Origin: Paenarthrobacter sp. GOM3
GTDB taxonomy: Bacteria; Actinomycetota; Actinomycetes; Actinomycetales; Micrococcaceae
Assembly: GCF_018215265.2 (NCBI RefSeq)
Contig: NZ_CP136562.1
Coordinates: 496,001 to 560,000, forward strand
Reading direction: 5' to 3'
Length of the DNA: 64,000 bases
Shown: positions 1 through 64,000 of the stretch, piece by piece
How positions within the stretch are numbered: position 1 is the first letter of the stretch
Layout of the letters: each line of letters begins with the position of its first letter
Translations under genes and position numbers: made by a program
The notes under the pieces: model-generated
Told to the model about the DNA's origin: nothing
The model's database searches: none
What the model saw: the letters and a program-made list of their open reading frames with translations, nothing else

Positions 1-341
1 TGGTTCCGCAAGGTGTGCGCCGCGTGCTGCCTGCCTTGGTGAACCAGTTCATTGCCATCGTCAAGGATTCCTCACTGGTGTACTTCCTGGGGCTCCTGGT
101 CAGCGAGCGCGAACTGTTCCGGGTAGGGCAGGACGCAGCAGTGCTCTCCGGCAACCTTTCGCCCCTGGTCATGGCCGGTATCTTCTACCTGATCATCACC
201 GTTCCCCTGACCCACTTGGTCAACTACTTTGACAACAAGTTCCGAACCGGCCGACGCCGTCCCACTGCACCAACCAGTGGGCTGAAGGAAGTCAAGGAAC
301 TCGACGCGGCTTCGCCGCTCATCACCGGGAGCAACACGTGA
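1..341 (+). CDS. Amino-acid ABC transporter permease, C-terminal part
   Basis: Only the 3' end lies in the window; the open frame runs in from before base 1. The visible residues resemble the C-terminus of polar amino-acid ABC permeases (HisM/GlnP type): a conserved block reading LVNQFIAIVKDSSLV, then hydrophobic helices and a cytoplasmic tail. The permease would form the membrane channel and contact the ATPase encoded directly downstream. The stop codon overlaps the GTG start of that ATPase (GTGA), which implies translational coupling. The substrate cannot be told from this fragment. The adjoining oxidoreductases suggest an amino acid or amine, which is inference. Confidence 0.85.
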   Translation, partial: VPQGVRRVLPALVNQFIAIVKDSSLVYFLGLLVSERELFRVGQDAAVLSGNLSPLVMAGIFYLIITVPLTHLVNYFDNKFRTGRRRPTAPTSGLKEVKELDAASPLITGSNT

Positions 342-1126
342 ACCTCACAAGCAGCAGTGCGACCAGCACCAACAAGCCAAACCAGGACATCGAAAAGTTC
401 CACGGTTCCAGCCTGGAACTGCAGGACCTGACCATGGCCTACGGGGATGTTGAAGTGCTCCGCAACGTCAGCCTCAGCGTGGCCCCGGGAACCACCACCT
501 GCATCATCGGGCCGTCCGGGTCCGGGAAGTCCACACTCCTGCGGGGCGTCAACCGCCTGCACGAGCCCAAGAGCGGTGACGTGCTGTTGGCCGGCGAAAG
601 TGCACTCAGGGTCAAGCCGGATATCCTGCGGGCACGCATTGGCATGGTCTTCCAGCACTTCAACCTCTTCCCCGACCACACCGCCCTGGAAAACGTGGCG
701 CTCGCCCTGTGGAGCGTCAAGGGTATGTCCAAGGCCGAGGCCCGTGAACGCGCCCGTCGTCGGCTCGCCGAAGTGGGACTCGCCGAACGCGCAGACCACC
801 GGCCCCGGGACCTCTCCGGCGGCCAGCAGCAACGCGTTGCCATTGCCCGTGCGCTCGCGATGGAGCCTGAAGTCATGCTGTTCGACGAAGCCACCAGCGC
901 CTTGGATCCCGAACTCGTCAAAGGTGTCCTTAACCTCATGGCCGGCCTCGGCCGCCGCGGGATGACCATGCTGGTTGTTACCCACGAAATGGGTTTCGCC
1001 CGCAAAGTAGCGGATCAAGTGGTGTTCATGGACGAAGGTGAAGTGGTGGAAATCGGAACCCCCACCGAGCTGTTCGACAACCCGCGCAGCGAACGCCTTC
1101 AGCGCTTCCTTTCGGAAGTCCTCTGA
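338..1126 (+). CDS. Polar amino-acid ABC transporter ATP-binding protein
   Basis: ATPase of 262 residues that would drive uptake through the preceding permease. The Walker A motif GPSGSGKST is at residues 58-66, the signature LSGGQ at 159-163, and Walker B VMLFDE at 179-184, followed by ATSALD and the switch His in VVTHE. The length and the Q-loop context (GMVFQHFNLFPD) fit the GlnQ/HisP family. The GTG start at 338 overlaps the permease stop by four bases. The N-terminus carries about 25 polar residues before the ABC domain, so a later start is possible. Its stop overlaps the ATG of the next gene by one base, so it sits in the same operon. Confidence 0.93.
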   Translation: MNLTSSSATSTNKPNQDIEKFHGSSLELQDLTMAYGDVEVLRNVSLSVAPGTTTCIIGPSGSGKSTLLRGVNRLHEPKSGDVLLAGESALRVKPDILRARIGMVFQHFNLFPDHTALENVALALWSVKGMSKAEARERARRRLAEVGLAERADHRPRDLSGGQQQRVAIARALAMEPEVMLFDEATSALDPELVKGVLNLMAGLGRRGMTMLVVTHEMGFARKVADQVVFMDEGEVVEIGTPTELFDNPRSERLQRFLSEVL

Positions 1127-2169
1127 TGGGTCAGCTGGCACCGGCGCCCATCCGGACCGCCGTTGTGGGGTTTGGCGTCTCCGGCAAGGTGTTCCACGCC
1201 CCGCTGATCGCAGCAGATCCGAACTATTCGCTGGACGTCATTGTTACCGCGGATTCGCAGCGCGCCGCAGAGGCCGCGCGGCTCTACCCGGAAGCCCGGA
1301 TTGTGCCCACGCCGGAGGCCATGTTCGCCTTGGCTGGGGACCTGGACCTGGCGATACTCGGAACCCCGCCGCTGACGCATCTCGAGTTGGGTGCCACTGC
1401 GATCAGCTGCGGCCTCAACGTTGTGGTGGACAAGCCTTTCGTCACCACAGTCGCCCATGGCGAGGAGCTGCTTGCCCGCGCATCCGACGCCGGTGTGCAG
1501 CTAACGGTTTTCCAGAACCGCCGGTGGGACGCCGACTTCCTGACGCTCCGAAAGCTGGTGCAGGACGGTGCGCTTGGGGAAGTGCGGACCTTTGAGTCCC
1601 GTTTTGAATGGTGGCGACCTGAGGGCTTTGGCAACTGGCGTGATTCGGCGACGCTGGCCGAAGGCGGAGGCATACTTCACGACCTCGGCGCGCATCTGAT
1701 TGACCAAGCCATCCAACTTTTCGGACCTGTGGAGGAGAGCTACGGCGAGACCGCCAACCATGGGCCCCATCCGGAGGCTGCAGACACTGAGGCGTTCGTT
1801 TCATTGCTTCACGAATCGGGCGTTCGATCACGGCTGTGGATGAACGGCATGGCGGCCCAGGTTGGCCCGCGGTTCCACGTCCTGGGCTCCAAAGCCGGAT
1901 ACACCAAGTGGGGGCTCGACGGACAAGAACCCGCGCTGGCAGCTGGAGTCACGCCGTCGGACGCTTCCTACGGCAGCGAACCCCAACGGTCCTGGGGCCT
2001 GCTGGGGGTTGACGGTTCAGCCGCCCCAGTTCCGGCGGAACGAGGCGCTTACCCCCGGTTCTACACAGAACTTGCAGCGTCAATTCGCGGCCTTGGACCG
2101 TTGCCCGTGCACCCGGCAGAAGCACTGGAAACCCTCAAAATTATCGAAAACATTCACGCCTTCGCTTAG
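1126..2169 (+). CDS. Gfo/Idh/MocA-family oxidoreductase
   Basis: NAD(P)-dependent oxidoreductase of 347 residues. An N-terminal Rossmann fold shows GFGVSGKVFHAP near residues 15-26, and DKPF further on corresponds to the family's EKP motif. A C-terminal alpha/beta substrate domain follows. Enzymes of this family oxidise or reduce sugars, inositols and related cyclic compounds; the substrate here is not recognisable. The ATG overlaps the stop of the ATPase gene by one base (TGATG), placing it in the transporter operon. This suggests that it acts on the imported compound or a derivative, which is inference. Confidence 0.88.
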   Translation: MGQLAPAPIRTAVVGFGVSGKVFHAPLIAADPNYSLDVIVTADSQRAAEAARLYPEARIVPTPEAMFALAGDLDLAILGTPPLTHLELGATAISCGLNVVVDKPFVTTVAHGEELLARASDAGVQLTVFQNRRWDADFLTLRKLVQDGALGEVRTFESRFEWWRPEGFGNWRDSATLAEGGGILHDLGAHLIDQAIQLFGPVEESYGETANHGPHPEAADTEAFVSLLHESGVRSRLWMNGMAAQVGPRFHVLGSKAGYTKWGLDGQEPALAAGVTPSDASYGSEPQRSWGLLGVDGSAAPVPAERGAYPRFYTELAASIRGLGPLPVHPAEALETLKIIENIHAFA

Positions 2170-2224
2170 ATGGCGCACAGCGCGAGCACGCTCCACCCGC
2201 CAGAACCTGAAAGAGAGATCACGC

Positions 2225-3343
2225 ATGTCTTCCACCGCTACCAAGCATGTCGCCGTCATTGGCGGCGGCATCCTTGGCGTATCCACCGCTGTCCACCTGC
2301 TCCGCCAAGGCGCTTCCGTTACCCTGTTGACCGAGCAGGGCCTCGCCAGCGAAGCCACCGGCCGTTCGTTGTCCTGGCTCAACTCCGCAGGGGAGCGCTC
2401 CACGCCTTATCACCAACTGCGCGTGGCCGGCGTCGACCGGTACCGCACACTCTTCGCCGCCGATCCCAACCGTGACTGGCTGCAGTTCGGGGGCGGGCTC
2501 ATGTGGAGCGCCGCCGGTCAAAGCGCGGTCACCGAAGCCCGGCACGCCTATGAGAAGTCCATCGGCTACGACTCCAGGCTCTTGGCTCCGGAAGAAATCG
2601 GCTCGGTCACGCCAGGCATCGACGCCAGTGCCGTCCCGGAGAACGCAATCTTCAATCCCGGCGAGGGTTGGGTCAGCCTGCCGGACCTGGTGAACTTCCT
2701 GATGGAGGAATTCCACGCGCTGGGAGGCCAGTTGGTCCTCAACGCAGGCAAAGCCTCGGTAATGGTCGATGGCGGCCGGGCCACCGGCGTCGAAACCGCC
2801 ACCGGTGAAACCTTCCCTGCGGACGCCGTGCTCGTCGCCTGCGGCGCCGCGACGCCCGCCGTCGTCAAACCGCTCGGGGTCGAGATACCTAACGGTTCCC
2901 CGGTCTCCATGCTGGTTGTTACCAAGCCCGTGGAGCACCAGGTCACCGCGGTAATGAATACGCCACGCGCTGCCGTGCGGCCCAACCCGGGCAACACTTT
3001 CGCCCTGGACCATGACTGGTACGAAGAGCACATAACGGAGCACGCGGACGGTTCGTTCACCATTCCGGATGACGTCGTCCAGGAATTGGCAGACGAATCA
3101 TCCAAGCTGATCGAGGGAAACCCTGAGCTCAAGCCGGCATCGTGGAAGATCGGGTACAAGCCAATCCCTGGCGACGGCGAACCCGTCTTCGGCGAGCTCG
3201 GCCAGGTGCCGGGCTGCTTCGTAGCTTTCACCCACTCAGGTGCCACGCTGGGCCTCATCGCAGGCGAATTGCTATCCGGGGAGATCCTGACGGGGGACAA
3301 GCATCCCATGTTCGCCACGTTCCGCCCGGGCCGCTTCTCCTAG
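2225..3343 (+). CDS. FAD-dependent amino-acid/amine oxidoreductase (DadA/DAO family)
   Basis: Protein of 372 residues with an FAD-binding Rossmann motif (VIGGGILG at 11-18) and a C-terminal glycine-rich FAD segment around FTHSGATLGLIAGELL, typical of D-amino-acid dehydrogenase and glycine/sarcosine oxidase relatives. Such enzymes oxidatively deaminate or demethylate amino acids. The open frame extends upstream to 1862 inside the preceding gene, but the FAD motif and a purine-rich site (GAAAGAGAG) just upstream favour the ATG at 2225. It lies 55 bp after the Gfo/Idh/MocA gene, so the operon pairs amino-acid uptake with amino-acid oxidation. A hairpin terminator follows. Confidence 0.88.
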   Translation: MSSTATKHVAVIGGGILGVSTAVHLLRQGASVTLLTEQGLASEATGRSLSWLNSAGERSTPYHQLRVAGVDRYRTLFAADPNRDWLQFGGGLMWSAAGQSAVTEARHAYEKSIGYDSRLLAPEEIGSVTPGIDASAVPENAIFNPGEGWVSLPDLVNFLMEEFHALGGQLVLNAGKASVMVDGGRATGVETATGETFPADAVLVACGAATPAVVKPLGVEIPNGSPVSMLVVTKPVEHQVTAVMNTPRAAVRPNPGNTFALDHDWYEEHITEHADGSFTIPDDVVQELADESSKLIEGNPELKPASWKIGYKPIPGDGEPVFGELGQVPGCFVAFTHSGATLGLIAGELLSGEILTGDKHPMFATFRPGRFS

Positions 3344-3360
3344 CCCGGACCCTTAAAAGG

Positions 3361-3407
3361 CCAACGGCCCCGATACGCCATCTGCATAAGCGTGTCAGGG
3401 CCGTTGG
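3361..3407. terminator. Bidirectional hairpin terminator
   Basis: Perfect 10-bp arms CCAACGGCCC (3361-3370) and GGGCCGTTGG (3398-3407), with an inner GATACGC/GCGTGTC pairing that extends the stem. It lies between the stop of the FAD oxidoreductase and the converging gene that ends at 3430. Confidence 0.75.
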
Positions 3408-3429
3408 AGTTTGTGGATGCCGGCCGGAG

Positions 3430-3864
3430 TCAGCAGGTCAGCGTGCCCTTGAGGACCTTCCCCGTCCAGGTATTGCTGGTGCCCGGGACCTTGTAGTAGC
3501 CGCGGATTTCGTAGCTCCAGGTTCCAATGACTTCGTAGCCCGAGGTGTAGGTCTTGCCGCTGGCTTTGCTGAGGTCGCCGGTGAACTCGAGGTTGCCGGA
3601 ACGGTCGAAGATCTTGATGTCGTGGTAGTTCGCATTGGCTACGGCCGCGAACGAGTTCACCGTGACCGTTGCCCGGATACCGAACGAGCAGCTCATGGAC
3701 ACGTTCGCGCTGGCCGGGGCGGCGAGGCTGGCGGTGGAGAACTGCGGGGCGCTGTGCTCGGTGTCGGTGAAGGCGGCAAACGCCGCTGTCGGTGCCGCGA
3801 TCAGTCCAAGAATAACGACGGCGGCGATCACCAGGCTGCGCAGGACGCTGTTCCGCGTGGTCAT
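3430..3864 (-). CDS. Secreted protein with SipW/TasA-type signal sequence
   Basis: Exported protein of 144 residues. The N-terminus is [20 protein letters not shown] then a hydrophobic core, an Ala-rich cleavage region ending AAFA, and directly after it AFTDTEHS followed by FSTASL. That arrangement resembles the alternate signal class processed by SipW-like peptidases on TasA/camelysin-type proteins. The mature part is a small beta-rich domain with two Cys residues and no recognised catalytic motif. The ATG at 3864 is chosen because AAGGAGG (minus strand, 3873-3879) lies 9 nt ahead. The ATG at 3873 abuts that site. A long leader with a strong hairpin and CTTGAG repeats precedes the gene. No SipW-like peptidase gene is seen nearby. 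A matrix or surface role is inference. Confidence 0.72.
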
Positions 3865-3895
3865 GGTGGTCATCCTCCTTCTGGGGTTTTTCGCA

Positions 3896-3939
3896 CCGGG
3901 CCTGATCGGGCTGGGGTTGGAGAATCCGATCAGGCCCGG
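3896..3939 (-). promoter_or_regulatory. 14-bp stem-loop in the leader of the SipW-type gene
   Basis: Perfect inverted repeat CCGGGCCTGATCGG (3896-3909) and CCGATCAGGCCCGG (3926-3939) with a 16-nt loop. It ends about 16 bases before the AAGGAGG ribosome-binding site of the gene starting at 3864. No U-run follows it in either direction, so it does not look like an intrinsic terminator. It more likely acts in the 5' leader, by RNA stability, translation control or attenuation. Confidence 0.5.
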
Positions 3940-3970
3940 CGGGGCTTGGGAACAACTTTGCCGGGCCACC

Positions 3971-4021
3971 CTCAAGAACCACTCCTGCAAACCCGCAACG
4001 GTTCCTCAGGAAAACCTCAAG
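3971..4021 (-). promoter_or_regulatory. CTTGAG-type direct repeats upstream of the SipW-type gene
   Basis: On the minus strand CTTGAG (4016-4021) and CCTGAG (4005-4010) are spaced exactly 11 bp apart, and a further CTTGAG lies at 3971-3976. The same six-base word with the same 11-bp period occurs upstream of the GGDEF operon at 33665-33681, and in weaker form at 27896-27912. An 11-bp period is typical of OmpR/PhoB-type tandem sites. The regulator is unknown. Confidence 0.35.
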
Positions 4022-4126
4022 ACTGCCGCATCGGCAAGCGAGCAGGATCGGAGAAGCAGCCGGCACAAGCCGCGCCTACCGTTGAGGTATCCGCACAATG
4101 TCCAACAAAATAAGGGGGCCGGCAAA

Positions 4127-4582
4127 ATGGCTGGGACAGGAACAGCTGACAGGACCAAGTCCTACGACGGATTCAGCGATGATGAACGCTCGGCAATGAA
4201 AGAGCGCGCGCAGGAACTGAAGAAGACCTCCAGGAAGAAGCCGTCCGACGCGGATGGGGAGTCGGACGTCCAGGCAAAGATCGCCGAAATGCCTGAGTCG
4301 GACCGGGCAATGGCCAAGCGCCTCCACGCCATCGTCAAGGAACACACGCCGGAACTGACACCCAAAACCTGGTACGGCATGCCGGCCTACGCCAAAGACG
4401 GGAAGAACATCGTCTTCTTCAAGAGCGCCGACAAATTCAAGAGCCGTTACGCGACGCTCGGCTTCGAAGAGAATGCCCGGCTCGACGACGGAGCCATGTG
4501 GCCCACATCTTTTGCCCTGAAGGAAATCACCCCGGCCGTGGAAGCAAGGATCGTGGAACTCATCAAGAGGGCTGTCGCCTAA
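4127..4582 (+). CDS. DUF1801-like (YdhG-type) domain protein
   Basis: Cytoplasmic protein of 151 residues. A charged Lys-rich N-terminal third precedes a C-terminal domain with [18 protein letters not shown], which matches my recollection of the DUF1801/YdhG iron-chaperone-like fold. The biochemical role of the family is poorly defined. The frame is open much further upstream, but ATG 4127, preceded by a GGGGG tract (4114-4118), gives a family-like N-terminus. The gene is single, with a strong hairpin after it. Confidence 0.7.
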
Positions 4583-4596
4583 ATCGACTTAAACCC

Positions 4597-4638
4597 CGAC
4601 GGCGGCTGGTTGCCCACACAGGCAACCAGCCGCCGTCG
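4597..4638. terminator. Bidirectional terminator, 18-bp stem
   Basis: Perfect stem 4597-4614 with 4621-4638 (core GGCGGCTGGTTGCC) around a 6-nt loop. It lies between the stop of the DUF1801 gene and the stop of the converging proline-rich gene, so it probably serves both. Confidence 0.85.
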
Positions 4639-4670
4639 TACTTAATCCAAGTCGTGCTTAGTCCATGAAG

Positions 4671-4859
4671 TCAGTAGGTGGGGTCCGGGTTCGGGTGCGG
4701 CGGCACAGGACCTGGGTCAGGAGTAGGCATCGGGCCCGGGGTGGGATTGGGGTCCGGGATGGGGCTTGGCGGGAACGGCGTGGTGGGATCCGGCGGTGGC
4801 GGAACGGGTCCGGGATCCGGGGGAAACGGTTCGGGCTCGTGGGTTGGAGGAAGTGTCAT
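4671..4859 (-). CDS. Proline-rich small protein of about 62 residues
   Basis: A short frame encoding a peptide in which Pro makes up roughly half the residues, built from PDPGPVPP-, PDPTPF- and NPTPGP-like units with scattered Asp, Thr and Glu. There is no signal peptide or membrane segment. It is likely translated: AAAGGAG lies about 6 nt before the ATG at 4859, and a strong terminator follows. The function is not recognisable; a polyproline-II spacer or adaptor is the physical expectation. The opposite strand codes for Gly-rich nonsense, so this strand is the likelier one. Confidence 0.55.
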   Translation of the reverse strand: MTLPPTHEPEPFPPDPGPVPPPPDPTTPFPPSPIPDPNPTPGPMPTPDPGPVPPHPNPDPTY

Positions 4860-4952
4860 GAACTCTCCTTTGCCTACTCAGGGGTATTGCTCCGGCAGAT
4901 AAGTGCAGCCTACTCCGGGTTGCCCAGCGGCTACAGGCCCACCCGATGAGAT

Positions 4953-4981
4953 TTATAGGTCAAATGACCTATAATGAATTT
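4953..4981 (+). promoter_or_regulatory. Leaderless promoter with overlapping palindromic operator
   Basis: Ten-base arms TTATAGGTCA (4953-4962) and TGACCTATAA (4965-4974) around 2 bp form a near-perfect palindrome. A consensus -10 TATAAT (4970-4975) overlaps its right arm. Six bases separate the -10 from the ATG at 4982, so transcription should start at the initiation codon and no Shine-Dalgarno is present. The obvious candidate to bind is the TetR protein encoded second in the operon. Confidence 0.7.
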
Positions 4982-6028
4982 ATGACTGATCTCCTAGAAC
5001 TTGATACCGCCGGTCCAGTGCTGATCGTGGGCGGTTACGGAACGGTGGGAACGGCCTTGACCCGGCTCGCCCCGAAAGAATGGACCCTGCTCCTCACAGG
5101 CAGAAACCCGGACCGCGGCAGCCACCTGGCCAGTGCGAACGTGACGGTCAGGAAGTGGGACCTCAACCAACCGGAACCCTTCGCGGCCAAGGTCAGGGCA
5201 GTGATCAGCACCGTAAACGACCCCGACGACAGGGTCCTTCGCGCAGCCATCAGTGCCGGAATTCCCTACGTGGATGTCACGCGTTGGACCAGCCGGGTCA
5301 CCAGGGCAGTCACCCAAGCGACCCTCCTCCAGCCAACGGCCCCCGTATTGCTTAGTTCCGGATGGATGGGCGGAGTCACCAACATCGTCGCAGCAGCCCT
5401 GGCCCAGGAGACAGGCGGCGCGGACCAGATCGACGTCGCCATCCGTTACGACATCAACGACCAAGCCGGAGTCGATTCCGTTGACTTTATGGACCGGCTG
5501 GGACTGGACTTCGAAGTACGCAAACGCGGCCAGGCCGCCGTCGTCCGCCCGTTGACGGACGCGCGCTGGGTGGAGATTGCCGGGCACCGCACCAAAGTGG
5601 CGCGGCTGGACACCCCGGAGCAGTTCACCCTGCCCCTGACGATCGGCGCGGGCTCGGTGGCAACCAGGATCGGTTTCAGTTCAAACGCATCGACGACGGC
5701 GTTGCTCGCCGCCCGCGCGGTGGGACTGTTCCGCTGGGGAAGCGGCGAGCGGTGGGCGCCGATGCGTCGCTCCCTGCTGTATTCGCCCGGTGCAGGCGGA
5801 ACCGCGCACATCCGCGTGGACGTGGAGGGCCCCAGCGGAACGCGAACTGCCGTCATATCCGACCCCCAGGGGCAAGCGCACCTCACCGCGTTGGGCGGTT
5901 TGCTGCGGATACAGGCTGTGCTTGCAGACGGCGCCCGGCCCGGTGTTTCCTTCCCGGAATCAGCGCCGGATCCGGCGTCCCTCCTGGCCGAGATGGAATC
6001 ACACGGTGTGACAATATTGAGGTCATGA
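4982..6028 (+). CDS. Saccharopine-dehydrogenase-like NAD(P)-binding protein
   Basis: Protein of 348 residues with a Rossmann GGYGTVGTAL motif near the N-terminus and LTGRN at the end of the second strand. The C-terminal region resembles saccharopine reductase-like enzymes. The family reduces or oxidises varied substrates, and none is predictable here. An upstream in-frame ATG exists at 4946, but a TATAAT box six bases before ATG 4982 makes the latter the likely leaderless start. The stop overlaps the ATG of the following tetR gene (ATGA). The pair therefore looks like a small self-regulated unit whose operator lies on the promoter. Confidence 0.75.
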   Translation: MTDLLELDTAGPVLIVGGYGTVGTALTRLAPKEWTLLLTGRNPDRGSHLASANVTVRKWDLNQPEPFAAKVRAVISTVNDPDDRVLRAAISAGIPYVDVTRWTSRVTRAVTQATLLQPTAPVLLSSGWMGGVTNIVAAALAQETGGADQIDVAIRYDINDQAGVDSVDFMDRLGLDFEVRKRGQAAVVRPLTDARWVEIAGHRTKVARLDTPEQFTLPLTIGAGSVATRIGFSSNASTTALLAARAVGLFRWGSGERWAPMRRSLLYSPGAGGTAHIRVDVEGPSGTRTAVISDPQGQAHLTALGGLLRIQAVLADGARPGVSFPESAPDPASLLAEMESHGVTILRS

Positions 6029-6636
6029 CCGAAAGCAAGGGCGCCCTGCGGAAAGCGGCGCTGCTGGACGCTGCTGAAGAAGTCCTGGTCACCAAGGGCA
6101 ACGCCAACGCCGCGATGCGGGACTTTGCCGCTGCCGCCGGCGTACGGATCGGGCACCTACAGCACTACTTTCCTACCCGGGCCGACCTCATTCGGGCTGT
6201 CCTTGAGAGGACACTCGAGCGCTCGCTGCAGAGGCTAGCCGAGACGGCCGGAATTGAGCTCGGTCCCGGGGCAGGTGGCGGCCTGACCCGGGACGATTCC
6301 CACCGTCTTTTGACTGCGCTGCTCAACGAACATTCGGGTTTAGCTGACGTCAAGATGCACCTTGAGATCTGGGCGCTTGCCGCTTCGGATGAGCAGGCTG
6401 CCACCGCCCTCAGGGCCTTCTATGTGCAGTACAGAGATCACGTGCAAGGGGTGGTCCGGCGAGGCAGGCCCGACCTGCCGGAGCCGGAGGTGGAGGGCGT
6501 GGCCGCAGCGATCATCAGCCTTTTCGAGGGCGCTGCGGTCACACGCTCGGACATCGCAGGTCTTCGAACCGATGCCAGCGACCAAGCGATCGTTCGCGCG
6601 GCACAGTGGATGATCCACGGACAGGGAACTGCCTGA
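6025..6636 (+). CDS. TetR/AcrR-family transcriptional regulator
   Basis: Regulator of 203 residues. The N-terminal helix-turn-helix shows AALLDAAEEVL, then RDFAAAAGVRIGHLQHYFPTR, with the usual YF position at the end of the recognition helix. The ligand domain follows. It is translationally coupled to the preceding dehydrogenase-like gene by a four-base overlap. The palindrome covering the operon promoter (4953-4974) is its probable operator, which would mean negative autoregulation relieved by a small-molecule ligand. The ligand is unknown. Confidence 0.85.
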   Translation: MTESKGALRKAALLDAAEEVLVTKGNANAAMRDFAAAAGVRIGHLQHYFPTRADLIRAVLERTLERSLQRLAETAGIELGPGAGGGLTRDDSHRLLTALLNEHSGLADVKMHLEIWALAASDEQAATALRAFYVQYRDHVQGVVRRGRPDLPEPEVEGVAAAIISLFEGAAVTRSDIAGLRTDASDQAIVRAAQWMIHGQGTA

Positions 6637-6766
6637 CCAACGTCGTGCCCGGCTCCTCAACCTTGACGCCGGACGTGACGGAACCCCTTTCCGGAATACG
6701 GGCTTCCACATCGTTGGTGCCCAGCCTGGGGCCTATTTTGTCGGTGCCTGCTGGGAGAGTGTTCTC

Positions 6767-7939
6767 ATGGAGCAGGTACTGGGACAGCAAGCGGGTGGGG
6801 TAGCTATTGCTGCGCCGGTGCGTGCTGCTTCCGCAGCGCTTGCGGCAGGCCTCGACCGTGGGCCCGAAAGCACGGTCAGTAGTGATCTGATCCGGCAGTT
6901 GCGGGTGCTGGAGGATATGAAGTCGGCCATCTCGAGTTTGCAGGCCAAGATTGCTGTGGCTTTTGATTTGGCCCAGCGTCAGGAACAAGCCCGGAACGGT
7001 ATCCCGGCTTCAGCGCGGGGCAAGGGCGTTGCGGCGCAGGTGGCGTTGGCCCGGCGGGAGTCCCCGAACAAGGGCTCCCGGCTGCTGGGCCTGGCCAAGG
7101 CCTTGGTCACGGAGATGCCGCACACCATGGCCGCGCTGGAATCCGGGCAGTTGAACGAGTGGCGGGCCACGCTGCTGGTGAAGGAAACCGCGTGCTTGTC
7201 CGTGGAGGACCGGGCCGCGGTGGATGCCGAACTCGCCCCGGACACCGGGACGTTCGATGGTGCCGGGGACAAAGCCATCACCGCTGCCGTGAAAGCAGCC
7301 GCGTACCGGCGGGACGCCCGCTCGGTCACCGAACGCGCAGCGCATGCCGCGTCCGAGCGGTATGTCAGCCTCCGCCCGGCACCGGACACGATGACCTACC
7401 TGACCGCCTTGCTGCCCGTTGCCCAAGGAGTCGCAGTATTCGCGGCACTCACCCGCGCCGCCGGAACGGCCCGGTCCGATGGTGATACCCGGTCCAAGGG
7501 CCAGGTCATGGCCGACACCTTGGTCGAACGGATCACCGGGACCGCGGCCGGGTATTCGGGAATCGACCTGCAACTGGTGATGACCGACCGGACCCTCCTG
7601 GCAGGCGACAGCGAACCGGCACGGCTGAACGGGTACGGGATCGTCCCCGCGGGCTGGGCCAGGGAACTCGTAGCGGCCGAAACCTCCGGCAGAGATCAGG
7701 AGTACTACGTCTGGCTACGCCGGCTCTACACCGCCCCGGGGACCGGTGAACTGCTCGCCACCGACTCACGGGCACGCTTCTTCCCACCAGGAATACGACG
7801 ATTCATCGAAACACGCGACAACACCTGCCGCACCCCCTACTGCGACGCGCCCATCAAACACCTGGACCACATCATCCCAATCACAAGCACCGCCACTGCC
7901 CGGATACCGGCCTCGCAAACCCCTCAGAAAATTCCTTAA
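6767..7939 (+). CDS. DUF222 protein with truncated HNH domain
   Basis: Protein of 390 residues of the actinobacterial DUF222 (13E12-repeat) family, which normally carries a C-terminal HNH nuclease domain. The DUF222 part is intact, and the HNH part begins normally (CRTPYCDAPIKHLDHIIP). It then changes abruptly to an unrelated low-complexity tail and stops, so the second half of the HNH motif (GG.T...N...LC..CN) is missing. Relatives run to about 450-550 residues. The nuclease is therefore probably inactive, either through a 3' deletion or as a decaying copy. GGGAG lies upstream of ATG 6767. These genes often occur in many divergent copies per genome. Confidence 0.8.
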   Translation: MEQVLGQQAGGVAIAAPVRAASAALAAGLDRGPESTVSSDLIRQLRVLEDMKSAISSLQAKIAVAFDLAQRQEQARNGIPASARGKGVAAQVALARRESPNKGSRLLGLAKALVTEMPHTMAALESGQLNEWRATLLVKETACLSVEDRAAVDAELAPDTGTFDGAGDKAITAAVKAAAYRRDARSVTERAAHAASERYVSLRPAPDTMTYLTALLPVAQGVAVFAALTRAAGTARSDGDTRSKGQVMADTLVERITGTAAGYSGIDLQLVMTDRTLLAGDSEPARLNGYGIVPAGWARELVAAETSGRDQEYYVWLRRLYTAPGTGELLATDSRARFFPPGIRRFIETRDNTCRTPYCDAPIKHLDHIIPITSTATARIPASQTPQKIP

Positions 7940-7999
7940 AAAAAGATCCGTACCCCGCGTAACCCTTTGGCGTGCCCCGACGATTACGTCATTGAAAGG

Positions 8000-8039
8000 G
8001 CCGAGCTGGAATTTGTCCCCCATCATGTTCCAGCTCGGC
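8000..8039 (+). terminator. Rho-independent terminator
   Basis: 12-bp stem GCCGAGCTGGAA (8000-8011) with TTCCAGCTCGGC (8028-8039) and a 16-nt loop, followed by a pyrimidine/T-rich run (tcttcttt). It follows the DUF222 gene by about 60 bp. Confidence 0.7.
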
Positions 8040-8196
8040 TCTTCTTTGCCCGGGGGAGTTTTCCTCAGGCAAAGCGGGTCTTCCCTACGGATGGTCCGGC
8101 AGAGCAGTTACCCTTGGTGGGGTTGTCCGTCGAGCAAAGGCGGGAGACCTGGCTCCACAACCACGGACCTGCCGCCGATCGAAAGTCCCAAATCCT

Positions 8197-8751
8197 GTGA
8201 CCGACGCATTGACCGACGAAGCGCTTCAAGCACTCAAGGGCAATAACGCGGAACTGTTCAGCGCCGTCTACCAAGCCTATGCGGGCCAGGTACTTGGCTA
8301 CCTGACAGCTAAAGGCGTGCCCGATCCTGAGGCAGTCACGCAGGATGTGTTCCTGGCGGTGCTGCCTCGACTGGACGACTTGAGCGGAGGCGTCAACGGC
8401 CTGCGGACTTTCATTTTCTCGGTAGCCCACGCGCGCATGGTCGACGAGCATCGGAAGAAACTCCGGGCGCCCGATCACCACGAGTTCGAGCCTGATCGGG
8501 ATACCCGCGAATCGAGTTCGGCAGAGGCGGAAGCCTTGGACCGGCTGGCGCCGTACGAGGTCATGGCGCTGTTGGACCACCTCGGCGAGGATCAACGGGA
8601 AGTCCTGACGCTGCGCATCGTGGCAGGCCTGACGGTGGAGCAGGTGGCCGACATCATGGGGAAATCCGCCGGGGCAGTGAAGCAGCTGCAACGACGGGCA
8701 CTTATTACGCTCCGTGAGCACTCGGCAGTAAAGGAATACGTGGCGCCATGA
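8197..8751 (+). CDS. ECF-type RNA polymerase sigma factor
   Basis: Protein of 184 residues with sigma-70 region 2 (FSAVYQAYAGQVLGYL, then DPEAVTQDVFLAVLPRL) and region 4 (EDQREVLTLRIVAGLTVEQVADIMG, then AGAVKQLQRRAL). It lacks regions 1 and 3, as ECF sigma factors do. The predicted start is GTG 8197, with only a weak GAAAG upstream. The last codons overlap the next gene (ATGA), which encodes a one-span membrane protein. That fits a sigma/anti-sigma or sigma/effector pair. The stimulus and the recognised promoters are not evident, and no typical zinc anti-sigma motif is present next door. Confidence 0.88.
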   Translation: MTDALTDEALQALKGNNAELFSAVYQAYAGQVLGYLTAKGVPDPEAVTQDVFLAVLPRLDDLSGGVNGLRTFIFSVAHARMVDEHRKKLRAPDHHEFEPDRDTRESSSAEAEALDRLAPYEVMALLDHLGEDQREVLTLRIVAGLTVEQVADIMGKSAGAVKQLQRRALITLREHSAVKEYVAP

Positions 8752-9581
8752 CATACAGGGATACAGAACGCGAAGCTATCGTGGACGGGCTCATGCTCGA
8801 CGCGGAGCTCTCTGACGCGTCGGATCTCCGGCAGGCGCTCCTTTCACTGGGTTCATTCGCCAACGTCCCGGCTCCCGCCCCAGGCGCCGAGCTCGCCGCG
8901 ATGCTGGCCGGGCCGCACGACGAACTCTCCAAGCGCCGTTGGCGCCACAAGCACCGCACCGCCGTCGTCAGTGTTGCCGTGGTGGCCGCGATGGGACTGG
9001 GCGTCAGCGGTGTAGCCGCCGCGAGTTCGGGCTTCACCCGCAGCCCGTCCTTTGATGGGCTTCTGGGCAACTTCGCGCCGCGCTGGTCAGCATCCACGCC
9101 TGTGCTGCCCGCCCCGGATGCGCCCAAGGTCAGCACCGAGCCAGCACCCGCAGTAGATCCCGCGGCCCTCCCGCCCGCGACAACTGCGCCCTCGATTCCC
9201 GTACCGGCGCCTGCCGCACCCGACGCAGCGACGGGGCCCGCGCAGGACGCGGGGAACGCACCAGCGCAGGCCCCCGTCCCGGACGGTCCCTCACTGCATG
9301 TGCCCGGCGCGGCCGAGACCAAGCCGGACACTGCGAAAGACGTGCAGGAGAAGCCAACCCCAGGCAGCCCAAGCCAGGACAAGCCGCAGCGTCCCGATGC
9401 GCCCAAGCCTGATATGTCCAAGGCCGAGGCGGACAAAGCGGACAAGCAGCCACCCGGCAAGTCCGCGAACAAAGGCCAGGCACTGCCGTCCTACCCCAAG
9501 CAGTGGTCCGGGGAGCAGGTCAACGAGATCACGGACAAACTGAAGCAGTGGAAAAAGCACGGCGGCAGCTGGACTCGCTAG
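8748..9581 (+). CDS. Single-span membrane protein with Pro/Ala/Lys-rich outer region, sigma-coupled
   Basis: Protein of 277 residues with no recognised family. A cytoplasmic N-terminal region of about 70 residues ends in basic RRWRHKHR. One transmembrane helix spans about residues 71-92. A roughly 150-residue Pro/Ala-rich and then Lys/Asp/Pro-rich exported tail follows, with a short C-terminal segment PSYPKQWSGEQVNEITDKLKQW. It overlaps the sigma-factor stop by four bases, so both are made together. The arrangement is that of an anti-sigma factor, but the HxxxCxxC zinc motif of the common class is absent. A cell-wall-spanning sensor or a substrate of the regulon is equally possible. Confidence 0.65.
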   Translation: MTYRDTEREAIVDGLMLDAELSDASDLRQALLSLGSFANVPAPAPGAELAAMLAGPHDELSKRRWRHKHRTAVVSVAVVAAMGLGVSGVAAASSGFTRSPSFDGLLGNFAPRWSASTPVLPAPDAPKVSTEPAPAVDPAALPPATTAPSIPVPAPAAPDAATGPAQDAGNAPAQAPVPDGPSLHVPGAAETKPDTAKDVQEKPTPGSPSQDKPQRPDAPKPDMSKAEADKADKQPPGKSANKGQALPSYPKQWSGEQVNEITDKLKQWKKHGGSWTR

Positions 9582-9607
9582 CGTAGGGCACCTTGGAGAG
9601 GAACCGC

Positions 9608-10102
9608 TTAGGCGAGGACCTGGCGCTTGGAAGAAATGACTCCGGTGTCGAAGCCGGCGAGGTGGAGTCCGCCGTGGAAGCGGGCGTGCTCGATCTTCAC
9701 GCAGCGGTCCATCACCACGTCGAGGCCCGCGGCTTCAGCATCGCGTGCAACATCCTCACGCCACGAACCCAGCTGAAGCCAAAGGGTTTTGGCTCCGGCT
9801 GCGACGGCTTCGTCCAGGACTCCGGGGAGGTCGTCGTGCTTGCGGAAGACGTCAACGATGTCGGGGGACTCGGGTAGGTCGGCCAACGAAGCGTATGTCG
9901 GCTGGCCCAGGATTTCCTTGACCACGGGGTTCACGAAGTACACCTTGTAGCGCGTGGACGACTGCAGGTAGGTGGCCACGAAGTAGCTGGCGCGGGACGG
10001 CTTGTCCGAGGCGCCAACGATCGCGATGGACTTGGCCTGGCGCAGGAGCGACAAGCGCTCGGGAGCGGACGGGCCTTCCCAGTGACGTTCTGCGGTGCTC
10101 AT
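9608..10102 (-). CDS. CoA-binding domain protein (YccU-like)
   Basis: Protein of 164 residues made of one CoA-binding Rossmann-like domain. IAIVGASDKPSRASYFVATYL carries the nucleotide loop, VYFVNP starts the second strand, and a pair of DIVDVFR and WLQLG blocks is typical of the succinyl-CoA-synthetase-like CoA_binding_2 family. These stand-alone proteins bind CoA or an adenine nucleotide but have no settled role. It is the last gene of the acs-sfnG-metY operon and its ATG overlaps the metY stop by four bases. A second member of the family lies just outside the operon at 14948-15373. Confidence 0.82.
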   Translation of the reverse strand: MSTAERHWEGPSAPERLSLLRQAKSIAIVGASDKPSRASYFVATYLQSSTRYKVYFVNPVVKEILGQPTYASLADLPESPDIVDVFRKHDDLPGVLDEAVAAGAKTLWLQLGSWREDVARDAEAAGLDVVMDRCVKIEHARFHGGLHLAGFDTGVISSKRQVLA

Positions 10103-11421
10103 GCTTTCGCTCCTACTACTGACGGGACTTCGACAGCTGCTTGCGCCTCCGTGAGTGCCTGGTCAAGGTCCCAAAGGATGTCATCCAGATCCTCCAAACC
10201 CACGGAAATCCGGACCAGATCTTCCGGTACACCCGCGGACTCGAGCTGTGCAGCGCTGAGCTGCTGGTGGGTGGTGGAGCCCGGGTGGATGACAAGCGTC
10301 CGTGAATCCCCAACATTGGCCAGGTGGGACGCGAGCTGCAGCGACTCGATGAATTTCTGGCCAGCTGCGCGTCCACCGGAAACACCGAAGGAGAACACAG
10401 AGCCCGGACCCTTGGGCAAGTACTTCTGCGCTCGTTCAAAGTGCGGGTGGGACGGCAGGCCAGAGTAGTTCACGTAGGCAACCCGGGGATCGGCGTCGAG
10501 CCACTCCGCCACAGCCTGCGCGTTCTTCAAATGCTCGTCCAAACGCTGGGGGAGTGTCTCCACACCCTGCAGGAGCTGGAAAGCGGAGAGCGGGGAGAGC
10601 GCCGGGCCAATGTCGCGGAGGTGCTCGCAGCGCAGCTTGGTCAGGAAGCCGTATTCCCCGAAGTTGCCCCACCAGGAGACGTTTCCGTAGGACGGCACAG
10701 GGTCGGTCATCATGGGGAATTTGCCGTTGCCCCAGTTGAAGCGGCCACTCTCCACGATCACACCGCCAAGGGTGGTGCCGTGTCCGCCGATGAACTTGGT
10801 GGCGGAGTGGATCACGATGTCGGCGCCGTGCTCGATCGGCCGCACAAGGTAAGGCGTGCTCAAGGTGGCGTCGACCACCAGTGGGATGCCGGCGTCGTGC
10901 GCTACCTTGGCCAGCCCCGCAAGGTCCTGGACTTCCGACGACGGGTTGGCCACCACCTCAACGAACAGCGCCTTGGTGTTTTCCTGGATGGCAGCGGCGT
11001 AGTCCGCCGGGTCGGTTCCAGGCACGAAAGTGGTGTCCACACCGAAGCGGCGCAACGATACATCCAGCTGGGTGACAGTGCCGCCGTAGAGCTGGGACGC
11101 GGCTACGATGTGGTCGCCGGACTGGGTCAGCGCAGCGAACGTGATGAACTCGGCAGCCATGCCCGACGCCGTTGCGACAGCCCCGATGCCGCCCTCAAGG
11201 GAGGCGATACGCTCTTCAAAAGCGGCGACGGTGGGGTTGCCGATGCGCGAATAGATGTTGCCGTACTTCTGGAGGGCGAAGAGGTTTGCGGCGTCGTTGG
11301 TGTCCTTGAACACGAAGGACGTGGTCTGGTAGATCGGCACGGCGCGGGCACCGTGTTCGGCGTCGGGGGTGCCTCCGGCGTGCAGGGCGCGGGTGCGGAA
11401 CCCGAAAGTGCGGTCAGCCAT
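10099..11421 (-). CDS. metY: O-acetylhomoserine sulfhydrylase (aminocarboxypropyltransferase)
   Basis: PLP enzyme of 440 residues that replaces the acetate of O-acetyl-L-homoserine with sulfide or methanethiol, giving homocysteine or methionine plus acetate. The length and the N-terminal block [11 protein letters not shown]...[13 protein letters not shown] are those of MetY rather than the shorter MetB/MetZ. The PLP lysine is K209 in [12 protein letters not shown], and IYSRIGNPT and SGMAA are cofactor-binding landmarks. The gene overlaps sfnG upstream (TGATG) and the CoA-binding gene downstream. Its neighbour SfnG mobilises sulfur from dimethyl sulfone, and Acs can reactivate the acetate released. 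That functional grouping is inference. Confidence 0.92.
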
Positions 11422-12611
11422 CAGACAGCCACCGACTCAGCGACCGGCGTGGAGGACAGGTCCAACTCAGTGCCGTTCTTCCGGGCAAGGTCGGCCTCGA
11501 GTTCCCGCACGATCGGCAGGACCTCCTGGCCGAATGCGGCGATTTCTTCCTGGAAGTGCAGGTAGCCGGTGAGGAACAGGTTCACGCCGATCTTCTTGTA
11601 TTCCACGATCCGCTCGGCGATCTGCTCCGGGGTGCCGATGAGCTGGGTCTTGAAACCATCGTTGTACTGGACCAGGTCCTCGAAGGTGGAGTCGGCCCAC
11701 ATGCCCTTGCCGTCCTTGGTGGACGCGCCGGCTTCCTGCACGGCGTCGCGGAAGCCCTGGACGGCCGGCTTGTGTGCCTTCTCGACGATCTCGCGGAGGG
11801 TGTCGCGGGCTTCCTTTTCGGATTCGCGGGCGATCACGAAACCGTTGAGGCCGAAGCGCGGAGCAGCAAGCGCACCCTCCGTGCCGCGCTTCGTCTCGCC
11901 GGCGGCAGCTACAACACCGGCGATGTTTTCCTTGAAACCCTCAAGGTCCTTGCCGTTGGAGAAGTACCAGTCGGCAACGCGGCCAGCGGTGGCCTGGGCC
12001 GCCGTCGAGTTTCCACCGAAGAAGATCTCCGGGTGCGCCCGGCCGGGAACGTCAACCGGCGCCGGGTTCAGGGTGAAGTCGGTGATGTTGTAGTACTTGC
12101 CGTCCTGGCTGTAGCCCTGCTCGGTCCACAGGCCGCGGAGGACGTTGATGAATTCCTCGGTGCGGACGTAGCGTTCGTCGTGCTCCAGCCATTCGAGGCC
12201 GAAATTCGTGAACTCGTTCTTGAGCCAGCCGGAGACAATATTGACGGCGGCCCGGCCGTCGGAGATGTGGTCAGCCGTGATGATGTACTTCGCCAGCACG
12301 CCAGGGTGCCACATGCCCGGGTGGACGGCGGCGATGACCTTGAGGCGTTCGGTGGCTGCAAGGAGGGCCAGGCTGAAGGACGTGGCTTCGTGCTGCTTGT
12401 CGGCCCCGTAGGACGCGGCGTAGCGGGTCTGTGTGAGGGCGTATTCGAAGCCGGAGTTCTCCGCGATCCGGGCGAGCTTCTTGTTGTAGTCGAAGTCCCA
12501 GCCGGTGCGCTGCTCGATGGTGGACACCACCAGGCCGCCGGAAACGTTGGGCACCCAGTAGGCGAATTTGAGCGGCTCGGAGAGTCGTGCGACGTTGCTG
12601 ATCTCGGTCAT
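11421..12611 (-). CDS. sfnG: Dimethyl sulfone monooxygenase (SfnG family)
   Basis: Luciferase-like, FMNH2-dependent monooxygenase of 396 residues. LKFAYWVPNVSGGLVVS opens the TIM barrel, and HPGMWHPGVLAKYIITADHISDGRAAVNIVSGW is typical of the sulfur-scavenging SfnG/SsuD group. SfnG oxidises dimethyl sulfone to methanesulfinate and formaldehyde, using reduced flavin from a separate reductase. No flavin reductase is in this operon. It sits between acs and metY with overlaps of 4 and 1 bases, so it should be co-translated. Close relatives act on alkanesulfonates, so the exact sulfone substrate is family-level inference. Confidence 0.85.
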   Translation of the reverse strand: MTEISNVARLSEPLKFAYWVPNVSGGLVVSTIEQRTGWDFDYNKKLARIAENSGFEYALTQTRYAASYGADKQHEATSFSLALLAATERLKVIAAVHPGMWHPGVLAKYIITADHISDGRAAVNIVSGWLKNEFTNFGLEWLEHDERYVRTEEFINVLRGLWTEQGYSQDGKYYNITDFTLNPAPVDVPGRAHPEIFFGGNSTAAQATAGRVADWYFSNGKDLEGFKENIAGVVAAAGETKRGTEGALAAPRFGLNGFVIARESEKEARDTLREIVEKAHKPAVQGFRDAVQEAGASTKDGKGMWADSTFEDLVQYNDGFKTQLIGTPEQIAERIVEYKKIGVNLFLTGYLHFQEEIAAFGQEVLPIVRELEADLARKNGTELDLSSTPVAESVAV

Positions 12612-14725
12612 GAATTTTCCTTCACTAGGGCCCGCTCGCGCAGGACGTCCTGGATTCCGGCGATTGCCGGTTCGTTTTGGAGTGAGGTGGTGTCGCCCAA
12701 GGCGGTCCCCTCAAAGAGTTGGGTCAACAGCCGGCGCATGATCTTGCCGCTGCGGGTCTTGGGTACGTCTGCCACCACGACGACGTCGCGCGGCTTGGCG
12801 ATGGGGCCGATCTCCTTGGCAACGTGGTTGCGCAGGTTGTGGGCGACTTCCGCTTCACGGTCACCCGAGCCGCTTCGGAGTACGACGAACGCGACAACGG
12901 CGTGCCCCGTGGTGGGATCGGCCACGGGACAGACCCCGGCTTCCACCACGTCCGGGTGCGAGACCAGCGCGGACTCGATCTCAATGGTGGACAGCAGATG
13001 TCCTGAGACATTGAGGGTGTCGTCCACGCGCCCAAGGATCCAAATGTCGCCGTCGGAATCGTATTTGGCGCCGTCGCCGGCGAGGAACCAGCCCTGCTCG
13101 GCGTACTGGCTCCAGTAGGAGTCGAAGTAGCGCCGCGGGTTGCCCCAAACGGTCCGCGCGATGGCGGGGCCGGGACGGTCCACCACGATGAAGCCTTGCT
13201 CGCCGGGCCCGGTAAGCCGACCGGCCTCATCCACCACGCGTGTGCTCACGCCGGGAAGGGCGCGAGCCGCGCAGCCCGGCTTGAAGGAAGTGTCCGTGGG
13301 CGAGGGGGACATGATGGTGGCACCCGTTTCGGACTGCCACCAGGTGTCCACCATGGGTGCCGTGCCACCGCCGATGTTGTCGCGCAGCCAGCGCCAGGCC
13401 TCGGGGTTCACGGCCTCGCCCACGGTTCCCAGCACCCGGATCGACGAGAAATCGTAGCTGTCCGGCACGCCGTCCGGGAACCAGCCCATGAGCGAGCGGA
13501 CCAGTGTGGGTGCCGTGTAGTACTGGGTGACCTTGTAGCGTTCGATGATCTCGAAGTGCCGGCCGGGGTGCGGGGTGTTAGGCGTGCCCTCGAAGATCAC
13601 CTGGGTGGCTCCGTTGGACAGCGGACCGTAGATCTCGTACGTGTGGGCGGTGACCCATGCAAGGTCCGCGGTGCACCAGTGGACGTCCTTGTCCCGCAGC
13701 GCAGGATCGGGGTTGCTGAACAGGTACTCGAAACTCCAGGATGCCTGCGTCAGGTAGCCGCCGGACGTGTGGACCAGTCCCTTCGGCTTTCCCGTGGTTC
13801 CGGAGGTGTACATGATGAACAGCGGAGTTTCAGCGTCGAAGGCCTTGGGCTCGTGGACCTCGGAGGCTGTATCGACTACGTCGTGCCACCAGACGTCCCG
13901 GCCCTCTGTCATGGCCACGTTCGCGAGTTCGCCGGCTGGGGTGGTCCGGTTGATGACCAGCACGTGCTCAATCACGTTGTCCCTGGCGACTGCGGCATCG
14001 GCGTTGTCCTTGACCGGCACGGCAATCCCGCGGCGGAACTGACCGTCGGTGGTGACCAGGAGTTTCGCCTGGGTGTCCTCTACCCGGAACCGCAATGCCT
14101 CGGCTGAGAACCCGCCAAAAACCAGGGAGTGGATCGCTCCGATGCGAGCCACGGCCAGGGTGATGATCACGGTCTCCGGAATGACCGGGAGATAGATGAC
14201 AACGCGGTCGCCCTTTGTGATGCCCAGACCCAGCAGCGCGTTCGCGGCCTTGGACACCTCGCGTTGCAGTTCCGCGTAGGTGATTGCCCGGCGGTCACCG
14301 GGTTCGCCTTCGAAGTAGAGGGCAACCTTGTCACCCTTTCCGGCAAGCACGTGCCGGTCCACGCAGTTGTACGCAACGTTCAGTTTGCCGCCGTCGAACC
14401 ATGAGATCTCCGGACCCCGGCCCGCTTCAACATCAACAGGAGTCGAGGTGTGCGCGGTGTGCCAGGGGGCTGCCCAGTGCAGGCGGCGGGCCTGCTCTTC
14501 CCAGAAGCCAACCGCTGACCCGTTCCGGTCAAAACTGCGGTCAAAACTGCCGTGACGCGCCCGCTCGCCGAGATCGGCGCCGTGCACTGCGCCGTCCGTG
14601 GGCTCGCTCGAGGACCATCCCGAAGAGCCGTGAAGGGAGCCGGGCGCGTCAAGCAGCCCTGCTTCAGAAGCCGTCGCGTCCGAAGTGGTGTGTGAAATTT
14701 TGGGGGTGGGTACGGCAGAAGTCAT
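12608..14725 (-). CDS. acs: Acetyl-CoA synthetase (AMP-forming)
   Basis: Adenylate-forming enzyme of 705 residues that converts acetate, ATP and CoA to acetyl-CoA. Motif A3 YTSGTTGKPKG, WWQSETG, the hinge region GRVDDTLNVSGH and the A10 motif KTRSGKIMRR with the acetylatable lysine are all present. The N-terminus has a Ser/Thr-rich extension of about 70 residues before the usual FW.....LHW block. That extension carries a small in-frame repeat SFDRSFDRN. AAGGAG lies 6 nt before ATG 14725. It is the first gene of the overlapping acs-sfnG-metY-CoA-binding operon. Acetate is a product of MetY, which may explain the linkage. Confidence 0.92.
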   Translation of the reverse strand: MTSAVPTPKISHTTSDATASEAGLLDAPGSLHGSSGWSSSEPTDGAVHGADLGERARHGSFDRSFDRNGSAVGFWEEQARRLHWAAPWHTAHTSTPVDVEAGRGPEISWFDGGKLNVAYNCVDRHVLAGKGDKVALYFEGEPGDRRAITYAELQREVSKAANALLGLGITKGDRVVIYLPVIPETVIITLAVARIGAIHSLVFGGFSAEALRFRVEDTQAKLLVTTDGQFRRGIAVPVKDNADAAVARDNVIEHVLVINRTTPAGELANVAMTEGRDVWWHDVVDTASEVHEPKAFDAETPLFIMYTSGTTGKPKGLVHTSGGYLTQASWSFEYLFSNPDPALRDKDVHWCTADLAWVTAHTYEIYGPLSNGATQVIFEGTPNTPHPGRHFEIIERYKVTQYYTAPTLVRSLMGWFPDGVPDSYDFSSIRVLGTVGEAVNPEAWRWLRDNIGGGTAPMVDTWWQSETGATIMSPSPTDTSFKPGCAARALPGVSTRVVDEAGRLTGPGEQGFIVVDRPGPAIARTVWGNPRRYFDSYWSQYAEQGWFLAGDGAKYDSDGDIWILGRVDDTLNVSGHLLSTIEIESALVSHPDVVEAGVCPVADPTTGHAVVAFVVLRSGSGDREAEVAHNLRNHVAKEIGPIAKPRDVVVVADVPKTRSGKIMRRLLTQLFEGTALGDTTSLQNEPAIAGIQDVLRERALVKENS

Positions 14726-14774
14726 GGTTGCTCCTTGCCCGGAAGTGCAGGCTCAGTGCGAAGATGCGAAGAAA

Positions 14775-14828
14775 GGGATGGTCGCCCTCATCCGCGGGGA
14801 TGGTCACTCCTCACTAAAGCCGATGGTC
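14775..14828 (-). promoter_or_regulatory. Three GACCATC repeats with 22-23 bp period upstream of acs
   Basis: On the plus strand GATGGTC occurs at 14777-14783, 14799-14805 and 14822-14828; the first two extend to GGGATGGTC. The period of 22 and 23 bp is two helical turns. They lie 52-104 bp upstream of the acs ATG, where an activator or repressor of the sulfur/acetate operon could bind. No SAM riboswitch core is recognisable here. Confidence 0.4.
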
Positions 14829-14947
14829 CATTTGGCTCAAAACCAGGGGTAGCGGTGCGTAATATTCGCCTGGATGGCCTGAAGTCCGCAAAATATGCAG
14901 ATTATTCGGCAGACCGCTCGGTTGAGCGTCAGGAGTAGGCTTAGGCC

Positions 14948-15373
14948 ATGATGCATGTCAACGATCCAGCCGTCGTGGAGCGGTTGATGCGAACAAAGGG
15001 CACGTGGGCCATTGTGGGTTTGAGTACCAACCAGTGGCGCTCCGCCTACGATGTTTCGCTCTACGTCCGGGACACGATGGGCATGGAGATCATCCCCATC
15101 AACCTCAAGGGCGAGGACGTGCATGGTGAAAAGGGGTACAAGTCCTTGGCTGATATTCCGCAGGCCAAGCACCCCATCGACGTGGTGGATTGCTTCGTGA
15201 ACTCGCAACGCGTGGGGGCCGTGATCGACCAGGCGATTGCGATCGGCGCCAAGGCCGTTTGGCTGCAACTGGGCGTCTTTGATGACGAGGCCACGCAACG
15301 CGCCAGGGAAGCAGGACTCGAAGTGGTAGTGAACTCCTGCCCGGCGCGTGAAGGCTGGCATTACGGCCTATGA
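14948..15373 (+). CDS. CoA-binding domain protein (YccU-like), second copy
   Basis: Protein of 141 residues with a single CoA-binding domain. TWAIVGLSTNQWRSAYDVSLYV forms the nucleotide loop, IIPINLKGE the second strand, and DVVDCFVNS, VWLQLG and VVVNSCPA the later conserved blocks; the terminal Cys-Pro region is typical of the family. AGGAG lies upstream of the ATG at 14948 (a second ATG follows at 14951). It is transcribed away from the acs operon, which itself ends with a paralogous gene. A metabolic link between the two is suggested by position only. Confidence 0.82.
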   Translation: MMHVNDPAVVERLMRTKGTWAIVGLSTNQWRSAYDVSLYVRDTMGMEIIPINLKGEDVHGEKGYKSLADIPQAKHPIDVVDCFVNSQRVGAVIDQAIAIGAKAVWLQLGVFDDEATQRAREAGLEVVVNSCPAREGWHYGL

Positions 15374-15436
15374 TCCCGGGACGTGTTCCTCTGCTAGATT
15401 GCTGCTGACTCATCTCTTTAGCCCCGGGGGACAGCC

Positions 15437-16300
15437 ATGACTGGCGACCACTCTGCAATGCCTTTTTCCTTGCCCAGCAGGCGGGCCCTCCTCGGTGTTG
15501 TGGGCGCCTCGGTGGTGGCCGGGCTCACGGCTTGCACTCCCGCTGAAGGGGCAGAAAGTACGACGACGGCGCTGACGCCGGATGCCGCCCTCGGCTCGCC
15601 CGAGGCCCCGGCTGCTACGGTCACCCCGACCCCGACCCCGACGCCAACTCTTACGGCGACGAAGCGAATCCGCCGGAGTTTCATCCCGGACTACCAGTTG
15701 CCGCCGATCGTTGGCGGACTCGCGCCGGTTATCACCAAGATCCCCACCAAGCACCCGATCGTGTTCCTGACCATCGATGACGGGAACATCAAGACACTCG
15801 AATCCGTGAAGCTCATGGCGGAGTACGACTACCCTGCCTCACTGTTCCTCACCAGGAACACCATTGCGGACAACCCGGCGTTCTTCAACGCCTTCAAGGC
15901 CCAGGGCAGCCTGGTGGAAAACCACACAGTGACACACAACATCAACATGGTGCGGCAGTGGGGCTATCAGCAGCAGCTGGACGACATAGTGGGGATGCAG
16001 GAGTATGCGGTTCAACAGTATGGCCGCAAGCCCACATTGTTCCGCCCGCCCGGCGGTGCTTACTCAAACGCGATGCGGCAGGCCGTGGCAGCTGCGGGCC
16101 TGAAAGCGGTGGTTACTTGGGAGGCAAAGGCAAACGCCGGAAAGATGGACTACCAAGTAGGGAATTCGTTGCGCCCCGGTGACATTGTCCTAATGCATTT
16201 CCGGGCCGAGTTTGCTGCAGACCTTGCTGCGTTCCGCGCTGCCCAGCTGGCGGCAGGGCTGGAAGTGGTGCTGCTGGAGGATTTCTTGGGCGTGGCTTAG
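15437..16300 (+). CDS. Lipoprotein polysaccharide deacetylase (NodB domain, CE4)
   Basis: Exported deacetylase-like protein of 287 residues. The N-terminus has a twin-arginine-like SRRALLG stretch and a lipobox ending at Cys33 (GLTAC), so it should be anchored outside the membrane. A Thr/Pro linker (about 60-75) precedes the NodB domain. Metal and catalytic motifs are present: TIDDG (112-116), ENHTVTH with His163 and His167, and RPPGG (203-207). Such enzymes remove acetyl groups from peptidoglycan or other aminosugar polymers. The first Asp environment is TIDDG rather than TFDDG, a tolerated change. A terminator hairpin begins inside the last codons. Confidence 0.87.
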   Translation: MTGDHSAMPFSLPSRRALLGVVGASVVAGLTACTPAEGAESTTTALTPDAALGSPEAPAATVTPTPTPTPTLTATKRIRRSFIPDYQLPPIVGGLAPVITKIPTKHPIVFLTIDDGNIKTLESVKLMAEYDYPASLFLTRNTIADNPAFFNAFKAQGSLVENHTVTHNINMVRQWGYQQQLDDIVGMQEYAVQQYGRKPTLFRPPGGAYSNAMRQAVAAAGLKAVVTWEAKANAGKMDYQVGNSLRPGDIVLMHFRAEFAADLAAFRAAQLAAGLEVVLLEDFLGVA

Positions 16301-16316
16301 GGCTCGCCCCTAAGCC
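16294..16316 (+). terminator. Terminator-like hairpin overlapping a stop codon
   Basis: Perfect 9-bp stem GGCTTAGGG (16294-16302) with CCCTAAGCC (16308-16316) and a 5-nt loop. The TAG stop of the deacetylase is inside the left arm. No clear U-run follows. Confidence 0.55.
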
Positions 16317-16339
16317 GTCCCCCAAGTAGGCTCACGTCC

Positions 16340-16750
16340 ATGGATGTTTCCGGCTTGCGCGAGATTTGCCTGGGCTTCCCGGGCGCCTTCGAAGACTTTC
16401 CCTTCGGTCCGGAGACATCTGTCTTCAAGGTCCGGGCGGCTGTGGCCGGCGGTGCACGGCACGAGGCCAAAATGTTCGCACTCTCCGCGATGGACCCGGG
16501 CAACTGGTCTGTCAGCCTCAAATGCGAGCCGGCGCTGGCCGAGCAGCTTCGGGCTGCCCATCCGGAAATCACCGGTGCCTGGCACATGAATAAGACCCAC
16601 TGGAATGGCGTTCGGCTGGATGGCGCACTGCCGGACGACATGGTCAGGGACATGGTGGAGGACTCCTACGACCTGGTGGTGGCCACCCTCAGCCGCAAGC
16701 AACAGGAACAACTTGGGTGGGCCAGGCTGGCCGCTCCGCGCGGGAAGTAA
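16340..16750 (+). CDS. MmcQ/YjbR family protein
   Basis: Small cytoplasmic protein of 136 residues. LREICLGFPGAFEDFPFG opens the fold, KMFALSAM and WSVSLKCEPALAEQLRA form the centre, and GAWHMNKTHWNGVRLDG gives the conserved NK.HW motif, then a C-terminal SYDLVVATLSRKQQ helix. These features identify the MmcQ/YjbR (CyaY-like) family. Members are annotated as DNA-binding on thin evidence, and the role is unknown. It stands alone between a deacetylase and a TPR protein, with a short hairpin after it. Confidence 0.85.
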   Translation: MDVSGLREICLGFPGAFEDFPFGPETSVFKVRAAVAGGARHEAKMFALSAMDPGNWSVSLKCEPALAEQLRAAHPEITGAWHMNKTHWNGVRLDGALPDDMVRDMVEDSYDLVVATLSRKQQEQLGWARLAAPRGK

Positions 16751-16767
16751 CACCCTCATAACGGCAC

Positions 16768-16790
16768 TCCCCATGGCGCTGACATGGGGA
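16768..16790 (+). terminator. Short hairpin after the MmcQ/YjbR gene
   Basis: Perfect 8-bp arms TCCCCATG (16768-16775) and CATGGGGA (16783-16790) with a 7-nt loop, 18 bp after the stop codon. It is T-poor downstream, so this is a weak terminator or an operator. Confidence 0.4.
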
Positions 16791-16846
16791 TAGATTGATA
16801 CTGCATACCTAGAGACCACAGCCTCGGGCTGGTCAGGAGCGGTTTG

Positions 16847-17473
16847 ATGCTGGATCAGAAGACACTGGACCAATTGTGGAACTTTGGCGATCCGGCGGCT
16901 TCCGAAGCCCGGTTCCGTGCCGCCGTGGTTGAGGAAATGTACGACGCCGACGAGCGGGCTGAGCTCGCCACCCAACTTGGGCGGGCCATCGGCCTGCAGG
17001 GCCGCTTCGAGGAAGCTGACGCGCTCCTGGATGGAATCGACGACGACGAGCCCACGGTTGGCGTGCGGATCCTCCTTGAACGCGGGCGCGTCCTCAATGC
17101 GGGTGGCCGAGCCGCCATGGCCGTGCCGCTCCTTGAGCAGGCAGCAGAGTTGGCGGATCACCTTGGTGAGGAATTCCTGGCGGTCGATGCACTCCATATG
17201 CTCTCCATCGCGGACGCCGGGAACGCCGAGGTTTGGATGCGGAGTGGCCTGGAATATGCGTCCTCCGCCCGCGATGAGCGAACCAAGCGCTGGATGATTG
17301 CTTTGCACGCGGGCCTGGGGTCGTTTCTGCGCGGTAAAAACCGTCTCACGGAGGCCATGGTGGAGTTCCAATTGGCCGAACAATGGGCGGAACGACTGGG
17401 AACTGAGCGGCAGAAGGCGTTGGCGCGGGACGCGATCACGGAGTGCGGAAAGGCACTCGCGGAGGGTCCGTAG
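16847..17473 (+). CDS. TPR-like helical repeat protein
   Basis: Cytoplasmic protein of 208 residues, entirely alpha-helical in appearance. Repeats such as ERAELATQLGRAIGLQGRFEEADALLDGI, a second RGRVLNAGGRAAMAVPLLEQAAELA and a third near the C-terminus (GSFLRGKNRLTEAMVEFQLAEQWAERLG) resemble tetratricopeptide units. Such proteins serve as binding scaffolds; the partner is unknown. ATG 16847 is chosen over the TTG at 16844 because AGGAG at 16835-16839 lies 7 nt ahead. The stop is followed closely by the regulatory region of the ngc transporter operon. Confidence 0.65.
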   Translation: MLDQKTLDQLWNFGDPAASEARFRAAVVEEMYDADERAELATQLGRAIGLQGRFEEADALLDGIDDDEPTVGVRILLERGRVLNAGGRAAMAVPLLEQAAELADHLGEEFLAVDALHMLSIADAGNAEVWMRSGLEYASSARDERTKRWMIALHAGLGSFLRGKNRLTEAMVEFQLAEQWAERLGTERQKALARDAITECGKALAEGP

Positions 17474-17485
17474 AAAGATCACGCT

Positions 17486-17532
17486 TTGACAAATGTTGAT
17501 CGAAACTGCCGCGAAATATTGATTTTCGATCA
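17486..17532 (+). promoter_or_regulatory. Candidate -35 and inverted-repeat operator upstream of ngcEFG
   Basis: A TTGACA hexamer lies at 17486-17491. Overlapping and following it are the arms TGATCGAAA (17497-17505) and TTTCGATCA (17524-17532), a perfect 9-bp inverted repeat with an 18-bp spacer. The position about 115-150 bp before ngcE fits a sugar-responsive repressor site. The -10 element is not clear. Confidence 0.4.
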
Positions 17533-17647
17533 TTCGTGGTGAATTATGTCACAGAAGGTTGGTGCTGCCAGAGCGCCAACCCAGACTGTCTGACTGAACG
17601 GTTTCTGCCGCAACAGTCGACACTACGAGTCACTGGAGGGTTTAGAA

Positions 17648-19057
17648 ATGAACGTTCAGCACCAGTCCGTTGGTCGCCGTGGATTCCTGCGCGGAGCACT
17701 CGCCGCAGCTGTCCTCGTTCCTATGGGGGGAACCATTGCTTCCTGTGCTGCGGGCGGCGGTGGAACATCCGCCGGTCCTACAGGAACGGTCTCAGACACC
17801 AACCCGTTCGGCATGGCTGACAAGGCCACCCTGGACGCCGTCATCTTCAAGGGCGGCTACGGCATCGACTACGTCGAGTTCGCAGGCAAGCTCTTCGAGA
17901 AGAACCACTCAGGTTCCACCGCCAAGATCGCGCCGTCCACCGACATCGCCCAGGAACTGCAGCCGCGCTTCGTAGGCGGCAACCCGCCGGACCTGATCGA
18001 CAACTCCGGCGCCAAGGCCATCGGTTTCAGCACCATCCTCGGCCAGCTCGAGGACCTCACGCCCCTGGTTGAGGCCAAGAACCTCGAGGGCAAGGTCATC
18101 AAGGACACCCTGTACACCGGCGTACTGGCTCCAGGCACCTTCGACGGCAAGCTTGCTGCCCTCAACTACGTCCTGACGGTCTACGCCGTGTGGTACTCCG
18201 ACTCCCTCCTGAAGGAAAACGGTTGGACCGTTCCGAAGACCTGGGATGAGATGTACACCCTCGGTGAGCAGGCCAAGGCCAAGGGCAAGTACCTCTTCGT
18301 CTGGGGCAAGGAAGCGGCCACGTACTACCAGGAACTGGCCATCGCGTCCGCCATCAAGGAAGGCGGCGACGAGGTTCGCCTCGCCCTGGAGAACCTCAAA
18401 GCCGACTGCTGGTCACACCCGGCCATCCAGTCCGTCTTCACTGCGCTGGACAAGATCGTCAAGGCTGGCTTCTTCAAGCCTGGCGGTTCCGGCACGCAGT
18501 TCACCGCCGCGCAGGCACAGTGGAGCAACGCGCAGGAAGCCGTGTTCTACCCTTCGGGTTCCTGGATCGAAAACGAAATGAAGGACCAGACCAAGGCCGG
18601 CTTCAACATGATGGGCACCCCGGCCCCGTCCGTGAGCGCAAGCCCAAAGATGCCGCAGACCGCACTTCACAGTGCTGCAGGCGAACCGTTCATTGTCCCC
18701 TCCCAGGGCAAGAACGCCGCTGGCGGCAAGGAACTGCTCCGCATCATGCTCTCCAAGGAAGCAGCCACCAACTTCGCCAAGACCAAGCTGGCTCCCACCA
18801 TCGTCAAGGACACCGTTCCGGCCGATGGCTTCGGTTCAACCGCCCTGGTTTCGCAGACGAAGATGCTCAGCGATGCCGGTGAGAACATCTACACCTGGAA
18901 CTTCATCGACCTGTACGGCACCAACAAGGACCAGCTGGTTGTTTGGAACACCTTCCTGGATGGCAAGTCCGACGTCGCTACATTGACGTCCGCGCTCCAG
19001 AACATCACCGACAAGGTCCGTAACGACAGCTCGGTCAAGAAGATCGAAGTGAAGTGA
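17648..19057 (+). CDS. ngcE: N-acetylglucosamine/chitobiose ABC transporter, substrate-binding lipoprotein
   Basis: Solute-binding protein of 469 residues resembling the NgcE group of carbohydrate (CUT1) ABC systems, which captures N-acetylglucosamine or diacetylchitobiose outside the membrane. The N-terminus has a Tat motif (GRRGFLRG) and a lipobox ending in IASC. LQPRFVGGNPPDLIDNSGAKA and AVFYPSGSWIENEMK are typical binding-protein blocks. It is the first gene of a three-gene operon with two permeases; GGAGG occurs 10-15 nt ahead of the ATG. The substrate call rests on resemblance to NgcE and the absence of other context. Confidence 0.8.
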   Translation: MNVQHQSVGRRGFLRGALAAAVLVPMGGTIASCAAGGGGTSAGPTGTVSDTNPFGMADKATLDAVIFKGGYGIDYVEFAGKLFEKNHSGSTAKIAPSTDIAQELQPRFVGGNPPDLIDNSGAKAIGFSTILGQLEDLTPLVEAKNLEGKVIKDTLYTGVLAPGTFDGKLAALNYVLTVYAVWYSDSLLKENGWTVPKTWDEMYTLGEQAKAKGKYLFVWGKEAATYYQELAIASAIKEGGDEVRLALENLKADCWSHPAIQSVFTALDKIVKAGFFKPGGSGTQFTAAQAQWSNAQEAVFYPSGSWIENEMKDQTKAGFNMMGTPAPSVSASPKMPQTALHSAAGEPFIVPSQGKNAAGGKELLRIMLSKEAATNFAKTKLAPTIVKDTVPADGFGSTALVSQTKMLSDAGENIYTWNFIDLYGTNKDQLVVWNTFLDGKSDVATLTSALQNITDKVRNDSSVKKIEVK

Positions 19058-20079
19058 CTTCAGTGAAAACTCAGCAGAGCCGGAACGACGACGGCCTGGC
19101 CGCCGTCGTTCCGGCGACCGCCCCACAGCAGGTGATCAAGCGGCGGCGGAAGCCGTTGACGTGGGACAAGGTCAGTTTCTTCGCGGTCTTCCTCGGACTG
19201 CCGCTGGCGATCTACCTGTTGTTCGTGATTTGGCCCTTTATCCAGGCTTTTGGCTACTCGTTGACGGACTGGTCGGGATTCTCGCCCAACCAGAACTTCA
19301 TCGGACTCGAGAACTACGCCAAGATCTTCACGGACGACATCTTCATGAAGGCCATGGGGAACAACATCCTCCTGGTCATCTTCCTGCCGATCATTACCAT
19401 CATCCTGAGCCTGGTGCTTGCTTCCCTGGTCACGGTTGGCGGCAGCAGCAAAGGCCAAATCAAGGGCCTGCGTAACTCCAGCTTCTACCGCGTGGTCTCG
19501 TTCTTCCCGTACACCATCCCCGCTATCGCGATCGGCATCATGTGGGGGCAGATCTACGATCCCTCGGGAGGCCTGCTCAATGGCATCCTCACCGGAGTGG
19601 GCCTGGACCAGTTCAAGGACTTCGCCTGGTTGGGCGATAAGAACACCGCCATGATTGCCACCATGTTCGTGATCGTTTGGGGTTTCGTGGGCTTCTACAT
19701 GGTGCTGTTCGTGGCAGGCATCAAGGGCATCCCCGCCGAGCTTTTCGAAGCCGCGAGGATCGATGGCGCCGGTAGGTTCCGTACCGCTGTATCCATCACC
19801 ATCCCGCTGATCCGCGACAACATCCAGACGGCCTACATCTACATGGGCATCCTGGCTTTGGATGCGTTCGTTTACATGGCCGCGCTGAACTCAGGCGGCG
19901 GTCCGGACAACTCCACGCTGGTGATGGCGCAGCAACTGTTCTTCACCGCCTTCAGCAAGGGGCAATTCGGACTCGCAAGCGCCATGGGCGTTGTGCTTGC
20001 CATCGCGACGCTGATCTTCTCCGGTTTGGTCTTCGCGGTCAACAAGCTCACCGGCGGCGATAAGGATGTGAGCCTGTAA
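19054..20079 (+). CDS. ngcF: Sugar ABC transporter permease (NgcF-like)
   Basis: Inner-membrane permease of 341 residues with about six helices. The conserved cytoplasmic EAA loop (ELFEAARIDGAGRFRTAVSITIPLI) contacts the ATPase. The N-terminus is extended by some 40 polar, basic residues. The proposed GTG start overlaps the ngcE stop by four bases; another GTG lies nine bases later. It pairs with the following permease. No ATPase is encoded in the operon, as is common for actinobacterial CUT1 systems that share an MsiK-type ATPase encoded elsewhere. Confidence 0.87.
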   Translation: MTSVKTQQSRNDDGLAAVVPATAPQQVIKRRRKPLTWDKVSFFAVFLGLPLAIYLLFVIWPFIQAFGYSLTDWSGFSPNQNFIGLENYAKIFTDDIFMKAMGNNILLVIFLPIITIILSLVLASLVTVGGSSKGQIKGLRNSSFYRVVSFFPYTIPAIAIGIMWGQIYDPSGGLLNGILTGVGLDQFKDFAWLGDKNTAMIATMFVIVWGFVGFYMVLFVAGIKGIPAELFEAARIDGAGRFRTAVSITIPLIRDNIQTAYIYMGILALDAFVYMAALNSGGGPDNSTLVMAQQLFFTAFSKGQFGLASAMGVVLAIATLIFSGLVFAVNKLTGGDKDVSL

Positions 20080-20972
20080 TGAGTACCAAAGTTTCGACAC
20101 CGGAAATGAAGTCACTGCACTTCCAACCGCGGACACCGGCAACCTCGACGGGCGACAAAGTGGTGGGAGCCGTCTCGCACACGGCTTTGACCATTTGGAC
20201 GCTCATTGTCATCCTGCCGCTCCTGTGGACGTTCATGTCCTCCTTCAAGACGTCCAGCGAGATTTTCGCCTCGCCGTTCTCCTTGCCGGCCGAATGGAAG
20301 CTGGACAACTACATCAAAGCCTGGAGCGAAGCCGGGATCGGCAGCGCGTTCCTGAACTCGGTGATTGTTGTCGCCGTGGCTTTGGTGATCGTGATGGTTC
20401 TGGGCGCCATGTGCGCCTACGTCCTGGCCCGCTACACCTTCCCGGGCAGCAGGGCCATCTACTACCTGATGCTCGCCGGCCTCACCTTCCCGATCTTCCT
20501 GGCGATGGTGCCGTTGTTCTTCGTCTTGAAGAACATGGGCCTGCTGAACACGTTGCCCGGGCTGATCCTGGTCTACGTTGGCTTCGCGCTTCCGTTCACG
20601 GTGTTCTTCCTGTTCTCCTTCTTCAAGTCGCTGCCCCACGAAATAACCGAGGCCGCAGCGCTTGATGGGGCAGGGGAGTGGCGGACCTTCTTCCAGGTCA
20701 TGTTGCCGATGGCCAAGCCGGGGCTCGCCTCGGTTGCCATCTTCAACTTCCTGGGCCTGTGGAACCAGTTCCTCATCCCGGTGTCCATCAATGCTGCCGG
20801 CCCGCGCGTCCTTTCCCAGGAACTCGCGGCCTTCGCCGGCCAGATGGGCTACGCGGTGGACTACGGTGCACTGTTCGCGGCTGTCAGCGTCACCGTCATT
20901 CCTGTTCTCATTGTTTACGTGATCTTCCAGCGCCAGTTGCAGGGTTCCGTTTCGCAGGGCACGTCCAAGTAG
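20079..20972 (+). CDS. ngcG: Sugar ABC transporter permease (NgcG-like)
   Basis: Second permease of the amino-sugar transporter, 297 residues with six predicted helices. The EAA loop reads EITEAAALDGAGEWRTFFQVMLPMAKPGL. The ATG overlaps the last base of the ngcF stop (TAATG). The operon closes here with a strong hairpin at 20997-21034, so no hydrolase or kinase is co-transcribed. Confidence 0.88.
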   Translation: MSTKVSTPEMKSLHFQPRTPATSTGDKVVGAVSHTALTIWTLIVILPLLWTFMSSFKTSSEIFASPFSLPAEWKLDNYIKAWSEAGIGSAFLNSVIVVAVALVIVMVLGAMCAYVLARYTFPGSRAIYYLMLAGLTFPIFLAMVPLFFVLKNMGLLNTLPGLILVYVGFALPFTVFFLFSFFKSLPHEITEAAALDGAGEWRTFFQVMLPMAKPGLASVAIFNFLGLWNQFLIPVSINAAGPRVLSQELAAFAGQMGYAVDYGALFAAVSVTVIPVLIVYVIFQRQLQGSVSQGTSK

Positions 20973-20996
20973 TTCAACAAAGCTAAATACAGCGTT

Positions 20997-21034
20997 CGAC
21001 GGCGGTCCCCACCTTAAGGTGTGGGCCGCCGTCG
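20997..21034 (+). terminator. Terminator of the ngcEFG operon
   Basis: Long stem CGACGGCGG/CCGCCGTCG with an inner CCCCACC/GGTGTGGG pairing around TTAA, 25 bp after the ngcG stop. There is little U-run, but the stem is very stable. Confidence 0.75.
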
Positions 21035-21092
21035 GGCGTTAACTCTGGAAGGATGGAAACGGATTCCGTAGTGCAACGAAAGGCAGAACCCC

Positions 21093-21413
21093 GTGATCTT
21101 CATCGTCGTTAAGTTCAACGTCAAGCCTGAGTGGTCTGAGCGATGGCTGGACCTCGTAGCCGACTTCACTAAGGCAACCCGCGAGGAGCCTGGCAACCTG
21201 TGGTTCGACTGGTCCCGCAGTGTGGATAACCCGAACGAGTTCGTGCTGGTGGAAGCGTTCCAGGATGACGCTGCCGAGGCACACGTCAACAGCGCACACT
21301 TCAAGAAGGCCATGGCGGACATGCCCCAGGCCCTGGTGGAGACTCCCCACATCATCAGCCGGCAGTTCGAAGGCAGCGGTTGGGACCGCATGGGCGAGCT
21401 GACCATCGAGTAG
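21093..21413 (+). CDS. Antibiotic-biosynthesis-monooxygenase (ABM) domain protein
   Basis: Small protein of 106 residues forming one ferredoxin-like ABM domain: IFIVVKFNVKPEWSERWLDLV at the start, EEPGNLWFDWSRSVDNPNEFVLVEAFQD in the middle, and AHFKKAMADMP then the terminal strand. Members are dimeric; some are cofactor-free quinol or heme monooxygenases, many are uncharacterised (YgiN-like). GTG 21093 is the start, with AAGG 9-12 nt before it. It is a single gene between two terminators. Confidence 0.85.
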   Translation: MIFIVVKFNVKPEWSERWLDLVADFTKATREEPGNLWFDWSRSVDNPNEFVLVEAFQDDAAEAHVNSAHFKKAMADMPQALVETPHIISRQFEGSGWDRMGELTIE

Positions 21414-21427
21414 GGGGAAGCGAAAAA

Positions 21428-21460
21428 GGCGGTGCCGGACTCGTTGAGCCCGGCACCGCC
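21428..21460. terminator. Bidirectional terminator
   Basis: Perfect 11-bp stem GGCGGTGCCGG (21428-21438) with CCGGCACCGCC (21450-21460). It is flanked by an A-run on the left and TGTTTT on the right, so it works for the ABM gene and for the converging catabolic operon that ends at 21479. Confidence 0.9.
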
Positions 21461-21478
21461 TGTTTTAAGCACTACCCC

Positions 21479-22003
21479 TTAGAACATCCAGGGGATCTCC
21501 GCGTGGCCGAAGTCGGAGAAAGAGCCGAAGCGGCCCGCCTTGAACGCGAGCACCTCGCCGTCCCGGTCCCGGCACGTGGTGACCTGGCCGAAGAAGACCT
21601 GGTGATCCCCGACGTCGTACTGCTGCGCAACGGTGCAATCGGCCTGGGCGAGGGCGCCCTTGATAACCGGAAGACCGTTGTCAGTGATGTCGAAGTCGCC
21701 GTCACCGAAGCGATCGCCGCCCCGGACAGCGAAACGCCGGGCCACCGACTCCTGTTTGGCGCCGAGGATGGAAACCGCGAACTTGCCGCTCTCCATCAGG
21801 GCCTCGCCCGTCCGGGTCCCGAAGTTCAGCGAGATCATGAGGATGGGCGGTTCCAGGCTGATGGAGGTCAGCGAACTGATGGTCATCCCGTACTGCTCGT
21901 CCTCGTGCTGGGTGGTGACCACGGCGACGCCGGTGAGGAAGCGGCCCATGGCGCGGCGCATCCCCATGGCATCGGGGATGGTGAAGGCTGGTGCCAGGCT
22001 CAT
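21479..22003 (-). CDS. Flavin reductase (HpaC-like)
   Basis: Protein of 174 residues of the flavin-reductase-like FMN-binding family. MRRAMGRFLTGVAVVTTQHEDEQYGMTISSLTSISLEPPILMISL is the hallmark N-terminal region, with FAVSILGAKQ in the middle and a C-terminal FSDFGHAEI tail. It should supply reduced flavin (FADH2/FMNH2) to the HpaB-type hydroxylase of the same operon. The frame opens at 22069, but ATG 22003 has GGAG 8 nt upstream and gives the family's usual start. It is the last of six closely packed genes. Confidence 0.88.
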   Translation of the reverse strand: MSLAPAFTIPDAMGMRRAMGRFLTGVAVVTTQHEDEQYGMTISSLTSISLEPPILMISLNFGTRTGEALMESGKFAVSILGAKQESVARRFAVRGGDRFGDGDFDITDNGLPVIKGALAQADCTVAQQYDVGDHQVFFGQVTTCRDRDGEVLAFKAGRFGSFSDFGHAEIPWMF

Positions 22004-22004
22004 G

Positions 22005-22376
22005 TCAGTTGCTCCGCTCGGCTGGTACGGAATCCGTGTAGTACCGGACCTCAAACATTTTGGCGCCATTCTCGGAGACCCACGGCCCGTGTTCCATCCC
22101 TGGAGGACGGGTGGCCCAGTCGCCTGCTTTGAAGGTCTTGCCGAGGCGCTGGTCCACGAAGGAACCCTCGAAGATGAAGACCTCTTCCCAGAAGTCGTGG
22201 GTCAGGACGCCGTTGGGGGAGGTGTCCGTGCCGGGCTCGAACTTCAGGATGCGGGTGACGCTGTCGTTGGCCGAATCCCGCGCCAGAATGGCCTCGGACA
22301 GGCCTTCGATGGGCGGGTTGCAGGGCGCGAAGTCCACCGAGGAGACGGGGGTGAACTCGAATTCGGGCTTTGCCAT
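22005..22376 (-). CDS. Cupin-domain protein
   Basis: Single-domain cupin of 123 residues. The metal-binding motif is partly visible as THDFWEEVFIFEG and the second motif as PPGMEHGPWVSE. It may be a small dioxygenase, isomerase or metal-dependent accessory enzyme of the operon's pathway. It is separated by only a few bases from the hydroxylase gene upstream and the flavin-reductase gene downstream, so it is surely co-transcribed. Its reaction cannot be told. Confidence 0.8.
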   Translation of the reverse strand: MAKPEFEFTPVSSVDFAPCNPPIEGLSEAILARDSANDSVTRILKFEPGTDTSPNGVLTHDFWEEVFIFEGSFVDQRLGKTFKAGDWATRPPGMEHGPWVSENGAKMFEVRYYTDSVPAERSN

Positions 22377-22378
22377 GG

Positions 22379-23853
22379 TTACTCTCCGTCCGTGCCGTTG
22401 ACAGTGCTGTCGATGCTGTAGGAACCCAGGAAGGTGTCCAGCTCAGCGACGAGTGCGTCGTAGCCGTAGTTCCGGTAGGTGTAGGCGCCGCGGACTACGA
22501 ATGGTGCACCGGCATAGAACATCTCGTACTGCTGGTGGCGGCCGGCAAACTCGGAACCGATGATGTCCCAGGCAAGCTTGAATAGTTTCACGCGTTCCTC
22601 GCTGGCGACGCCGGGGGACTGGACGTAGCGTTCCATGTCCGGTCGGGTCACGCTGCTGGTCATGTCCGCGATGCTGGAAGGCAACTGCAGGACGCCGCCG
22701 CCCACCAGGTCGCGCAGGATCGAGATGACCCGCGGGTACGTTTCGGACTGCAGGCCCATGGCCCCGTAAAGGGCGCTCTTCCCGGGTATGCGCATGCCGG
22801 CGTCGTCCGTTGTTGCTGTGTATTCCGAGGCGAGGACGGCCGACTCAACCGATTGCACGATCGCGGCCAGCTCGCCGAGCTTCTCCTGGACCCGGGGATC
22901 TTGTCCGTGCCGTTCACCTGGGTGACCTTGCGGGCCACGGAGGCGATGAACTTCAGCTTGGTGGAGAACCGGATCTGGGCCTGCCAGTTACCCAGGGCGT
23001 GGGCGCCGGTGTCGAAGAACTGGCGGCGCAGGGTGTCGATGTTCCGGTTGATGAAGACGCGGTCCCACGGGATGAGGACGTCGTCGAACACCACCAAAGC
23101 ATCCGGCTCGTCGTAGTGGCTGGTCAGCGGGTAGTCGAAGTCGCTCGTGGCGGCCGGTGCGAAAGGGCGGCGGCAGTACAGCTTCAGGCCGTCAGTGGCA
23201 ACCGGGATGGCGAAGCTGACGGCGAAGTCCACGTCGTCCGGGCCCAGCGGCTTGATGCAGGTGACGAAGACTTCGTCGGCAATCGCCGCGCCGGTGGCGA
23301 GCATCTGGGAACCGCGGACAATGATGCCTTCCTCGGTTTCACGTACGACGCCGACCTGCAGGTATTCGCCTTCCCACCCTGACGCCGTGGTTGCGCGGGA
23401 AACCTGCGGGGGAATGATCGCGTAGGAAAGGTACAGGTTTTCGGACAGGATCTTCTTGTAGTACCGCTCGACGTTGCCGGCGAAGTCCCTGCTTTCGTCC
23501 GCGAAGACCTGCGGGTGGGAGCCGAAGGCGGCGAAGAACGTTCCTACGTGGTCGGGGCTGCGGCCAACCCAGCCGTGGGTGTGCTTGGCCCATTTTTCGA
23601 TGGCCTGGCGGCGCAGGACCAGCTCTTCCTGGGTACGGGGCGCGGCGAACGTGCGGTTCGCGGGGCCGCCGATTTCCTCGGAATGGAACTGCATGCCGTT
23701 CGCGGGATCGGCCGCGATGTCGAACAGCTCGGACATGGTGTGGGCAACCTTCGCGAACGCCGGGTGTTCCAGGACGTTGCCGACCACCTCGCCGTCGAGG
23801 ATCACAGTCCGGCCGTCATTCAGGGACTTCAGGTACTCTTTTCCGGTTCTCAT
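22379..23853 (-). pseudogene. HpaB-type flavin-dependent aromatic hydroxylase, split by a one-base frameshift
   Basis: Oxygenase component of a two-component 4-hydroxyphenylacetate 3-hydroxylase-like family. The first frame starts at ATG 23853 (MRTGKEYLKSLNDGR) and keeps conserved family blocks (YDEPDALVVFDDVLIPWDRVFI) up to VNGTDKIPG. It then loses homology. The correct continuation (QEKLGELAAIVQSVESAVLASEY) is in the next frame and runs to 22379. One base appears to be missing in the C/G run at 22891-22897; restoring it gives about 491 residues, the normal family length. This is either a real inactivating mutation or a sequencing error. The ATG overlaps the DUF2848 stop by four bases. Confidence 0.82.
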
Positions 23854-24545
23854 CGAAGTGAGCCTTTCTTGATTTTGTAGTTATGTTCAATGGTGGTCCC
23901 ATTCGGGAACGAGAGCTCCAACTTCCAGGAAGTTCCATCAACGAACTTCCCGTTCAGCAGGGGCAGGGTGCCGCCGAGGCACATGAAGTCGGCGTCGCCA
24001 ATGTCGGTGCGGGCCAACAGGCGTTCGACGACGTCCGCCGGCTTGCGCAGGCCGCTCAACGGGCCTTCCTGGTACAACTCGCCATCCACCCAGGAGCGTG
24101 CAGTGCACTTGTCAAGGTCGAGGTTCTCCAGGGATTCGACGGCGATCACCTCACCGGCGACCGGTTTGGGGCACGCCCGCTTGGAATCGCCGATGTCCGT
24201 GGCTTCGATGTCACGGTCGGTGTGGTCGGATCCGATGCCCAGGTAGTACTTGCCCCCGTGGCGGATGTAGAGGGGTTCGATCTCACCGGAGGTCAGGTTC
24301 TCCGACGCGTCATGTTCGCCCGTGGTCTCGAACAGGTCAGAGTCCATGCGGTAGAACATGGGCACTTCCGGCGGTGGTGCTACCCCGATGGCTGCCAGTT
24401 CATCGATGTGGTGTTGGACTGCTTCAGGATCCCGGCCTGTGTAGCCGGCCACCACTCCGTGGAAATCCGTGAGAGTGATTGTTTTTTCTGTTCCCACCAC
24501 CCTGAAAGTGAGTGGGACTTGCCTTGTTGTTTGCTGTGTTTGCAT
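23850..24545 (-). CDS. DUF2848 family protein
   Basis: Protein of 231 residues recognisable as DUF2848, an enzyme-like family of unknown reaction found in catabolic operons. Conserved stretches include VAGYTGRDPEAVQHHIDELAAIGVAPP, PEVPMFYRMDS, GIGSDHTDRDIE and FMCLGGTLPLLNGKF. The overall arrangement recalls fumarylacetoacetase-like hydrolases, so a hydrolytic or decarboxylating role is conceivable but not shown. It lies 10 bp after the C-N hydrolase gene and overlaps the HpaB-type gene. Confidence 0.82.
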   Translation of the reverse strand: MQTQQTTRQVPLTFRVVGTEKTITLTDFHGVVAGYTGRDPEAVQHHIDELAAIGVAPPPEVPMFYRMDSDLFETTGEHDASENLTSGEIEPLYIRHGGKYYLGIGSDHTDRDIEATDIGDSKRACPKPVAGEVIAVESLENLDLDKCTARSWVDGELYQEGPLSGLRKPADVVERLLARTDIGDADFMCLGGTLPLLNGKFVDGTSWKLELSFPNGTTIEHNYKIKKGSLR

Positions 24546-24555
24546 TTGTTTTCCT

Positions 24556-25350
24556 CTAGACAGTCAAGGTGTCGTATGCGGCGAGGCGGTCGCCGATGAC
24601 GGGAAATTCGGCGCGGACTGCGTTCACTTGCTGCGGGTCGATGTCCACCATGAGCACGGCTTCTCCGGAGTCCGCTTCGGCGATGACTTTGCCTGCGGGG
24701 TCCACCGCCCGGCTGTGGCCGCCCAGCTCGGCACCTTCCTGGCTGCCGGCGGCGTTGCAGGCAATCACGAAGATCTGGTGCTCCACGGCCCGTGCAGTGG
24801 TGAGCAGGCGCCAGTGTTCCCGCCGCGCTGCAGGCCAAGCTGCGGGGACGATGACGATCTCCGCGCCGCGGGTGCTCAGCTCCATCCACAATCCGGGGAA
24901 GCGGAGGTCGTAGCAGGTGATGCCCGCGACGGCACCGAACGGCAGCTGGACAACCGGCAGTGATGACCCTGCCGTGAGCAGGCTCGCCTCCTTGGACTTG
25001 TAGCCGAAGACGTGGACCTTCCGGTACGTGTGGACCACGCTGCCGTCCGGTCCCAGCAGGATGGAGGTGTTGCTGAGCCGTCCGTCCTGGTGGGCTTCGA
25101 TGATGCTGCCGAGGTGGAGGTGGACGCCCAGGTCCGCGGCCACCCGTGCGCACATGGACACCGTGGGCCCGGTGAGCGTTTCCGCCAGGGCCTGGTATTC
25201 ATCGAAATGGAAGTAGCCGGCGCTCCAAAGTTCAGGAAGGACTATCAGCTCGGCGCCCTTGATTCCCCGCAGGATGGCTTCGACGCGGTCGATCCGGTCT
25301 TCGCGGGTTTCGGAGTCCGGGCTGGCTACCTGGACGAGTGCGATTTTCAT
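24556..25350 (-). CDS. Carbon-nitrogen hydrolase (nitrilase superfamily)
   Basis: Protein of 264 residues with the complete Glu-Lys-Cys triad: Glu40 in LIVLPELW, Lys111 in YRKVHVF, and Cys146 in GITCYDLRFP. The short length and GYFHFDEY context fit the amidase branch (omega-amidase or N-carbamoyl amidase like), not true nitrilases. It would hydrolyse an amide or carbamoyl C-N bond in the cytoplasm. It overlaps the upstream MFS gene by four bases. In the operon context its substrate is probably a nitrogen-containing aromatic or a ring-cleavage product, which is inference. Confidence 0.88.
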   Translation of the reverse strand: MKIALVQVASPDSETREDRIDRVEAILRGIKGAELIVLPELWSAGYFHFDEYQALAETLTGPTVSMCARVAADLGVHLHLGSIIEAHQDGRLSNTSILLGPDGSVVHTYRKVHVFGYKSKEASLLTAGSSLPVVQLPFGAVAGITCYDLRFPGLWMELSTRGAEIVIVPAAWPAARREHWRLLTTARAVEHQIFVIACNAAGSQEGAELGGHSRAVDPAGKVIAEADSGEAVLMVDIDPQQVNAVRAEFPVIGDRLAAYDTLTV

Positions 25351-26690
25351 GCGTGGTCCTCATCCAGGTCGCTGAGCCGCAGACCCTTGGTTTCCTTGGC
25401 GAACATCACCGAGACCATGGAGATCAGGCCCATGGCGGCGAGGTAGATTCCGATCGCGTAACCGGTGCCGAAAGCGCTGTACAGGGCCAGGGCGATGATG
25501 GGGGACAACGAGCCGGCGATCAGCGAGGCAAGGTTGTAGGACACGGAGGTGCCGCTGTAGCGCACATCCGTGGGGAAGAGCTCGGAGAAGAAGGCTCCGA
25601 TGACCGAGCTGTACGCGGCGAAGATCAGCAGACCACCCACTGCAGCGGCGATGATGCCCCACAGTTGCCCGGTGTTGAGCAGGAAGAAGAAGGCGAAAGC
25701 CCAGACCACGGTGGCAATGGAGGCGCCGATCAGGATTGGTTTGCGGCCTACTTTGTCCGCGTAAAGGGCCAGGATGGGAATGGCGACCACTGCCACGGCC
25801 TGGCCGATCATCACGGCGGTGAGCCCTGTCTGCCTCTGCAGCCCCATGATCTGGGTGACGTACGTGATGATGAACAGGGAGTAGATGTAGAAGCCTGCGT
25901 TCTCGCCCATGCGGCTGCCCGTGGCGATGAGGATTTCCCGCCAGTTGCGGCGGAAAAGGATGGCCAGCGGCATCCTGCGTTCCGGGCTGCCTTCGGCTTC
26001 GCGCTTCCGCTGGGCTTCCTTGAACAGCGGAGTCTCCTGGACGTAGAGCCGCAGGACGAGGCCAATGATCACCAACAATGCAGACAATCCGAAGGCGATG
26101 CGCCAGCCCCAGGCCAGGAATTCGCTCTCCGGCATGGTGGCGGCCAGTATCGCCAGGACACCGGCTGCCATGAGGTTGCCGAGGGGCGGTCCCATGTTCG
26201 GCCAGGAGGCCCAGAAGGCGCGACGCGCACTTTCGTTGCTGTGTTCGGAGACGAGGAGGACCGCGCCGCCCCATTCGCCACCGAGGGCAAATCCTTGAAT
26301 CAGGCGGAGGAGCAGGAGGAGCAGTGGAGCGGCCACGCCGATCGCAGCGTAGGAGGGAATGAAGGCGATGAGGGTGGTGGCTACGCCCATGAGCATGAGG
26401 CTGGCCACCAGGGTGGCGCGGCGTCCGTACTTGTCGCCGAGGTGCCCCAGGACGATTGCTCCGATAGGCCGGGCCAGGAAGCCCGCCGCAAACGTTCCGA
26501 GGGCCAGCATGGTGCCCACCAATGGATCGTCCGTTGGGAAAAAGAGTTTGTTGAATACCAGTGCAGCGGCAGTTCCGTAGAGAAAGAAGTCGTACCACTC
26601 GACGGCGGTACCAGCCAGGCTCGAAGCAGCCACGACGGGCAGGCTGGAGTGCTTCTGCTGCCTCAGTTCTGCTTTCTTCAAATCGGTCAT
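25347..26690 (-). CDS. MFS transporter, metabolite:H+ symporter (MHS) type
   Basis: Twelve-helix permease of 447 residues. The MHS-family landmarks are present: GTAVEWYDFFLYGTAAALVF at helix 1, GAIVLGHLGDKYGRRATLV in loop 2-3, and GFALGGEWGGAVLLVSEH. Relatives import shikimate, protocatechuate, citrate or betaine-like acids. As the first gene of the six-gene operon it probably imports the carboxylate or amide substrate that the following enzymes degrade. It is divergent from the GntR regulator, with GTATAC sites between them. Confidence 0.9.
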   Translation of the reverse strand: MTDLKKAELRQQKHSSLPVVAASSLAGTAVEWYDFFLYGTAAALVFNKLFFPTDDPLVGTMLALGTFAAGFLARPIGAIVLGHLGDKYGRRATLVASLMLMGVATTLIAFIPSYAAIGVAAPLLLLLLRLIQGFALGGEWGGAVLLVSEHSNESARRAFWASWPNMGPPLGNLMAAGVLAILAATMPESEFLAWGWRIAFGLSALLVIIGLVLRLYVQETPLFKEAQRKREAEGSPERRMPLAILFRRNWREILIATGSRMGENAGFYIYSLFIITYVTQIMGLQRQTGLTAVMIGQAVAVVAIPILALYADKVGRKPILIGASIATVVWAFAFFFLLNTGQLWGIIAAAVGGLLIFAAYSSVIGAFFSELFPTDVRYSGTSVSYNLASLIAGSLSPIIALALYSAFGTGYAIGIYLAAMGLISMVSVMFAKETKGLRLSDLDEDHA

Positions 26691-26821
26691 AGTGGGGATC
26701 CTTTTGCGGTTGGGACAGGTGGGCTCTGGGGAAATAAGCCCGGGGGGTCCCAGGAAATTGAGGGGTTCCGTACGTGAGCGGAGTCACTGGACACCGTCAC
26801 TGAACAACACTGTAGACGGGC

Positions 26822-26898
26822 TGTATACAAGCTGTCTATATTTAAGGAAGAAGTTTCTTGGAGGTATCAGGGACGGCCCTGAATGCAACTCGTATACT
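26822..26898. promoter_or_regulatory. Two GTATAC operator-like sites in the divergent promoter region
   Basis: TGTATACA at 26822-26829 is a perfect palindrome within TTGTATACAG (minus strand), which resembles the TnGTATACnA consensus of FCD-type GntR regulators. A second core GTATAC at 26892-26897 coincides with the likely -10 (TATACT, 26893-26898) of the gntR gene itself. The layout predicts control of both the catabolic operon and the regulator gene. Confidence 0.6.
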
Positions 26899-26921
26899 GG
26901 GCTTCGCGAGAAAGGCTCTGC

Positions 26922-27563
26922 ATGATCCAGATGACCCCAGCTGCACAATCGCAGCCGGAAGTGGCGTACCAGTGGATGAAAAGCTACATCGCGGCCCTTC
27001 CCCGCGACGAGGAAACATTCCTCAACGAGGGCGTCCTGGCCAAGACCACGGGCACCTCCCGTACCCCGGTACGGGAAGCCTTGCTCCGGCTCGAAGCCGA
27101 AGGATTCGTCAAGCGCATCCCGCACAAGGGCGCCTATGTCCCACCGATCTCGGACCCGGATGTCCGCGCCATATTGCAGGCCAGGTCCGTGGTGGAGAAG
27201 TGGGCTGTCCAGTCGCTCGAATCCATGGCCGAAACCCAAATCGACGCCTTCCAGGGCATCATCGACCAACAGCGCGAAGCGAAGAAGGATCCCTCGAGGT
27301 TCATCGAGTTGGATACCGAGTTCCACACGCTAATTGTCCGTGCAGGTGGCAACCCCGTCCTCGCCGACTTCTACGCCTCGCTACGGCAAAAACAACTGCG
27401 GATCGGCGTCAAGGCCGTCTCCCGGGGTACGGACCGCGCCGGCGATGTGCTCCGCGAGCATCAGCTCATAGTGGACGCCCTGCGCAGCCGGAGCCTCGAC
27501 GCAGCGCACCAGGCCATCGATTCCCACCTGGAATCCACGCGGCTGGCCGTCATCGGCTACTAG
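26922..27563 (+). CDS. GntR-family regulator, FCD type
   Basis: DNA-binding regulator of 213 residues. The winged helix contains NEGVLAKTTGTSRTPVREALLRLEAEGFVKRIPHKGAYVPP, and the C-terminal all-helical FCD domain carries the metal/ligand histidines (ELDTEFHTLIVRAG and a late DVLREHQLIVDAL). ATG 26922 is preferred because GAGAAAGG ends 6 nt before it; an earlier ATG at 26883 lies upstream of the probable -10. It is divergent from the MFS-led catabolic operon. The expected role is a repressor released by a carboxylic-acid ligand. Confidence 0.88.
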   Translation: MIQMTPAAQSQPEVAYQWMKSYIAALPRDEETFLNEGVLAKTTGTSRTPVREALLRLEAEGFVKRIPHKGAYVPPISDPDVRAILQARSVVEKWAVQSLESMAETQIDAFQGIIDQQREAKKDPSRFIELDTEFHTLIVRAGGNPVLADFYASLRQKQLRIGVKAVSRGTDRAGDVLREHQLIVDALRSRSLDAAHQAIDSHLESTRLAVIGY

Positions 27564-27853
27564 TCCTCGCTGTGCAGCTCCCGCTGGCGGGCGCTCAGCA
27601 GCTCAAACTCGGGACGGGCAGCCACGAACCGTTCAACGGCGTCGAGCACTTGCTGGAGATGCGCGTGGTCCGGGGCCACCAGGGCGGCGCCAATCAGCGC
27701 GCGGCGGTGCTGGTCCTGGAACCCGGTCTCTGCAGCTGAAACCTCGAAACGCCGTTTCAATTCCCCCACCAGGGGTCGCACCAGCGAGCGCTTCTCCTTC
27801 AGGCTATGGATATCGCCCAAGAGGACGTCGAATTCGATCCAACCGATCCACAT
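27560..27853 (-). CDS. DUF503 (YlxP-like) protein
   Basis: Protein of 97 residues. MWIGWIEFDVLLGDIHSLKEKRSLVRPLVGELKRRFEVSAAET is the standard DUF503 N-terminus, and ALVAPDHAHLQQVLDAVERFV the second half. The family is small, cytoplasmic and of unknown function; it is often found near nusA-infB, which is not the case here. Its last bases overlap the end of the converging gntR gene by four bases. Confidence 0.82.
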   Translation of the reverse strand: MWIGWIEFDVLLGDIHSLKEKRSLVRPLVGELKRRFEVSAAETGFQDQHRRALIGAALVAPDHAHLQQVLDAVERFVAARPEFELLSARQRELHSED

Positions 27854-27895
27854 GGTTCATTATCACCGCAGGTCAGTGGGATGGAACTGCAGGGA

Positions 27896-27972
27896 TTTGA
27901 TGGAATCTTGAGGAAATGCAGTAACGCACCTTGAGTTGGGCTTGGCAGTGTCTATGAGGTTGGCCCAAAAGG
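27896..27972 (+). promoter_or_regulatory. Leader element upstream of the polysaccharide operon (copy A)
   Basis: The block AATCTTGAGGAAATGC at 27904-27919 is identical to 33673-33688 upstream of the GGDEF operon. It contains CTTGAG (27907-27912), preceded by a degenerate copy TTTGAT exactly 11 bp earlier. Downstream a hairpin can form between TTGGGC (27936-27941) and GCCCAA (27963-27968), extended by CCTT/AAGG. Its 3' side, CCAAAAGGCTGA, resembles TCAAAGGCCGA in the other copy. It may be a regulator site, a structured RNA, or both. Confidence 0.5.
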
Positions 27973-28012
27973 CTGACGGACTCATTCGCTGCTAGTTACC
28001 AGGACTGACATC

Positions 28013-30004
28013 GTGCCCTTATACCCTGCCCGAATCCGAACCAGACCCCATACCCGTTTCCGTGCCGCGACTGCGACGCTTGCCTGTGTTGCCTCTTTGG
28101 CCTTGTCCGTCGCCGCAATTCCAGCGGCCGTCGCTGCGCCCTCCCAAGGATCCACCCTGCAGGCATCGTCCAGCGTTTCGGCCCTCGCCGGGCAGGCGGA
28201 GCAAGTGCTGGTGGTGCCGGTGACGGCGGGCCTGGAACCCGCTCGGATCAAGGGAACAATCGTGGTGTCCGGGAAGCCGGAGGGCACGGTCCGGGCAACG
28301 GTCAACGGGCGGGTCGTGCTCGAAGCCGGCGCTGCTGCCAGCATCCCCCTCGACGCGGCCGTCAGCAGCGCCGACGTGCTGGACCAACAACTGACAGTGG
28401 GCCTGCAGTTCGTCCCTGCAACCCAGACCATGTGTGTCCTCTCCAACGCCACGGCAACCCTGAACAACATGGTGGTCGACTTCAGCGGGACCGCCAAAGC
28501 ACCCACGACGATAGGGGAGTTCTTCCCGGCGTCCGTTCCCGCCGTCGTGCTTCCCGTCCCCGCCGATCCGGGTGCCGATGTGTCCGCGGCCATCATGACT
28601 GCCTCGGCCGCCATGTCGCACCGCTACCCGGACGCCGCAGTCGCGGTGGTTCCCGAAAGTGAACTTGTGGCGCGCGTGGCAAACCTGCCGGCGGGCAGCC
28701 GGATCCTCAGTGTCGTGGCCGACCCGGGCGAGGTGGGCACCAAGCTTGCCACCGCCGCCGGACTGCCGCAGCTCATCCTTACCGGCCACGACGAAGAACT
28801 CCGCGCCGCTGCCCGGGCCCTGGCCAGCGACAAGACAGCGCTCGCGGTAACGCCTTCGGTGACCGGCCTGACCTCTGCGCTGCCCGCCGCGCAGGGCCTG
28901 ACCCAGAGCATCAAGGACCTCGGCAGCACCACGCTCAAGCTCTCGGGATATGGCACGCCGGAATCGTATATTGGCGTTTCGCAATCACAGTTCGGCGGCC
29001 CTGTCTCCTCGGTGAAGGTCCAGCTCAAAGGAACACACACGGCCGTGCCGGATAACGCCCAGGCGCAGCTTTCCGTCTTCTGGAACGATTACCTGCTGAG
29101 TTCCAGGAACCTCGACGGCGGCGACACCTTCACGGTGGACGCTGAGGTTCCAGCCGGGCAGCTTCAGGCGAAGAACGGCCTGCGTATCCGGTTGGCCGCC
29201 CTCCCCGCCGGCGGTGACTGCTCCGGACCGGCGGGCGTCATGCCCATGGAAGTCACACTGGATACGGCGGGCAGCACCGTGACCGCTGTTCGCGGCGACT
29301 CTACCGAGGCCGGCTTCGCGCGCTTCCCGCAGGTTTTGGGCCAGAGCGTCCCTGTGGCGTTCGGCGACATGAACGCCCAGGCAAACACCGTCAACGCCGC
29401 CACCTTGGTCGCTGCGCTCCAGCGGGACAGCGCCACGCTCCTGGACACCCGGGTTGTGGGTATCGATTCGCTGGCCGATTCGAGCGACTCCGGCCTGGTG
29501 GTGGGTGCTACAACAGAGGTGGCCAACAAGCTCTCGGCACCCCTGCGCTTGGCGGAGTTCCGCACTATCTCACCGGACGACGTCGAATATGGCGTGGGCG
29601 TATCGGCGCCGTATGGCGTGCTGGAAGCCTTTGAACAGGGCGGCCGGAACCTGCTCCTGCTGGGTGCGTGGGCCCCGGAAGGTGACGTCGCGGCAGCCGC
29701 CACGCTCCAAGGCTCGCTGGCCGCTCATGTGGGCGGGGTTGAAGGCGGTTGGGGTTCCTTGTCCCGCAACCTCCTGGTGACGCAACCGTCCGGTACCCCG
29801 GTGCTGTTGGAGAGCAACGTGGTTGTTCCGCAGAAGGCCGTCACCGATGACTACCGTCCATACGCCTGGTGGATTGGCGGGGCCGTGCTGGTCCTCGGCC
29901 TCGCGTTTGCGCTGCGCACCGTGCTTATGCGGCGCCGCGCCAAGGAAGCGCAAGCCTATGTGGACGCTGAGCTGAAATCTTCCGAACCGGGTCATGGCAA
30001 CTAG
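28013..30004 (+). CDS. BcsB-like exported polysaccharide synthase accessory protein
   Basis: Exported protein of 663 residues. A signal peptide ends near AAVAAPS (about residue 43), a long beta-rich extracytoplasmic region follows, and one C-terminal membrane helix (about 618-640) ends in RRRAKEAQ. The layout and scattered similarity (VGLQFVPATQTMCVLSNATATL, then LRIRLAALPAGGDC) fit the cellulose-synthase regulatory subunit BcsB, which guides a nascent glycan outside the membrane and contacts the synthase. GTG 28013 has no strong Shine-Dalgarno. It overlaps the next gene by 11 bases. Remote similarity is judged by eye only, so 'BcsB-like' is tentative. Confidence 0.6.
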   Translation: MPLYPARIRTRPHTRFRAATATLACVASLALSVAAIPAAVAAPSQGSTLQASSSVSALAGQAEQVLVVPVTAGLEPARIKGTIVVSGKPEGTVRATVNGRVVLEAGAAASIPLDAAVSSADVLDQQLTVGLQFVPATQTMCVLSNATATLNNMVVDFSGTAKAPTTIGEFFPASVPAVVLPVPADPGADVSAAIMTASAAMSHRYPDAAVAVVPESELVARVANLPAGSRILSVVADPGEVGTKLATAAGLPQLILTGHDEELRAAARALASDKTALAVTPSVTGLTSALPAAQGLTQSIKDLGSTTLKLSGYGTPESYIGVSQSQFGGPVSSVKVQLKGTHTAVPDNAQAQLSVFWNDYLLSSRNLDGGDTFTVDAEVPAGQLQAKNGLRIRLAALPAGGDCSGPAGVMPMEVTLDTAGSTVTAVRGDSTEAGFARFPQVLGQSVPVAFGDMNAQANTVNAATLVAALQRDSATLLDTRVVGIDSLADSSDSGLVVGATTEVANKLSAPLRLAEFRTISPDDVEYGVGVSAPYGVLEAFEQGGRNLLLLGAWAPEGDVAAAATLQGSLAAHVGGVEGGWGSLSRNLLVTQPSGTPVLLESNVVVPQKAVTDDYRPYAWWIGGAVLVLGLAFALRTVLMRRRAKEAQAYVDAELKSSEPGHGN

Positions 30005-31682
30005 CCTCGCCACGCGCCGTGCCGGCCACCGCAAGGCGGCAGTACCTGCGGCCTTGGGGTTGCTGGCCCGGGCATGGGAACGGCTCGGCGCCCCGGTTGC
30101 TGGCCGCAAGGTTCCGGGCACCAGGATCGTTGCCGTCCTGTCCGCCGTGGTTGGCTACCTCGCTTGCCTGTACACGATCGGGCACGGCACCAACCTGGAC
30201 TACTCCGACGCCCAGAGCCACCTGACCATCGCGCGCCGGATCTTCGACAGCAAGGCCCCGGGCTTCGAACAGCTGGGAACCGTCTGGTTGCCCATGCCGC
30301 ACCTGCTGCTGGCGCCGTTCGTGCTGAACATGTGGTTGTTCAGCACCGGCTGGGCGGCCGGGCTCCTGGGAATCCTGGCGTTGTCCGCCACCACCACCGG
30401 CCTGTACCTGATCGCAGCCCGCCTGGGGTTGGGCCGGGCCGGTCGACTCGCCACCACACTGGCTGTCCTGGCCAACCCCGCGGTCCTCTACGTCTACACC
30501 ACCGCGCTCACCGAGCCCGTGCTGATCATGTGCATCGTCGGCGGCATGGCTGGCCTGGCGCACTGGGCAACCAGCCGGCGTCGCATGAGCGCCGGCGAAC
30601 TGGCTGTCTTCGCCGGCATCCCGTCAGCCGCCGCCGTGCTGTCGAGGTACGAAGGCTGGGCGCTGGTGATGACCGGGACCCTGTTCGTGCTCATCGTCGC
30701 CAAGCGCCGCACGGGCTCCTGGCGCGAAGCACTCACTATGGCCGGCGGGTACGTGATGATTCCGGCAGCCGCCGTGCTGTGGTGGATCTCCTACAACTGG
30801 GCCATCTACGGCAACCCGCTGGAGTTCATGTTCGGGCAATACTCCGCCTACGCGCAGCAGAAAAACATCACCGACGGCGGACTGTTGCCCACCAAGGGCA
30901 ACCTGGGGCTCACGCTGACTACTTTCCATTGGTCGCTGCTGGAGACAGCCGGCGTCCTCGTCCTCGCTCTGGCGGCATGCGGCGCCGTCGTGCTTGTCTT
31001 CAGGAGGGGCTTCGCGAACAGCACCCTGCTGGTGGCGGTGACCGGCAGTGCTTATGCATTTGCGCTGCTGAGCCTGTTCCTGGGCCAGACCGCCATCAAC
31101 AACGACCATTCACTGCCGTCCACATGGTGGAACAACCGCTTCGCACTGACCGCCCTGCCGCTGGTAGCGATCCTCGTTGCCGTGTTCGTCCAGGAAATCA
31201 CGCTGACCCGGCGGTTCAGGCCGTGGCTCATCGGCGCTTTGCTGGCAGGGCTCGTTGCGCAAAACATGTGGTGGCATGAGGATCCCACCGGGCGCCTTGC
31301 CGTCCTGGCAGAAGGCCGGATGTCCGCAGAATCCACCACCCATTCAACCGCTGCTGCCCGCTGGCTCAACGAGCATTACGAGTCAGGCGGGATCCTCATG
31401 GATGAAAGCGCCCGCGGCAATGCGGTCCTCCCTGTCATGGGCATCCCGCTTAAGGAAATCTACAACCGCGCATCCGGCGACTACTTTGGCCCGGCCCTGG
31501 AAGATCCCGCGAAGTACGCCAAGTGGGTCTTCGTCAACGTCGAGGCAGGCTCGGGCGCCCGCGACTCCGGCCCCACCGACCTGGTGTACCAGGCGATGGT
31601 GAAGGACCCCGGTTTCAACGTCCGCTACTCGATCGCTTTCTCCACGCCAACACACCGGATCTATGAAAGGTCCTCAGACTGA
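29994..31682 (+). CDS. PMT/ArnT-like integral membrane glycosyltransferase
   Basis: Polytopic protein of 562 residues with about 12 predicted helices. The first outer loop has the acidic pair of GT-C enzymes (THNLDYSDAQ-like: GTNLDYSDAQSHLTIARRIFDS), followed by QLGTVWLPMPHLLLAPF. The C-terminal 120 residues form a soluble outer domain. GT-C enzymes transfer sugars from polyprenyl-phosphate donors outside the membrane, here perhaps to decorate the polymer made by the adjacent synthase. It overlaps its neighbours on both sides (11 and 1 bases). Acceptor and donor are unknown. Confidence 0.75.
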   Translation: MATSLATRRAGHRKAAVPAALGLLARAWERLGAPVAGRKVPGTRIVAVLSAVVGYLACLYTIGHGTNLDYSDAQSHLTIARRIFDSKAPGFEQLGTVWLPMPHLLLAPFVLNMWLFSTGWAAGLLGILALSATTTGLYLIAARLGLGRAGRLATTLAVLANPAVLYVYTTALTEPVLIMCIVGGMAGLAHWATSRRRMSAGELAVFAGIPSAAAVLSRYEGWALVMTGTLFVLIVAKRRTGSWREALTMAGGYVMIPAAAVLWWISYNWAIYGNPLEFMFGQYSAYAQQKNITDGGLLPTKGNLGLTLTTFHWSLLETAGVLVLALAACGAVVLVFRRGFANSTLLVAVTGSAYAFALLSLFLGQTAINNDHSLPSTWWNNRFALTALPLVAILVAVFVQEITLTRRFRPWLIGALLAGLVAQNMWWHEDPTGRLAVLAEGRMSAESTTHSTAAARWLNEHYESGGILMDESARGNAVLPVMGIPLKEIYNRASGDYFGPALEDPAKYAKWVFVNVEAGSGARDSGPTDLVYQAMVKDPGFNVRYSIAFSTPTHRIYERSSD

Positions 31683-33640
31683 TGACACCTCCTTCCCACG
31701 TAGCGGACGCTCAGCTCAACCGGAAGTCGATCGGCCAGACCCTGCTCGAGGCCGGGCTGGTCACCCCCGGGCAGCTCCAGCGGGCACTGGACCGTGCCGC
31801 AAGTGAAGGCGGACTGCTGGGCCGGCACCTGATCCTGGAGGCGGGGCTGGACCGTCGTCGGATTTATGAAGTGCTGGCCGAGCAGTGGCAGGCTCCCTTG
31901 GTTGACCTGGTGGCTGAACCTGCCGACGACGCACTCATGGAGATGCTCGGTTACAGCGAGCTCGGTGAGCCGTTCTGGCTGCCGTGGCGGATGGAAGGCG
32001 ACGTCCTCACCGTCGCCACTGCTGTAGCACCCACGGCCGCCATTGCGCATGAAGCGGCCCTGACGTTCGGGGCCAGCGACGTCGAGTTCCGCACCACCAC
32101 CGACTGGGACATCAACCAATCCATCCAGCGGTCCTTCCGTCGGCACCTGCTCTACGAATCGGCCGAACGCCTTGCCGAAGAACGCCCGGGGGAGTCTGCC
32201 CGCACGGCCCTCACGCGCTGGCAGCGCTACCTGCCGTTGGTCCTCGTGGCAGGCATCGTGGCCGCGTTTGTGGTGTCGCCCCTGACCGCCGTCATCGTGC
32301 TGCTTGCGGCGGCCAACATCGTGTTCCTGGTCAGCATCGGCTTCAAGTCCCTCGCCAGCCTCCGCCGACCGTTCGACAGCTTGCACGAGGCCGCAGTCGC
32401 CAAGGCCAGGAACAGGGAACGGGCCAGTCGCGGCCTCCCTCCCCTCGCGGAAGAACGGGTGCCTGACGCGGAGCTCCCCGTCTACACCATCCTGGTTCCG
32501 GTGTTCCGCGAGGCCAACATCATCGACAAACTACTGACCAACCTTGGGCAGCTGGACTACCCGCGCTCCAAGCTTGACGTCCTTGTGCTCCTGGAGGAGG
32601 ACGACGCCGAGACCATCGCCGCCGCAAAAGCTTCCAGGCCGCCGGAGTACGTGCGAATCCTCATCGTTCCCAAGGGCGACCCGCAAACCAAGCCCCGCGC
32701 GTGCAACTACGGGTTGACCTTCGCCCGCGGCGAGTACGTGGTGATCTACGACGCCGAAGACCGCCCGGACCCCGGCCAGTTGCGGGCATCCATCGCTGCG
32801 TTCAAGCAGGACGAGTTCGAGCGGCAACACCTCAACCCGAACCGCAAACCACTCATCTGCGTCCAGGCAGCCCTGAACTATTTCAACGCAGACCAAAACG
32901 TCCTCACCCGCATGTTCACCATCGAATACACCCACTGGTTCGACTCCATGCTTCCCGGCCTGGACAACTCCGGGATTCCCCTGCCGTTGGGCGGCACCTC
33001 CAACCACTTCGTCACGTCCTTGCTCAAGGAAGTCGGCGCGTGGGACCCATGGAACGTCACGGAAGACGCGGACCTGGGCCTCCGGGCCGCAGTGGAGGGA
33101 TACCGGGTAGGCGTCATCGACTCCACCACCTGGGAGGAGGCCTGCTCGCAAGTCCCCGCATGGATCAAGCAACGCACCCGGTGGATCAAGGGCTACATGG
33201 TGACCTCCGCCGTCAATACCCGGAACTCGCTGCGCTACCTCCGGAGCACCGGCATCGCGGGCACCATCGGCTTCCTCGGCCTGATCCTGGGAACACCGTT
33301 GGCGTTCCTCGCCTACCCGTTGGTGGTCGGGTTCACGGTGGTCACGTACATCGGCTACGACATTGTCGGATTGGTCCTGCCTCAATGGCTGCTGGTGGGA
33401 GGTGTGGTGTCCATGCTGTTCGGCAACGCCATGATGATCGTCGTCTCCGGTGTTGCCACACTGCGGCGCCATGGCTGGCGGATCGCCATCTTCGCGTTGC
33501 TCAACCCCTTCTACTGGGTGCTGCACTCGGTGGCGGCCTGGCGGGCCGCGTGGCAGATGCTGACGAGTCCCCACAAATGGGAGAAGACACCACATGGGTT
33601 GGAAGCCGAATACCACGACGACGGCCACTGGGCCGGGTGA
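31682..33640 (+). CDS. Processive GT2 glycosyltransferase with N-terminal MshEN-like domain
   Basis: Membrane polysaccharide synthase of 652 residues. Residues 16-68 hold two tandem copies of the MshEN-type pattern (SIGQTLLEAGLVTPGQLQRAL and LLGRHLILEAGLDRRRIYEVL), a module that binds cyclic di-GMP in MshE-like proteins. The first Arg of each canonical RLG motif is replaced here (Ser16, Leu45). Two helices (about 183-221) precede the catalytic domain, which has EEDDAE (305-310), YDAED (356-360), TEDAD (460-464) and QRTRW (497-501), the processive cellulose/hyaluronan-synthase signature. Several C-terminal helices follow. In NfrB the MshEN module follows the GT2 domain; here the order is reversed. 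It is the third gene of the operon. Confidence 0.85.
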   Translation: MTPPSHVADAQLNRKSIGQTLLEAGLVTPGQLQRALDRAASEGGLLGRHLILEAGLDRRRIYEVLAEQWQAPLVDLVAEPADDALMEMLGYSELGEPFWLPWRMEGDVLTVATAVAPTAAIAHEAALTFGASDVEFRTTTDWDINQSIQRSFRRHLLYESAERLAEERPGESARTALTRWQRYLPLVLVAGIVAAFVVSPLTAVIVLLAAANIVFLVSIGFKSLASLRRPFDSLHEAAVAKARNRERASRGLPPLAEERVPDAELPVYTILVPVFREANIIDKLLTNLGQLDYPRSKLDVLVLLEEDDAETIAAAKASRPPEYVRILIVPKGDPQTKPRACNYGLTFARGEYVVIYDAEDRPDPGQLRASIAAFKQDEFERQHLNPNRKPLICVQAALNYFNADQNVLTRMFTIEYTHWFDSMLPGLDNSGIPLPLGGTSNHFVTSLLKEVGAWDPWNVTEDADLGLRAAVEGYRVGVIDSTTWEEACSQVPAWIKQRTRWIKGYMVTSAVNTRNSLRYLRSTGIAGTIGFLGLILGTPLAFLAYPLVVGFTVVTYIGYDIVGLVLPQWLLVGGVVSMLFGNAMMIVVSGVATLRRHGWRIAIFALLNPFYWVLHSVAAWRAAWQMLTSPHKWEKTPHGLEAEYHDDGHWAG

Positions 33641-33664
33641 GATATCCTCCTCGAAGTAAGGGAT

Positions 33665-33735
33665 CTTGAGTCAATCTTGAGGAAATGCCGCAGTGGGGTT
33701 GAGCGAGCAGCACCACACTGGGCTCAAAGGCCGAA
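33665..33735 (+). promoter_or_regulatory. Leader element upstream of the GGDEF operon (copy B)
   Basis: CTTGAG occurs twice with an 11-bp period (33665-33670, 33676-33681), inside a 16-bp block (33673-33688) identical to 27904-27919. TTGAGC (33699-33704) can pair with GCTCAA (33722-33727). The 3' block TCAAAGGCCGA matches CCAAAAGGCTGA of copy A. It starts 97 bp before the diguanylate cyclase ATG. Confidence 0.5.
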
Positions 33736-33761
33736 GCATAACCAGCTGAGGGGGTTGGGCC

Positions 33762-34940
33762 ATGGTTCTCGATGCATTCTCTGTACGGGTTGCTTTGGGC
33801 GTGGTCACGGTGACGCTCTTCGTTCTTTTCTGCGCTTCCTTCCAACGCACCCGCTCACCCTACGCAGGCTGGTGGAGCCTTGCACTGCTGGAATTCATGG
33901 TGGGCAACGCTGCGTTCCTCCTCAACGGCACCACCCATCAGCAATGGGCCAACCCGGTGGGCAACGTCCTGGTGGTGGCCGGCGCATTCAGCGTCTGGGC
34001 CGGCGCAAGGTCGTTGCGGGACCTCAAAACAACGCCTTGGCAGTTGGCGGTGGGCCCCGGCATCACGGCTGTTGCTTCCGTTCTGGAGGGCCCCGGAACC
34101 AACGTGTGGTCCGGGGGCTTCGTTTACCTGGCCATGATGACGGTTGGCATTGCGCTGGCGGCCAAGGATCTCTGGTTCATCAAGGCCTCCCATTCCCAAG
34201 TGCACAAGGCACTCTCCCTGGCGTCGGGCCTTCTGGCCCTCTACTACCTGGGCCGTTGGGTCGTCTACGCCACGGAAGGTCCCACCAGCACTACTTTCCG
34301 CACATACTTTGGGCCTGCACCATCCGGGCTGGTGTCCATGGTCCTGCTGGTCACAGTGTCCTTCAGCATGACGGCCCTGACCAGCGACCAGCTCATCAAG
34401 GGGCTCAAGGAACGGGCCGCCCGGGACCACCTGACAGGCCTGCTGAACCGGGGAACCTTCCTGGACCTTGCCACTGGCGAACTCAACCGCCTGCGGGCCA
34501 CGGAGTCCGGCGTCGCGATTGTCCTGGCGGACCTGGACCATTTCAAAGCCGTCAACGACGAGTATGGACACGGCACCGGGGACGCCGCCCTCAAAGCCTT
34601 CGCCGCGGCCTGCACTGCCTCGGCCAGGTCCACCGACCTCATAGCCCGTTACGGTGGCGAGGAGTTCATCCTCTTCCTCCCGGGGGCCACGCAGGAACGG
34701 GCCGAGAGCATCGCCGGCGAAATCAGCCGCCGCATGGCTGCGACGGACGTGCCGGAAGGCGTCACGTTTCCCACGATCAGCTACGGCGTAACGTCCAGCC
34801 CCCGTGCTGCGGCGGATCTCGCCTTCATGATCGAAGTGGCGGATGCAGCCCTTTACAGCGCCAAAGCACAAGGAAGAAACCGGATTGTTGGAGCAGACCG
34901 CCTCGAGGCGGCCGCTATCGCGGACGAGGCACGATCATGA
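33762..34940 (+). CDS. Membrane-bound diguanylate cyclase (GGDEF)
   Basis: Protein of 392 residues that should make cyclic di-GMP from two GTP. The N-terminal half has about six to seven hydrophobic helices forming a membrane sensor of no recognised class. The catalytic domain contains DHLTGLLNR, the metal-binding LADLDHFKAVND, and the active GGEEF at 298-302. An inhibitory-site RxxD (RSTD, 289-292) lies five residues upstream, so product inhibition is expected. It begins the second unit of the polysaccharide region and overlaps the next gene by four bases (ATGA). Confidence 0.92.
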   Translation: MVLDAFSVRVALGVVTVTLFVLFCASFQRTRSPYAGWWSLALLEFMVGNAAFLLNGTTHQQWANPVGNVLVVAGAFSVWAGARSLRDLKTTPWQLAVGPGITAVASVLEGPGTNVWSGGFVYLAMMTVGIALAAKDLWFIKASHSQVHKALSLASGLLALYYLGRWVVYATEGPTSTTFRTYFGPAPSGLVSMVLLVTVSFSMTALTSDQLIKGLKERAARDHLTGLLNRGTFLDLATGELNRLRATESGVAIVLADLDHFKAVNDEYGHGTGDAALKAFAAACTASARSTDLIARYGGEEFILFLPGATQERAESIAGEISRRMAATDVPEGVTFPTISYGVTSSPRAAADLAFMIEVADAALYSAKAQGRNRIVGADRLEAAAIADEARS

Positions 34941-35434
34941 ATGAGCTCACCACCAGGATCCAGATCCAACACAACCACGAGTTGTCAGCTTTCAGGCAGG
35001 ACATCACCAGCGCACCGTACCAAGGCGGACCACTCCCGTCCCTGAACGCCAGCCGCCGCTCAGTAAGGATGAGTCCGGTTCAGTCGGTCGAGGACGGAAA
35101 TGCCAACCTGACCATAGTGGCCGACGTCGAAGGACTCGCCTGGTTCACCGCGGACAAGGGCATGCTGGGTAGCTGCATCACGGTGTCCATCGCCGGGCAC
35201 CGCCGGAATACGGGCACCCGCGTCCACCTGCCCCTGGCTGAATGTGACGCCTGGATCGAGGCCATCCTCGGCGGGTCCTGGATCACCCACGTTTACCGGG
35301 CCGGGAACAAGGTTGAACCGGATGGCCGGTTGGACATTGCCTCCTACCGGCTCTTCCTGGACGAGCGCAGGAACCCCGTTTCCAAACCCCAAGCCGTAGC
35401 CGACTCCACGTTGCGCCGCCTGGAAGAGTCGTGA
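34937..35434 (+). CDS. Unknown 165-residue protein between two cyclic-di-GMP enzymes
   Basis: Soluble protein without signal peptide or membrane helix, and no family that I recognise. Its centre is a probable beta-rich domain (DGNANLTIVADVEGLAWFTADKG...GSCITVSIAGHRRNTGTRVHLPLAECDAWIEAIL), followed by a Tyr/Arg-containing C-terminus. An RRSVR stretch near residue 50 recalls the RxxxR of PilZ domains, but the matching D/NxSxxG is absent. It overlaps the genes on both sides by four bases, so it is made in step with a cyclase and a GGDEF-EAL protein. A role in cyclic-di-GMP signalling is implied by location only. Confidence 0.7.
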   Translation: MNELTTRIQIQHNHELSAFRQDITSAPYQGGPLPSLNASRRSVRMSPVQSVEDGNANLTIVADVEGLAWFTADKGMLGSCITVSIAGHRRNTGTRVHLPLAECDAWIEAILGGSWITHVYRAGNKVEPDGRLDIASYRLFLDERRNPVSKPQAVADSTLRRLEES

Positions 35435-36849
35435 CCAGCACTGCGTCCGGCTCTCCAGCAGACCTCGACCCCAGGATCGGAAGGCTGGAACGGCACATCC
35501 AGGCCCTGATGGAGGAACTGCACCAGGCACGCTACGAACAGCACCGGGACACCCTGACCGATGCCCTGACAGGGCTGGGCAACCGCATGGCGCTGATCAA
35601 CGCCTACATCGACGCGCAGGACGCGATGGCCCATGGCGCCGCCCCGCCGGCGCTGCTCCTCCTGAACCTGGACGGCTTCAAAGCTCTCAAGAACTCCGCC
35701 GGCCATGCCGCCGCGGACCAGATCCTGGTGACGGTCGCCATGCGCATCCGGTCGGCCGTCCGGGATAACGACGTCGTCACCCGCCTGGGTGGCGACGAGT
35801 TCGCGGTGCTGTTGCCGGCCACCCCGCAAACCCGGGCCACCGCCGTCGGAAACCGTATCCTTGCCGCGCTGGAACCAAACATCGACCTGGGAAACAACTC
35901 GGTCCGATGCGGGGCGAGCATGGGCCTGAGGATCGCCGAACCGCACCACAGCGCCGAGGACCTCCTCCAGGAAGCCGACCTGGCCATGGAGGAATCGAAA
36001 AGCGAGGGCCGGAACAAGCTCAAAGTGTTCGACCCCGGAACGTTGCATGCCAGGCAGCTTCAACGCCAGATCGTGGGAGAACTCCGCGACGCCATCCGTT
36101 CGGACCAGCTGGTCCTGTATTACCAGCCCATCGTGGAGCTTGCCACGGGACGGATCGAGGGATCCGAGGCACTGGTCCGCTGGAACCACCCCGTGCACGG
36201 CCTCATCATGCCGGACCAGTTCATCCCGGTTGCCGAAGCCACGGGCCTCATTGCGGAGTTGGGCCGGTGGGTCCTCCGGACAGCGGTGCGGCAGTTGCGC
36301 GAGTGGAGGGTGAATCCCGCAACTGCGCAACATGACTTTTCCATGCGGATCAACGTCTCCGCCGCGGACCTGCAGAGCCTGGAATTCGTGGACGACGTCA
36401 GCGAGGCCCTCGCCGAGGAGTCCCTGGCGCCGGAATCCCTGGTGCTGGAGTTAACCGAAAGCGCCATCATCCACAACAACGAGCTGGACCGTTACACCCT
36501 GGCCAGTTTGCAGAGGCTGGGCGTGGGGCTGGAAATCGATGACTTCGGTGCGGGCTATTCGTCCATGGGCTACCTCCGGAAGCTCCCGGTGGACCGCGTG
36601 AAAGTGGACCGGCAATTCGTGAAGGATCTCGGCAAGGATTCCGCGCAGCTCGGCTTCCTCGCCGCCATCCAGCAGGTCATCCGCTCCTGCGGCCTCGATG
36701 GCATCTGGGAGGGAATCGAAACGGCGGAGCAGGCTGAAGCCCTTCGAAGCATTGGCTGCACCAGCGGCCAAGGCTACTACTTCGGCAGGCCGTTGCCAGA
36801 GGCGGAGTTCACCGCGCAGCTGGCCTCGCAGCAAACGTGGCCGGCTTAA
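35431..36849 (+). CDS. GGDEF-EAL dual-domain cyclic-di-GMP enzyme
   Basis: Cytoplasmic protein of 472 residues. A short coiled-coil-like N-terminus (about 15-40) leads into a GGDEF domain with an intact GGDEF motif (120-124) and an RxxD inhibitory site (RDND, 111-114). The EAL domain has EAL at 246-248, INVSAADL, LELTES, DDFGAG at 370-375, KVDRQFV (Lys391) and GIETAEQA, so the phosphodiesterase residues look complete. It could make or degrade cyclic di-GMP depending on state. The GTG start overlaps the previous stop by four bases. A strong bidirectional terminator follows. Confidence 0.93.
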   Translation: MTSTASGSPADLDPRIGRLERHIQALMEELHQARYEQHRDTLTDALTGLGNRMALINAYIDAQDAMAHGAAPPALLLLNLDGFKALKNSAGHAAADQILVTVAMRIRSAVRDNDVVTRLGGDEFAVLLPATPQTRATAVGNRILAALEPNIDLGNNSVRCGASMGLRIAEPHHSAEDLLQEADLAMEESKSEGRNKLKVFDPGTLHARQLQRQIVGELRDAIRSDQLVLYYQPIVELATGRIEGSEALVRWNHPVHGLIMPDQFIPVAEATGLIAELGRWVLRTAVRQLREWRVNPATAQHDFSMRINVSAADLQSLEFVDDVSEALAEESLAPESLVLELTESAIIHNNELDRYTLASLQRLGVGLEIDDFGAGYSSMGYLRKLPVDRVKVDRQFVKDLGKDSAQLGFLAAIQQVIRSCGLDGIWEGIETAEQAEALRSIGCTSGQGYYFGRPLPEAEFTAQLASQQTWPA

Positions 36850-36852
36850 ACG

Positions 36853-36888
36853 AAAAACGCGGGACCACGTCCGTGGTCCCGCGTTTTT
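36853..36888. terminator. Bidirectional intrinsic terminator
   Basis: Perfect 16-bp stem AAAAACGCGGGACCAC (36853-36868) with GTGGTCCCGCGTTTTT (36873-36888), 4-nt loop, and T-runs on either strand. It separates the GGDEF operon from the converging purL. Confidence 0.95.
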
Positions 36889-36897
36889 CTGTGACGC

Positions 36898-39207
36898 TTA
36901 GCCGAAGTACTTCGGCAGCGTACCTTCGTGCGCTTCGCTGAGGGCGTCCAGGGAGAGCTCGTCCACGCCGTTGATCTCCAGCTTTCCACCGGCAGCGTCA
37001 ACAACGCCGATCCGGATGTGGGCGAAGCCGCGGGCCGTGCACATGTCCTTGAAGCGAACTTCCTCCGAACGCGGCACCGAAACGATGGCACGGGCCTGGG
37101 ATTCGGAGAAGAGGGCCGTGAACAGGTCCACGCCGTCACGTTCCATGAGTTCCTCAAGGGCAATGCGGGCGCCAACGCCATAGCGCAGCGAGGACTCAAC
37201 CAAGGCAGCCGCGAGGCCACCCTCGGAGAGGTCGTGGGCGGCGTCAACCATGCCATCGCGGGAAGCGTTGATCAGGATCTGGCCCAATTCACGCTCGGCC
37301 GCAAGATCGACCTTCGGCGGCAAGCCACCGAGGTGTCCGCGCAGGTTGGACCATTCCGAACCGTCCAGCTCCGCTGCGGTGGTGCCCAGCAGGTAGATGG
37401 CCTGGCCGTCCTCGCGCCAGCCTGACGGCGTGCGGCGGGCGACGTCGTCGAGCTTGCCCAGGACTGCCACCACGGGGGAGGGGTGGATGGGCGTGGTGCC
37501 GGTCTGGTTGTACAGGGAGACGTTGCCGCCGGTGACCGGGATGCCGAGCTCCATGCAGGCATCGGAGAGGCCACGGATGGCTTCGGCCAGCTGCCACATG
37601 ACATCCGGGTCCTCGGGGGAACCGAAGTTCAGGCAGTCACTGACGGCCATCGGAACGGCGCCGGAGGTGGCGACGTTTCGGTAGGCCTCAGCCAGTGCCA
37701 GCTGCGCACCCTGGTACGGCTCGAGGTACGTGTAGCGGCCGTTGGCGTCGGTGGCCAGGGCAACGCCCAGGCCGGTCTCCTCGTCAACGCGGACCACGCC
37801 GGCGTCGTCAGGGAACGCCATGGCGGTGTTGCCGCCAACGTAGCGGTCGTACTGGTTGGTGATCCAGGACTTGCTGCACATGTTCGGCGATGCCACCAGC
37901 TCGGTGACCGCCGCAGCCAGCTCGGACGGAGCCGACGGACGGCCGGCGTCTTCGACGGAACCGGTGAACGCGTTGGCCTGGACCGAGTCCTGCCACTCCG
38001 GGCGGGCGAACGGACGGTCGTAGACCGGGCCGTCGTGCGCAACGGTGCGGGGATCGACGTCGACGATTACTTCGCCTTCCCAGGTGATGATGAGGCGACC
38101 AGTGTCGGTCACTTCACCCAGCCAGGAGTATTCCACGGCCCACTTGTCCATCACGGCTTCGAAAGCAGCGATGTTCTCAGGGGTGACCACGGCCATCATG
38201 CGTTCCTGCGACTCGGACATGAGGATCTCGCCCGGGGTCAGCGTGGGGTCGCGCAGCAGGACGGAGGTCAGTTCGACCTCCATGCCGCCGTCACCGTTGG
38301 AGGCGAGCTCGGACGTGGCGCAGGAAATACCTGCGGCGCCGAGGTCCTGGATACCTTCAACCAACGAGCCCTTGAAGAGCTCAAGGCAGCATTCGATCAG
38401 GACCTTCTCAGCGAACGGGTCGCCCACCTGGACGGCCGGACGCTTGGAGGGCTTGGTGTCGTCGAAGGACTCCGAAGCGAGCACCGAAGCGCCGCCAATG
38501 CCGTCGCCGCCGGTGCGGGCACCGAACAGGACAACCTTGTTGCCTTTGCCGGACGCGTTGGCCAGGCGGATATCCTCGTGGCGCATGACGCCTACGGCGA
38601 GGGCGTTTACCAGCGGGTTGCCCTGGTAGACGGAGTCGAAGACCATTTCGCCGCCGATGTTCGGCAGGCCCAGGCAGTTGCCGTAGCCACCGATGCCGGC
38701 AACAGCACCGTGCATGACGCGGGCGGTGTCCGGGTGGTCGATGGCGCCGAAACGCAGTGGATCCATCACGGCAACCGGGCGGGCGCCCATGGAGATGATG
38801 TCGCGGACAATGCCGCCGATGCCGGTAGCGGCACCCTGGTACGGCTCAACGAACGACGGCGAGTTGTGCGACTCGATCTTGAACGTTACGGCCCAGCCGT
38901 CCCCGAGGTTGGTGACGCCGGCGTTTTCGCCGATGCCCACCAGCATGTCCTTCTTCATTTCCTCGGTGACCTTCTCGCCGAACTGGCGGAGGTGGTTCTT
39001 GGAGGACTTGTAGGAGCAGTGCTCGCTCCACATGACGGAGTACATGGCCAGCTCGGCGCCGGTGGGGCGGCGGCCAAGGACCTTGACGATCTCGTCGAAT
39101 TCGTTCTGCTTCAAGCCCAGCTCGGCCCACGGGAGTTCCGTGTCCGGGGTCTTGGCAGCGTGCTCAACGGTGTCGATGTTGAACTTCTTGGTGGTTTCCG
39201 TGGTCAC
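36898..39207 (-). CDS. purL: Phosphoribosylformylglycinamidine synthase subunit PurL
   Basis: ATP-dependent amidotransferase synthase subunit of 769 residues, the small PurL type that works with PurQ and PurS. It converts formylglycinamide ribonucleotide to the amidine with ammonia from PurQ, the fourth step of purine synthesis. Landmarks include [54 protein letters not shown] and [10 protein letters not shown]. Its ATG overlaps the purQ stop by four bases. It is the last gene of the purS-purQ-purL operon. Confidence 0.97.
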
Positions 39208-39974
39208 TTGTCGCCTCCCACAATCTTGGTCAGTACGGAGGTGAAGAAACCGAGGCCGTCGGTGTCGCGGGGGGCGCCATCCAATGACTCGGGTCCGAAG
39301 CCGGTCTCCACAGCGTGCTCGGGGTGTGGCATGAGGCCCACCACGTTGCCTGCGGCGTTGGAGATGCCGGCGATGTCGCGGCGGGAGCCGTTCGGGTTGA
39401 AGCCCACGTAGCGGAACACCACGCGGCCTTCGGCCTCAAGGGCATCCAGAGTCTTCTCGTCGGCGATGTACTGGCCATCCTGGTTCTTCAACGGCACGAT
39501 GATTTCCTGGCCGTCTGTGTAGTCCACGGTCCAGGCGGTGTTGGCGTTTTCCACGCGCAGCGTCTGGTCGCGGCAGATGAACTTCAGGTGGTCGTTCTTG
39601 ATCATGGAACCGGGCAGCAGGTGCGACTCGGTCAGGATCTGGAAGCCGTTGCAAATACCCAGCACGGGGAGCTTTGCGTCGGAGTTGGCTGCATCAATGA
39701 TCTTGGTCATCAGCGGCGCGAAACGAGAGATGGCGCCTGCGCGGAGGTAGTCGCCATAGGAGAATCCGCCGGGGATGATGACAGCGTCAACGTCGCCCAG
39801 TTCGGAATCGGCGTGCCAGAGCGGAACCGCCGTGGCGCCGGCGAGCCGTACTGCACGGGCGGCGTCGCGGTCGTCAAGGGTGCCGGGGAAGGTGACGACG
39901 CCAACCTTGGCGCCTGCGAGCCTGGGCTCGGCGGCGACGGCTACAGCCTCGCCAATCAGGGGGATCGACGTCAT
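39204..39974 (-). CDS. purQ: Phosphoribosylformylglycinamidine synthase subunit PurQ
   Basis: Glutaminase subunit of 256 residues that supplies ammonia to PurL. The class I amidotransferase nucleophile lies in [11 protein letters not shown], and the His-Glu pair near the C-terminus in [28 protein letters not shown] is characteristic of PurQ. The frame opens at 40007, but ATG 39974 follows the purS stop by one base and has GAGG about 6 nt ahead, so it is preferred. The protein then keeps an N-terminal extension of about 20 residues before [14 protein letters not shown]. Confidence 0.96.
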
Positions 39975-39975
39975 A

Positions 39976-40227
39976 TCAGGCCTCAACGACCTCGACGTTG
40001 ACAACATCCTCGATCACCGGGTTGGACAGGAGCGTCTCGGCAGCTTCGCGGGCCTGGGCCAGGATAGCGTCGGTCACCTCGCCGTCGACGGTCAGTTCAA
40101 AGCGCTTGCCTTGGCGGACTGCGCTGAAGCTGTTGAAGCCGAGGCGGGGCAATGCACCCACGATGGCCTTCCCCTGGGGGTCCAGAATCTCGGGCTTGGG
40201 CATGACGTCAACGACGATCCGGGGCAT
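39976..40227 (-). CDS. purS: Phosphoribosylformylglycinamidine synthase subunit PurS
   Basis: Small subunit of 83 residues that bridges PurL and Pur[32 protein letters not shown] and the C-terminal [18 protein letters not shown] are standard. AGGAG lies 8 nt before ATG 40227. It is the first gene of the operon; its promoter must lie in the following (rightward) intergenic stretch. Confidence 0.96.
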
Positions 40228-40578
40228 CCGGTAACTCCTGTGCGGTGAGTTGGGTGAACCTTAAATAAGGCTGCCGCGGAGATGCCGTCTCACGCCGTTC
40301 AGCCGCATCCAAACAGCGTGATGAACACAGGGTTAAACACGGTTGTGAACTGCAATGTTTGAACGGCATGGGGGCGCTCCGCGAGCTTGCACACCTATTC
40401 TACCGGGACTGGCGCACATACCCTATTCAGCCCGTTTCCGCGAGGACACCCCGCCGTCATGGCAGAAATGCCCCATTTGAAGGCCCGACGGCGGCTGCCG
40501 CCAAGGCCCGCCGGTTCCCGGTGTGAAGGTTCGACGGCGGCGCTGGCCGCGGGTGGCCCGCATCACTAGGATTGCGGC
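40228..40578. other. Intergenic region with the purSQL promoter
   Basis: About 350 bp without a convincing gene. On the minus strand it must hold the purS promoter and a leader; I see no clear -35/-10 pair, guanine/PRPP riboswitch or terminator. The right half has two GACGGCGGC words (40488-40496, 40529-40537) in very GC-rich sequence. Short frames here look like noise. Confidence 0.5.
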
Positions 40579-40764
40579 ATGGCTGAGAAACCGAAATCGA
40601 TGGTGCTGGGCGTTGTGGCCGCGGCCGTTTTTGCCGGGCTTGGCCGGATGGTCATCCAAAAAATCCTGTCCGACAGGGCGGCGCGGGAGCGTCATCTCAC
40701 GGCGCCGCTGGACCAGGAAACGCGGGCAAAGATCAGCGAAGCACTGCGTACACCCCGCAAATAG
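40579..40764 (+). CDS. Small single-span membrane protein
   Basis: Protein of 61 residues. MAEKPKSMVLGVVAAAVFAGLGRMVIQKIL contains one hydrophobic helix, followed by a charged cytoplasmic tail (SDRAARERHLTAPLDQETRAKISEALR). AGGATT precedes the ATG. The pattern of one helix plus an amphipathic tail is common for small actinobacterial membrane proteins of unknown role. It stands alone between purS (divergent) and the DUF1540 gene. Confidence 0.6.
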   Translation: MAEKPKSMVLGVVAAAVFAGLGRMVIQKILSDRAARERHLTAPLDQETRAKISEALRTPRK

Positions 40765-40886
40765 CCTCGTAATAGAGCACGCACAAATGCGCTAATGGTT
40801 CGGGTTCAACCGTGGAATTCCGGCGTAGCTTGGAGGTACACGCGGGGTTCGCCCCAGTACCATTCAGGATCCAGCCAGGAGGAACA

Positions 40887-41177
40887 ATGACCGAACACAT
40901 TGCCGAAGTATCCGCCTGTAGCGTGGGCAGTTGCGGCTTCAACCACGACGGCTGCACTGCCTTTGGAATCACCATCGGTGGCACCCAGGACCACGCTTCC
41001 TGTGCAACGTTCATTGACACCAACGCGATGGGCGGCCTTCCCAAGGTCCTCGCGCATGTGGGTGCTTGCCAGCGCTCCGAATGCGTCCACAACAACAACC
41101 TCATGTGCGAAGCGCACGACGTCAGGGTCGGCCCCGGCCGTGAAGCGGCTGACTGCCTGACCTACGAGCACGCCTGA
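40887..41177 (+). CDS. DUF1540 protein with two Cys-rich repeats
   Basis: Protein of 96 residues with two copies of the DUF1540 pattern: Cys11, Cys16, Cys23, Cys39 (SACSVGSCGFNHDGCTAFGI) and Cys61, Cys66, Cys74, Cys90. Each set could hold a zinc ion. The frame opens earlier (40812), but AGGAGG lies just before ATG 40887. The family is found in Firmicutes and Actinobacteria, often linked to stress or spores; the function is unknown. It converges on a manganese catalase gene across a shared terminator. Confidence 0.85.
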   Translation: MTEHIAEVSACSVGSCGFNHDGCTAFGITIGGTQDHASCATFIDTNAMGGLPKVLAHVGACQRSECVHNNNLMCEAHDVRVGPGREAADCLTYEHA

Positions 41178-41191
41178 TTGTTCCGCGACAA

Positions 41192-41223
41192 GCGGGCCTG
41201 CCCTCTTCGAAGGGCAGGCCCGC
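41192..41223. terminator. Bidirectional terminator
   Basis: Perfect 13-bp stem GCGGGCCTGCCCT (41192-41204) with AGGGCAGGCCCGC (41211-41223) and a 6-nt loop, between the DUF1540 gene and the converging catalase. Confidence 0.85.
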
Positions 41224-41238
41224 TGTCAGTTTGAGGGG

Positions 41239-42189
41239 CTACTTTTTGGCTTCCTTGGGGTTGTCCGCATCATGCAGTTCCTGTTCGGCTACTGCCTGTA
41301 TCATCGCCAGAAGTTCTGGGTCCAGTCCGGGGGCGAACTCTTCCTTCCGCTCCGGAGCGATGGTCATGGGGAACCCATCAGGCATGGTATCCGTACGGAG
41401 CTCCGTTCCGTCGTTGGACGGTGAAGCGCCCCGGTATAGCTTGCCCGCTTCGCTGAGGTTGTCGGCGCTGAAGGTGTATTGGACGCTTTGAAGTCCCAGG
41501 TCCAGGAGCTTCTTGACCTCGGGGAATTGCTCGGCGTTGGTCTTGGGAATTGGAAGGACCTTCCCCCAGTTCACGCCCAGGCTTTCCAGCGCCTTGGCGT
41601 AAGCATTTTCGTGTGCCTGGTCGCGGACGATCAAGTAGGCGATGGTGGACCGCGCAGTCTTGTTGTCCGTCATCTCGTAGATGCGGCATTTCTGCAGGCG
41701 GCCCGTCGACTCCAGCATCAGGTTGTAGAGGAGGTCGAGGACCAGGTTGCCGCTGTTGTAGACCCACGAACCGCTCCACGGGTTTCCTGCTGCGTCTACC
41801 GGAAGCGCGCCCTGGGCGCCCACGAGGTAGTGGTGGATGTTGCTGTGGTCCAGGGCGATGTTGAGCGGAGTGGCCCCTCCTGCACCGGGCTGGTCCACCG
41901 GATCCTTTTTCTTGCCCTGGTACTCAGGTGAGCCGTCCAGGAGCCGGGAGATCGTGGTGCCGATGAGTTCCACATGGCTGATCTCCTCGGTGCCGATGCC
42001 CTGAAGGAGGTCCTTGAAAGGCTTCGATGCCGGATCGCCCCTGAGGTTCATGCTTTGGAAGAGGTATTGCATCATGGTGCGCATTTCGCCGAACTGGCCG
42101 CCCAGGCCTTCCTGTAGGGCGTTGGCTGCTGCGGGATCTGGCTCATCTACGGCGATTTCGTTGATGAGCAATTGGGTGTGCAGATACAT
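41239..42189 (-). CDS. Manganese (non-heme) catalase
   Basis: Di-manganese catalase of 316 residues that splits hydrogen peroxide into water and oxygen. The four-helix core shows the expected Glu/His ligands in GGQFGEMRTMMQYLFQSMN, GIGTEEISHVELIGT, LMLESTGRLQKCRIYEM and VRDQAHENAYAKALE. The C-terminal part (DGFPMTIAPERKEEFAPGLDPELL) is typical of the long form. The upstream region carries a TAAGCATACTTA palindrome that also occurs, with one change, before the LapA-domain gene at 52050, suggesting common stress control. Confidence 0.93.
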   Translation of the reverse strand: MYLHTQLLINEIAVDEPDPAAANALQEGLGGQFGEMRTMMQYLFQSMNLRGDPASKPFKDLLQGIGTEEISHVELIGTTISRLLDGSPEYQGKKKDPVDQPGAGGATPLNIALDHSNIHHYLVGAQGALPVDAAGNPWSGSWVYNSGNLVLDLLYNLMLESTGRLQKCRIYEMTDNKTARSTIAYLIVRDQAHENAYAKALESLGVNWGKVLPIPKTNAEQFPEVKKLLDLGLQSVQYTFSADNLSEAGKLYRGASPSNDGTELRTDTMPDGFPMTIAPERKEEFAPGLDPELLAMIQAVAEQELHDADNPKEAKK

Positions 42190-42263
42190 TGCGATTCCTC
42201 ACGTTGTTCATGCTGCTCCTGTGGGATGGAATCCCACTGCTGGCCACCCCGGAGCCAACACCA

Positions 42264-42275
42264 TAAGCATACTTA
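42264..42275 (-). promoter_or_regulatory. TAAGCATRCTTA motif upstream of catalase
   Basis: TAAGCATACTTA lies 75 bp before the catalase ATG. It differs by one base from the perfect palindrome TAAGCATGCTTA at 51995-52006, which lies 43 bp before the LapA-domain gene; flanking AATAAGTA and TTATG bases are also shared when both are read toward their gene. It may be a regulator site or part of a promoter. Confidence 0.45.
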
Positions 42276-42297
42276 TTATCTGCAGGCAACCCCCACG

Positions 42298-43254
42298 TTA
42301 TGCCCCTTCGCCCGCAACCTGGTTGGTCAAAGGGCGGCCTTCCTTGAGTGCGGTGACATTCGTGAGGACCAACCGGGAGGAGCCTTTGGGCCGGTTACCG
42401 GCCACGTGCGGGGTGATGATCAGGTTGGGCGCAGCCCACAGTTCCGACCATGCCGGGAGCGGCTCCTGCTTGGTGACGTCAAGGGCGGCGACGCGGAGCC
42501 GTCCCTCCTGCAGGGCGGCCAGCAGTGCGTCTTCGTCAACGGTGGCGCCGCGGCCCACGTTGACGAAAACTGCGCTGGCGGGAAGGTGCCGAAGGATGTC
42601 GTCGTTCAGGGCATCGGCGGTGTCGGGCGTGGCGGGAAGGATGGAGATCAGCACATCGGTAGTGCCCAGGACGTGGGGAAGTTCCTCGGTTGAGACCACC
42701 GGGAAGCCGTAGCGCTCACCTTTGGAGTTGGCCACCCCGGTGACTTTCGCACCCAGGGTGGCCAGCAGGGGAGCGAGCCGTCCGGCGATCGAACCGAAGC
42801 CCCAGATGGTGACGTTGGCGCCGTCGAGCGTGTAAAGCTGTTCGGTGGCGGGATCGGACTGCGCGGCGTTGAACTCCGTGTTCCAGGTGGTGTTCCGTTG
42901 GGCTTCCTGCAGGACGTCCAGGCGCCGAACCGCAGCAAGAACCAGCGCCAGTGCGTGCTCGGCGACGGGGCCATCGTGCAGCGAGCGGCCGGAGGTGATG
43001 GCCACATGGTCGGCGAAACCAGCCGCAAGCACGGAGTCAGGCCCGGCTGCCAGTGTCTGGACAAGCTTGAGGTTCGGCATTCCACTGGCCGCGTCCGCCA
43101 GGTTCTCCTGGGTGTTGCGCCACACAATGAGGACCTCAGCGTCACGGTGCCCGCTGGGGATGGGTTGGTCCACGGCGTAAGTGGTTACCTCGTCCCCAGC
43201 GTCGGTGAGTTCGGCGAGGTCCAGTTCGATGGTGTCCGGGGCAAGGATCTTCAC
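42298..43254 (-). CDS. D-isomer-specific 2-hydroxyacid dehydrogenase
   Basis: NAD-dependent dehydrogenase of 318 residues. The nucleotide-binding motif is VTIWGFGSIAGRLAPLLATLG. The catalytic Arg is in VFVNVGRGATVDEDAL, Glu in ALDVTKQEPLP, and His in NLIITPHVAGN. It would interconvert a 2-keto acid and a D-2-hydroxy acid; the substrate is open. The frame extends upstream to 43575, but GTG 43254, with GGAG 6 nt ahead, gives MKILAPDTIEL, a normal family start. It is a single gene. Confidence 0.88.
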   Translation of the reverse strand: MKILAPDTIELDLAELTDAGDEVTTYAVDQPIPSGHRDAEVLIVWRNTQENLADAASGMPNLKLVQTLAAGPDSVLAAGFADHVAITSGRSLHDGPVAEHALALVLAAVRRLDVLQEAQRNTTWNTEFNAAQSDPATEQLYTLDGANVTIWGFGSIAGRLAPLLATLGAKVTGVANSKGERYGFPVVSTEELPHVLGTTDVLISILPATPDTADALNDDILRHLPASAVFVNVGRGATVDEDALLAALQEGRLRVAALDVTKQEPLPAWSELWAAPNLIITPHVAGNRPKGSSRLVLTNVTALKEGRPLTNQVAGEGA

Positions 43255-43414
43255 GGCAACTCCAGGTTCATGAGTGGGACGGTTCGGTCTTGAGGCTACC
43301 GCTTTGCCCTCTTCGGAGCCGACGCCACTTAACCCTTGGCAATGTGACCGCCAACACATAGGGTGGTAGGACGTTCGACGTAGCACGTAGCATCCACTCG
43401 AAAGGACACTCGAT

Positions 43415-45334
43415 TTGAGATCACCATCGCTCGCCCGTATCGCAGTTGCCGGCACGCTGAGTCTGGGCCTCCTGACCGGTCTCGGCCTTCCCGCAACCGC
43501 CGCCCCCATCCCACCCACCAACCCAACGGCAACTCCGGGCACCTTCATGGAGGCCAACATCGGCGCGGACCGCACCGCCGCAAACTTCTTTTACCGGATC
43601 CCCGCCTTGACGTATTTGGGCAATAACGTGGTGCTAGCTGCCTGGGATGGCCGTCCCGGATCCGCTGCGGATGCGCCGAACCCGAACTCGATAGTGCAGC
43701 GCCGCAGCACTGATGGCGGGCAAACGTGGGGGCCTGTCACGGTCATTGCCGCCGGACATGTTGCCGACGCCAGCGGACCAAAGTACGGATACAGCGACCC
43801 CTCCTACGTCTACGACGCCGAGACCGGCAAAGTCTTCGCCTTCTTCGTGTACTCCAAGGACCAGGGCTTCGGTGGCAGCCAATTCGGAAACAGCGACGCC
43901 GACCGGACAGTGATCTCTTCCGCGGTCATCGAATCCTCTGACAGCGGCGTCACGTGGAGCCAGCCGCGGCTCATCACCAACGTCACCAAACCCGGAATCA
44001 GCAAGACAAGCCCCGTGGCCGGGGACGTCCGTTCCAACTTTGCCTCTTCCGGCGAAGGCATCCAGCTCAAGTACGGCCAGTACAAGGGCCGTTTGATCCA
44101 GCAGTATGCCGGTGATGTCCGCCAGGCTGACGGCACCAACAAAATCCAGGCCTACTCTGTCTACTCCGATGACCACGGGGCCACCTGGAAGAAGGGCGCC
44201 AATGTCGGCGATCGGATGGACGAAAACAAGACCGTTGAACTCTCCGACGGCCGTGTGCTCCTGAACTCCCGCGACAACGCCAATCAGGGGTACCGCAAGG
44301 TGGCCATCTCCACCGACGGCGGGGTGACGTACGGTCCCGTCACGCAGGACACTGAGCTCCCGGACCCCGCCAACAACGGCTCCATATCGCGGATGTTCCC
44401 GGATGCGGCGCCGGGCTCGGCGGACGCCAAAAAGCTGATCTTCACCAACGCCAACTCCAAGACCGGCCGCGAAAACGTGTCCGCCCGCGTCTCCTGCGAC
44501 GACGGCGCCACCTGGCCGGGCGTCCGCACCATCCGTTCGGGATTCTCTGCCTACTCCACTATCACCCGGATGGCCGCGGGCACGTTCGGAGTCCTCTACG
44601 AGGGCAACTACACCGACAACATGCCCTTCGCTAAGTTCGATGACGCGTGGCTGAACTACGCCTGCACCCCGCTGTCCGTTCCGGCCGTCACCCTGGCTCC
44701 GGGTGCCATCCAGCAGGTGCCAGTGACCGTCACCAACCAGGAAGCCGGCACCCTGTCCGGTGCGACGGCTACTGTCTACACACCCAGCGGCTGGTCGGCC
44801 ACCACTGTGAGCGTTCCTTCCCTGCAACCAGGAGCCTCAACCACCGTCAACGTAGCCCTCACCGCGCCCGCCAACGCGAGCGGACCGCAGAACCTCAACG
44901 CGGCATTCACGACGACGGATGGCCGGGTTTCGCAGTTCACCTTCACCGCGACCGTGCCCGTGGCCCCGCAGGTGGGCCTGACCATCACCGGAACGGCGCC
45001 AAGCCGCGATGTCGTCGCCAGCCCGTACCAGGTGGGTGAAGCGCTCAGCTACTCCTTCAACGTCAAGAGCACCGCCAACGTCACGGCCAACTCGGTACCC
45101 CTTTCCGGGACATTCGACTCCGGCTTCCTGCCGCCGTCGGCCCCCAACTGCCGGTACCTCAACCTGGCCGCGGGCGCGAGCTATAACTGCACCACTGCCA
45201 AGCACATCATCACGGCAGCCGACGTGGATCGCGGCTACTTCATACCGCAGGCGAGCTTCAGCATCACTGCCAGCGCGACGCCGTCGATCACCAAAACAGT
45301 CCCGTTCACGGGAGCTTCGGTGGCCCTCCGCTGA
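43415..45334 (+). CDS. Secreted exo-alpha-sialidase (GH33)
   Basis: Exported glycosidase of 639 residues that releases terminal sialic acids. A signal peptide (cleavage near PATAAPI, about 30) is followed by the six-bladed propeller: FYRIP with Arg61 of the arginine triad, and Asp boxes STDGGQTW, SSDSGVTW, SDDHGATW, STDGGVTYG and SCDDGATW. After about residue 420 two beta-sandwich domains follow (a NEW3-like one with VPVTVTNQEAGTLSGATATV). There is no LPXTG anchor, so the enzyme is released. TTG 43415 has GAAAGGA upstream. A strong terminator follows. Confidence 0.9.
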   Translation: MRSPSLARIAVAGTLSLGLLTGLGLPATAAPIPPTNPTATPGTFMEANIGADRTAANFFYRIPALTYLGNNVVLAAWDGRPGSAADAPNPNSIVQRRSTDGGQTWGPVTVIAAGHVADASGPKYGYSDPSYVYDAETGKVFAFFVYSKDQGFGGSQFGNSDADRTVISSAVIESSDSGVTWSQPRLITNVTKPGISKTSPVAGDVRSNFASSGEGIQLKYGQYKGRLIQQYAGDVRQADGTNKIQAYSVYSDDHGATWKKGANVGDRMDENKTVELSDGRVLLNSRDNANQGYRKVAISTDGGVTYGPVTQDTELPDPANNGSISRMFPDAAPGSADAKKLIFTNANSKTGRENVSARVSCDDGATWPGVRTIRSGFSAYSTITRMAAGTFGVLYEGNYTDNMPFAKFDDAWLNYACTPLSVPAVTLAPGAIQQVPVTVTNQEAGTLSGATATVYTPSGWSATTVSVPSLQPGASTTVNVALTAPANASGPQNLNAAFTTTDGRVSQFTFTATVPVAPQVGLTITGTAPSRDVVASPYQVGEALSYSFNVKSTANVTANSVPLSGTFDSGFLPPSAPNCRYLNLAAGASYNCTTAKHIITAADVDRGYFIPQASFSITASATPSITKTVPFTGASVALR

Positions 45335-45360
45335 TGACGCAGCATGACCGGGCATGACCG

Positions 45361-45394
45361 CAACGGACTGCAGGAGATTTCCTGCAGTCCGTTG
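45361..45394 (+). terminator. Terminator of the sialidase gene
   Basis: Perfect 15-bp stem CAACGGACTGCAGGA (45361-45375) with TCCTGCAGTCCGTTG (45380-45394), 4-nt loop, then TGTTTGTTG. Confidence 0.9.
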
Positions 45395-45506
45395 TGTTTG
45401 TTGTGTGACGGATCACCCTTTGCATGACAAGACAAATTTCCTGAAATGTGCTGTATGTCATATTGGCCTCTCACTAGGTACTCTGTGACTCGACTGGTTG
45501 CGCGCG

Positions 45507-45525
45507 TTTGACAAGAACTGTCAAA
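45507..45525 (+). promoter_or_regulatory. TTTGACA-N5-TGTCAAA inverted repeat upstream of the subtilase
   Basis: Perfect 7-bp arms (45507-45513, 45519-45525) about 75 bp before the protease start; a further half-like GTTGACA lies at 45543-45549. It could be an operator or an overlapping -35 pair. The binding protein is unknown. Confidence 0.4.
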
Positions 45526-45598
45526 GGTTCAACCAACTCAAAGTTGACAGGCCCCGGCGATGGAGCCCGGGCCTCCTCAGTGAAAGGTGCAACCACAC

Positions 45599-48500
45599 GT
45601 GAAACCACAAGGAAAGAGCTTCGCCAGAAGCGGGAGCCTCCGGAAGGCCGCGGCGATCGCCGTCGGACTGCCGCTGCTGCTCTCGTCGATGGCGATGCCG
45701 GCCCAGGCCGCTCCCGCCCCGGAGACCCCCGGAAATGTCGCAGGCGTGGCCAAGAAGAACCTTGACCCCAGCGCCTACAAGGACGGCCGTTACATGGTGG
45801 TCCTCGCCGAAAAGCCTGCGGCCACTTACGACGGCGGCACGGCTGGTCTCGCGCCCACCAAGCCGGAGGAGGGCAAAAAGCTCGACGCCGACAGCGCAGA
45901 GGTGAAGGAATACCAGTCGCACCTGCAGCAGAAGCAGCAGGAAGTCGCCAAGCAGGAAAACGTGAACATCAAGCGTGAGTTCACCACTGCCGTCAACGGT
46001 TTCAGCGCGAACCTCACCGCCGACCAGGCCATCAACCTTGCCAAGGACCCCAAGGTCCTCATGGTTGCACCCGACACGCAGTACGCACCGGACTACTCAA
46101 CCAGCGACTTCCTCAAGCTCAGCGGCCCCAACGGAACCTGGGCCACCCAGTACGGCGGGCAGGAAAACGCCGGCAAGGGAACTGTTGTTGGCGTGATCGA
46201 CACCGGCTACACCCCCTCCAACCCATTCTTCGCCGGCGAGCCCGTGGGCCCGCTGGTGGGCAACGCCCAGGTGGGCGTTCCTTACCGGACGGCAGACGGC
46301 AAGATCGCCATGCTCAAGGCCGACGGTGACACGTTCGTTGGCGAATGCCAGCCCGGAACTGGCACGGGTGCTGATTACGATGGCAGCGCCTGCAACTCCA
46401 AGGTCCTCAGCACCCACTACTTCGCCGACGCCTTCCTTGACACCGTGGCACCGGAAAACCGGGCTCCGGAAGAAGTCATTTCCGCAGTGGACGTTGCCAG
46501 CCACGGCACCCACACGGCAAGCACAGCCGCAGGTAACGCCAACGTTGACGCCGTGGTGGACGGCCGCAGCTTCGGAACCACCAGCGGCATCGCACCCGCT
46601 GCCAAGCTCTCCATCTACAAGGTCTGCTGGGAAGACACCGACCCCGCCACCGGTGGCTGCTACGGCTCCGCTTCCGTGGACGCGATCGAGCAGGCCATCC
46701 TGGATGGCGTGGACGTGCTGAACTACTCCATCTCCGGCTCAACCACCACCACTACGGACCCCGTCTCGCTGGCATTCCTGTCGGCAGCATCGGCAGGCAT
46801 TTTCGTGGCCGCCTCGGCTGGTAACTCCGGTCCCACCGCCAGCACCGTGAACCACGGCGCACCCTGGCTGACCACGGTTGCCGCTACCTCCTTCTCCCAG
46901 GAGCTCCAGGGCACGGTTGAATTCTCCGACGGCAGCAAGTACCGCGGAGCCAGCATTATGAACCGTGAGGTGACCGGGGCCGGCGTCGTGCTTTCCACCG
47001 GTGCCGCAAGCGGCCAAGGCGATGCTGCCCTCTGTGCCCCCGGCTCGCTTGACCCGGCAAAGGTTGCCGGCAAGGTTGTTGTCTGTGACCGCGGCGTGGT
47101 TGACCGGACGGCCAAGAGCGCCGAGGTCCTGCGTGGCGGTGGCGTCGGCATGATCCTGGTGAACCTGACCGATTCCTCGCTGGATACCGACAAGCACGCG
47201 ATCCCCACGGTCCACGTGAACCCGCCCGCAACGCAGGCCATCAAGGACAAGATCAACGCCAACCCGGCCGTCACCGTGTCCCTGCTCAACCGCGATACCA
47301 CGGGCTTGCCTGCCGAGGCCCAACCGCAGATCGCCGGGTTCTCGTCCCGCGGTCCGCTCCTCGCTACGGACTCGGACCTGCTAAAGCCTGACGTTTCCGC
47401 TCCCGGCGTCGCCATTCTTGCCGGCGTTTCGCCGATCGGAACCGGCGGGGACAACTTCGGCTTCATGTCCGGAACGTCCATGGCCTCCCCGCACGTCGCC
47501 GGTTTCGGTGCCCTGATCCTGGGCAAGAACCCGAAGTGGTCCCCGGCCACGGTGAAGTCCGCCATGATGACCACCGCAGGACCGGTCAAGCTGGCCAACG
47601 GTGCCATCAACAAGGACGTCTTCGCTACCGGTGCCGGCCAGGTTGATCCTGCGAAGGTCCTCAGCCCCGGCCTCGTCTATGACGCAACCACCGAGGACTA
47701 CCTGAAGTTCATCCAGGGCACCGGCATGGACCTGGGCATGGAAGGCCTCGGCACCACCGCGCCGCGCGACATGAACGTTCCATCGTTCGCGCTGGGCAAC
47801 CTCGCAGGCAAGATCGAGGTCACCCGCACCGTAACCGCCCTGACGCCCGGTCTCTACCGGGCATCGGTCAACGTTCCGGGCGTCAACGTCAAGGTCACTC
47901 CGTCAGTGCTGAACTTCGGTGCTCCGGGTGAGAAGAAGACGTTCAAGGTGCAGTTCGAAAACAACAACGCAGCCCTGGGCAAGTTCGCCATGGGTTCGCT
48001 GAGCTGGACGGGTGCCAACAAGACCGTCACCTCGCCGATCGCCGTCCGCCCGCAGTCCGTCATTGCGGACAAGGCGCTGGCGTTCACGGGAACGGGCCCC
48101 AACGGCTCAGCAGCCATCAACATCACCTCCGGCACCAACCTTCCGGTGGGAGTGACCATTGATGGACTGTCCAAGGCCGATTCCTCGGCAGTGGAACTGG
48201 TTCCCGGCCCATTTGCGGGCGAGACCAACGCGTCCAACTTCGTGAAGAAGGTGACCGTGGGTGAGGGCAGTGCGCTGGCCAAGTTCTCGGTCATCTCATC
48301 CAACGACGCCGCGGACTTCGACATGCTGGTCCTGACGCCCTCCGGCCAGCAGTTGCCTGCAGCGACAGCCTCCGCCAGTGAAACACTGTCGGTTCCCAAC
48401 CCGGCTGCGGGCGACTACTACGTCTTCGCCAACCTCTACGCAAGCCCCAACAACCAGGCCACCAAGGCCACTGTTGATGCCGCCGTACTGGGAGCGAACC

Positions 48501-48775
48501 AGGGTAACGCCACGGTGACGCCGAATCCGATCCGCCTCGCCAACGGCAAGACCGGCCAGGTTTCGCTGAACTGGAAGAACCTGGAGCCGGGCTCCTACAT
48601 TGGCCGCCTGACCTTCGCAGGGACCAGCGAACCAAGCTTCGTCACGGTCCTGATCAACCCGGGCGGAACCGTAGTGGTTCCGGACGATGAGGACCCGAAG
48701 AAGGACAAGAAAGACAAGAAGAACCACGGCAAGATCCGTGGAGACGAGCCGACACAGAGCAACAACGCTGGCTAG
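45599..48775 (+). CDS. Secreted subtilisin-like serine protease (S8, PA and PPC domains)
   Basis: Large exported protease of about 1058 residues. A signal peptide (ending AQAAPAP) precedes an I9-type propeptide (YMVVLAEKPAATY to VLMVAPDTQYAPD). The S8 domain has Asp201 (VVGVIDTGY), His302 (SHGTHTAS) and Ser627 (GTSMASPH), with a protease-associated insert (GKVVVCDRGVVDRTAKS) between His and Ser. Fibronectin-like and PPC-type domains follow, and the C-terminus is Lys/Asp-rich without a sortase motif. GTG 45599 is chosen over the in-frame GTG 45587, which overlaps the AAAGG site. It faces an operon encoding two SSI-like inhibitor proteins, a likely functional partner set. Confidence 0.92.
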   Translation: MKPQGKSFARSGSLRKAAAIAVGLPLLLSSMAMPAQAAPAPETPGNVAGVAKKNLDPSAYKDGRYMVVLAEKPAATYDGGTAGLAPTKPEEGKKLDADSAEVKEYQSHLQQKQQEVAKQENVNIKREFTTAVNGFSANLTADQAINLAKDPKVLMVAPDTQYAPDYSTSDFLKLSGPNGTWATQYGGQENAGKGTVVGVIDTGYTPSNPFFAGEPVGPLVGNAQVGVPYRTADGKIAMLKADGDTFVGECQPGTGTGADYDGSACNSKVLSTHYFADAFLDTVAPENRAPEEVISAVDVASHGTHTASTAAGNANVDAVVDGRSFGTTSGIAPAAKLSIYKVCWEDTDPATGGCYGSASVDAIEQAILDGVDVLNYSISGSTTTTTDPVSLAFLSAASAGIFVAASAGNSGPTASTVNHGAPWLTTVAATSFSQELQGTVEFSDGSKYRGASIMNREVTGAGVVLSTGAASGQGDAALCAPGSLDPAKVAGKVVVCDRGVVDRTAKSAEVLRGGGVGMILVNLTDSSLDTDKHAIPTVHVNPPATQAIKDKINANPAVTVSLLNRDTTGLPAEAQPQIAGFSSRGPLLATDSDLLKPDVSAPGVAILAGVSPIGTGGDNFGFMSGTSMASPHVAGFGALILGKNPKWSPATVKSAMMTTAGPVKLANGAINKDVFATGAGQVDPAKVLSPGLVYDATTEDYLKFIQGTGMDLGMEGLGTTAPRDMNVPSFALGNLAGKIEVTRTVTALTPGLYRASVNVPGVNVKVTPSVLNFGAPGEKKTFKVQFENNNAALGKFAMGSLSWTGANKTVTSPIAVRPQSVIADKALAFTGTGPNGSAAINITSGTNLPVGVTIDGLSKADSSAVELVPGPFAGETNASNFVKKVTVGEGSALAKFSVISSNDAADFDMLVLTPSGQQLPAATASASETLSVPNPAAGDYYVFANLYASPNNQATKATVDAAVLGANQGNATVTPNPIRLANGKTGQVSLNWKNLEPGSYIGRLTFAGTSEPSFVTVLINPGGTVVVPDDEDPKKDKKDKKNHGKIRGDEPTQSNNAG

Positions 48776-48795
48776 TCCGGCTTGATCCAATAAGC

Positions 48796-48829
48796 ACAGT
48801 GGCCGGTGGGATTTCCCACCGGCCACTGT
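48796..48829. terminator. Bidirectional terminator
   Basis: 15-bp stem ACAGTGGCCGGTGGG (48796-48810) with CCCACCGGCCACTGT (48815-48829) and a T-run after it. It serves the subtilase and the converging inhibitor-like gene. Confidence 0.92.
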
Positions 48830-48855
48830 TGTTTTTTGCTGACTTTTTTCTGCCC

Positions 48856-49260
48856 CTACACGGCGCCGGATGCGCCGCCGGTATTGCCAAGCAACGCCGC
48901 CACCGCTTTCCAGCGCGCGATCTCGCAGCCGTCGGTCCGGCTGAAGTGACTATGGACTTTCCGTCCGCGGAACCAGCCCTTAACCACGGCAACCTGCGGG
49001 CCACCGTATTGCTGGGTGCAAATCCTGTCCGGACGAGGTTCCGGGAAGAAGATTTCCTCCCCGAACTGCTCGACGGCGGCAAGCGCCGCAGCCGCGTCCG
49101 GCAGGTTCGAGTCCAGTGACTTCGGGTCGGGCGAGAGGACGCCGCCCGCGGACCGAAGGTGGAACTCCCGGCCCTCAGCGCCTGGTGCCTCTGTCAACGT
49201 GACTGTCAGGTCGACGTCGTACTCGCTCTTGCCTTCGTCAATGGTGTTGTCGGAAACCAT
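48856..49260 (-). CDS. SSI-like domain protein without signal peptide
   Basis: Protein of 134 residues resembling the Streptomyces subtilisin inhibitor fold (I16). DLTVTLTEAPGAEGREFHLRS, DRICTQQYGGPQVAVVKGWFRGRKVHSHFSRTDGCEIARW and the C-terminal helix parallel the lipoprotein encoded two genes upstream (50215-50739). Only the second disulfide pair remains (Cys81, Cys112); the first pair is missing. There is no signal peptide, so the protein should stay in the cytoplasm, unlike classical SSI. It is the last gene of a three-gene minus-strand operon that converges on a secreted subtilase. Confidence 0.72.
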   Translation of the reverse strand: MVSDNTIDEGKSEYDVDLTVTLTEAPGAEGREFHLRSAGGVLSPDPKSLDSNLPDAAAALAAVEQFGEEIFFPEPRPDRICTQQYGGPQVAVVKGWFRGRKVHSHFSRTDGCEIARWKAVAALLGNTGGASGAV

Positions 49261-49289
49261 GGTGACCTTTCGCTGGTGGCGTCGGGTGC

Positions 49290-50228
49290 TCAGGCAGCCA
49301 GGCCGCTCAGCTCGTCCAAGAGCGGCCCTACTGCGTCGAGCACACGGGTCCGCAGCTCCTGGGATTCGGCCGCGAAAGCCCGCTGGTATTCAACGTACTC
49401 GGCCTTGCCCTGCGGTGTCTCGATCCTGATGGGTGGGTAGCCCCATTCTTCGAGATCGTACGGTGAGGCCTGCATGTCCATGGCCCGGATCCGCCACGAC
49501 AACTCGAAGCAGTCCATCACCAGCTCACTTGGCAGCGCAGGCGTCAGCTTGTATGCCCATTTGTAGAGGTCCATGTTGGCGTGCAGGCAGCCCGGCTGTT
49601 CCATGGTCCGCTGGTTCTCGCGCGTGGGCGTGAGCTCGTTCAGGGGCAGGGCGTCCGGGGTGTAGAAGCGGAAGGCATCGAAATGGGAGCAGCGGATGCG
49701 GTTCTGTTCCACCACGGCGTCCGTGCCTTGGCCGCCGAGCCTCAGCTGGAGGTATTCATGCCGCAGCTCGAACTTCTCCTGACGGTAGACCATGGCCCAC
49801 TCGTGCAAGCCGAAACAGCCGAATTGGGCCGGGCGCTTGGAGGTTCCCGCAAGGATGATTCCGGCGAACCTGACGGCCTCGGCGCGGTCCGCCAGGAAGC
49901 TGCCGCGGTCGAAGGCGACCGCAGGCGTTCCGGCGGGCAGGCCCGCGGCGGCGAGTTCGTCGTCGTCGGCTGTCCGGTAGAACTTCCAGTTGGCGCGCTC
50001 AAGGGCGCGGTCGCCGCTGAGAAGCACTGCCTGGCCGGGATGCCAGCGCAGCAACTGTCCTGGTTTTTGGGTGTAATACGTGAAGAGGAAATCCTCCACC
50101 GGGTGTTTCTTGCCGGCCGAACGCCGGGCCAGGTACGGGTCGGCGTAGCGCGCCACGCGGGCATGATGGGCTGCCTCCAGCCCGAGCCATTGCTCCTGGG
50201 GGAGGTGTCGGAGGCTAGACGCCGCCAT
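49290..50228 (-). CDS. Conserved actinobacterial protein of unknown function
   Basis: Cytoplasmic protein of 312 residues. Conserved-looking blocks are HHARVARYADPYLARRSAGKKHPVEDFLFTYY, LRRWHPG-like LLRWHPGQAVLL, FGCFGLHEWAMVYR, IRCSHFDAFRFYT, and a late MDLYKWAYKLTPALPSELVMDCFELSWRIRAMDMQASPYDL. Homologues are, as I recall, often labelled '3-methyladenine DNA glycosylase', but I see no helix-hairpin-helix or other glycosylase motif, so the label is doubtful. It lies between two SSI-like genes, overlapping the upstream one by 14 bases and 29 bp from the downstream one. Confidence 0.65.
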   Translation of the reverse strand: MAASSLRHLPQEQWLGLEAAHHARVARYADPYLARRSAGKKHPVEDFLFTYYTQKPGQLLRWHPGQAVLLSGDRALERANWKFYRTADDDELAAAGLPAGTPAVAFDRGSFLADRAEAVRFAGIILAGTSKRPAQFGCFGLHEWAMVYRQEKFELRHEYLQLRLGGQGTDAVVEQNRIRCSHFDAFRFYTPDALPLNELTPTRENQRTMEQPGCLHANMDLYKWAYKLTPALPSELVMDCFELSWRIRAMDMQASPYDLEEWGYPPIRIETPQGKAEYVEYQRAFAAESQELRTRVLDAVGPLLDELSGLAA

Positions 50229-50739
50229 CTGAACCGAGAATACTCTTGGCGGCGTCCCACATGGCGATCTGGCAACCGTCCGTGCGGCTGAAGGCGGCCG
50301 TCACTTCCTTGCCGTCCACGGCGCCTGTCACCTTGGCTGTTGCCGGGCCACCGATCTGCTGCGTGCACATCTGGTCCGTCCGGGGTGGGGTGGGGCTCAG
50401 GATGGCGGGGTTGTTCTTGATCGTGGCGCAGGCTTCAGCGGGGGACGGGTGCTTGCTTTCCGCCGCGGGCTTCCCATCGGCGCAAACAAGCGTGAAGGTC
50501 TTGGCTGCGGCTTCCGGGGTTTCCATGAGCGTGATGGACAGTTCGGCGTTGCCGCTGCTGCTGCTTGTTGGAGCGCTGCTTGCAGGACTGCTGCTTGCAG
50601 GAGCGGACGACGACGGTGCCTGGGTTGCGCTGCCAGTGGAACCTGGGGTGGGGGTGCCCGCGCATGCCACAAGGCCGGCAACGGTCAACACGGTCAGTGC
50701 CGGTACCGCTATTAGGGGGCGAACGAATCGCATGCGCAT
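50215..50739 (-). CDS. SSI-like protease-inhibitor lipoprotein
   Basis: Exported protein of 174 residues. The lipobox AGLVAC places the lipidated Cys at 26. A Ser/Ala/Pro linker (about 35-63) leads to a domain resembling the Streptomyces subtilisin inhibitor: Cys86 and Cys104 (TLVCADG...HPSPAEACATI), Cys125 and Cys156 (QMCTQQIGGPATAKVTGAVDGKEVTAAFSRTDGCQIAMW). These four match the two SSI disulfides. A membrane-anchored inhibitor could protect the cell surface from the nearby secreted subtilase, which is inference. ATG 50739 is preferred because AGGAG lies 5 nt ahead. Confidence 0.78.
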   Translation of the reverse strand: MRMRFVRPLIAVPALTVLTVAGLVACAGTPTPGSTGSATQAPSSSAPASSSPASSAPTSSSSGNAELSITLMETPEAAAKTFTLVCADGKPAAESKHPSPAEACATIKNNPAILSPTPPRTDQMCTQQIGGPATAKVTGAVDGKEVTAAFSRTDGCQIAMWDAAKSILGSDGGV

Positions 50740-50833
50740 GGGATCTCCTGGGTTTGCGTCCATTTTACGTGGCACTTTTGGTGCTTTACGCCGGTGTTCT
50801 CTCCCAAGCAGAACACCGGTGCCCGGCGCTTGG

Positions 50834-51295
50834 CTAGGGGTTGCGCTGGGTAGTGGCTATCAACCCGATCATGGCCTGGTGAAGCTCCGCCACCTCTTCG
50901 CGGCTGAGTTGCAGGCGCTCGCGGATCTGCCCGGGGACCGCCGTGGCTTGTTCACGCAGGGCGGCGCCCTTCGGCGTCAGATTGATGGCCAGAGCACGTT
51001 CGTTGCCGGGCACGCGCTCGCGGGTGATGAGCTCGGCGTCCTCCAGCCTTTTCAGCAAAGGGGAGAGGGTAGCGGGCTCGTGGAGGAGGCTGTCGCTGAT
51101 GTCCTTGAGCGTCCGGGGGCTTCGTTCCCAGAGGGCCAGCATCACCAGGTACTGGGGATGGGTAAGTCCCAGCTTCTCCAGGACAGGCTTATAGATGCCG
51201 ACGACGCTCCGGGACGCCACGGTCAGTGCGAAGCACAGCTGACGCTCCAGAAGGAGGTCATCGGTTTCCTCGGTGGTTTCGCTGACGCTGGTCAT
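50834..51295 (-). CDS. MarR-family regulator, OhrR-like peroxide sensor
   Basis: Regulator of 153 residues with a winged helix (HPQYLVMLALWERSPRTLKDISDSLLHEPATLSPLLKRLEDAELITRER). The N-terminal LERQLCFALTVASRSVVGIYKPVLEKLGLTHPQY closely parallels OhrR, including the peroxide-reactive Cys (here Cys21). OhrR represses an organic-hydroperoxide peroxiredoxin gene (ohr) and is released on Cys oxidation. No ohr gene lies next to it here. ATG 51295 with AAGGA ahead is preferred over the upstream 51313. A TTAGTGCACTAA palindrome is in the divergent promoter region. Confidence 0.85.
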   Translation of the reverse strand: MTSVSETTEETDDLLLERQLCFALTVASRSVVGIYKPVLEKLGLTHPQYLVMLALWERSPRTLKDISDSLLHEPATLSPLLKRLEDAELITRERVPGNERALAINLTPKGAALREQATAVPGQIRERLQLSREEVAELHQAMIGLIATTQRNP

Positions 51296-51325
51296 GTCTT
51301 TCCTTCCCGACACCCTGCGGATTAG

Positions 51326-51337
51326 TTAGTGCACTAA
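51326..51337. promoter_or_regulatory. MarR-type operator palindrome
   Basis: TTAGTGCACTAA is a perfect 12-bp palindrome, flanked by ATTAG on both sides, lying 31 bp before the OhrR-like gene and 54 bp before the divergent small gene. This fits autoregulation and control of the divergent gene. Confidence 0.65.
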
Positions 51338-51390
51338 TGATTAGCGTACTATGAAGGAGTTGAACCGTCTAAAAGAGGAGTCGATCAAGC

Positions 51391-51615
51391 GTGGCAAAGG
51401 AATCCCTAACCCGGAAGTTCATGCGCGCCACAGGGAAGTTCCGGATCATTTTCGGCCCGGCGCAGAGCGGTTCCCTCGACCACGAGATGACCGAGGCCAA
51501 CCGGCAGTTGTTGGCCCAGCGCCAGGCCGAGACCCAGCAGTGGGAAACCCTGCGCCGCCCCGACGGCAGCACCTACGTGGTGCCCCGCAATCCGGACGAC
51601 AAGTCCCTGCGCTAA
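51391..51615 (+). CDS. Small hypothetical protein, divergent from the OhrR-like gene
   Basis: Protein of 74 residues: a basic N-terminus (MAKESLTRKFMRATGKFRIIFGPAQSG), a Gln/Glu-rich middle and a C-terminal WETLRRPDGSTYVVPRNPDDKS. It has no signal peptide or helix across the membrane. GAGGAG lies 10 nt before GTG 51391. It shares the FGPA and G..Y.V.RN features with the next small gene (51713-51949), so the two look like distant paralogues. The function is unknown. Confidence 0.65.
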   Translation: MAKESLTRKFMRATGKFRIIFGPAQSGSLDHEMTEANRQLLAQRQAETQQWETLRRPDGSTYVVPRNPDDKSLR

Positions 51616-51712
51616 GCCCCCCACGGCGGGTGATCCGGGCGTAAAATTGCCTCACTGAACGGCACCGCGTCAGCCCTGCCGCGCTTCTCTCTCCTGTGGA
51701 AAGGGGGTGGAG

Positions 51713-51949
51713 ATGATGGGACGCAGATTGGAAGGCTTCCAGCACGTCACAGAGCGGCTGCAATACGTCTTTGGACCCGCGACGCACGGCGATACGGACA
51801 GTCCTGTGGTGCACAGGCACGATGACTTCGAGACTGCTTCGGAGGAAGACCTGAAGAACTTCGATGTCGAGACCGACTCTCAGGGGCATCACTACGCTGT
51901 ACGCAACAACGATCCAGGTCCAACCAGCACCGACTACTCAATGAAGTAG
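51713..51949 (+). CDS. Small hypothetical protein, paralogue of its neighbour
   Basis: Acidic protein of 78 residues with FQHVTERLQYVFGPATHGD near the start and FDVETDSQGHHYAVRNNDPG near the end, matching the layout of the protein encoded at 51391-51615. AAAGGGGGTGG stands directly upstream; ATG 51713 or 51716 may be used. No domain is recognised. It is followed by a stress-type motif and the LapA-domain gene. Confidence 0.62.
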   Translation: MMGRRLEGFQHVTERLQYVFGPATHGDTDSPVVHRHDDFETASEEDLKNFDVETDSQGHHYAVRNNDPGPTSTDYSMK

Positions 51950-51994
51950 GCACTGGTTCGCCCCACTTTAGTCACGCCCCTGTCCTCAAATAAG

Positions 51995-52006
51995 TAAGCA
52001 TGCTTA
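51995..52006 (+). promoter_or_regulatory. TAAGCATGCTTA palindrome upstream of the LapA-domain gene
   Basis: Perfect 12-bp palindrome, 43 bp before ATG 52050, nearly identical to 42264-42275 before the catalase gene. Confidence 0.45.
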
Positions 52007-52049
52007 TGATGTTTACGAACGACATCAGCCGACGGGTAGGGGTCCAACC

Positions 52050-52433
52050 ATGAGTTTCCAGGATGATGCAGCAAGAACTCCTGCCGGTTCCGAGCCGGGG
52101 GAGCGAGTCACCGCGCCCCCTGGGCAGCGGGTGGTTCAGCCGCCGCCGGCAGGGCGGAGCCGTCCGACGCGCACCGCTGCCCTTTGGGTGGCGGTGGCAG
52201 TTGGACTGGTGGTCCTTGTGATGTTGATTGTCTTCTTTGTCCAGAACCAGGACATGATCACCGTCCGGTTCTTCGGGCTGGAAGGGACCCTGGCACTGGG
52301 CACCACGTTGTTCATCGCAGCGGTCGGTGGGGGCGTCCTTGTTGCCTTGGCGGGGGGAGCCAGGATCCTCCAGCTCAGGCTAAGCAACCACCGCCGCCAG
52401 AAAGCCATGACCGGGCCAGGAACGCCACAGTAG
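52050..52433 (+). CDS. LapA-domain (DUF1049) membrane protein
   Basis: Protein of 127 residues. A polar Pro/Arg-rich N-terminus of about 40 residues is followed by two membrane helices with the LapA signature between them (FFVQNQDMITVRFFGLEGTLALGTTLFIAAVGGGVLVALAGG), then a basic tail. LapA-domain proteins in other bacteria help lipopolysaccharide assembly; the actinobacterial members have no known role. A single gene ending at a strong terminator. Confidence 0.85.
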   Translation: MSFQDDAARTPAGSEPGERVTAPPGQRVVQPPPAGRSRPTRTAALWVAVAVGLVVLVMLIVFFVQNQDMITVRFFGLEGTLALGTTLFIAAVGGGVLVALAGGARILQLRLSNHRRQKAMTGPGTPQ

Positions 52434-52446
52434 CCTGGCCTTAAGT

Positions 52447-52482
52447 GCGGAAGGACCGGAGCAGTCGCTCCGGTCCTTCCGC
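52447..52482. terminator. Bidirectional terminator
   Basis: Perfect 16-bp stem GCGGAAGGACCGGAGC (52447-52462) with its complement (52467-52482), 4-nt loop, then AATTTAAT. It lies between the LapA gene and the converging DUF4193 gene. Confidence 0.9.
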
Positions 52483-52543
52483 AATTTAATCCCGACGGCG
52501 GCACTCCCTGACGACGTTCAGTCCGCCGGGGTGGTGGGTCGTC

Positions 52544-52843
52544 TTAGCCTTCGCAGTCAGTGCAGTAGGCGACGCCATCTTTTTCGCGGGCAATCTGCGA
52601 ACGGTGGCGGACCAGGAAACAAGAGTTGCATGTGAACTCATCGCTTGCCTGCGGGATGACCTGGATAACCAGTTCTTCAGCGACGATTTCGCCGCCGGGG
52701 CCGTTGGCATCGAGGCCATCGGTTTCGTCCAGTTCAAGCACGACACTCTTGGCCGTGGGAGCGCTGGCGGATTGGAGAGCCTGGAGGGACTGCTCCTGGT
52801 TCTCTTTTACATCGGTACGGAGTTCGTCGTAATCGGCTGCCAC
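52544..52843 (-). CDS. DUF4193 zinc-ribbon-like protein
   Basis: Protein of 99 residues of the actinobacterial DUF4193 family. The N-terminal MAADYDELRTDVKENQEQSLQALQS and the C-terminal EFTCNSCFLVRHRSQIAREKDGVAYCTDCEG are diagnostic. Cys72, Cys75, Cys94 and Cys97 form a probable zinc site; the acidic centre is otherwise low in structure. The family is conserved across Actinobacteria and usually single copy; its role is unknown. It starts at GTG 52843. Confidence 0.9.
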   Translation of the reverse strand: MAADYDELRTDVKENQEQSLQALQSASAPTAKSVVLELDETDGLDANGPGGEIVAEELVIQVIPQASDEFTCNSCFLVRHRSQIAREKDGVAYCTDCEG

Positions 52844-52950
52844 TTTTTAATGCCTCTTCGTGTTAGGGGGTTACCGGGTATGCAACGTACAGCATGCCAC
52901 GAAAATTCCATACCATACCCCAGTTCTACAGCTTGTGGCGAAAACCACGT

Positions 52951-52978
52951 GGGTGACGGCCCAAAAAAACCGTCACCC
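52951..52978 (-). terminator. Terminator of the GH3 operon
   Basis: 9-bp stem GGGTGACGG (52951-52959) with CCGTCACCC (52970-52978). On the minus strand the loop is T-rich. It lies just after the GH3 stop at 52998. Confidence 0.7.
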
Positions 52979-52997
52979 AGCGCTTTTCAACACCGCA

Positions 52998-55493
52998 TTA
53001 CCGGAGTTCGATCTCCATCGACTGGAAGTCGTCCATGGCGTGGCGACCAACCAGGATACGGAACATACCCCGCTCAAACTGCCATCCGCCGTCGTAATGT
53101 GCAAACGCTTTGGCGGGGATGCGTATTTCCACGCTCTCGGTTCCGTTCGCGGCGAGGTGCGTTCCGGCGTAGCCGGCCAGCCAGCGGACGGGACGTTCGA
53201 CGGCGGATTCGGCGCGGTCCAGGTAAACCTGCACCACTTCCCGGCCGGTACGGGTGCCGGTGTTCTTGACCGGCACGTGGACCACCACGTCGTTCCCTGC
53301 CTGCACTGCCTGCGGGGCGTGGGCTGCGCCGAGTTCGAACGTGGTGTAGCCCAGTCCATAACCGAACGGCAGGGCAGGAGTCGCGCCGCCCTCGGCTTCC
53401 TGCTTCAACCACGCACGGTATCCGATGTGGATTCCTTCGGAGTAGGCAACCTTGCCGTCCACGGGCGTGGTGTTGAGGACAGGGACATCCTCCAGCGCGG
53501 CCGGCCAAGTGGTGGGCAGGCGTCCGCCTGGCTCTTCGAGGCCCAAAAGAATGTCCGCGATGGCATTGCCGAACTCCTGGCCGCCGAACCAGGCCAGCAG
53601 GACCGCGTCAACCGTGTCGAGCCAAGGCATCAGTACAGGCGAGCCGGAGTTGACCACCACGACCGTCCGGGGATTGGCCGCCGCGACAGCCTCCACCAGC
53701 AGGTTCTGGTAGCCGGGGAGGTCAAGGTCCTTACGGTCGAAGCCCTCCGATTCGATGGCGGCGTTGGTGCCCACCACAACCACGGCGACGTCGGCAGCCC
53801 GAGCAGCGGCCACGGCCGCGTCGATCTCGGCCTGCGGTTCGGCGACCACCGTTTCTTCACCCAGCAGGATCGCCGTGAACGGAATGACCTGTTCCCCGGG
53901 CAGCTGGTATTCGGCCTCGATCCGGACACTCTGGCCGGGGCTGGTTTCTATGGCGTGGACGGTCTTGGGGGGATCGAAGAGCGCCGCGCCAAGGACTTCG
54001 GTATCGTCCTCAAGTTCGCCGTTGAAGACCTCCGTGCCGTCCAGGACGAAGCGGATCCGGCCAACGGTCCCGATACCAAGGTGGTGGATGCCTGCTGTTT
54101 CGGGTGTCCAGTCCGCTTCCATGCGAATGGAGGCAGCGCCGTCGGGAATTCCGACGCCAAACCAGATCAGGTGCGTGGCAAGGCGGTCTTCACCGGAAAT
54201 CTCCGTGCCGTCCTCCGCGAGGAAGGTCACCCGGATGCCGGGTACGCCGGACACAGGGTTCTGCAGGGATGTGCGGGGGAATGCCTGGATGCCCTCCGCT
54301 ACCTTGGCGCCGCGCGCGTAGGTGACCTTCACGTCGTCGGGCAGTGCCTTCCGCAGCCCCGCCAACGGCGACACGGTGTACTTGGGCATCACCGTGGCGC
54401 TGCCGCCGCCCTGGGTGCGGGCTTCGTCGGCGTTGTGGCCAATCACGGCCACGCTGCTGAGCGACTTGGCGTCCAGGGGCAGCAGGCCCTTGTTGCGGAC
54501 CAGTACCGCGCCGCGAACGGCGACTTCACGCGCGACGGCGGCACCGTCCAGTTGCGCGGGAAGCTCAGTGACCGCTGGCGTGAACCCTTCCAGAGAGCCC
54601 ACGCGGGCTGCCAGGCGCAGGATGCGGGTCACCTTCTCCAGGATGGCTTCCCGGCTGACCCGTCCATCATTGACGGCGGCCAGCAGCTTGGGTCCCCAAT
54701 GGCCCACCGGGCCCGGCATCTCCAGGTCCTGGTGGGCGTTGGCGGCGTCAATGGAGCGCACGCCGGTCCAATCGGAGACCACGACGCCGTCGAAGCCCCA
54801 CTCGGAGGACAACGGCGTTTCCAGCAGCTTGTTCTCGCTGGCAGTGGTGCCGTTGATGGAGTTGTAGGAGCTCATCACCAACCAGGCGCGGGCCTCGGTG
54901 ATAGCGTCTTCGAAGGCGGCGAGGTAGAGCTCGCGCAGTGGTCGCTCGTCCACCACGGAGTCCGCCGTGAAGCGCTCGGTTTCGGCCTCATTTGCCAGGT
55001 AGTGCTTGGGCGTCGCACCAACACCGATGGACTGGACGCCAGCGACGTACCCTGCGGCCATGGTTGCGGTGAGCCGGGGGTCCTCGCTCATGCACTCGAA
55101 GTGGCGGCCGCCCAGCGGGGAACGGTGCAGGTTGATGGTGGGGCCGAGGACGGCATGGACGCCCTTACGGCGGGCTTCCTGGCCCAGGACCTGGCCGTAA
55201 CGGCGGGCGGTTTCGACGCTCCACGTCGCAGACAAGGCGGACGACGACGGGAGGGAAACGGAGTCGTGGCGCTCATCGAAGTCCTCGCCGCGGACGCCGG
55301 CCGGGCCGTCGGACATCACGACGCGTGACAGGCCGATCTCCGGGATGGCGTGCGTGGACCAGACGTCCGCACCTGTGAGCAGTTGTACCTGCTGTTCGAG
55401 GGAAAGGCTCCGGGCGAGTTCGCGGATCTTCGCTTCTGCGTCGTGCCTTCCTGCAGCGGGGGCGGTGACGGCGGCCGACAGGGTGGGGTTCAT
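52998..55493 (-). CDS. Glycoside hydrolase family 3 beta-glycosidase
   Basis: Cytoplasmic-type enzyme of 831 residues (no signal peptide) that removes terminal beta-linked sugars from oligosaccharides. The GH3 N-domain shows KHYLANEAETER, and the nucleophile Asp241 in GVVVSDWTG. The central part (about 400-540) resembles a PA14 insert. The second domain contains the probable acid/base Glu in ESEGFDRKDLDLPG, and a fibronectin-like C-terminal domain ends the protein. It follows the MFS gene with adjoining stop and start codons (TAAATG). Transport plus cytoplasmic hydrolysis suggests use of a beta-glucoside or xyloside, which is inference. Confidence 0.92.
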   Translation of the reverse strand: MNPTLSAAVTAPAAGRHDAEAKIRELARSLSLEQQVQLLTGADVWSTHAIPEIGLSRVVMSDGPAGVRGEDFDERHDSVSLPSSSALSATWSVETARRYGQVLGQEARRKGVHAVLGPTINLHRSPLGGRHFECMSEDPRLTATMAAGYVAGVQSIGVGATPKHYLANEAETERFTADSVVDERPLRELYLAAFEDAITEARAWLVMSSYNSINGTTASENKLLETPLSSEWGFDGVVVSDWTGVRSIDAANAHQDLEMPGPVGHWGPKLLAAVNDGRVSREAILEKVTRILRLAARVGSLEGFTPAVTELPAQLDGAAVAREVAVRGAVLVRNKGLLPLDAKSLSSVAVIGHNADEARTQGGGSATVMPKYTVSPLAGLRKALPDDVKVTYARGAKVAEGIQAFPRTSLQNPVSGVPGIRVTFLAEDGTEISGEDRLATHLIWFGVGIPDGAASIRMEADWTPETAGIHHLGIGTVGRIRFVLDGTEVFNGELEDDTEVLGAALFDPPKTVHAIETSPGQSVRIEAEYQLPGEQVIPFTAILLGEETVVAEPQAEIDAAVAAARAADVAVVVVGTNAAIESEGFDRKDLDLPGYQNLLVEAVAAANPRTVVVVNSGSPVLMPWLDTVDAVLLAWFGGQEFGNAIADILLGLEEPGGRLPTTWPAALEDVPVLNTTPVDGKVAYSEGIHIGYRAWLKQEAEGGATPALPFGYGLGYTTFELGAAHAPQAVQAGNDVVVHVPVKNTGTRTGREVVQVYLDRAESAVERPVRWLAGYAGTHLAANGTESVEIRIPAKAFAHYDGGWQFERGMFRILVGRHAMDDFQSMEIELR

Positions 55494-56765
55494 TTACTTG
55501 ACTCCTTTGATGCGGGTGACGAGAAGTGCTCCGATGATGCCAACGAGGGCGCCACCGAGGAACAGCGCGGGATAGCCACCAAGCGCGATGACAGGAAATG
55601 CGACGGCGGGGACCAAGGACTGTGGGAGGGCCTGGGCGATGTTGAAGACACCGAAGGTCTTGGCGTTCTCGGATTGGTCCTTGGGCAACAAGTCCGTGAT
55701 GAGGGCCACGTCAACCGCGCTGAAGACCCCCAAGCCCAAACCGAGAATGCCCTGCCCAACCAGGACCTGGCCGGCGCCGGTGCTGGAGGCGATAACAATG
55801 AGGCCAGCCATCATGATCAGCGCGGACATGATCACCATGGCCTTCCGCTTGCCGATGCGGTCGCTGATCCAGCCGCCGGCGAAGCTGGTGATGACGGTGC
55901 CGGCTGAACTCACAAGCGTCGCTTGGAACACCAGGCTGGTGACTTGGCTTTCCGCGATGTGCAGGTGATCCGTGAAGAAGTACGGCAAGTACAACAGGCC
56001 CGCGCAGTAACCTACATAGACCATGAAGTTGGTCAGCCAGGCCCAGCCCAGTCCGGGGTAAGTTTTGGGGTTGAAGTAGAACGAGCCGAGGATCTCCTTG
56101 AAGTTCAGCGGAGCCGGCTTCTCCGTCAGGACGCGGTCATTGAACGTGAAGGCGAAAGCGATTGCCACGGCCGTGCCCACGATTCCCGGGACGACGGCCA
56201 TCTGCAGGGCGTTGTCGAACATCTGGGCAAAGAAGGCTGCGGCCACGAGGCCGATGGGAAGCGTCATGCCGATGAGCCCGGAGAGGCGCCCGCGCTCGGC
56301 GGGGCCAGCCTGGTCGGGAAGTGTGGCTACGAGGGCTGCCAGCGCGGCGTTAAAGCCCAGCTGTGCTACAACCCAGGCAACCAGGACGGTGCCCACTTCC
56401 GCGGCCGAACCCAGCAAGAACAGTGCCGCAAGGCCAACCAGGGAACCGCCGACGATCCAAGGCTTTCGCATGCCGAAGCGGGAAGTTGTCCGATCGCTGA
56501 GGCGCCCGAAGAACGGGTTCGCCAGGAGGGCCACGGCCGCTCCGACTCCTGCCACAAGGCTGAGGGCGCCGGCCCTGGTGTCCGGCGTGGTGATTTCTGA
56601 AACCTTGATGGCGAGGACCACCAGGGCTGGGGCGAGGACGGCCATCCAGAGGCCGGCGCTCGCGATCGGCATGCCGATGACGTAGGCGCGCGAAGCTGCT
56701 CGGGGTGCTTCTGGGGCTGGGTTGGTGCTGGCGGCCGGAGCCTGCTGGGTGATATCGAGGGCCAC
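55494..56765 (-). CDS. MFS transporter, probable oligosaccharide permease
   Basis: Twelve-helix permease of 423 residues. GVGAAVALLANPFFGRLSDRTTSRFGMRKPWIVGG gives the MFS loop 2-3 motif in the form seen in sucrose- and glycoside-cation symporter relatives. The frame opens at 57038 inside the divergent gene, but AGGAGG lies 4 nt before GTG 56765, giving MALDITQQAP as N-terminus. It is the first gene of the GH3 operon and probably imports the GH3 substrate. A palindromic operator and a TetR gene lie upstream. Confidence 0.85.
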   Translation of the reverse strand: MALDITQQAPAASTNPAPEAPRAASRAYVIGMPIASAGLWMAVLAPALVVLAIKVSEITTPDTRAGALSLVAGVGAAVALLANPFFGRLSDRTTSRFGMRKPWIVGGSLVGLAALFLLGSAAEVGTVLVAWVVAQLGFNAALAALVATLPDQAGPAERGRLSGLIGMTLPIGLVAAAFFAQMFDNALQMAVVPGIVGTAVAIAFAFTFNDRVLTEKPAPLNFKEILGSFYFNPKTYPGLGWAWLTNFMVYVGYCAGLLYLPYFFTDHLHIAESQVTSLVFQATLVSSAGTVITSFAGGWISDRIGKRKAMVIMSALIMMAGLIVIASSTGAGQVLVGQGILGLGLGVFSAVDVALITDLLPKDQSENAKTFGVFNIAQALPQSLVPAVAFPVIALGGYPALFLGGALVGIIGALLVTRIKGVK

Positions 56766-56823
56766 ATTGCCTCCTGTAAACGGCGACCCACCGTTGGGTC
56801 TCTGGAGAAGACTGTAGCGATAA

Positions 56824-56844
56824 AAATCTAGTGTGACTAGGTTT
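56824..56844. promoter_or_regulatory. Palindromic operator between MFS-GH3 and tetR
   Basis: CTAGT-GTG-ACTAG (56828-56840) is a perfect 5+3+5 inverted repeat that extends to 9-bp arms (AAAT.../...GTTT) with one mismatch. It lies between the divergent MFS and tetR genes, as expected for a TetR dimer site controlling both. Confidence 0.6.
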
Positions 56845-56876
56845 TCATGGAAATGACGGTGAAATAGACTGACGCA

Positions 56877-57476
56877 ATGCCTACTTCGAGGGCCCGCGGC
56901 CAGTACGCCAAGGGAGCGGAACGCCGCGAACAGATCATCCAGACAGCAACAGACGTCTTCGCGACGGAAGGCTTTGAAGGCACGGCACTCAAGCGCGTGG
57001 CCGAGCTGGTGGGAGTGAAGGAAGCCACCCTGTTCCACTACTTCAAGGGGAAACAGGAGCTCCTCACGGCCGTCCTGGCCGAACGCGACCGTCGGTCCCT
57101 TGCCGGCAGCGGACAGGAAGACGTTGGTTTGGGCCTCATGGCCACCATCGCAGAGCGCAACCGCCGGGAGCCGGGCCTGACGACGCTCTACGCAGTTGCC
57201 TCAGCCACCGCCAACCACCCGGAACACCACTCGCATGGCTACTTCAAAGAGCGCTACGAGACCGTGGTGCGGGATATCGCAGCTGACATTGAGCGGCGTC
57301 AGGCTTCAGGGGACGTCCGTGCCGACGTTGACCCGGTGACGTTGGCCAGGCTGACAGTTGCCGCCTTTGACGGCCTGCAGCTCCAGTGGCTCTACGACAA
57401 GGATGTCGATATGGCCGAAGGCCTGCGGCAGCTCATCGATGTGCTGCTGCTGCCCCCTCACGCACCCACTGAATAA
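56877..57476 (+). CDS. TetR-family regulator of the GH3 operon
   Basis: Regulator of 199 residues. The N-terminal helix-turn-helix is clear (EQIIQTATDVFATEGFEGTALKRVAELVGVKEATLFHYFKGKQEL), followed by a ligand domain with NHPEHHSHGYFKERYETVV. No Shine-Dalgarno is present; TAGACT at 56865-56870 is six bases from the ATG, so the mRNA is probably leaderless. Divergence from the MFS-GH3 operon and the palindrome between them suggest local control by a glycan-derived or glycoside ligand. A terminator hairpin follows. Confidence 0.87.
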   Translation: MPTSRARGQYAKGAERREQIIQTATDVFATEGFEGTALKRVAELVGVKEATLFHYFKGKQELLTAVLAERDRRSLAGSGQEDVGLGLMATIAERNRREPGLTTLYAVASATANHPEHHSHGYFKERYETVVRDIAADIERRQASGDVRADVDPVTLARLTVAAFDGLQLQWLYDKDVDMAEGLRQLIDVLLLPPHAPTE

Positions 57477-57481
57477 ACAGA

Positions 57482-57513
57482 TAACGCCGTTCTGAAGGCT
57501 CAGAACGGCGTTA
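57482..57513. terminator. Bidirectional terminator
   Basis: Perfect 14-bp stem TAACGCCGTTCTGA (57482-57495) with TCAGAACGGCGTTA (57500-57513), 4-nt loop, between tetR and the converging lysC. Confidence 0.85.
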
Positions 57514-57550
57514 GCTGTTACTCAGGTGGGCTCGTCGCCCCACGGGCCTC

Positions 57551-58897
57551 CTAGCGGCCGGTGCCGCCGTAAACGGTAGCCTCGGCGTCGCCGTCGAGCT
57601 CGAACGCATTGTGGATGGCGCGAACGGCGTCATCCAGTGCGTCGGCGCTGGTGACGACGGAGATACGGATCTCCGAGGTGGAGATCATGTCGATGTTGAT
57701 TCCGGCATCGGAGAGGGCCTTGAAGAACGTGGCCGAGACGCCCGGGTGCGAACGCATGCCCGCGCCGATCAGGGAAAGCTTGCCGACGTGCTCGTTGTAT
57801 TCGATGCTCTCGAAGCCGATCTGGCCCTCAGCGGCGCGCAGGGCGGCCAAGGCGTCCGCGCCTTCGACGATGGGGAGCGTAAACGAGATGTCCGTGCGGC
57901 CGGTGCCGTGCGTCGAGACGTTCTGGACGATCATGTCGATGTTCGAGTGCGCATCGGCGATCACCTGGAAGATCGCAGCAGCCTTGCCGGGGATATCCGG
58001 GACGCCTACGACGGTGACCTTGGCTTCGGACCGGTCGTGTGCAACGCCGGAGATGATTGGCTGCTCCAAGGCAACTCCCTCTTGAATCGTGAACTTTTCT
58101 TCGGCTCCCGGGATGACCCAAGTGCCCTCGTTCTGGCTGAATGACGAACGGACGTGCAGCGGCACACCGAAACGGCGGGCATACTCCACGCAACGGAGGT
58201 GGAGGATCTTGGCGCCGGAAGCAGCCAACTCCAGCATTTCTTCACTGGAAATACGGTCGATCTTCTGGGCGCTGGTCACTACGCGGGGGTCGGCGGTGTA
58301 AATGCCGTCCACGTCCGTGTAGATCTCGCAAACGTCTGCTTCCAACGCTGCGGCCAAAGCGACGGCCGTAGTGTCCGAGCCGCCGCGGCCCAACGTGGTG
58401 ATCTCATGGGTGGCGCGGCTCATGCCCTGAAAACCGGCCACGATGGCGATGTGCCCTTTGTCCAGCGCCGTGCGGATGCGGTGCGGGTCGACGTCGATAA
58501 TCCGCGCCTTGCCGTGGATGCCGTCCGTAATCATGCCGGCCTGAGAGCCCGTGAACGACTGCGCCGAAGCACCGAACTTGTTGATGGCCATCGCCAGGAG
58601 GGCCATGGAAATTCGCTCGCCCGCGGACAACAGCATGTCCATTTCACGGGCAGGAGCCGAGTCCGTGACCTGGCTGGCAAGGTCCAGGAGTTCATCGGTG
58701 GTGTCTCCCATTGCGGAAACAACCACCACAACCTCGTTGCCGGCCTTCTGCGCATCCACGACGCGCTGTGCGACCCGCTTGATGCCATCAGCATCGGCAA
58801 CCGAGGAACCGCCGAACTTCTGAACGATCAGCTGCTTGGTAATGGCAGCCTCGTTGGAGAGCTCGTCGATCGTCACTTCGGTAGTGGGCATAGTCAT
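57551..58897 (-). CDS. lysC: Aspartate kinase
   Basis: Aspartokinase of 448 residues, first enzyme of the lysine/threonine/methionine pathway. [20 protein letters not shown] is the kinase signature, [17 protein letters not shown] the aspartate/ATP region, and two ACT domains follow ([20 protein letters not shown] and [21 protein letters not shown]) for feedback control. The N-terminus is about 20 residues longer than in most actinobacterial homologues; the start may lie within it. The gene lies downstream of recR, as in related genomes, but here some 4.6 kb of other genes separate them. No asd gene is seen after it. Confidence 0.95.
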
Positions 58898-59072
58898 GCG
58901 CGCACCCTCACTGCATCAATAGGGTTCGAACGCGGCGTACACCAATTCGGGCACGCCTGCGTAGCTTATTTGCCCAGTTTATCGCCGGGAACAGTGCTGG
59001 CAGGAATTGTGACCACATGGCGGCCAGGGCCTGCGGGAATAGCCGCATCCCTGGGAGCGTCGAGTCGCGGTT

Positions 59073-59524
59073 CTACTTGGTGGTGGGAGTTGGGCTGGCG
59101 CTGGCATCCTGTCTGTCCAGCTCTTCGTACATCGCGCCGAGGTCTCCTGCGATGCAGACGGTGTCTATTTCGAGGCCGGAGCCTTTGGTGTTTGCGTAGT
59201 AGGACATGAGTTGTCCGCCGTTCTGATCGGCGTAGAGGCGGATGAGGCCCGGGTCTTTGGAATTGGTTTCGGTGCGGGTGGTGAAACCTTTGGATTCCCA
59301 GAACGTTTTGACGGCGTTGACGGAGGCTTCAAGGTCGACGGGGTCGGGGGTTTGGCTCAGGACGATGTAGTTCACTCCGTCTTGCCCGTCGGGTGTTGTG
59401 CGTTTGGGCCGGTCATCGGTTTCTCCGTGGTGGTGGCCGTGCAGGCGCTCAGCGCAATAGCAGCAAGGAACACGGCGGCAAGAATACTGCGGGCCTTTAG
59501 ACGGCCTTTGGGTTCATCGCGCAT
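59073..59524 (-). pseudogene. Degenerate copy of a lipoprotein gene
   Basis: ATG 59524, with AAGG ahead, starts a 50-residue frame having a signal peptide and lipobox (AIALSAC) and then ATTTEKPMTGPN, like the start of the neighbouring lipoprotein. It stops at 59372. The stop overlaps a GTG (59375) opening a second frame of 100 residues (MNYIVLSQTPDPVDLEASV...) that is almost identical to the C-terminal half of the lipoprotein at 59565-60170. About 55 middle residues are missing and the frame is shifted. It looks like a tandem duplicate that suffered a deletion; coupled translation through GTGA cannot be excluded. Confidence 0.7.
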
Positions 59525-59564
59525 GTGCTTCACCTTTTCTGCAACGTCTTCTACCTAGGGAGTT

Positions 59565-60170
59565 CTATTTGCCAGTAGCGGAGGGGCTTGGCTTGGAAGG
59601 GAGACCGAAGTCTTCGGGATAGAGCTCTTTGTAAATCGCGGTTTGGTCTCCGGCGATGCAGACAGTGTCCATTTCCAGGCCGGAGCCTTTGATGTTTGCG
59701 TAGTAGGACATGAGTTGTCCGCCGTTTTGATCGGCGTAGAGGCGGATGAGTCCCGGGTCCCGTGGGTTGGTTTCGGTGCGGGTGGTGAAGCCTTTGGATT
59801 CCCAGAAAGTTTTGACGGCATTGACCGAGGCTTCAAGGTCGACGAGGTCGGGGGTTTGGCTCAGGACGATGTAGTTTACGCCGTCTTCCCCGCCGGGTGT
59901 GCTGCATGGGCCATTTCGGAGGCCCTCGTCGACCCATTTTTGTGTTCCGATGGCTTGTTGGGTTTCGGTTTTGAAGGCGTGGAGATCCGCGAGGGCTTGT
60001 TTGAGTTCTTCTGCTTGGGCTTTGACGGTGGCAGGGTCGCTCGGGTTGTTTGGGCCGGTCATCGGTTTCTCCGGGGTGGTGGGGGTGCAGGCGCTCAGCG
60101 CCAAGAGCATGCTTAGCAGGCCGGTAAGGACATAGCGGGTCCTGAGACGGGCCTTGGGTTCATAGGACAT
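59565..60170 (-). CDS. Hypothetical lipoprotein of T7SS/toxin-type locus
   Basis: Exported lipoprotein of 201 residues. After MSYEPKARLRTRYVLTGLLSMLLALSAC (lipobox ALSAC) comes a helical segment (ATVKAQAEELKQALADLHAFKTETQQ), one Cys in GPCSTPGGEDG, and a domain with NYIVLSQTPD, AVKTFWESKGFTTRTETN and DTVCIAGD. No family is recognised. A truncated duplicate follows at 59073-59524. It sits downstream of the remnant of a putative secreted toxin; in related actinobacteria such lipoproteins occur in these clusters and may be immunity-like, which is inference. The reading frame is open upstream, but ATG 60170 gives the signal peptide. Confidence 0.7.
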   Translation of the reverse strand: MSYEPKARLRTRYVLTGLLSMLLALSACTPTTPEKPMTGPNNPSDPATVKAQAEELKQALADLHAFKTETQQAIGTQKWVDEGLRNGPCSTPGGEDGVNYIVLSQTPDLVDLEASVNAVKTFWESKGFTTRTETNPRDPGLIRLYADQNGGQLMSYYANIKGSGLEMDTVCIAGDQTAIYKELYPEDFGLPSKPSPSATGK

Positions 60171-60726
60171 GAGGTTCACTCTTTCGGACTTGTTCCGGAC
60201 ACGTCCGAGTTCACTATTGAGGATGTTTGTGGAAGTGCGGGATTGGGACACGAAATCGCGCAGCTTTCCCGGGTCCGCCGCGCTTGTTCCGCCTCCCGAT
60301 CCACCGGCGAACCTTGCCCGGTCCCTTGTGGAGAATGCTGCTGAAATCGTCGGTGCGGGCAACGGCCACTCCGCGGGCATTGGATCCCCCAACGGGTTCA
60401 GGAAAGATTGGAAGTTCTGTTCACGGATGTCGGCGCGTTGCTGCCAGTCGGCGAGGTTCTTCAGCCGCGACTTCTCCCGCGCGGCCCGTAGTTTCGCTTC
60501 CTGGACGTCCTCTGCCAACGCGGCGAGAACACTGGCAAGGCGGACGGTCATCAGCCCTGACGGCACAGGCCTGGACGAATAAGCGGGCGTAGCCCCCTTT
60601 GAAATCCTCCATGACACGATCTATGGCTCCTGACAGGAACGCGCCCTCCGAGCGTAGAGCCTCATCCGCGGAATCGGCAGCACTGATTAGAGCATCGGCC
60701 GCGCCGTCATCGAAAGCAATCCCCAA
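60171..60726 (-). pseudogene. Remnant N-terminal domain of a putative type VII-secreted polymorphic toxin
   Basis: TTG 60726, with GGGGGA ahead, opens MGIAFDDGAADALISAADSADEALRSEGAFLSGAIDRVMEDFKGGYARLF, a helical WXG100/LXG-like N-terminus. Near 60545-60550 the frame breaks: the coiled-coil continuation (VRLASVLAALAEDVQEAKLRAAREKSRLKNLADWQQR) is in another frame. It then runs through PPTISAAFS-like APTISAAFSTRDRARF and LRDFVSQSRTSTNILNSELGRVRN before merging in frame into the lipoprotein gene. The remaining central and toxin regions are absent. It therefore looks like a decayed gene carrying a frameshift and a 3' deletion. Confidence 0.6.
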
Positions 60727-60823
60727 AACCGAATCCCCCGAACGAATGGTTTATCCATCGAATAGCATAACAGCTCGAATGGCCTTTATTGACGCGTTCG
60801 CCGGGGTGAGAGGGTCCGGGATC

Positions 60824-61342
60824 TCACCAACCCGCAGTGCCGGGTTCCCCTTTAAACGGCCCCACAATGCGCCGCGTGATCCAACCCCCATAGAAGCCGC
60901 CTGCCTGCGCCTCCACTTGTTCGCCGTCGATTTCGCATGACTCCATGCGGCCCGGGTACAAGGCGACACGTGTTCTGAGAGCCTCGAAACCCTGGGTGGG
61001 TTCCGGGTAGGTCCACCCACCGCGGGAAGCAACCACGCCGTCTGACGCGACGTCGAAGTAGGCCGCCAACCCCTTGAACTCGCAGAAAGTTCCGCCTTCC
61101 ACCGGGACCAATACTCCGGTGGGGAACGCCTCGAAGGGCAGGTAGTAGACCGGCGGGTGACTCGTTTCCAGGACCCTGACTGAATCCACCGTGTCGGCAA
61201 TGACACGGCCGCCAAGCCGGACCACAATCCTTTCCGAACGGTGCTCCACCACCGGAGGCCGGGGATAGTCCCATACCGACTCCTCCCCGCCCTGCGGGGT
61301 AATGCGCTGTGGTCTCTTGGGGAGTCGGGGGAGTGGGGTCAT
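60824..61342 (-). CDS. DUF427 domain protein
   Basis: Protein of 172 residues. ESVWDYPRPPVVEHRSERIVVRLGGRVIADTVDSVRVLETSHPPVYYLPFEAF is the DUF427 signature, followed by FCEFKGLAAYFDV, WTYPEPTQGFEALRTRVALYPGRME and VEAQAGGFYGGWIT. The family forms a small beta barrel and has no known reaction. It is a single gene in the stretch between recR and lysC. Confidence 0.9.
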   Translation of the reverse strand: MTPLPRLPKRPQRITPQGGEESVWDYPRPPVVEHRSERIVVRLGGRVIADTVDSVRVLETSHPPVYYLPFEAFPTGVLVPVEGGTFCEFKGLAAYFDVASDGVVASRGGWTYPEPTQGFEALRTRVALYPGRMESCEIDGEQVEAQAGGFYGGWITRRIVGPFKGEPGTAGW

Positions 61343-61430
61343 GGCCTATGGTCCCACCTTCTTCTGGGAAACCCCTGTTGATGCATGCGGCCCAGGCGTA
61401 CCATCCACGACATGAGGACTGCGTGGTGCC

Positions 61431-62504
61431 TTGAACGCCGTTCCTGACCGTTCGAGCAAGCGGGGTGCCGGTGGAAACGAGCCGGAGTATGAGGTCATCG
61501 GCGGTGGATGGGTTGACGATCAGCCGCGGGTGACCTCACACAGTCGTGGCTCGGAACCACCGCATGCGGCCGTCGTCAAAACGGCCCTGAAACTGGCCTG
61601 GCGGGATGCCCGGAATTCGTTGGCCTCCTGGTGGTTTTGGCTGGGATGCTGTTGCGCCATCGCCTGTGCATTTGGAGTTGCCGCTGGAATGGTTGCCTGG
61701 GTGCAATCACTAGGAGGGTTCGATTCCGCCGTCTCCAGTGCCACATACGTGTTCATGGCCGGATTCCTGGCGTTGGCGGCCGCGATTCTGGGTGTCATCT
61801 GGGGCTTCCGGCATGCCCGGAGCAGCGTTCTGGTCCGATTCCTCGCGGCGACCATCCGTGGGGTCGTTTTCGCTGCACCGTCATGTGCGGTCCTGCTGAT
61901 GGTGGGGCTCAGCACGGGTGGGCCGCCAGCGCTGGCTGGCGCGGCCGCCGTCGTGATTGTCCTTGAGGTGGGACTGTTCGGGCTCATGGGCGGAGGTGCG
62001 CGGGCATGCTTTGCCTCAACCGTTCCGGCGGGCGTCCTGGCCGGGCTGGTGACGGTTTTCCTCTGCTTCGGGAATGGTGCGCTCACTCTGTTGCTGCTTG
62101 CCGGAACCACTGAATTGGGCGGCGCCTCAGTGCCCGTGAACGTGGAGAGGGACGATGCGGGGAGGATTACTGCGTACGAGTGTGTTGGCAGTCTGCATGC
62201 CGTGGAGGTGGCGCATTCGGAACGCGTGGCATGGCTTGCGGCATCCAATCCTGCGCTGCTCCTGGGGAGTATTGGAGCCCAGTTTGTGCCCCCGGACCAC
62301 ACCGTCGGATGGATGTTGGCCGGTCTCCAGTACGCCGCCGACGGTCCATCCCGCGATGTCCCTTGCCTGGACGGACAATCAAGTGCCGGGCTCGCGCCGA
62401 CGGTGCCCGTGGCTTTCGCCGGCTTTGCAGTACAGGCCGCATTTGCTGCACTACTCAACATTTCAGAGCGCTGGTTTGCGGCGCGGAGGGCGGGTAGTTC
62501 CTGA
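61431..62504 (+). CDS. Hypothetical multi-span membrane protein
   Basis: Protein of about 357 residues with roughly six to seven hydrophobic helices (for example WWFWLGCCCAIACAFGVAAGMVAW, TYVFMAGFLALAAAILGVIWG, and a last one near PVAFAGFAVQAAFAALLNI). A polar N-terminus of about 55 residues contains AWRDARNSLASWW before helix 1. No transport or enzyme motif is recognised. The TTG start at 61431 has no clear Shine-Dalgarno and is uncertain. It lies 50 bp before the padR gene but probably outside its promoter. Confidence 0.62.
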   Translation: MNAVPDRSSKRGAGGNEPEYEVIGGGWVDDQPRVTSHSRGSEPPHAAVVKTALKLAWRDARNSLASWWFWLGCCCAIACAFGVAAGMVAWVQSLGGFDSAVSSATYVFMAGFLALAAAILGVIWGFRHARSSVLVRFLAATIRGVVFAAPSCAVLLMVGLSTGGPPALAGAAAVVIVLEVGLFGLMGGGARACFASTVPAGVLAGLVTVFLCFGNGALTLLLLAGTTELGGASVPVNVERDDAGRITAYECVGSLHAVEVAHSERVAWLAASNPALLLGSIGAQFVPPDHTVGWMLAGLQYAADGPSRDVPCLDGQSSAGLAPTVPVAFAGFAVQAAFAALLNISERWFAARRAGSS

Positions 62505-62520
62505 CTGCCGAAGGCTCTCC

Positions 62521-62554
62521 TTGACTTCTAAATCTATATAGCTAGATTAGAGCC
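62521..62554 (+). promoter_or_regulatory. Leaderless padR promoter with embedded operator
   Basis: -35 TTGACT (62521-62526), 16-bp spacer, -10 TAGATT (62543-62548) and six bases to ATG 62555. The inverted repeat ATCTA-N6-TAGAT (62532-62547) lies between and over these elements, suggesting autoregulation by the PadR protein. Confidence 0.68.
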
Positions 62555-62881
62555 ATGGAAAGTTTGGGGCGGGTCACGCCAGCCACGGCGCTTGTTCTCG
62601 GAGCCTTGCTCTCCGCAGAGAGCGTGTGGGGGCTTCAGATCGTTAAAGACACCGGAAAAAAGCCTGGCACGGTCTATCCAATTTTGGAGCGGCTCGAGGC
62701 CGCCGGCTGGGTGCAGGGGGAATGGGAGACCGCGGAAGATCGCAAGGGACCTCGCCGGCGCTACTACCGCCTCCTTGCCGAGGCACGTCCGCTGGCACAG
62801 GAGTTCGTCAGGGCACAACGGTCAAAAGCGGCGGCGCATCCGTCACCCGCTTTCAGCGATGGTTCCTGGAGGGCCACGTGA
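62555..62881 (+). CDS. PadR-family transcriptional regulator
   Basis: Small regulator of 108 residues. The winged helix is evident (TALVLGALLSAESVWGLQIVKDTGKKPGTVYPILERLEAAGWVQGEWE), followed by GPRRRYYRLLAEARPLAQEF, the PadR beta-wing and start of the dimer helix. It is likely leaderless (see 62521-62554). Its stop overlaps the GTG of the next gene (GTGA), an arrangement common for PadR regulators that control a membrane protein. Confidence 0.85.
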   Translation: MESLGRVTPATALVLGALLSAESVWGLQIVKDTGKKPGTVYPILERLEAAGWVQGEWETAEDRKGPRRRYYRLLAEARPLAQEFVRAQRSKAAAHPSPAFSDGSWRAT

Positions 62882-63546
62882 GGCTGGGCGAGGCGATGCT
62901 GACCGTTTGCCTGGCGCTGACGCCAGTGCACCTCCGCTCTTTACGGGAAGAGCAATGGAGAGCCGATCTCCTTGACGGACCAGGGATGGGGATTTCCAGT
63001 TCTGCAGTGCTGTTTGGGGCTGCCTGTTCGTCGGTCACGTCCAGGATTCACGAATTAAAACGCCGTGGCGGCATGATCATGTCACGCATTATCAAGGGGG
63101 AAAACATGAAACTGGTATTGGGTGCAGTAGGCACGGCCGTTGCGATGGCGGCAGTTGTCGCCGTCGGAATCCAGACGAACGCAACCACCGTTCAAGATGA
63201 CGCTTCCCAGTTCAAGGGGCCGGTGGCGGATCGACCCATCGGGGGCTATGAAGGTTGGTGGAATTCAACGCATCTGGACGGTACCCCGGCGGGCCCGGCA
63301 GAGACCGTTGCGGTGAACACCAACACCGGCAAGATCGTTGACTACTCCAACATGGCGAGGAGCGCAGCCGGGCAAGTGCTCACAGCCGCCGATGCCACCT
63401 ACGTGGCGGTGCCGGACCCAACGTGGCCAGCCAGCTCCATCGTCATTATTGACACTGCCACGGACAAGGTGATCGAAGACTTCCCCGTGGACGAGAAGGG
63501 CCGGGTTATCTATACCCGCGAAGACGGCACCACTTTCGTCGGCTGA
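62878..63546 (+). CDS. Composite membrane/exported protein downstream of padR
   Basis: Open frame of 222 residues translationally coupled to padR. Residues 1-70 (LGEAMLTVCLALTPVHLRSLREEQWRADLLDGPGMGISSSAVLFGAACSSV) resemble short helical proteins often next to padR. The same frame then continues through MKLVLGAVGTAVAMAAVVAVGIQ, a signal-peptide-like helix, to a small exported domain ending VIEDFPVDEKGRVIYTREDG. ATG 63106, opening that helix, has its own strong GGGGG site 4 nt ahead. Either one two-part protein is made, or the second part is also translated separately. No family is recognised for the exported domain. Confidence 0.6.
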   Translation: MRLGEAMLTVCLALTPVHLRSLREEQWRADLLDGPGMGISSSAVLFGAACSSVTSRIHELKRRGGMIMSRIIKGENMKLVLGAVGTAVAMAAVVAVGIQTNATTVQDDASQFKGPVADRPIGGYEGWWNSTHLDGTPAGPAETVAVNTNTGKIVDYSNMARSAAGQVLTAADATYVAVPDPTWPASSIVIIDTATDKVIEDFPVDEKGRVIYTREDGTTFVG

Positions 63547-63566
63547 CTACTGGCGGGCCACCGAAG

Positions 63567-64000
63567 CTACAACAGCGCGTTGCGCCTTCCCTCGAAGGCC
63601 CGGCCCAGCGTGACTTCGTCGGCGTACTCGAGGTCGCCACCCACGGGAAGCCCGGAGGCCAGCCGCGTCACCGCGATCCCAATCGACTTCAACATGCGCG
63701 CCAGGTAGGTAGCTGTGGCTTCACCCTCAAGATTGGGGTCCGTGGCGATGATGATTTCCTGGATGGCGCCATCATTCAATCGGGTCAGGAGCTCGCGGAT
63801 CCGCAACTGCTCCGGACCGATGCCCGCGATCGGATTGATGGCGCCACCCAGCACGTGGTACCGGCCACGGAAGGATCGGGTCCGCTCAACGGCCAGGACG
63901 TCTTTGGACTCCTCAACCACGCAGATGACCGACGGGTCCCTGCGCGGATCGCGGCAAATATTGCATGTCTCCTGCTCGGTCACGTTGAAGCAGACCGAGC
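63567..64000 (-). CDS. recR: Recombination protein RecR, C-terminal part
   Basis: Partial gene entering from the right edge; the start lies outside. The zinc-finger Cys residues ([13 protein letters not shown]) are followed by the Toprim domain ([64 protein letters not shown]) and the C-terminal [24 protein letters not shown]. RecR acts with RecF/RecO in loading RecA at single-strand gaps. Confidence 0.97.

What the first reader, a model, noticed from the sequence alone, without database searches (positions are those of the whole stretch)
28013..36849. A cyclic-di-GMP-linked polysaccharide synthesis island of unusual composition
Two adjacent units on one strand encode a BcsB-like exported protein, a PMT/ArnT-like GT-C enzyme, a processive GT2 synthase with an MshEN-like module, a membrane diguanylate cyclase, an unknown protein and a GGDEF-EAL protein. 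All genes within each unit overlap. This resembles Bcs and NfrAB systems in logic, but it lacks BcsA-PilZ, BcsC/Z or NfrA and adds a GT-C enzyme. In a Gram-positive actinobacterium this suggests an undescribed c-di-GMP-regulated envelope glycan.
Basis: partly seen in the sequence, partly recalled or inferred. Interest (0 to 1): 0.78.

Follow-up and report, generated by a model that had tools for sequence, protein, structure and literature searches.

The report
Cyclic-di-GMP-linked surface sugar-polymer synthase cluster
A soil actinobacterium carries a conserved three-gene machine that probably makes and exports a surface sugar polymer, with signalling genes beside it that may turn it on and off; it resembles the cellulose machinery of other bacteria but is built differently, and its product is unknown.

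Summary

The conserved set is the trio, not six genes. BcsB and MshEN-GT2 co-occur in 6 of 149 family genomes, own included, about 1.7 kb apart each time. The cyclase unit is a Paenarthrobacter-type addition, kept in one relative that lost the trio.

The genome has one MshEN, no PilZ, five GGDEF (two here) and three EAL domains. But this MshEN lacks three contact residues, and erosion is general in the trio's lineage: direct c-di-GMP control is plausible, not shown.

New: both units share phased CTTGA repeats, also found beside an OmpR-type regulator and an Hpt-like protein without the usual histidine.

Best reading: a BcsB-assisted envelope glycan synthase under c-di-GMP-linked control, a new variant of the Bcs/Nfr kind.

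The parts
28013..30004 (+). BcsB-like exported protein, 663 aa, signal-like N-terminus and C-terminal membrane anchor
29994..31682 (+). GT-C glycosyltransferase, 562 aa, no Pfam family above cut-off
31682..33640 (+). GT2 synthase, 652 aa: N-terminal MshEN domain (about 16-154), membrane segments, catalytic domain about 262-506, C-terminal membrane segments
   Evidence: Pfam and NCBIfam; D308, D357-A-E-D360, TED and QxxRW conserved
31727..31885 (+). c-di-GMP-binding double motif of MshEN, residues 16-68, eroded at three contact positions
   Evidence: 18 of 22 relaxed and 7 of 12 strict positions
33762..34940 (+). Membrane diguanylate cyclase, 392 aa, GGEEF with RxxD site
   Evidence: Pfam GGDEF 133.3 bits; motif check
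34937..35434 (+). Unknown 165-aa protein; named relatives are all Paenarthrobacter or Arthrobacter sp.
   Evidence: No Pfam, NCBIfam or PDB match; 23 relatives found
35431..36849 (+). GGDEF-EAL protein, 472 aa, both motifs present
   Evidence: Pfam; GGDEF, EALVR, DDFGAG and other EAL motifs present
27897..27934 (+). TTGA direct-repeat element upstream of unit 1 (TTGA-N7-TTGA-N19-TTGA)
33665..33702 (+). CTTGA direct-repeat element upstream of unit 2 (CTTGA-N6-CTTGA-N18-TTGA)
36852..36889 (.). Perfect 18-bp hairpin between unit 2 and convergent purL, probable shared terminator
   Evidence: inverted repeat I16

Best explanation
Unit 1 is a synthase-dependent polysaccharide machine. The GT2 polymerises a nucleotide sugar on the cytoplasmic face and passes the chain through its own membrane channel. 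The BcsB-like protein, anchored outside the membrane, receives and guides the chain. The GT-C enzyme uses a polyprenyl-phosphate sugar to decorate or anchor that chain outside. The GT2's MshEN domain senses c-di-GMP, made by the neighbouring membrane cyclase and removed by the GGDEF-EAL protein (local signalling). A response regulator binding the CTTGA repeats co-expresses both units. Shown by computation: folds, catalytic motifs, trio linkage, shared repeats. Inferred: polymerisation, export, c-di-GMP binding, the GT-C acceptor, the regulator's identity. The sugar is unknown.
For: BcsB fold over the ectodomain. GT-C fold: the first 33 Foldseek rows are all GT-C enzymes or complexes holding one (class membership recalled). 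GT2 motifs: D308 and D357-A-E-D360 identical in 80 of 80 aligned rows, TED and QxxRW in 78 of 80 with 2 gaps; the own sequence is among the 80 twice. BcsB in 6 of 149 family genomes and MshEN-GT2 in the same 6 plus one matched only outside the MshEN part; own genome included; 1.7 to 1.8 kb apart on one strand in all 6. 21 of 76 related loci have the BcsB-like gene, all 21 with GT-C between it and GT2. One MshEN, no PilZ, five GGDEF (two here) and three EAL domains (one here) in the genome. HAMP-GGDEF-EAL or GGDEF genes adjoin the trio in other arrangements in Glutamicibacter L018 and Tersicoccus L022. In E. coli K-12 a GT2 with MshEN, NfrB, is locally c-di-GMP controlled by DgcJ (PMC8669469, passages read). 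NfrB lacks R and Q in its first motif and still binds c-di-GMP, Kd about 1 uM.
Against: MshEN has lost Arg in both motifs and Gln in motif I; three relatives (L004, L006, L016) have His for Gln in motif II too, and in L023, L025 and L026 no recognisable motif pair remains. No cyclase or EAL gene in the fetched flanks of six of six L010-L015 loci or of Glutamicibacter L019 (upstream flank only 0.5 kb in L014 and 2.1 kb in L019). G063 keeps unit 2 without the trio. HH comparison of the BcsB-like profile with E. coli BcsB alone is not significant (probability 1.2%), and phmmer finds no PDB match; the BcsB claim rests on Pfam and fold. Only PilZ and MshEN were searched as receptors; others, such as BldD, were not. 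No biochemical evidence of any product.
Confidence: 0.52

Rival explanations
1. The trio makes and exports a glycan, but c-di-GMP no longer binds the synthase in this lineage; control is transcriptional through the response regulator, and unit 2 is a co-regulated but separate signalling unit.
For: MshEN motifs score 17 or 18 of 22 in the window and 19 of 21 Micrococcaceae relatives (20 in Glutamicibacter), against 19 to 22 in 16 of 20 relatives from outside the family; the other 4, L030 and the trio-group members L023, L025 and L026, are eroded as well. Unit 2 kept after loss of the trio in G063. No cyclase near the trio in six of six L010-L015 loci. Shared repeats.
Against: The domain is kept and strongly conserved within the genus; NfrB, a proven binder, also lacks R and Q in motif I, though it keeps both in motif II; it is the only MshEN or PilZ domain found in the genome.
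Confidence: 0.32
2. A reduced cellulose synthase: the product is cellulose.
For: BcsB fold; NCBI names many of the 28013 relatives as cellulose biosynthesis protein BcsB; GT2 core aligns with E. coli BcsA at 97% HH probability.
Against: GT2 scores 32.1 bits against a CelA cut-off of 699.1 and scores higher, 41.9, with PgaC/IcaA, also far below its cut-off; no PilZ; no GT-C gene is annotated in the E. coli bcs region.
Confidence: 0.06
3. A protein or lipid glycosylation unit: GT2 makes lipid-linked sugar or oligosaccharide and GT-C transfers it, as in PMT/OST systems, with BcsB as the carrier or acceptor.
For: GT-C fold close to OST, PMT and ArnT; GT-C adjoins related GT2s without any detected BcsB in many loci.
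Against: QxxRW and flanking membrane segments are features of processive synthases, and BcsB is known to me only from polymer export (both recalled).
Confidence: 0.1

Closest known systems
NfrB/NfrA/YbcH (NGR polysaccharide, E. coli)
   Same: GT2 with processive motifs plus MshEN, overlapping genes, a dedicated diguanylate cyclase (paper passages; genes)
   Different: MshEN is C-terminal in NfrB, N-terminal here; NfrB pairs with an outer-membrane protein, here with BcsB and GT-C; the GT2 cores are only distantly alike (22% over the second BLASTP stretch)
Bcs cellulose synthase (BcsA/BcsB)
   Same: BcsB partner with the same fold; GT2 core related to BcsA
   Different: No PilZ, BcsC or BcsZ in the island; GT-C added; MshEN instead of PilZ
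Gram-positive synthase systems: PNAG (Ica), Pel of Bacillus cereus, Listeria Pss
   Same: Synthase-dependent export; Pel and the Listeria polysaccharide are c-di-GMP controlled (PMC7112194 passages; PMC4125290, abstract start in listings)
   Different: None has MshEN-GT2 with GT-C as far as I recall; not tested by sequence beyond the PgaC/IcaA score
BgsA mixed-linkage beta-glucan synthase (Sinorhizobium)
   Same: c-di-GMP-activated GT2 without PilZ (PMC5567048, title and abstract start in listing)
   Different: A different c-di-GMP domain; no BcsB, by recall

Membership tests
BcsB | BcsB fold with C-terminal membrane helix | tested here: met
BcsB | Interaction with the synthase | not testable with these tools
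   only genetic linkage: 21 of 21 loci
Cellulose synthase BcsA/CelA | Score above the CelA equivalog cut-off | tested here: not met
   32.1 bits against 699.1
Cellulose synthase BcsA/CelA | C-terminal PilZ domain | tested here: not met
   no PilZ in the protein or the genome
NfrB | Score above the NfrB equivalog cut-off | tested here: not met
   23.8 bits against 1170
NfrB | MshEN domain C-terminal to the GT2 | tested here: not met
   MshEN at 16-154, GT2 at 262-506
MshEN c-di-GMP receptor | Domain membership | tested here: met
   Pfam 35.1 over 23.1; NCBIfam 40.5 over 38
MshEN c-di-GMP receptor | Two 24-residue motifs with R1, L2, G3, L17, L21, Q24 | tested here: inconclusive
   7 of 12 strict; S and A at motif I positions 1 and 24, L at motif II position 1
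MshEN c-di-GMP receptor | Measured c-di-GMP binding | not testable with these tools
   needs purified protein
GT-C superfamily | GT-C membrane fold | tested here: met
GT-C superfamily | Catalytic acidic residue in first external loop | tested here: inconclusive
   D72 nearly invariant in 24 sequences and just after the first long helix; catalysis not tested
Processive GT2 | TED and QxxRW motifs | tested here: met
   78 of 80 aligned rows for both, 2 gaps

The most novel reading that the evidence does not exclude
BcsB + GT-C + MshEN-GT2 is an undescribed, cross-phylum class of synthase-dependent envelope glycan, ancestrally gated by c-di-GMP at the enzyme. In Micrococcaceae, as the MshEN site erodes, control has passed in part to transcription: an OmpR-type regulator and a histidine-less Hpt-like partner act through helically phased CTTGA repeats. 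In Pseudarthrobacter the Hpt-like gene is the fourth gene of the synthase operon, so synthase and regulator partner are made together.
Probability: 0.37. Interest if true: 0.72.

Novelty: new variant of a known kind. Interest (0 to 1): 0.58.

Why it matters
BcsB and c-di-GMP-gated synthases are known mainly from two-membrane bacteria and Firmicutes (recalled). A BcsB partner paired with a GT-C enzyme and an MshEN synthase in single-membrane actinobacteria asks what BcsB does when there is no outer membrane, and what surface polymer is made by soil Arthrobacter relatives. The genome has five GGDEF domains, three EAL, one MshEN and no PilZ, so a genetic test is unusually simple. The stepwise loss of MshEN contact residues along one lineage also offers a natural series for asking when a c-di-GMP receptor stops being one.

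Tried and rejected
Promoter scans were not run; the repeat element was found by reading and the repeat finder. Looking for a known domain in the 165-aa protein: no Pfam, NCBIfam or PDB match. Cellulose reading: judged unlikely on scores. BcsB near MshEN-GT2 in other lineages: not detected beside L024, L128 or L137-L138; absence by profile is not proof. E. coli BcsB by HH profile: not significant. My first motif scan used a fixed linker, mis-registered NfrB and left out L023, L025, L026 and L030; it is replaced, which takes all 42 sequences that the N-terminal profile hits, plus NfrB, with linkers of 4 to 6. In the GT2 tree 6 of 95 sequences, NfrB among them, failed the length filter, and the root is BcsA alone. 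Neighbourhoods of L129 and L139 were not printed; one search shows a GT-C next to GT2 in L139 and none in L129. Literature searches listed no paper on this set by title or abstract start; only open-access papers were searched, and at most 20 of each list were seen.
Full report
What is there. Six genes run on the + strand from 28013 to 36849 in two units. Neighbours within a unit overlap by 1 to 11 nt. The genome is a single 4.46-Mb contig. The closest relatives of the GT2 found, 85 to 96% identical, are records titled Paenarthrobacter or Arthrobacter sp., here called Paenarthrobacter-type. Downstream, purL and purQ run convergently (names are my reading of the translations), with a perfect 18-bp hairpin between.

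Conservation. A scan of named genomes gave 76 loci from 126 confirmed relatives, the best 80 being kept. 21 of 76 carry the BcsB-like gene, and in all 21 GT-C lies between it and GT2: 11 Paenarthrobacter-type loci, L010-L015 (Pseudarthrobacter and Arthrobacter), Glutamicibacter (L018, L019), Tersicoccus (L022) and an actinomycete MAG (L026). All six genes are present in 11 of the 12 Paenarthrobacter-type loci; the twelfth, L006, is a 4-kb contig. In 149 family genomes, the own one included, BcsB is found in 6 and the GT2 in 7: the same 6, with 1.7 to 1.8 kb between the two on one strand, plus G040, matched only from profile position 142 on. Within the same genus 3 of 8 have it, own included. 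In 396 genomes of the phylum the GT2 profile hits 22 at E up to 1e-80. GT-C lies next to GT2 in L137, L138, L139 and L140; L140 also has a BcsB match (2e-32, though no Pfam BcsB) and its GT2 lacks the MshEN part. A Chloroflexi MAG (L027) has GT2 with six MshEN stretches, two GT-C genes and then a contig-edge gene that passes Pfam BcsB. Many other relatives have GT-C beside GT2 with no detected BcsB or MshEN. In a tree of 89 of 95 GT2 cores, those with an N-terminal profile hit fall in one group, support 0.954, which also holds L032 and L146 without one.

c-di-GMP. The genome has five GGDEF domains, two of them here, three EAL domains, one here, no PilZ and one MshEN, this one. Other receptor types were not searched. 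The cyclase has GGEEF and an RxxD site; the GGDEF-EAL protein has both motifs and the usual EAL residues (motif roles recalled). Wang et al. (PMC5013675, passages read) define two 24-residue motifs. Here motif I has S and A where they have R and Q, and motif II has L for R; 18 of 22 relaxed positions hold. One search scores 42 sequences and NfrB. The 13 Paenarthrobacter-type enzymes (own included) score 17 or 18, L010-L015 and Tersicoccus 17, Glutamicibacter 20. Of 20 from outside the family, 16 score 19 to 22; L030 scores 18, and in L023, L025 and L026, which group with the Micrococcaceae trio enzymes in the tree, no recognisable pair of motifs was found. So erosion marks the trio's own branch, while L027, with the same partners, has intact motifs. 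NfrB, which binds c-di-GMP with a Kd near 1 uM (PMC8669469, passages read), has P and R for R and Q in motif I but an intact motif II. Partial loss is therefore not fatal by itself, but the window has lost one residue more.

Local linkage of signalling genes. In Glutamicibacter L018 a HAMP-GGDEF-EAL gene is divergent from the BcsB gene; in Tersicoccus L022 a HAMP-GGDEF-EAL and a GGDEF gene lie downstream. In L010-L015 and L019 none was found in the fetched flanks. In G063, a same-genus genome, the stretch compared (window 26001-40000) matches up to 27912 and again from 33388: a C-terminal scrap of GT2 remains, followed by the cyclase unit, full length at 83 to 88% protein identity. So the trio was probably lost as a block and unit 2 stayed.

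A shared operator and a candidate regulator. Both units have TTGA-N7-TTGA upstream: in the window and all 11 relatives compared for unit 1, and in the window and all 12 compared for unit 2. The three-repeat form CTTGA-N6-CTTGA-N17/18-TTGA occurs exactly 5 times in the genome, 0 in the reversed control; one is the unit 2 site. The unit 1 site departs from it at its first base and by one base in the second spacing. Spacing of about one and three helical turns suits an OmpR-family regulator (inference). Seven same-genus genomes: 4 of 7 have sites, 9 in all, 0 in controls. Of these 14 sites, 3 lie beside an OmpR-type regulator gene and an Hpt-like gene: one in the own genome, and one each in G009 and G106, which lack the trio, with regulators 50% and 44% identical to it; in G009 the site lies between the two divergent genes, in G106 upstream of the regulator. 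Three of the 14 precede cyclase units (own, G137, G063). In L010-L015 an Hpt-like gene follows GT2 directly in six of six loci, and TTGA-N7-TTGA precedes the BcsB gene in six of six; a regulator relative was found in the flanks of one of the six, L011. No such repeat was found in L018, L019, L022 or L026. Five Hpt-like proteins tested pass Pfam Hpt, 5 of 5. In 8 aligned, the position where the usual motif has the phosphorylated His is Leu in 7 and Ile in 1 (motif recalled). Other sites in the own genome precede an ATPase like that of histidine kinases and a CD-NTase-like gene, or lie near a DUF1206-like gene (names from my reading). That the regulator binds the repeats is an inference.

Verdict. 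The trio is a real, conserved module with the parts of a BcsB-assisted polymer synthase plus a GT-C enzyme. The genes around it tie it to c-di-GMP, but this lineage's receptor domain is partly degraded. It is neither a Bcs nor an Nfr system by the tests run; it works like both.

Noticed in passing
window 27897-27934 and 33665-33702; G000 C1:1102292, 3627894, 3750346, 4200082: CTTGA direct repeats at 11 and 33/34 nt spacing form a small set of about six sites in the genome; one beside an OmpR-type regulator and Hpt-like gene.
   Followed up: partly
L010-L015 just downstream of GT2; L090 1041-1418: Hpt-domain proteins with Leu or Ile at the phospho-His position; fourth gene after the trio in six of six Pseudarthrobacter/Arthrobacter loci.
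   Followed up: partly
L159 9481-9661 (G063): The trio is missing, leaving a GT2 C-terminal remnant, while the cyclase unit is full length.
   Followed up: yes
L027 47-4015: Chloroflexi GT2 of 1322 aa with six MshEN stretches, followed by two GT-C genes and a BcsB N-terminus at the contig edge.
   Followed up: partly
L057 6617-8941: Exosortase (EpsH) gene between GT-C and a related GT2 without the MshEN match in an actinobacterial MAG.
   Followed up: no
L137 3286-6144, L138 5757-8324: Large proteins with a weak (L137) or clear (L138) PBP-like domain near MshEN-GT2 and GT-C genes.
   Followed up: no
L092 (G000 C1:3750346): A CTTGA site upstream of what looks like a CD-NTase gene, possibly CBASS defence (by eye).
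   Followed up: no
window 26923-27563: GntR/FadR-like regulator gene upstream on the same strand (read by eye); no relation to the cluster shown.
   Followed up: no
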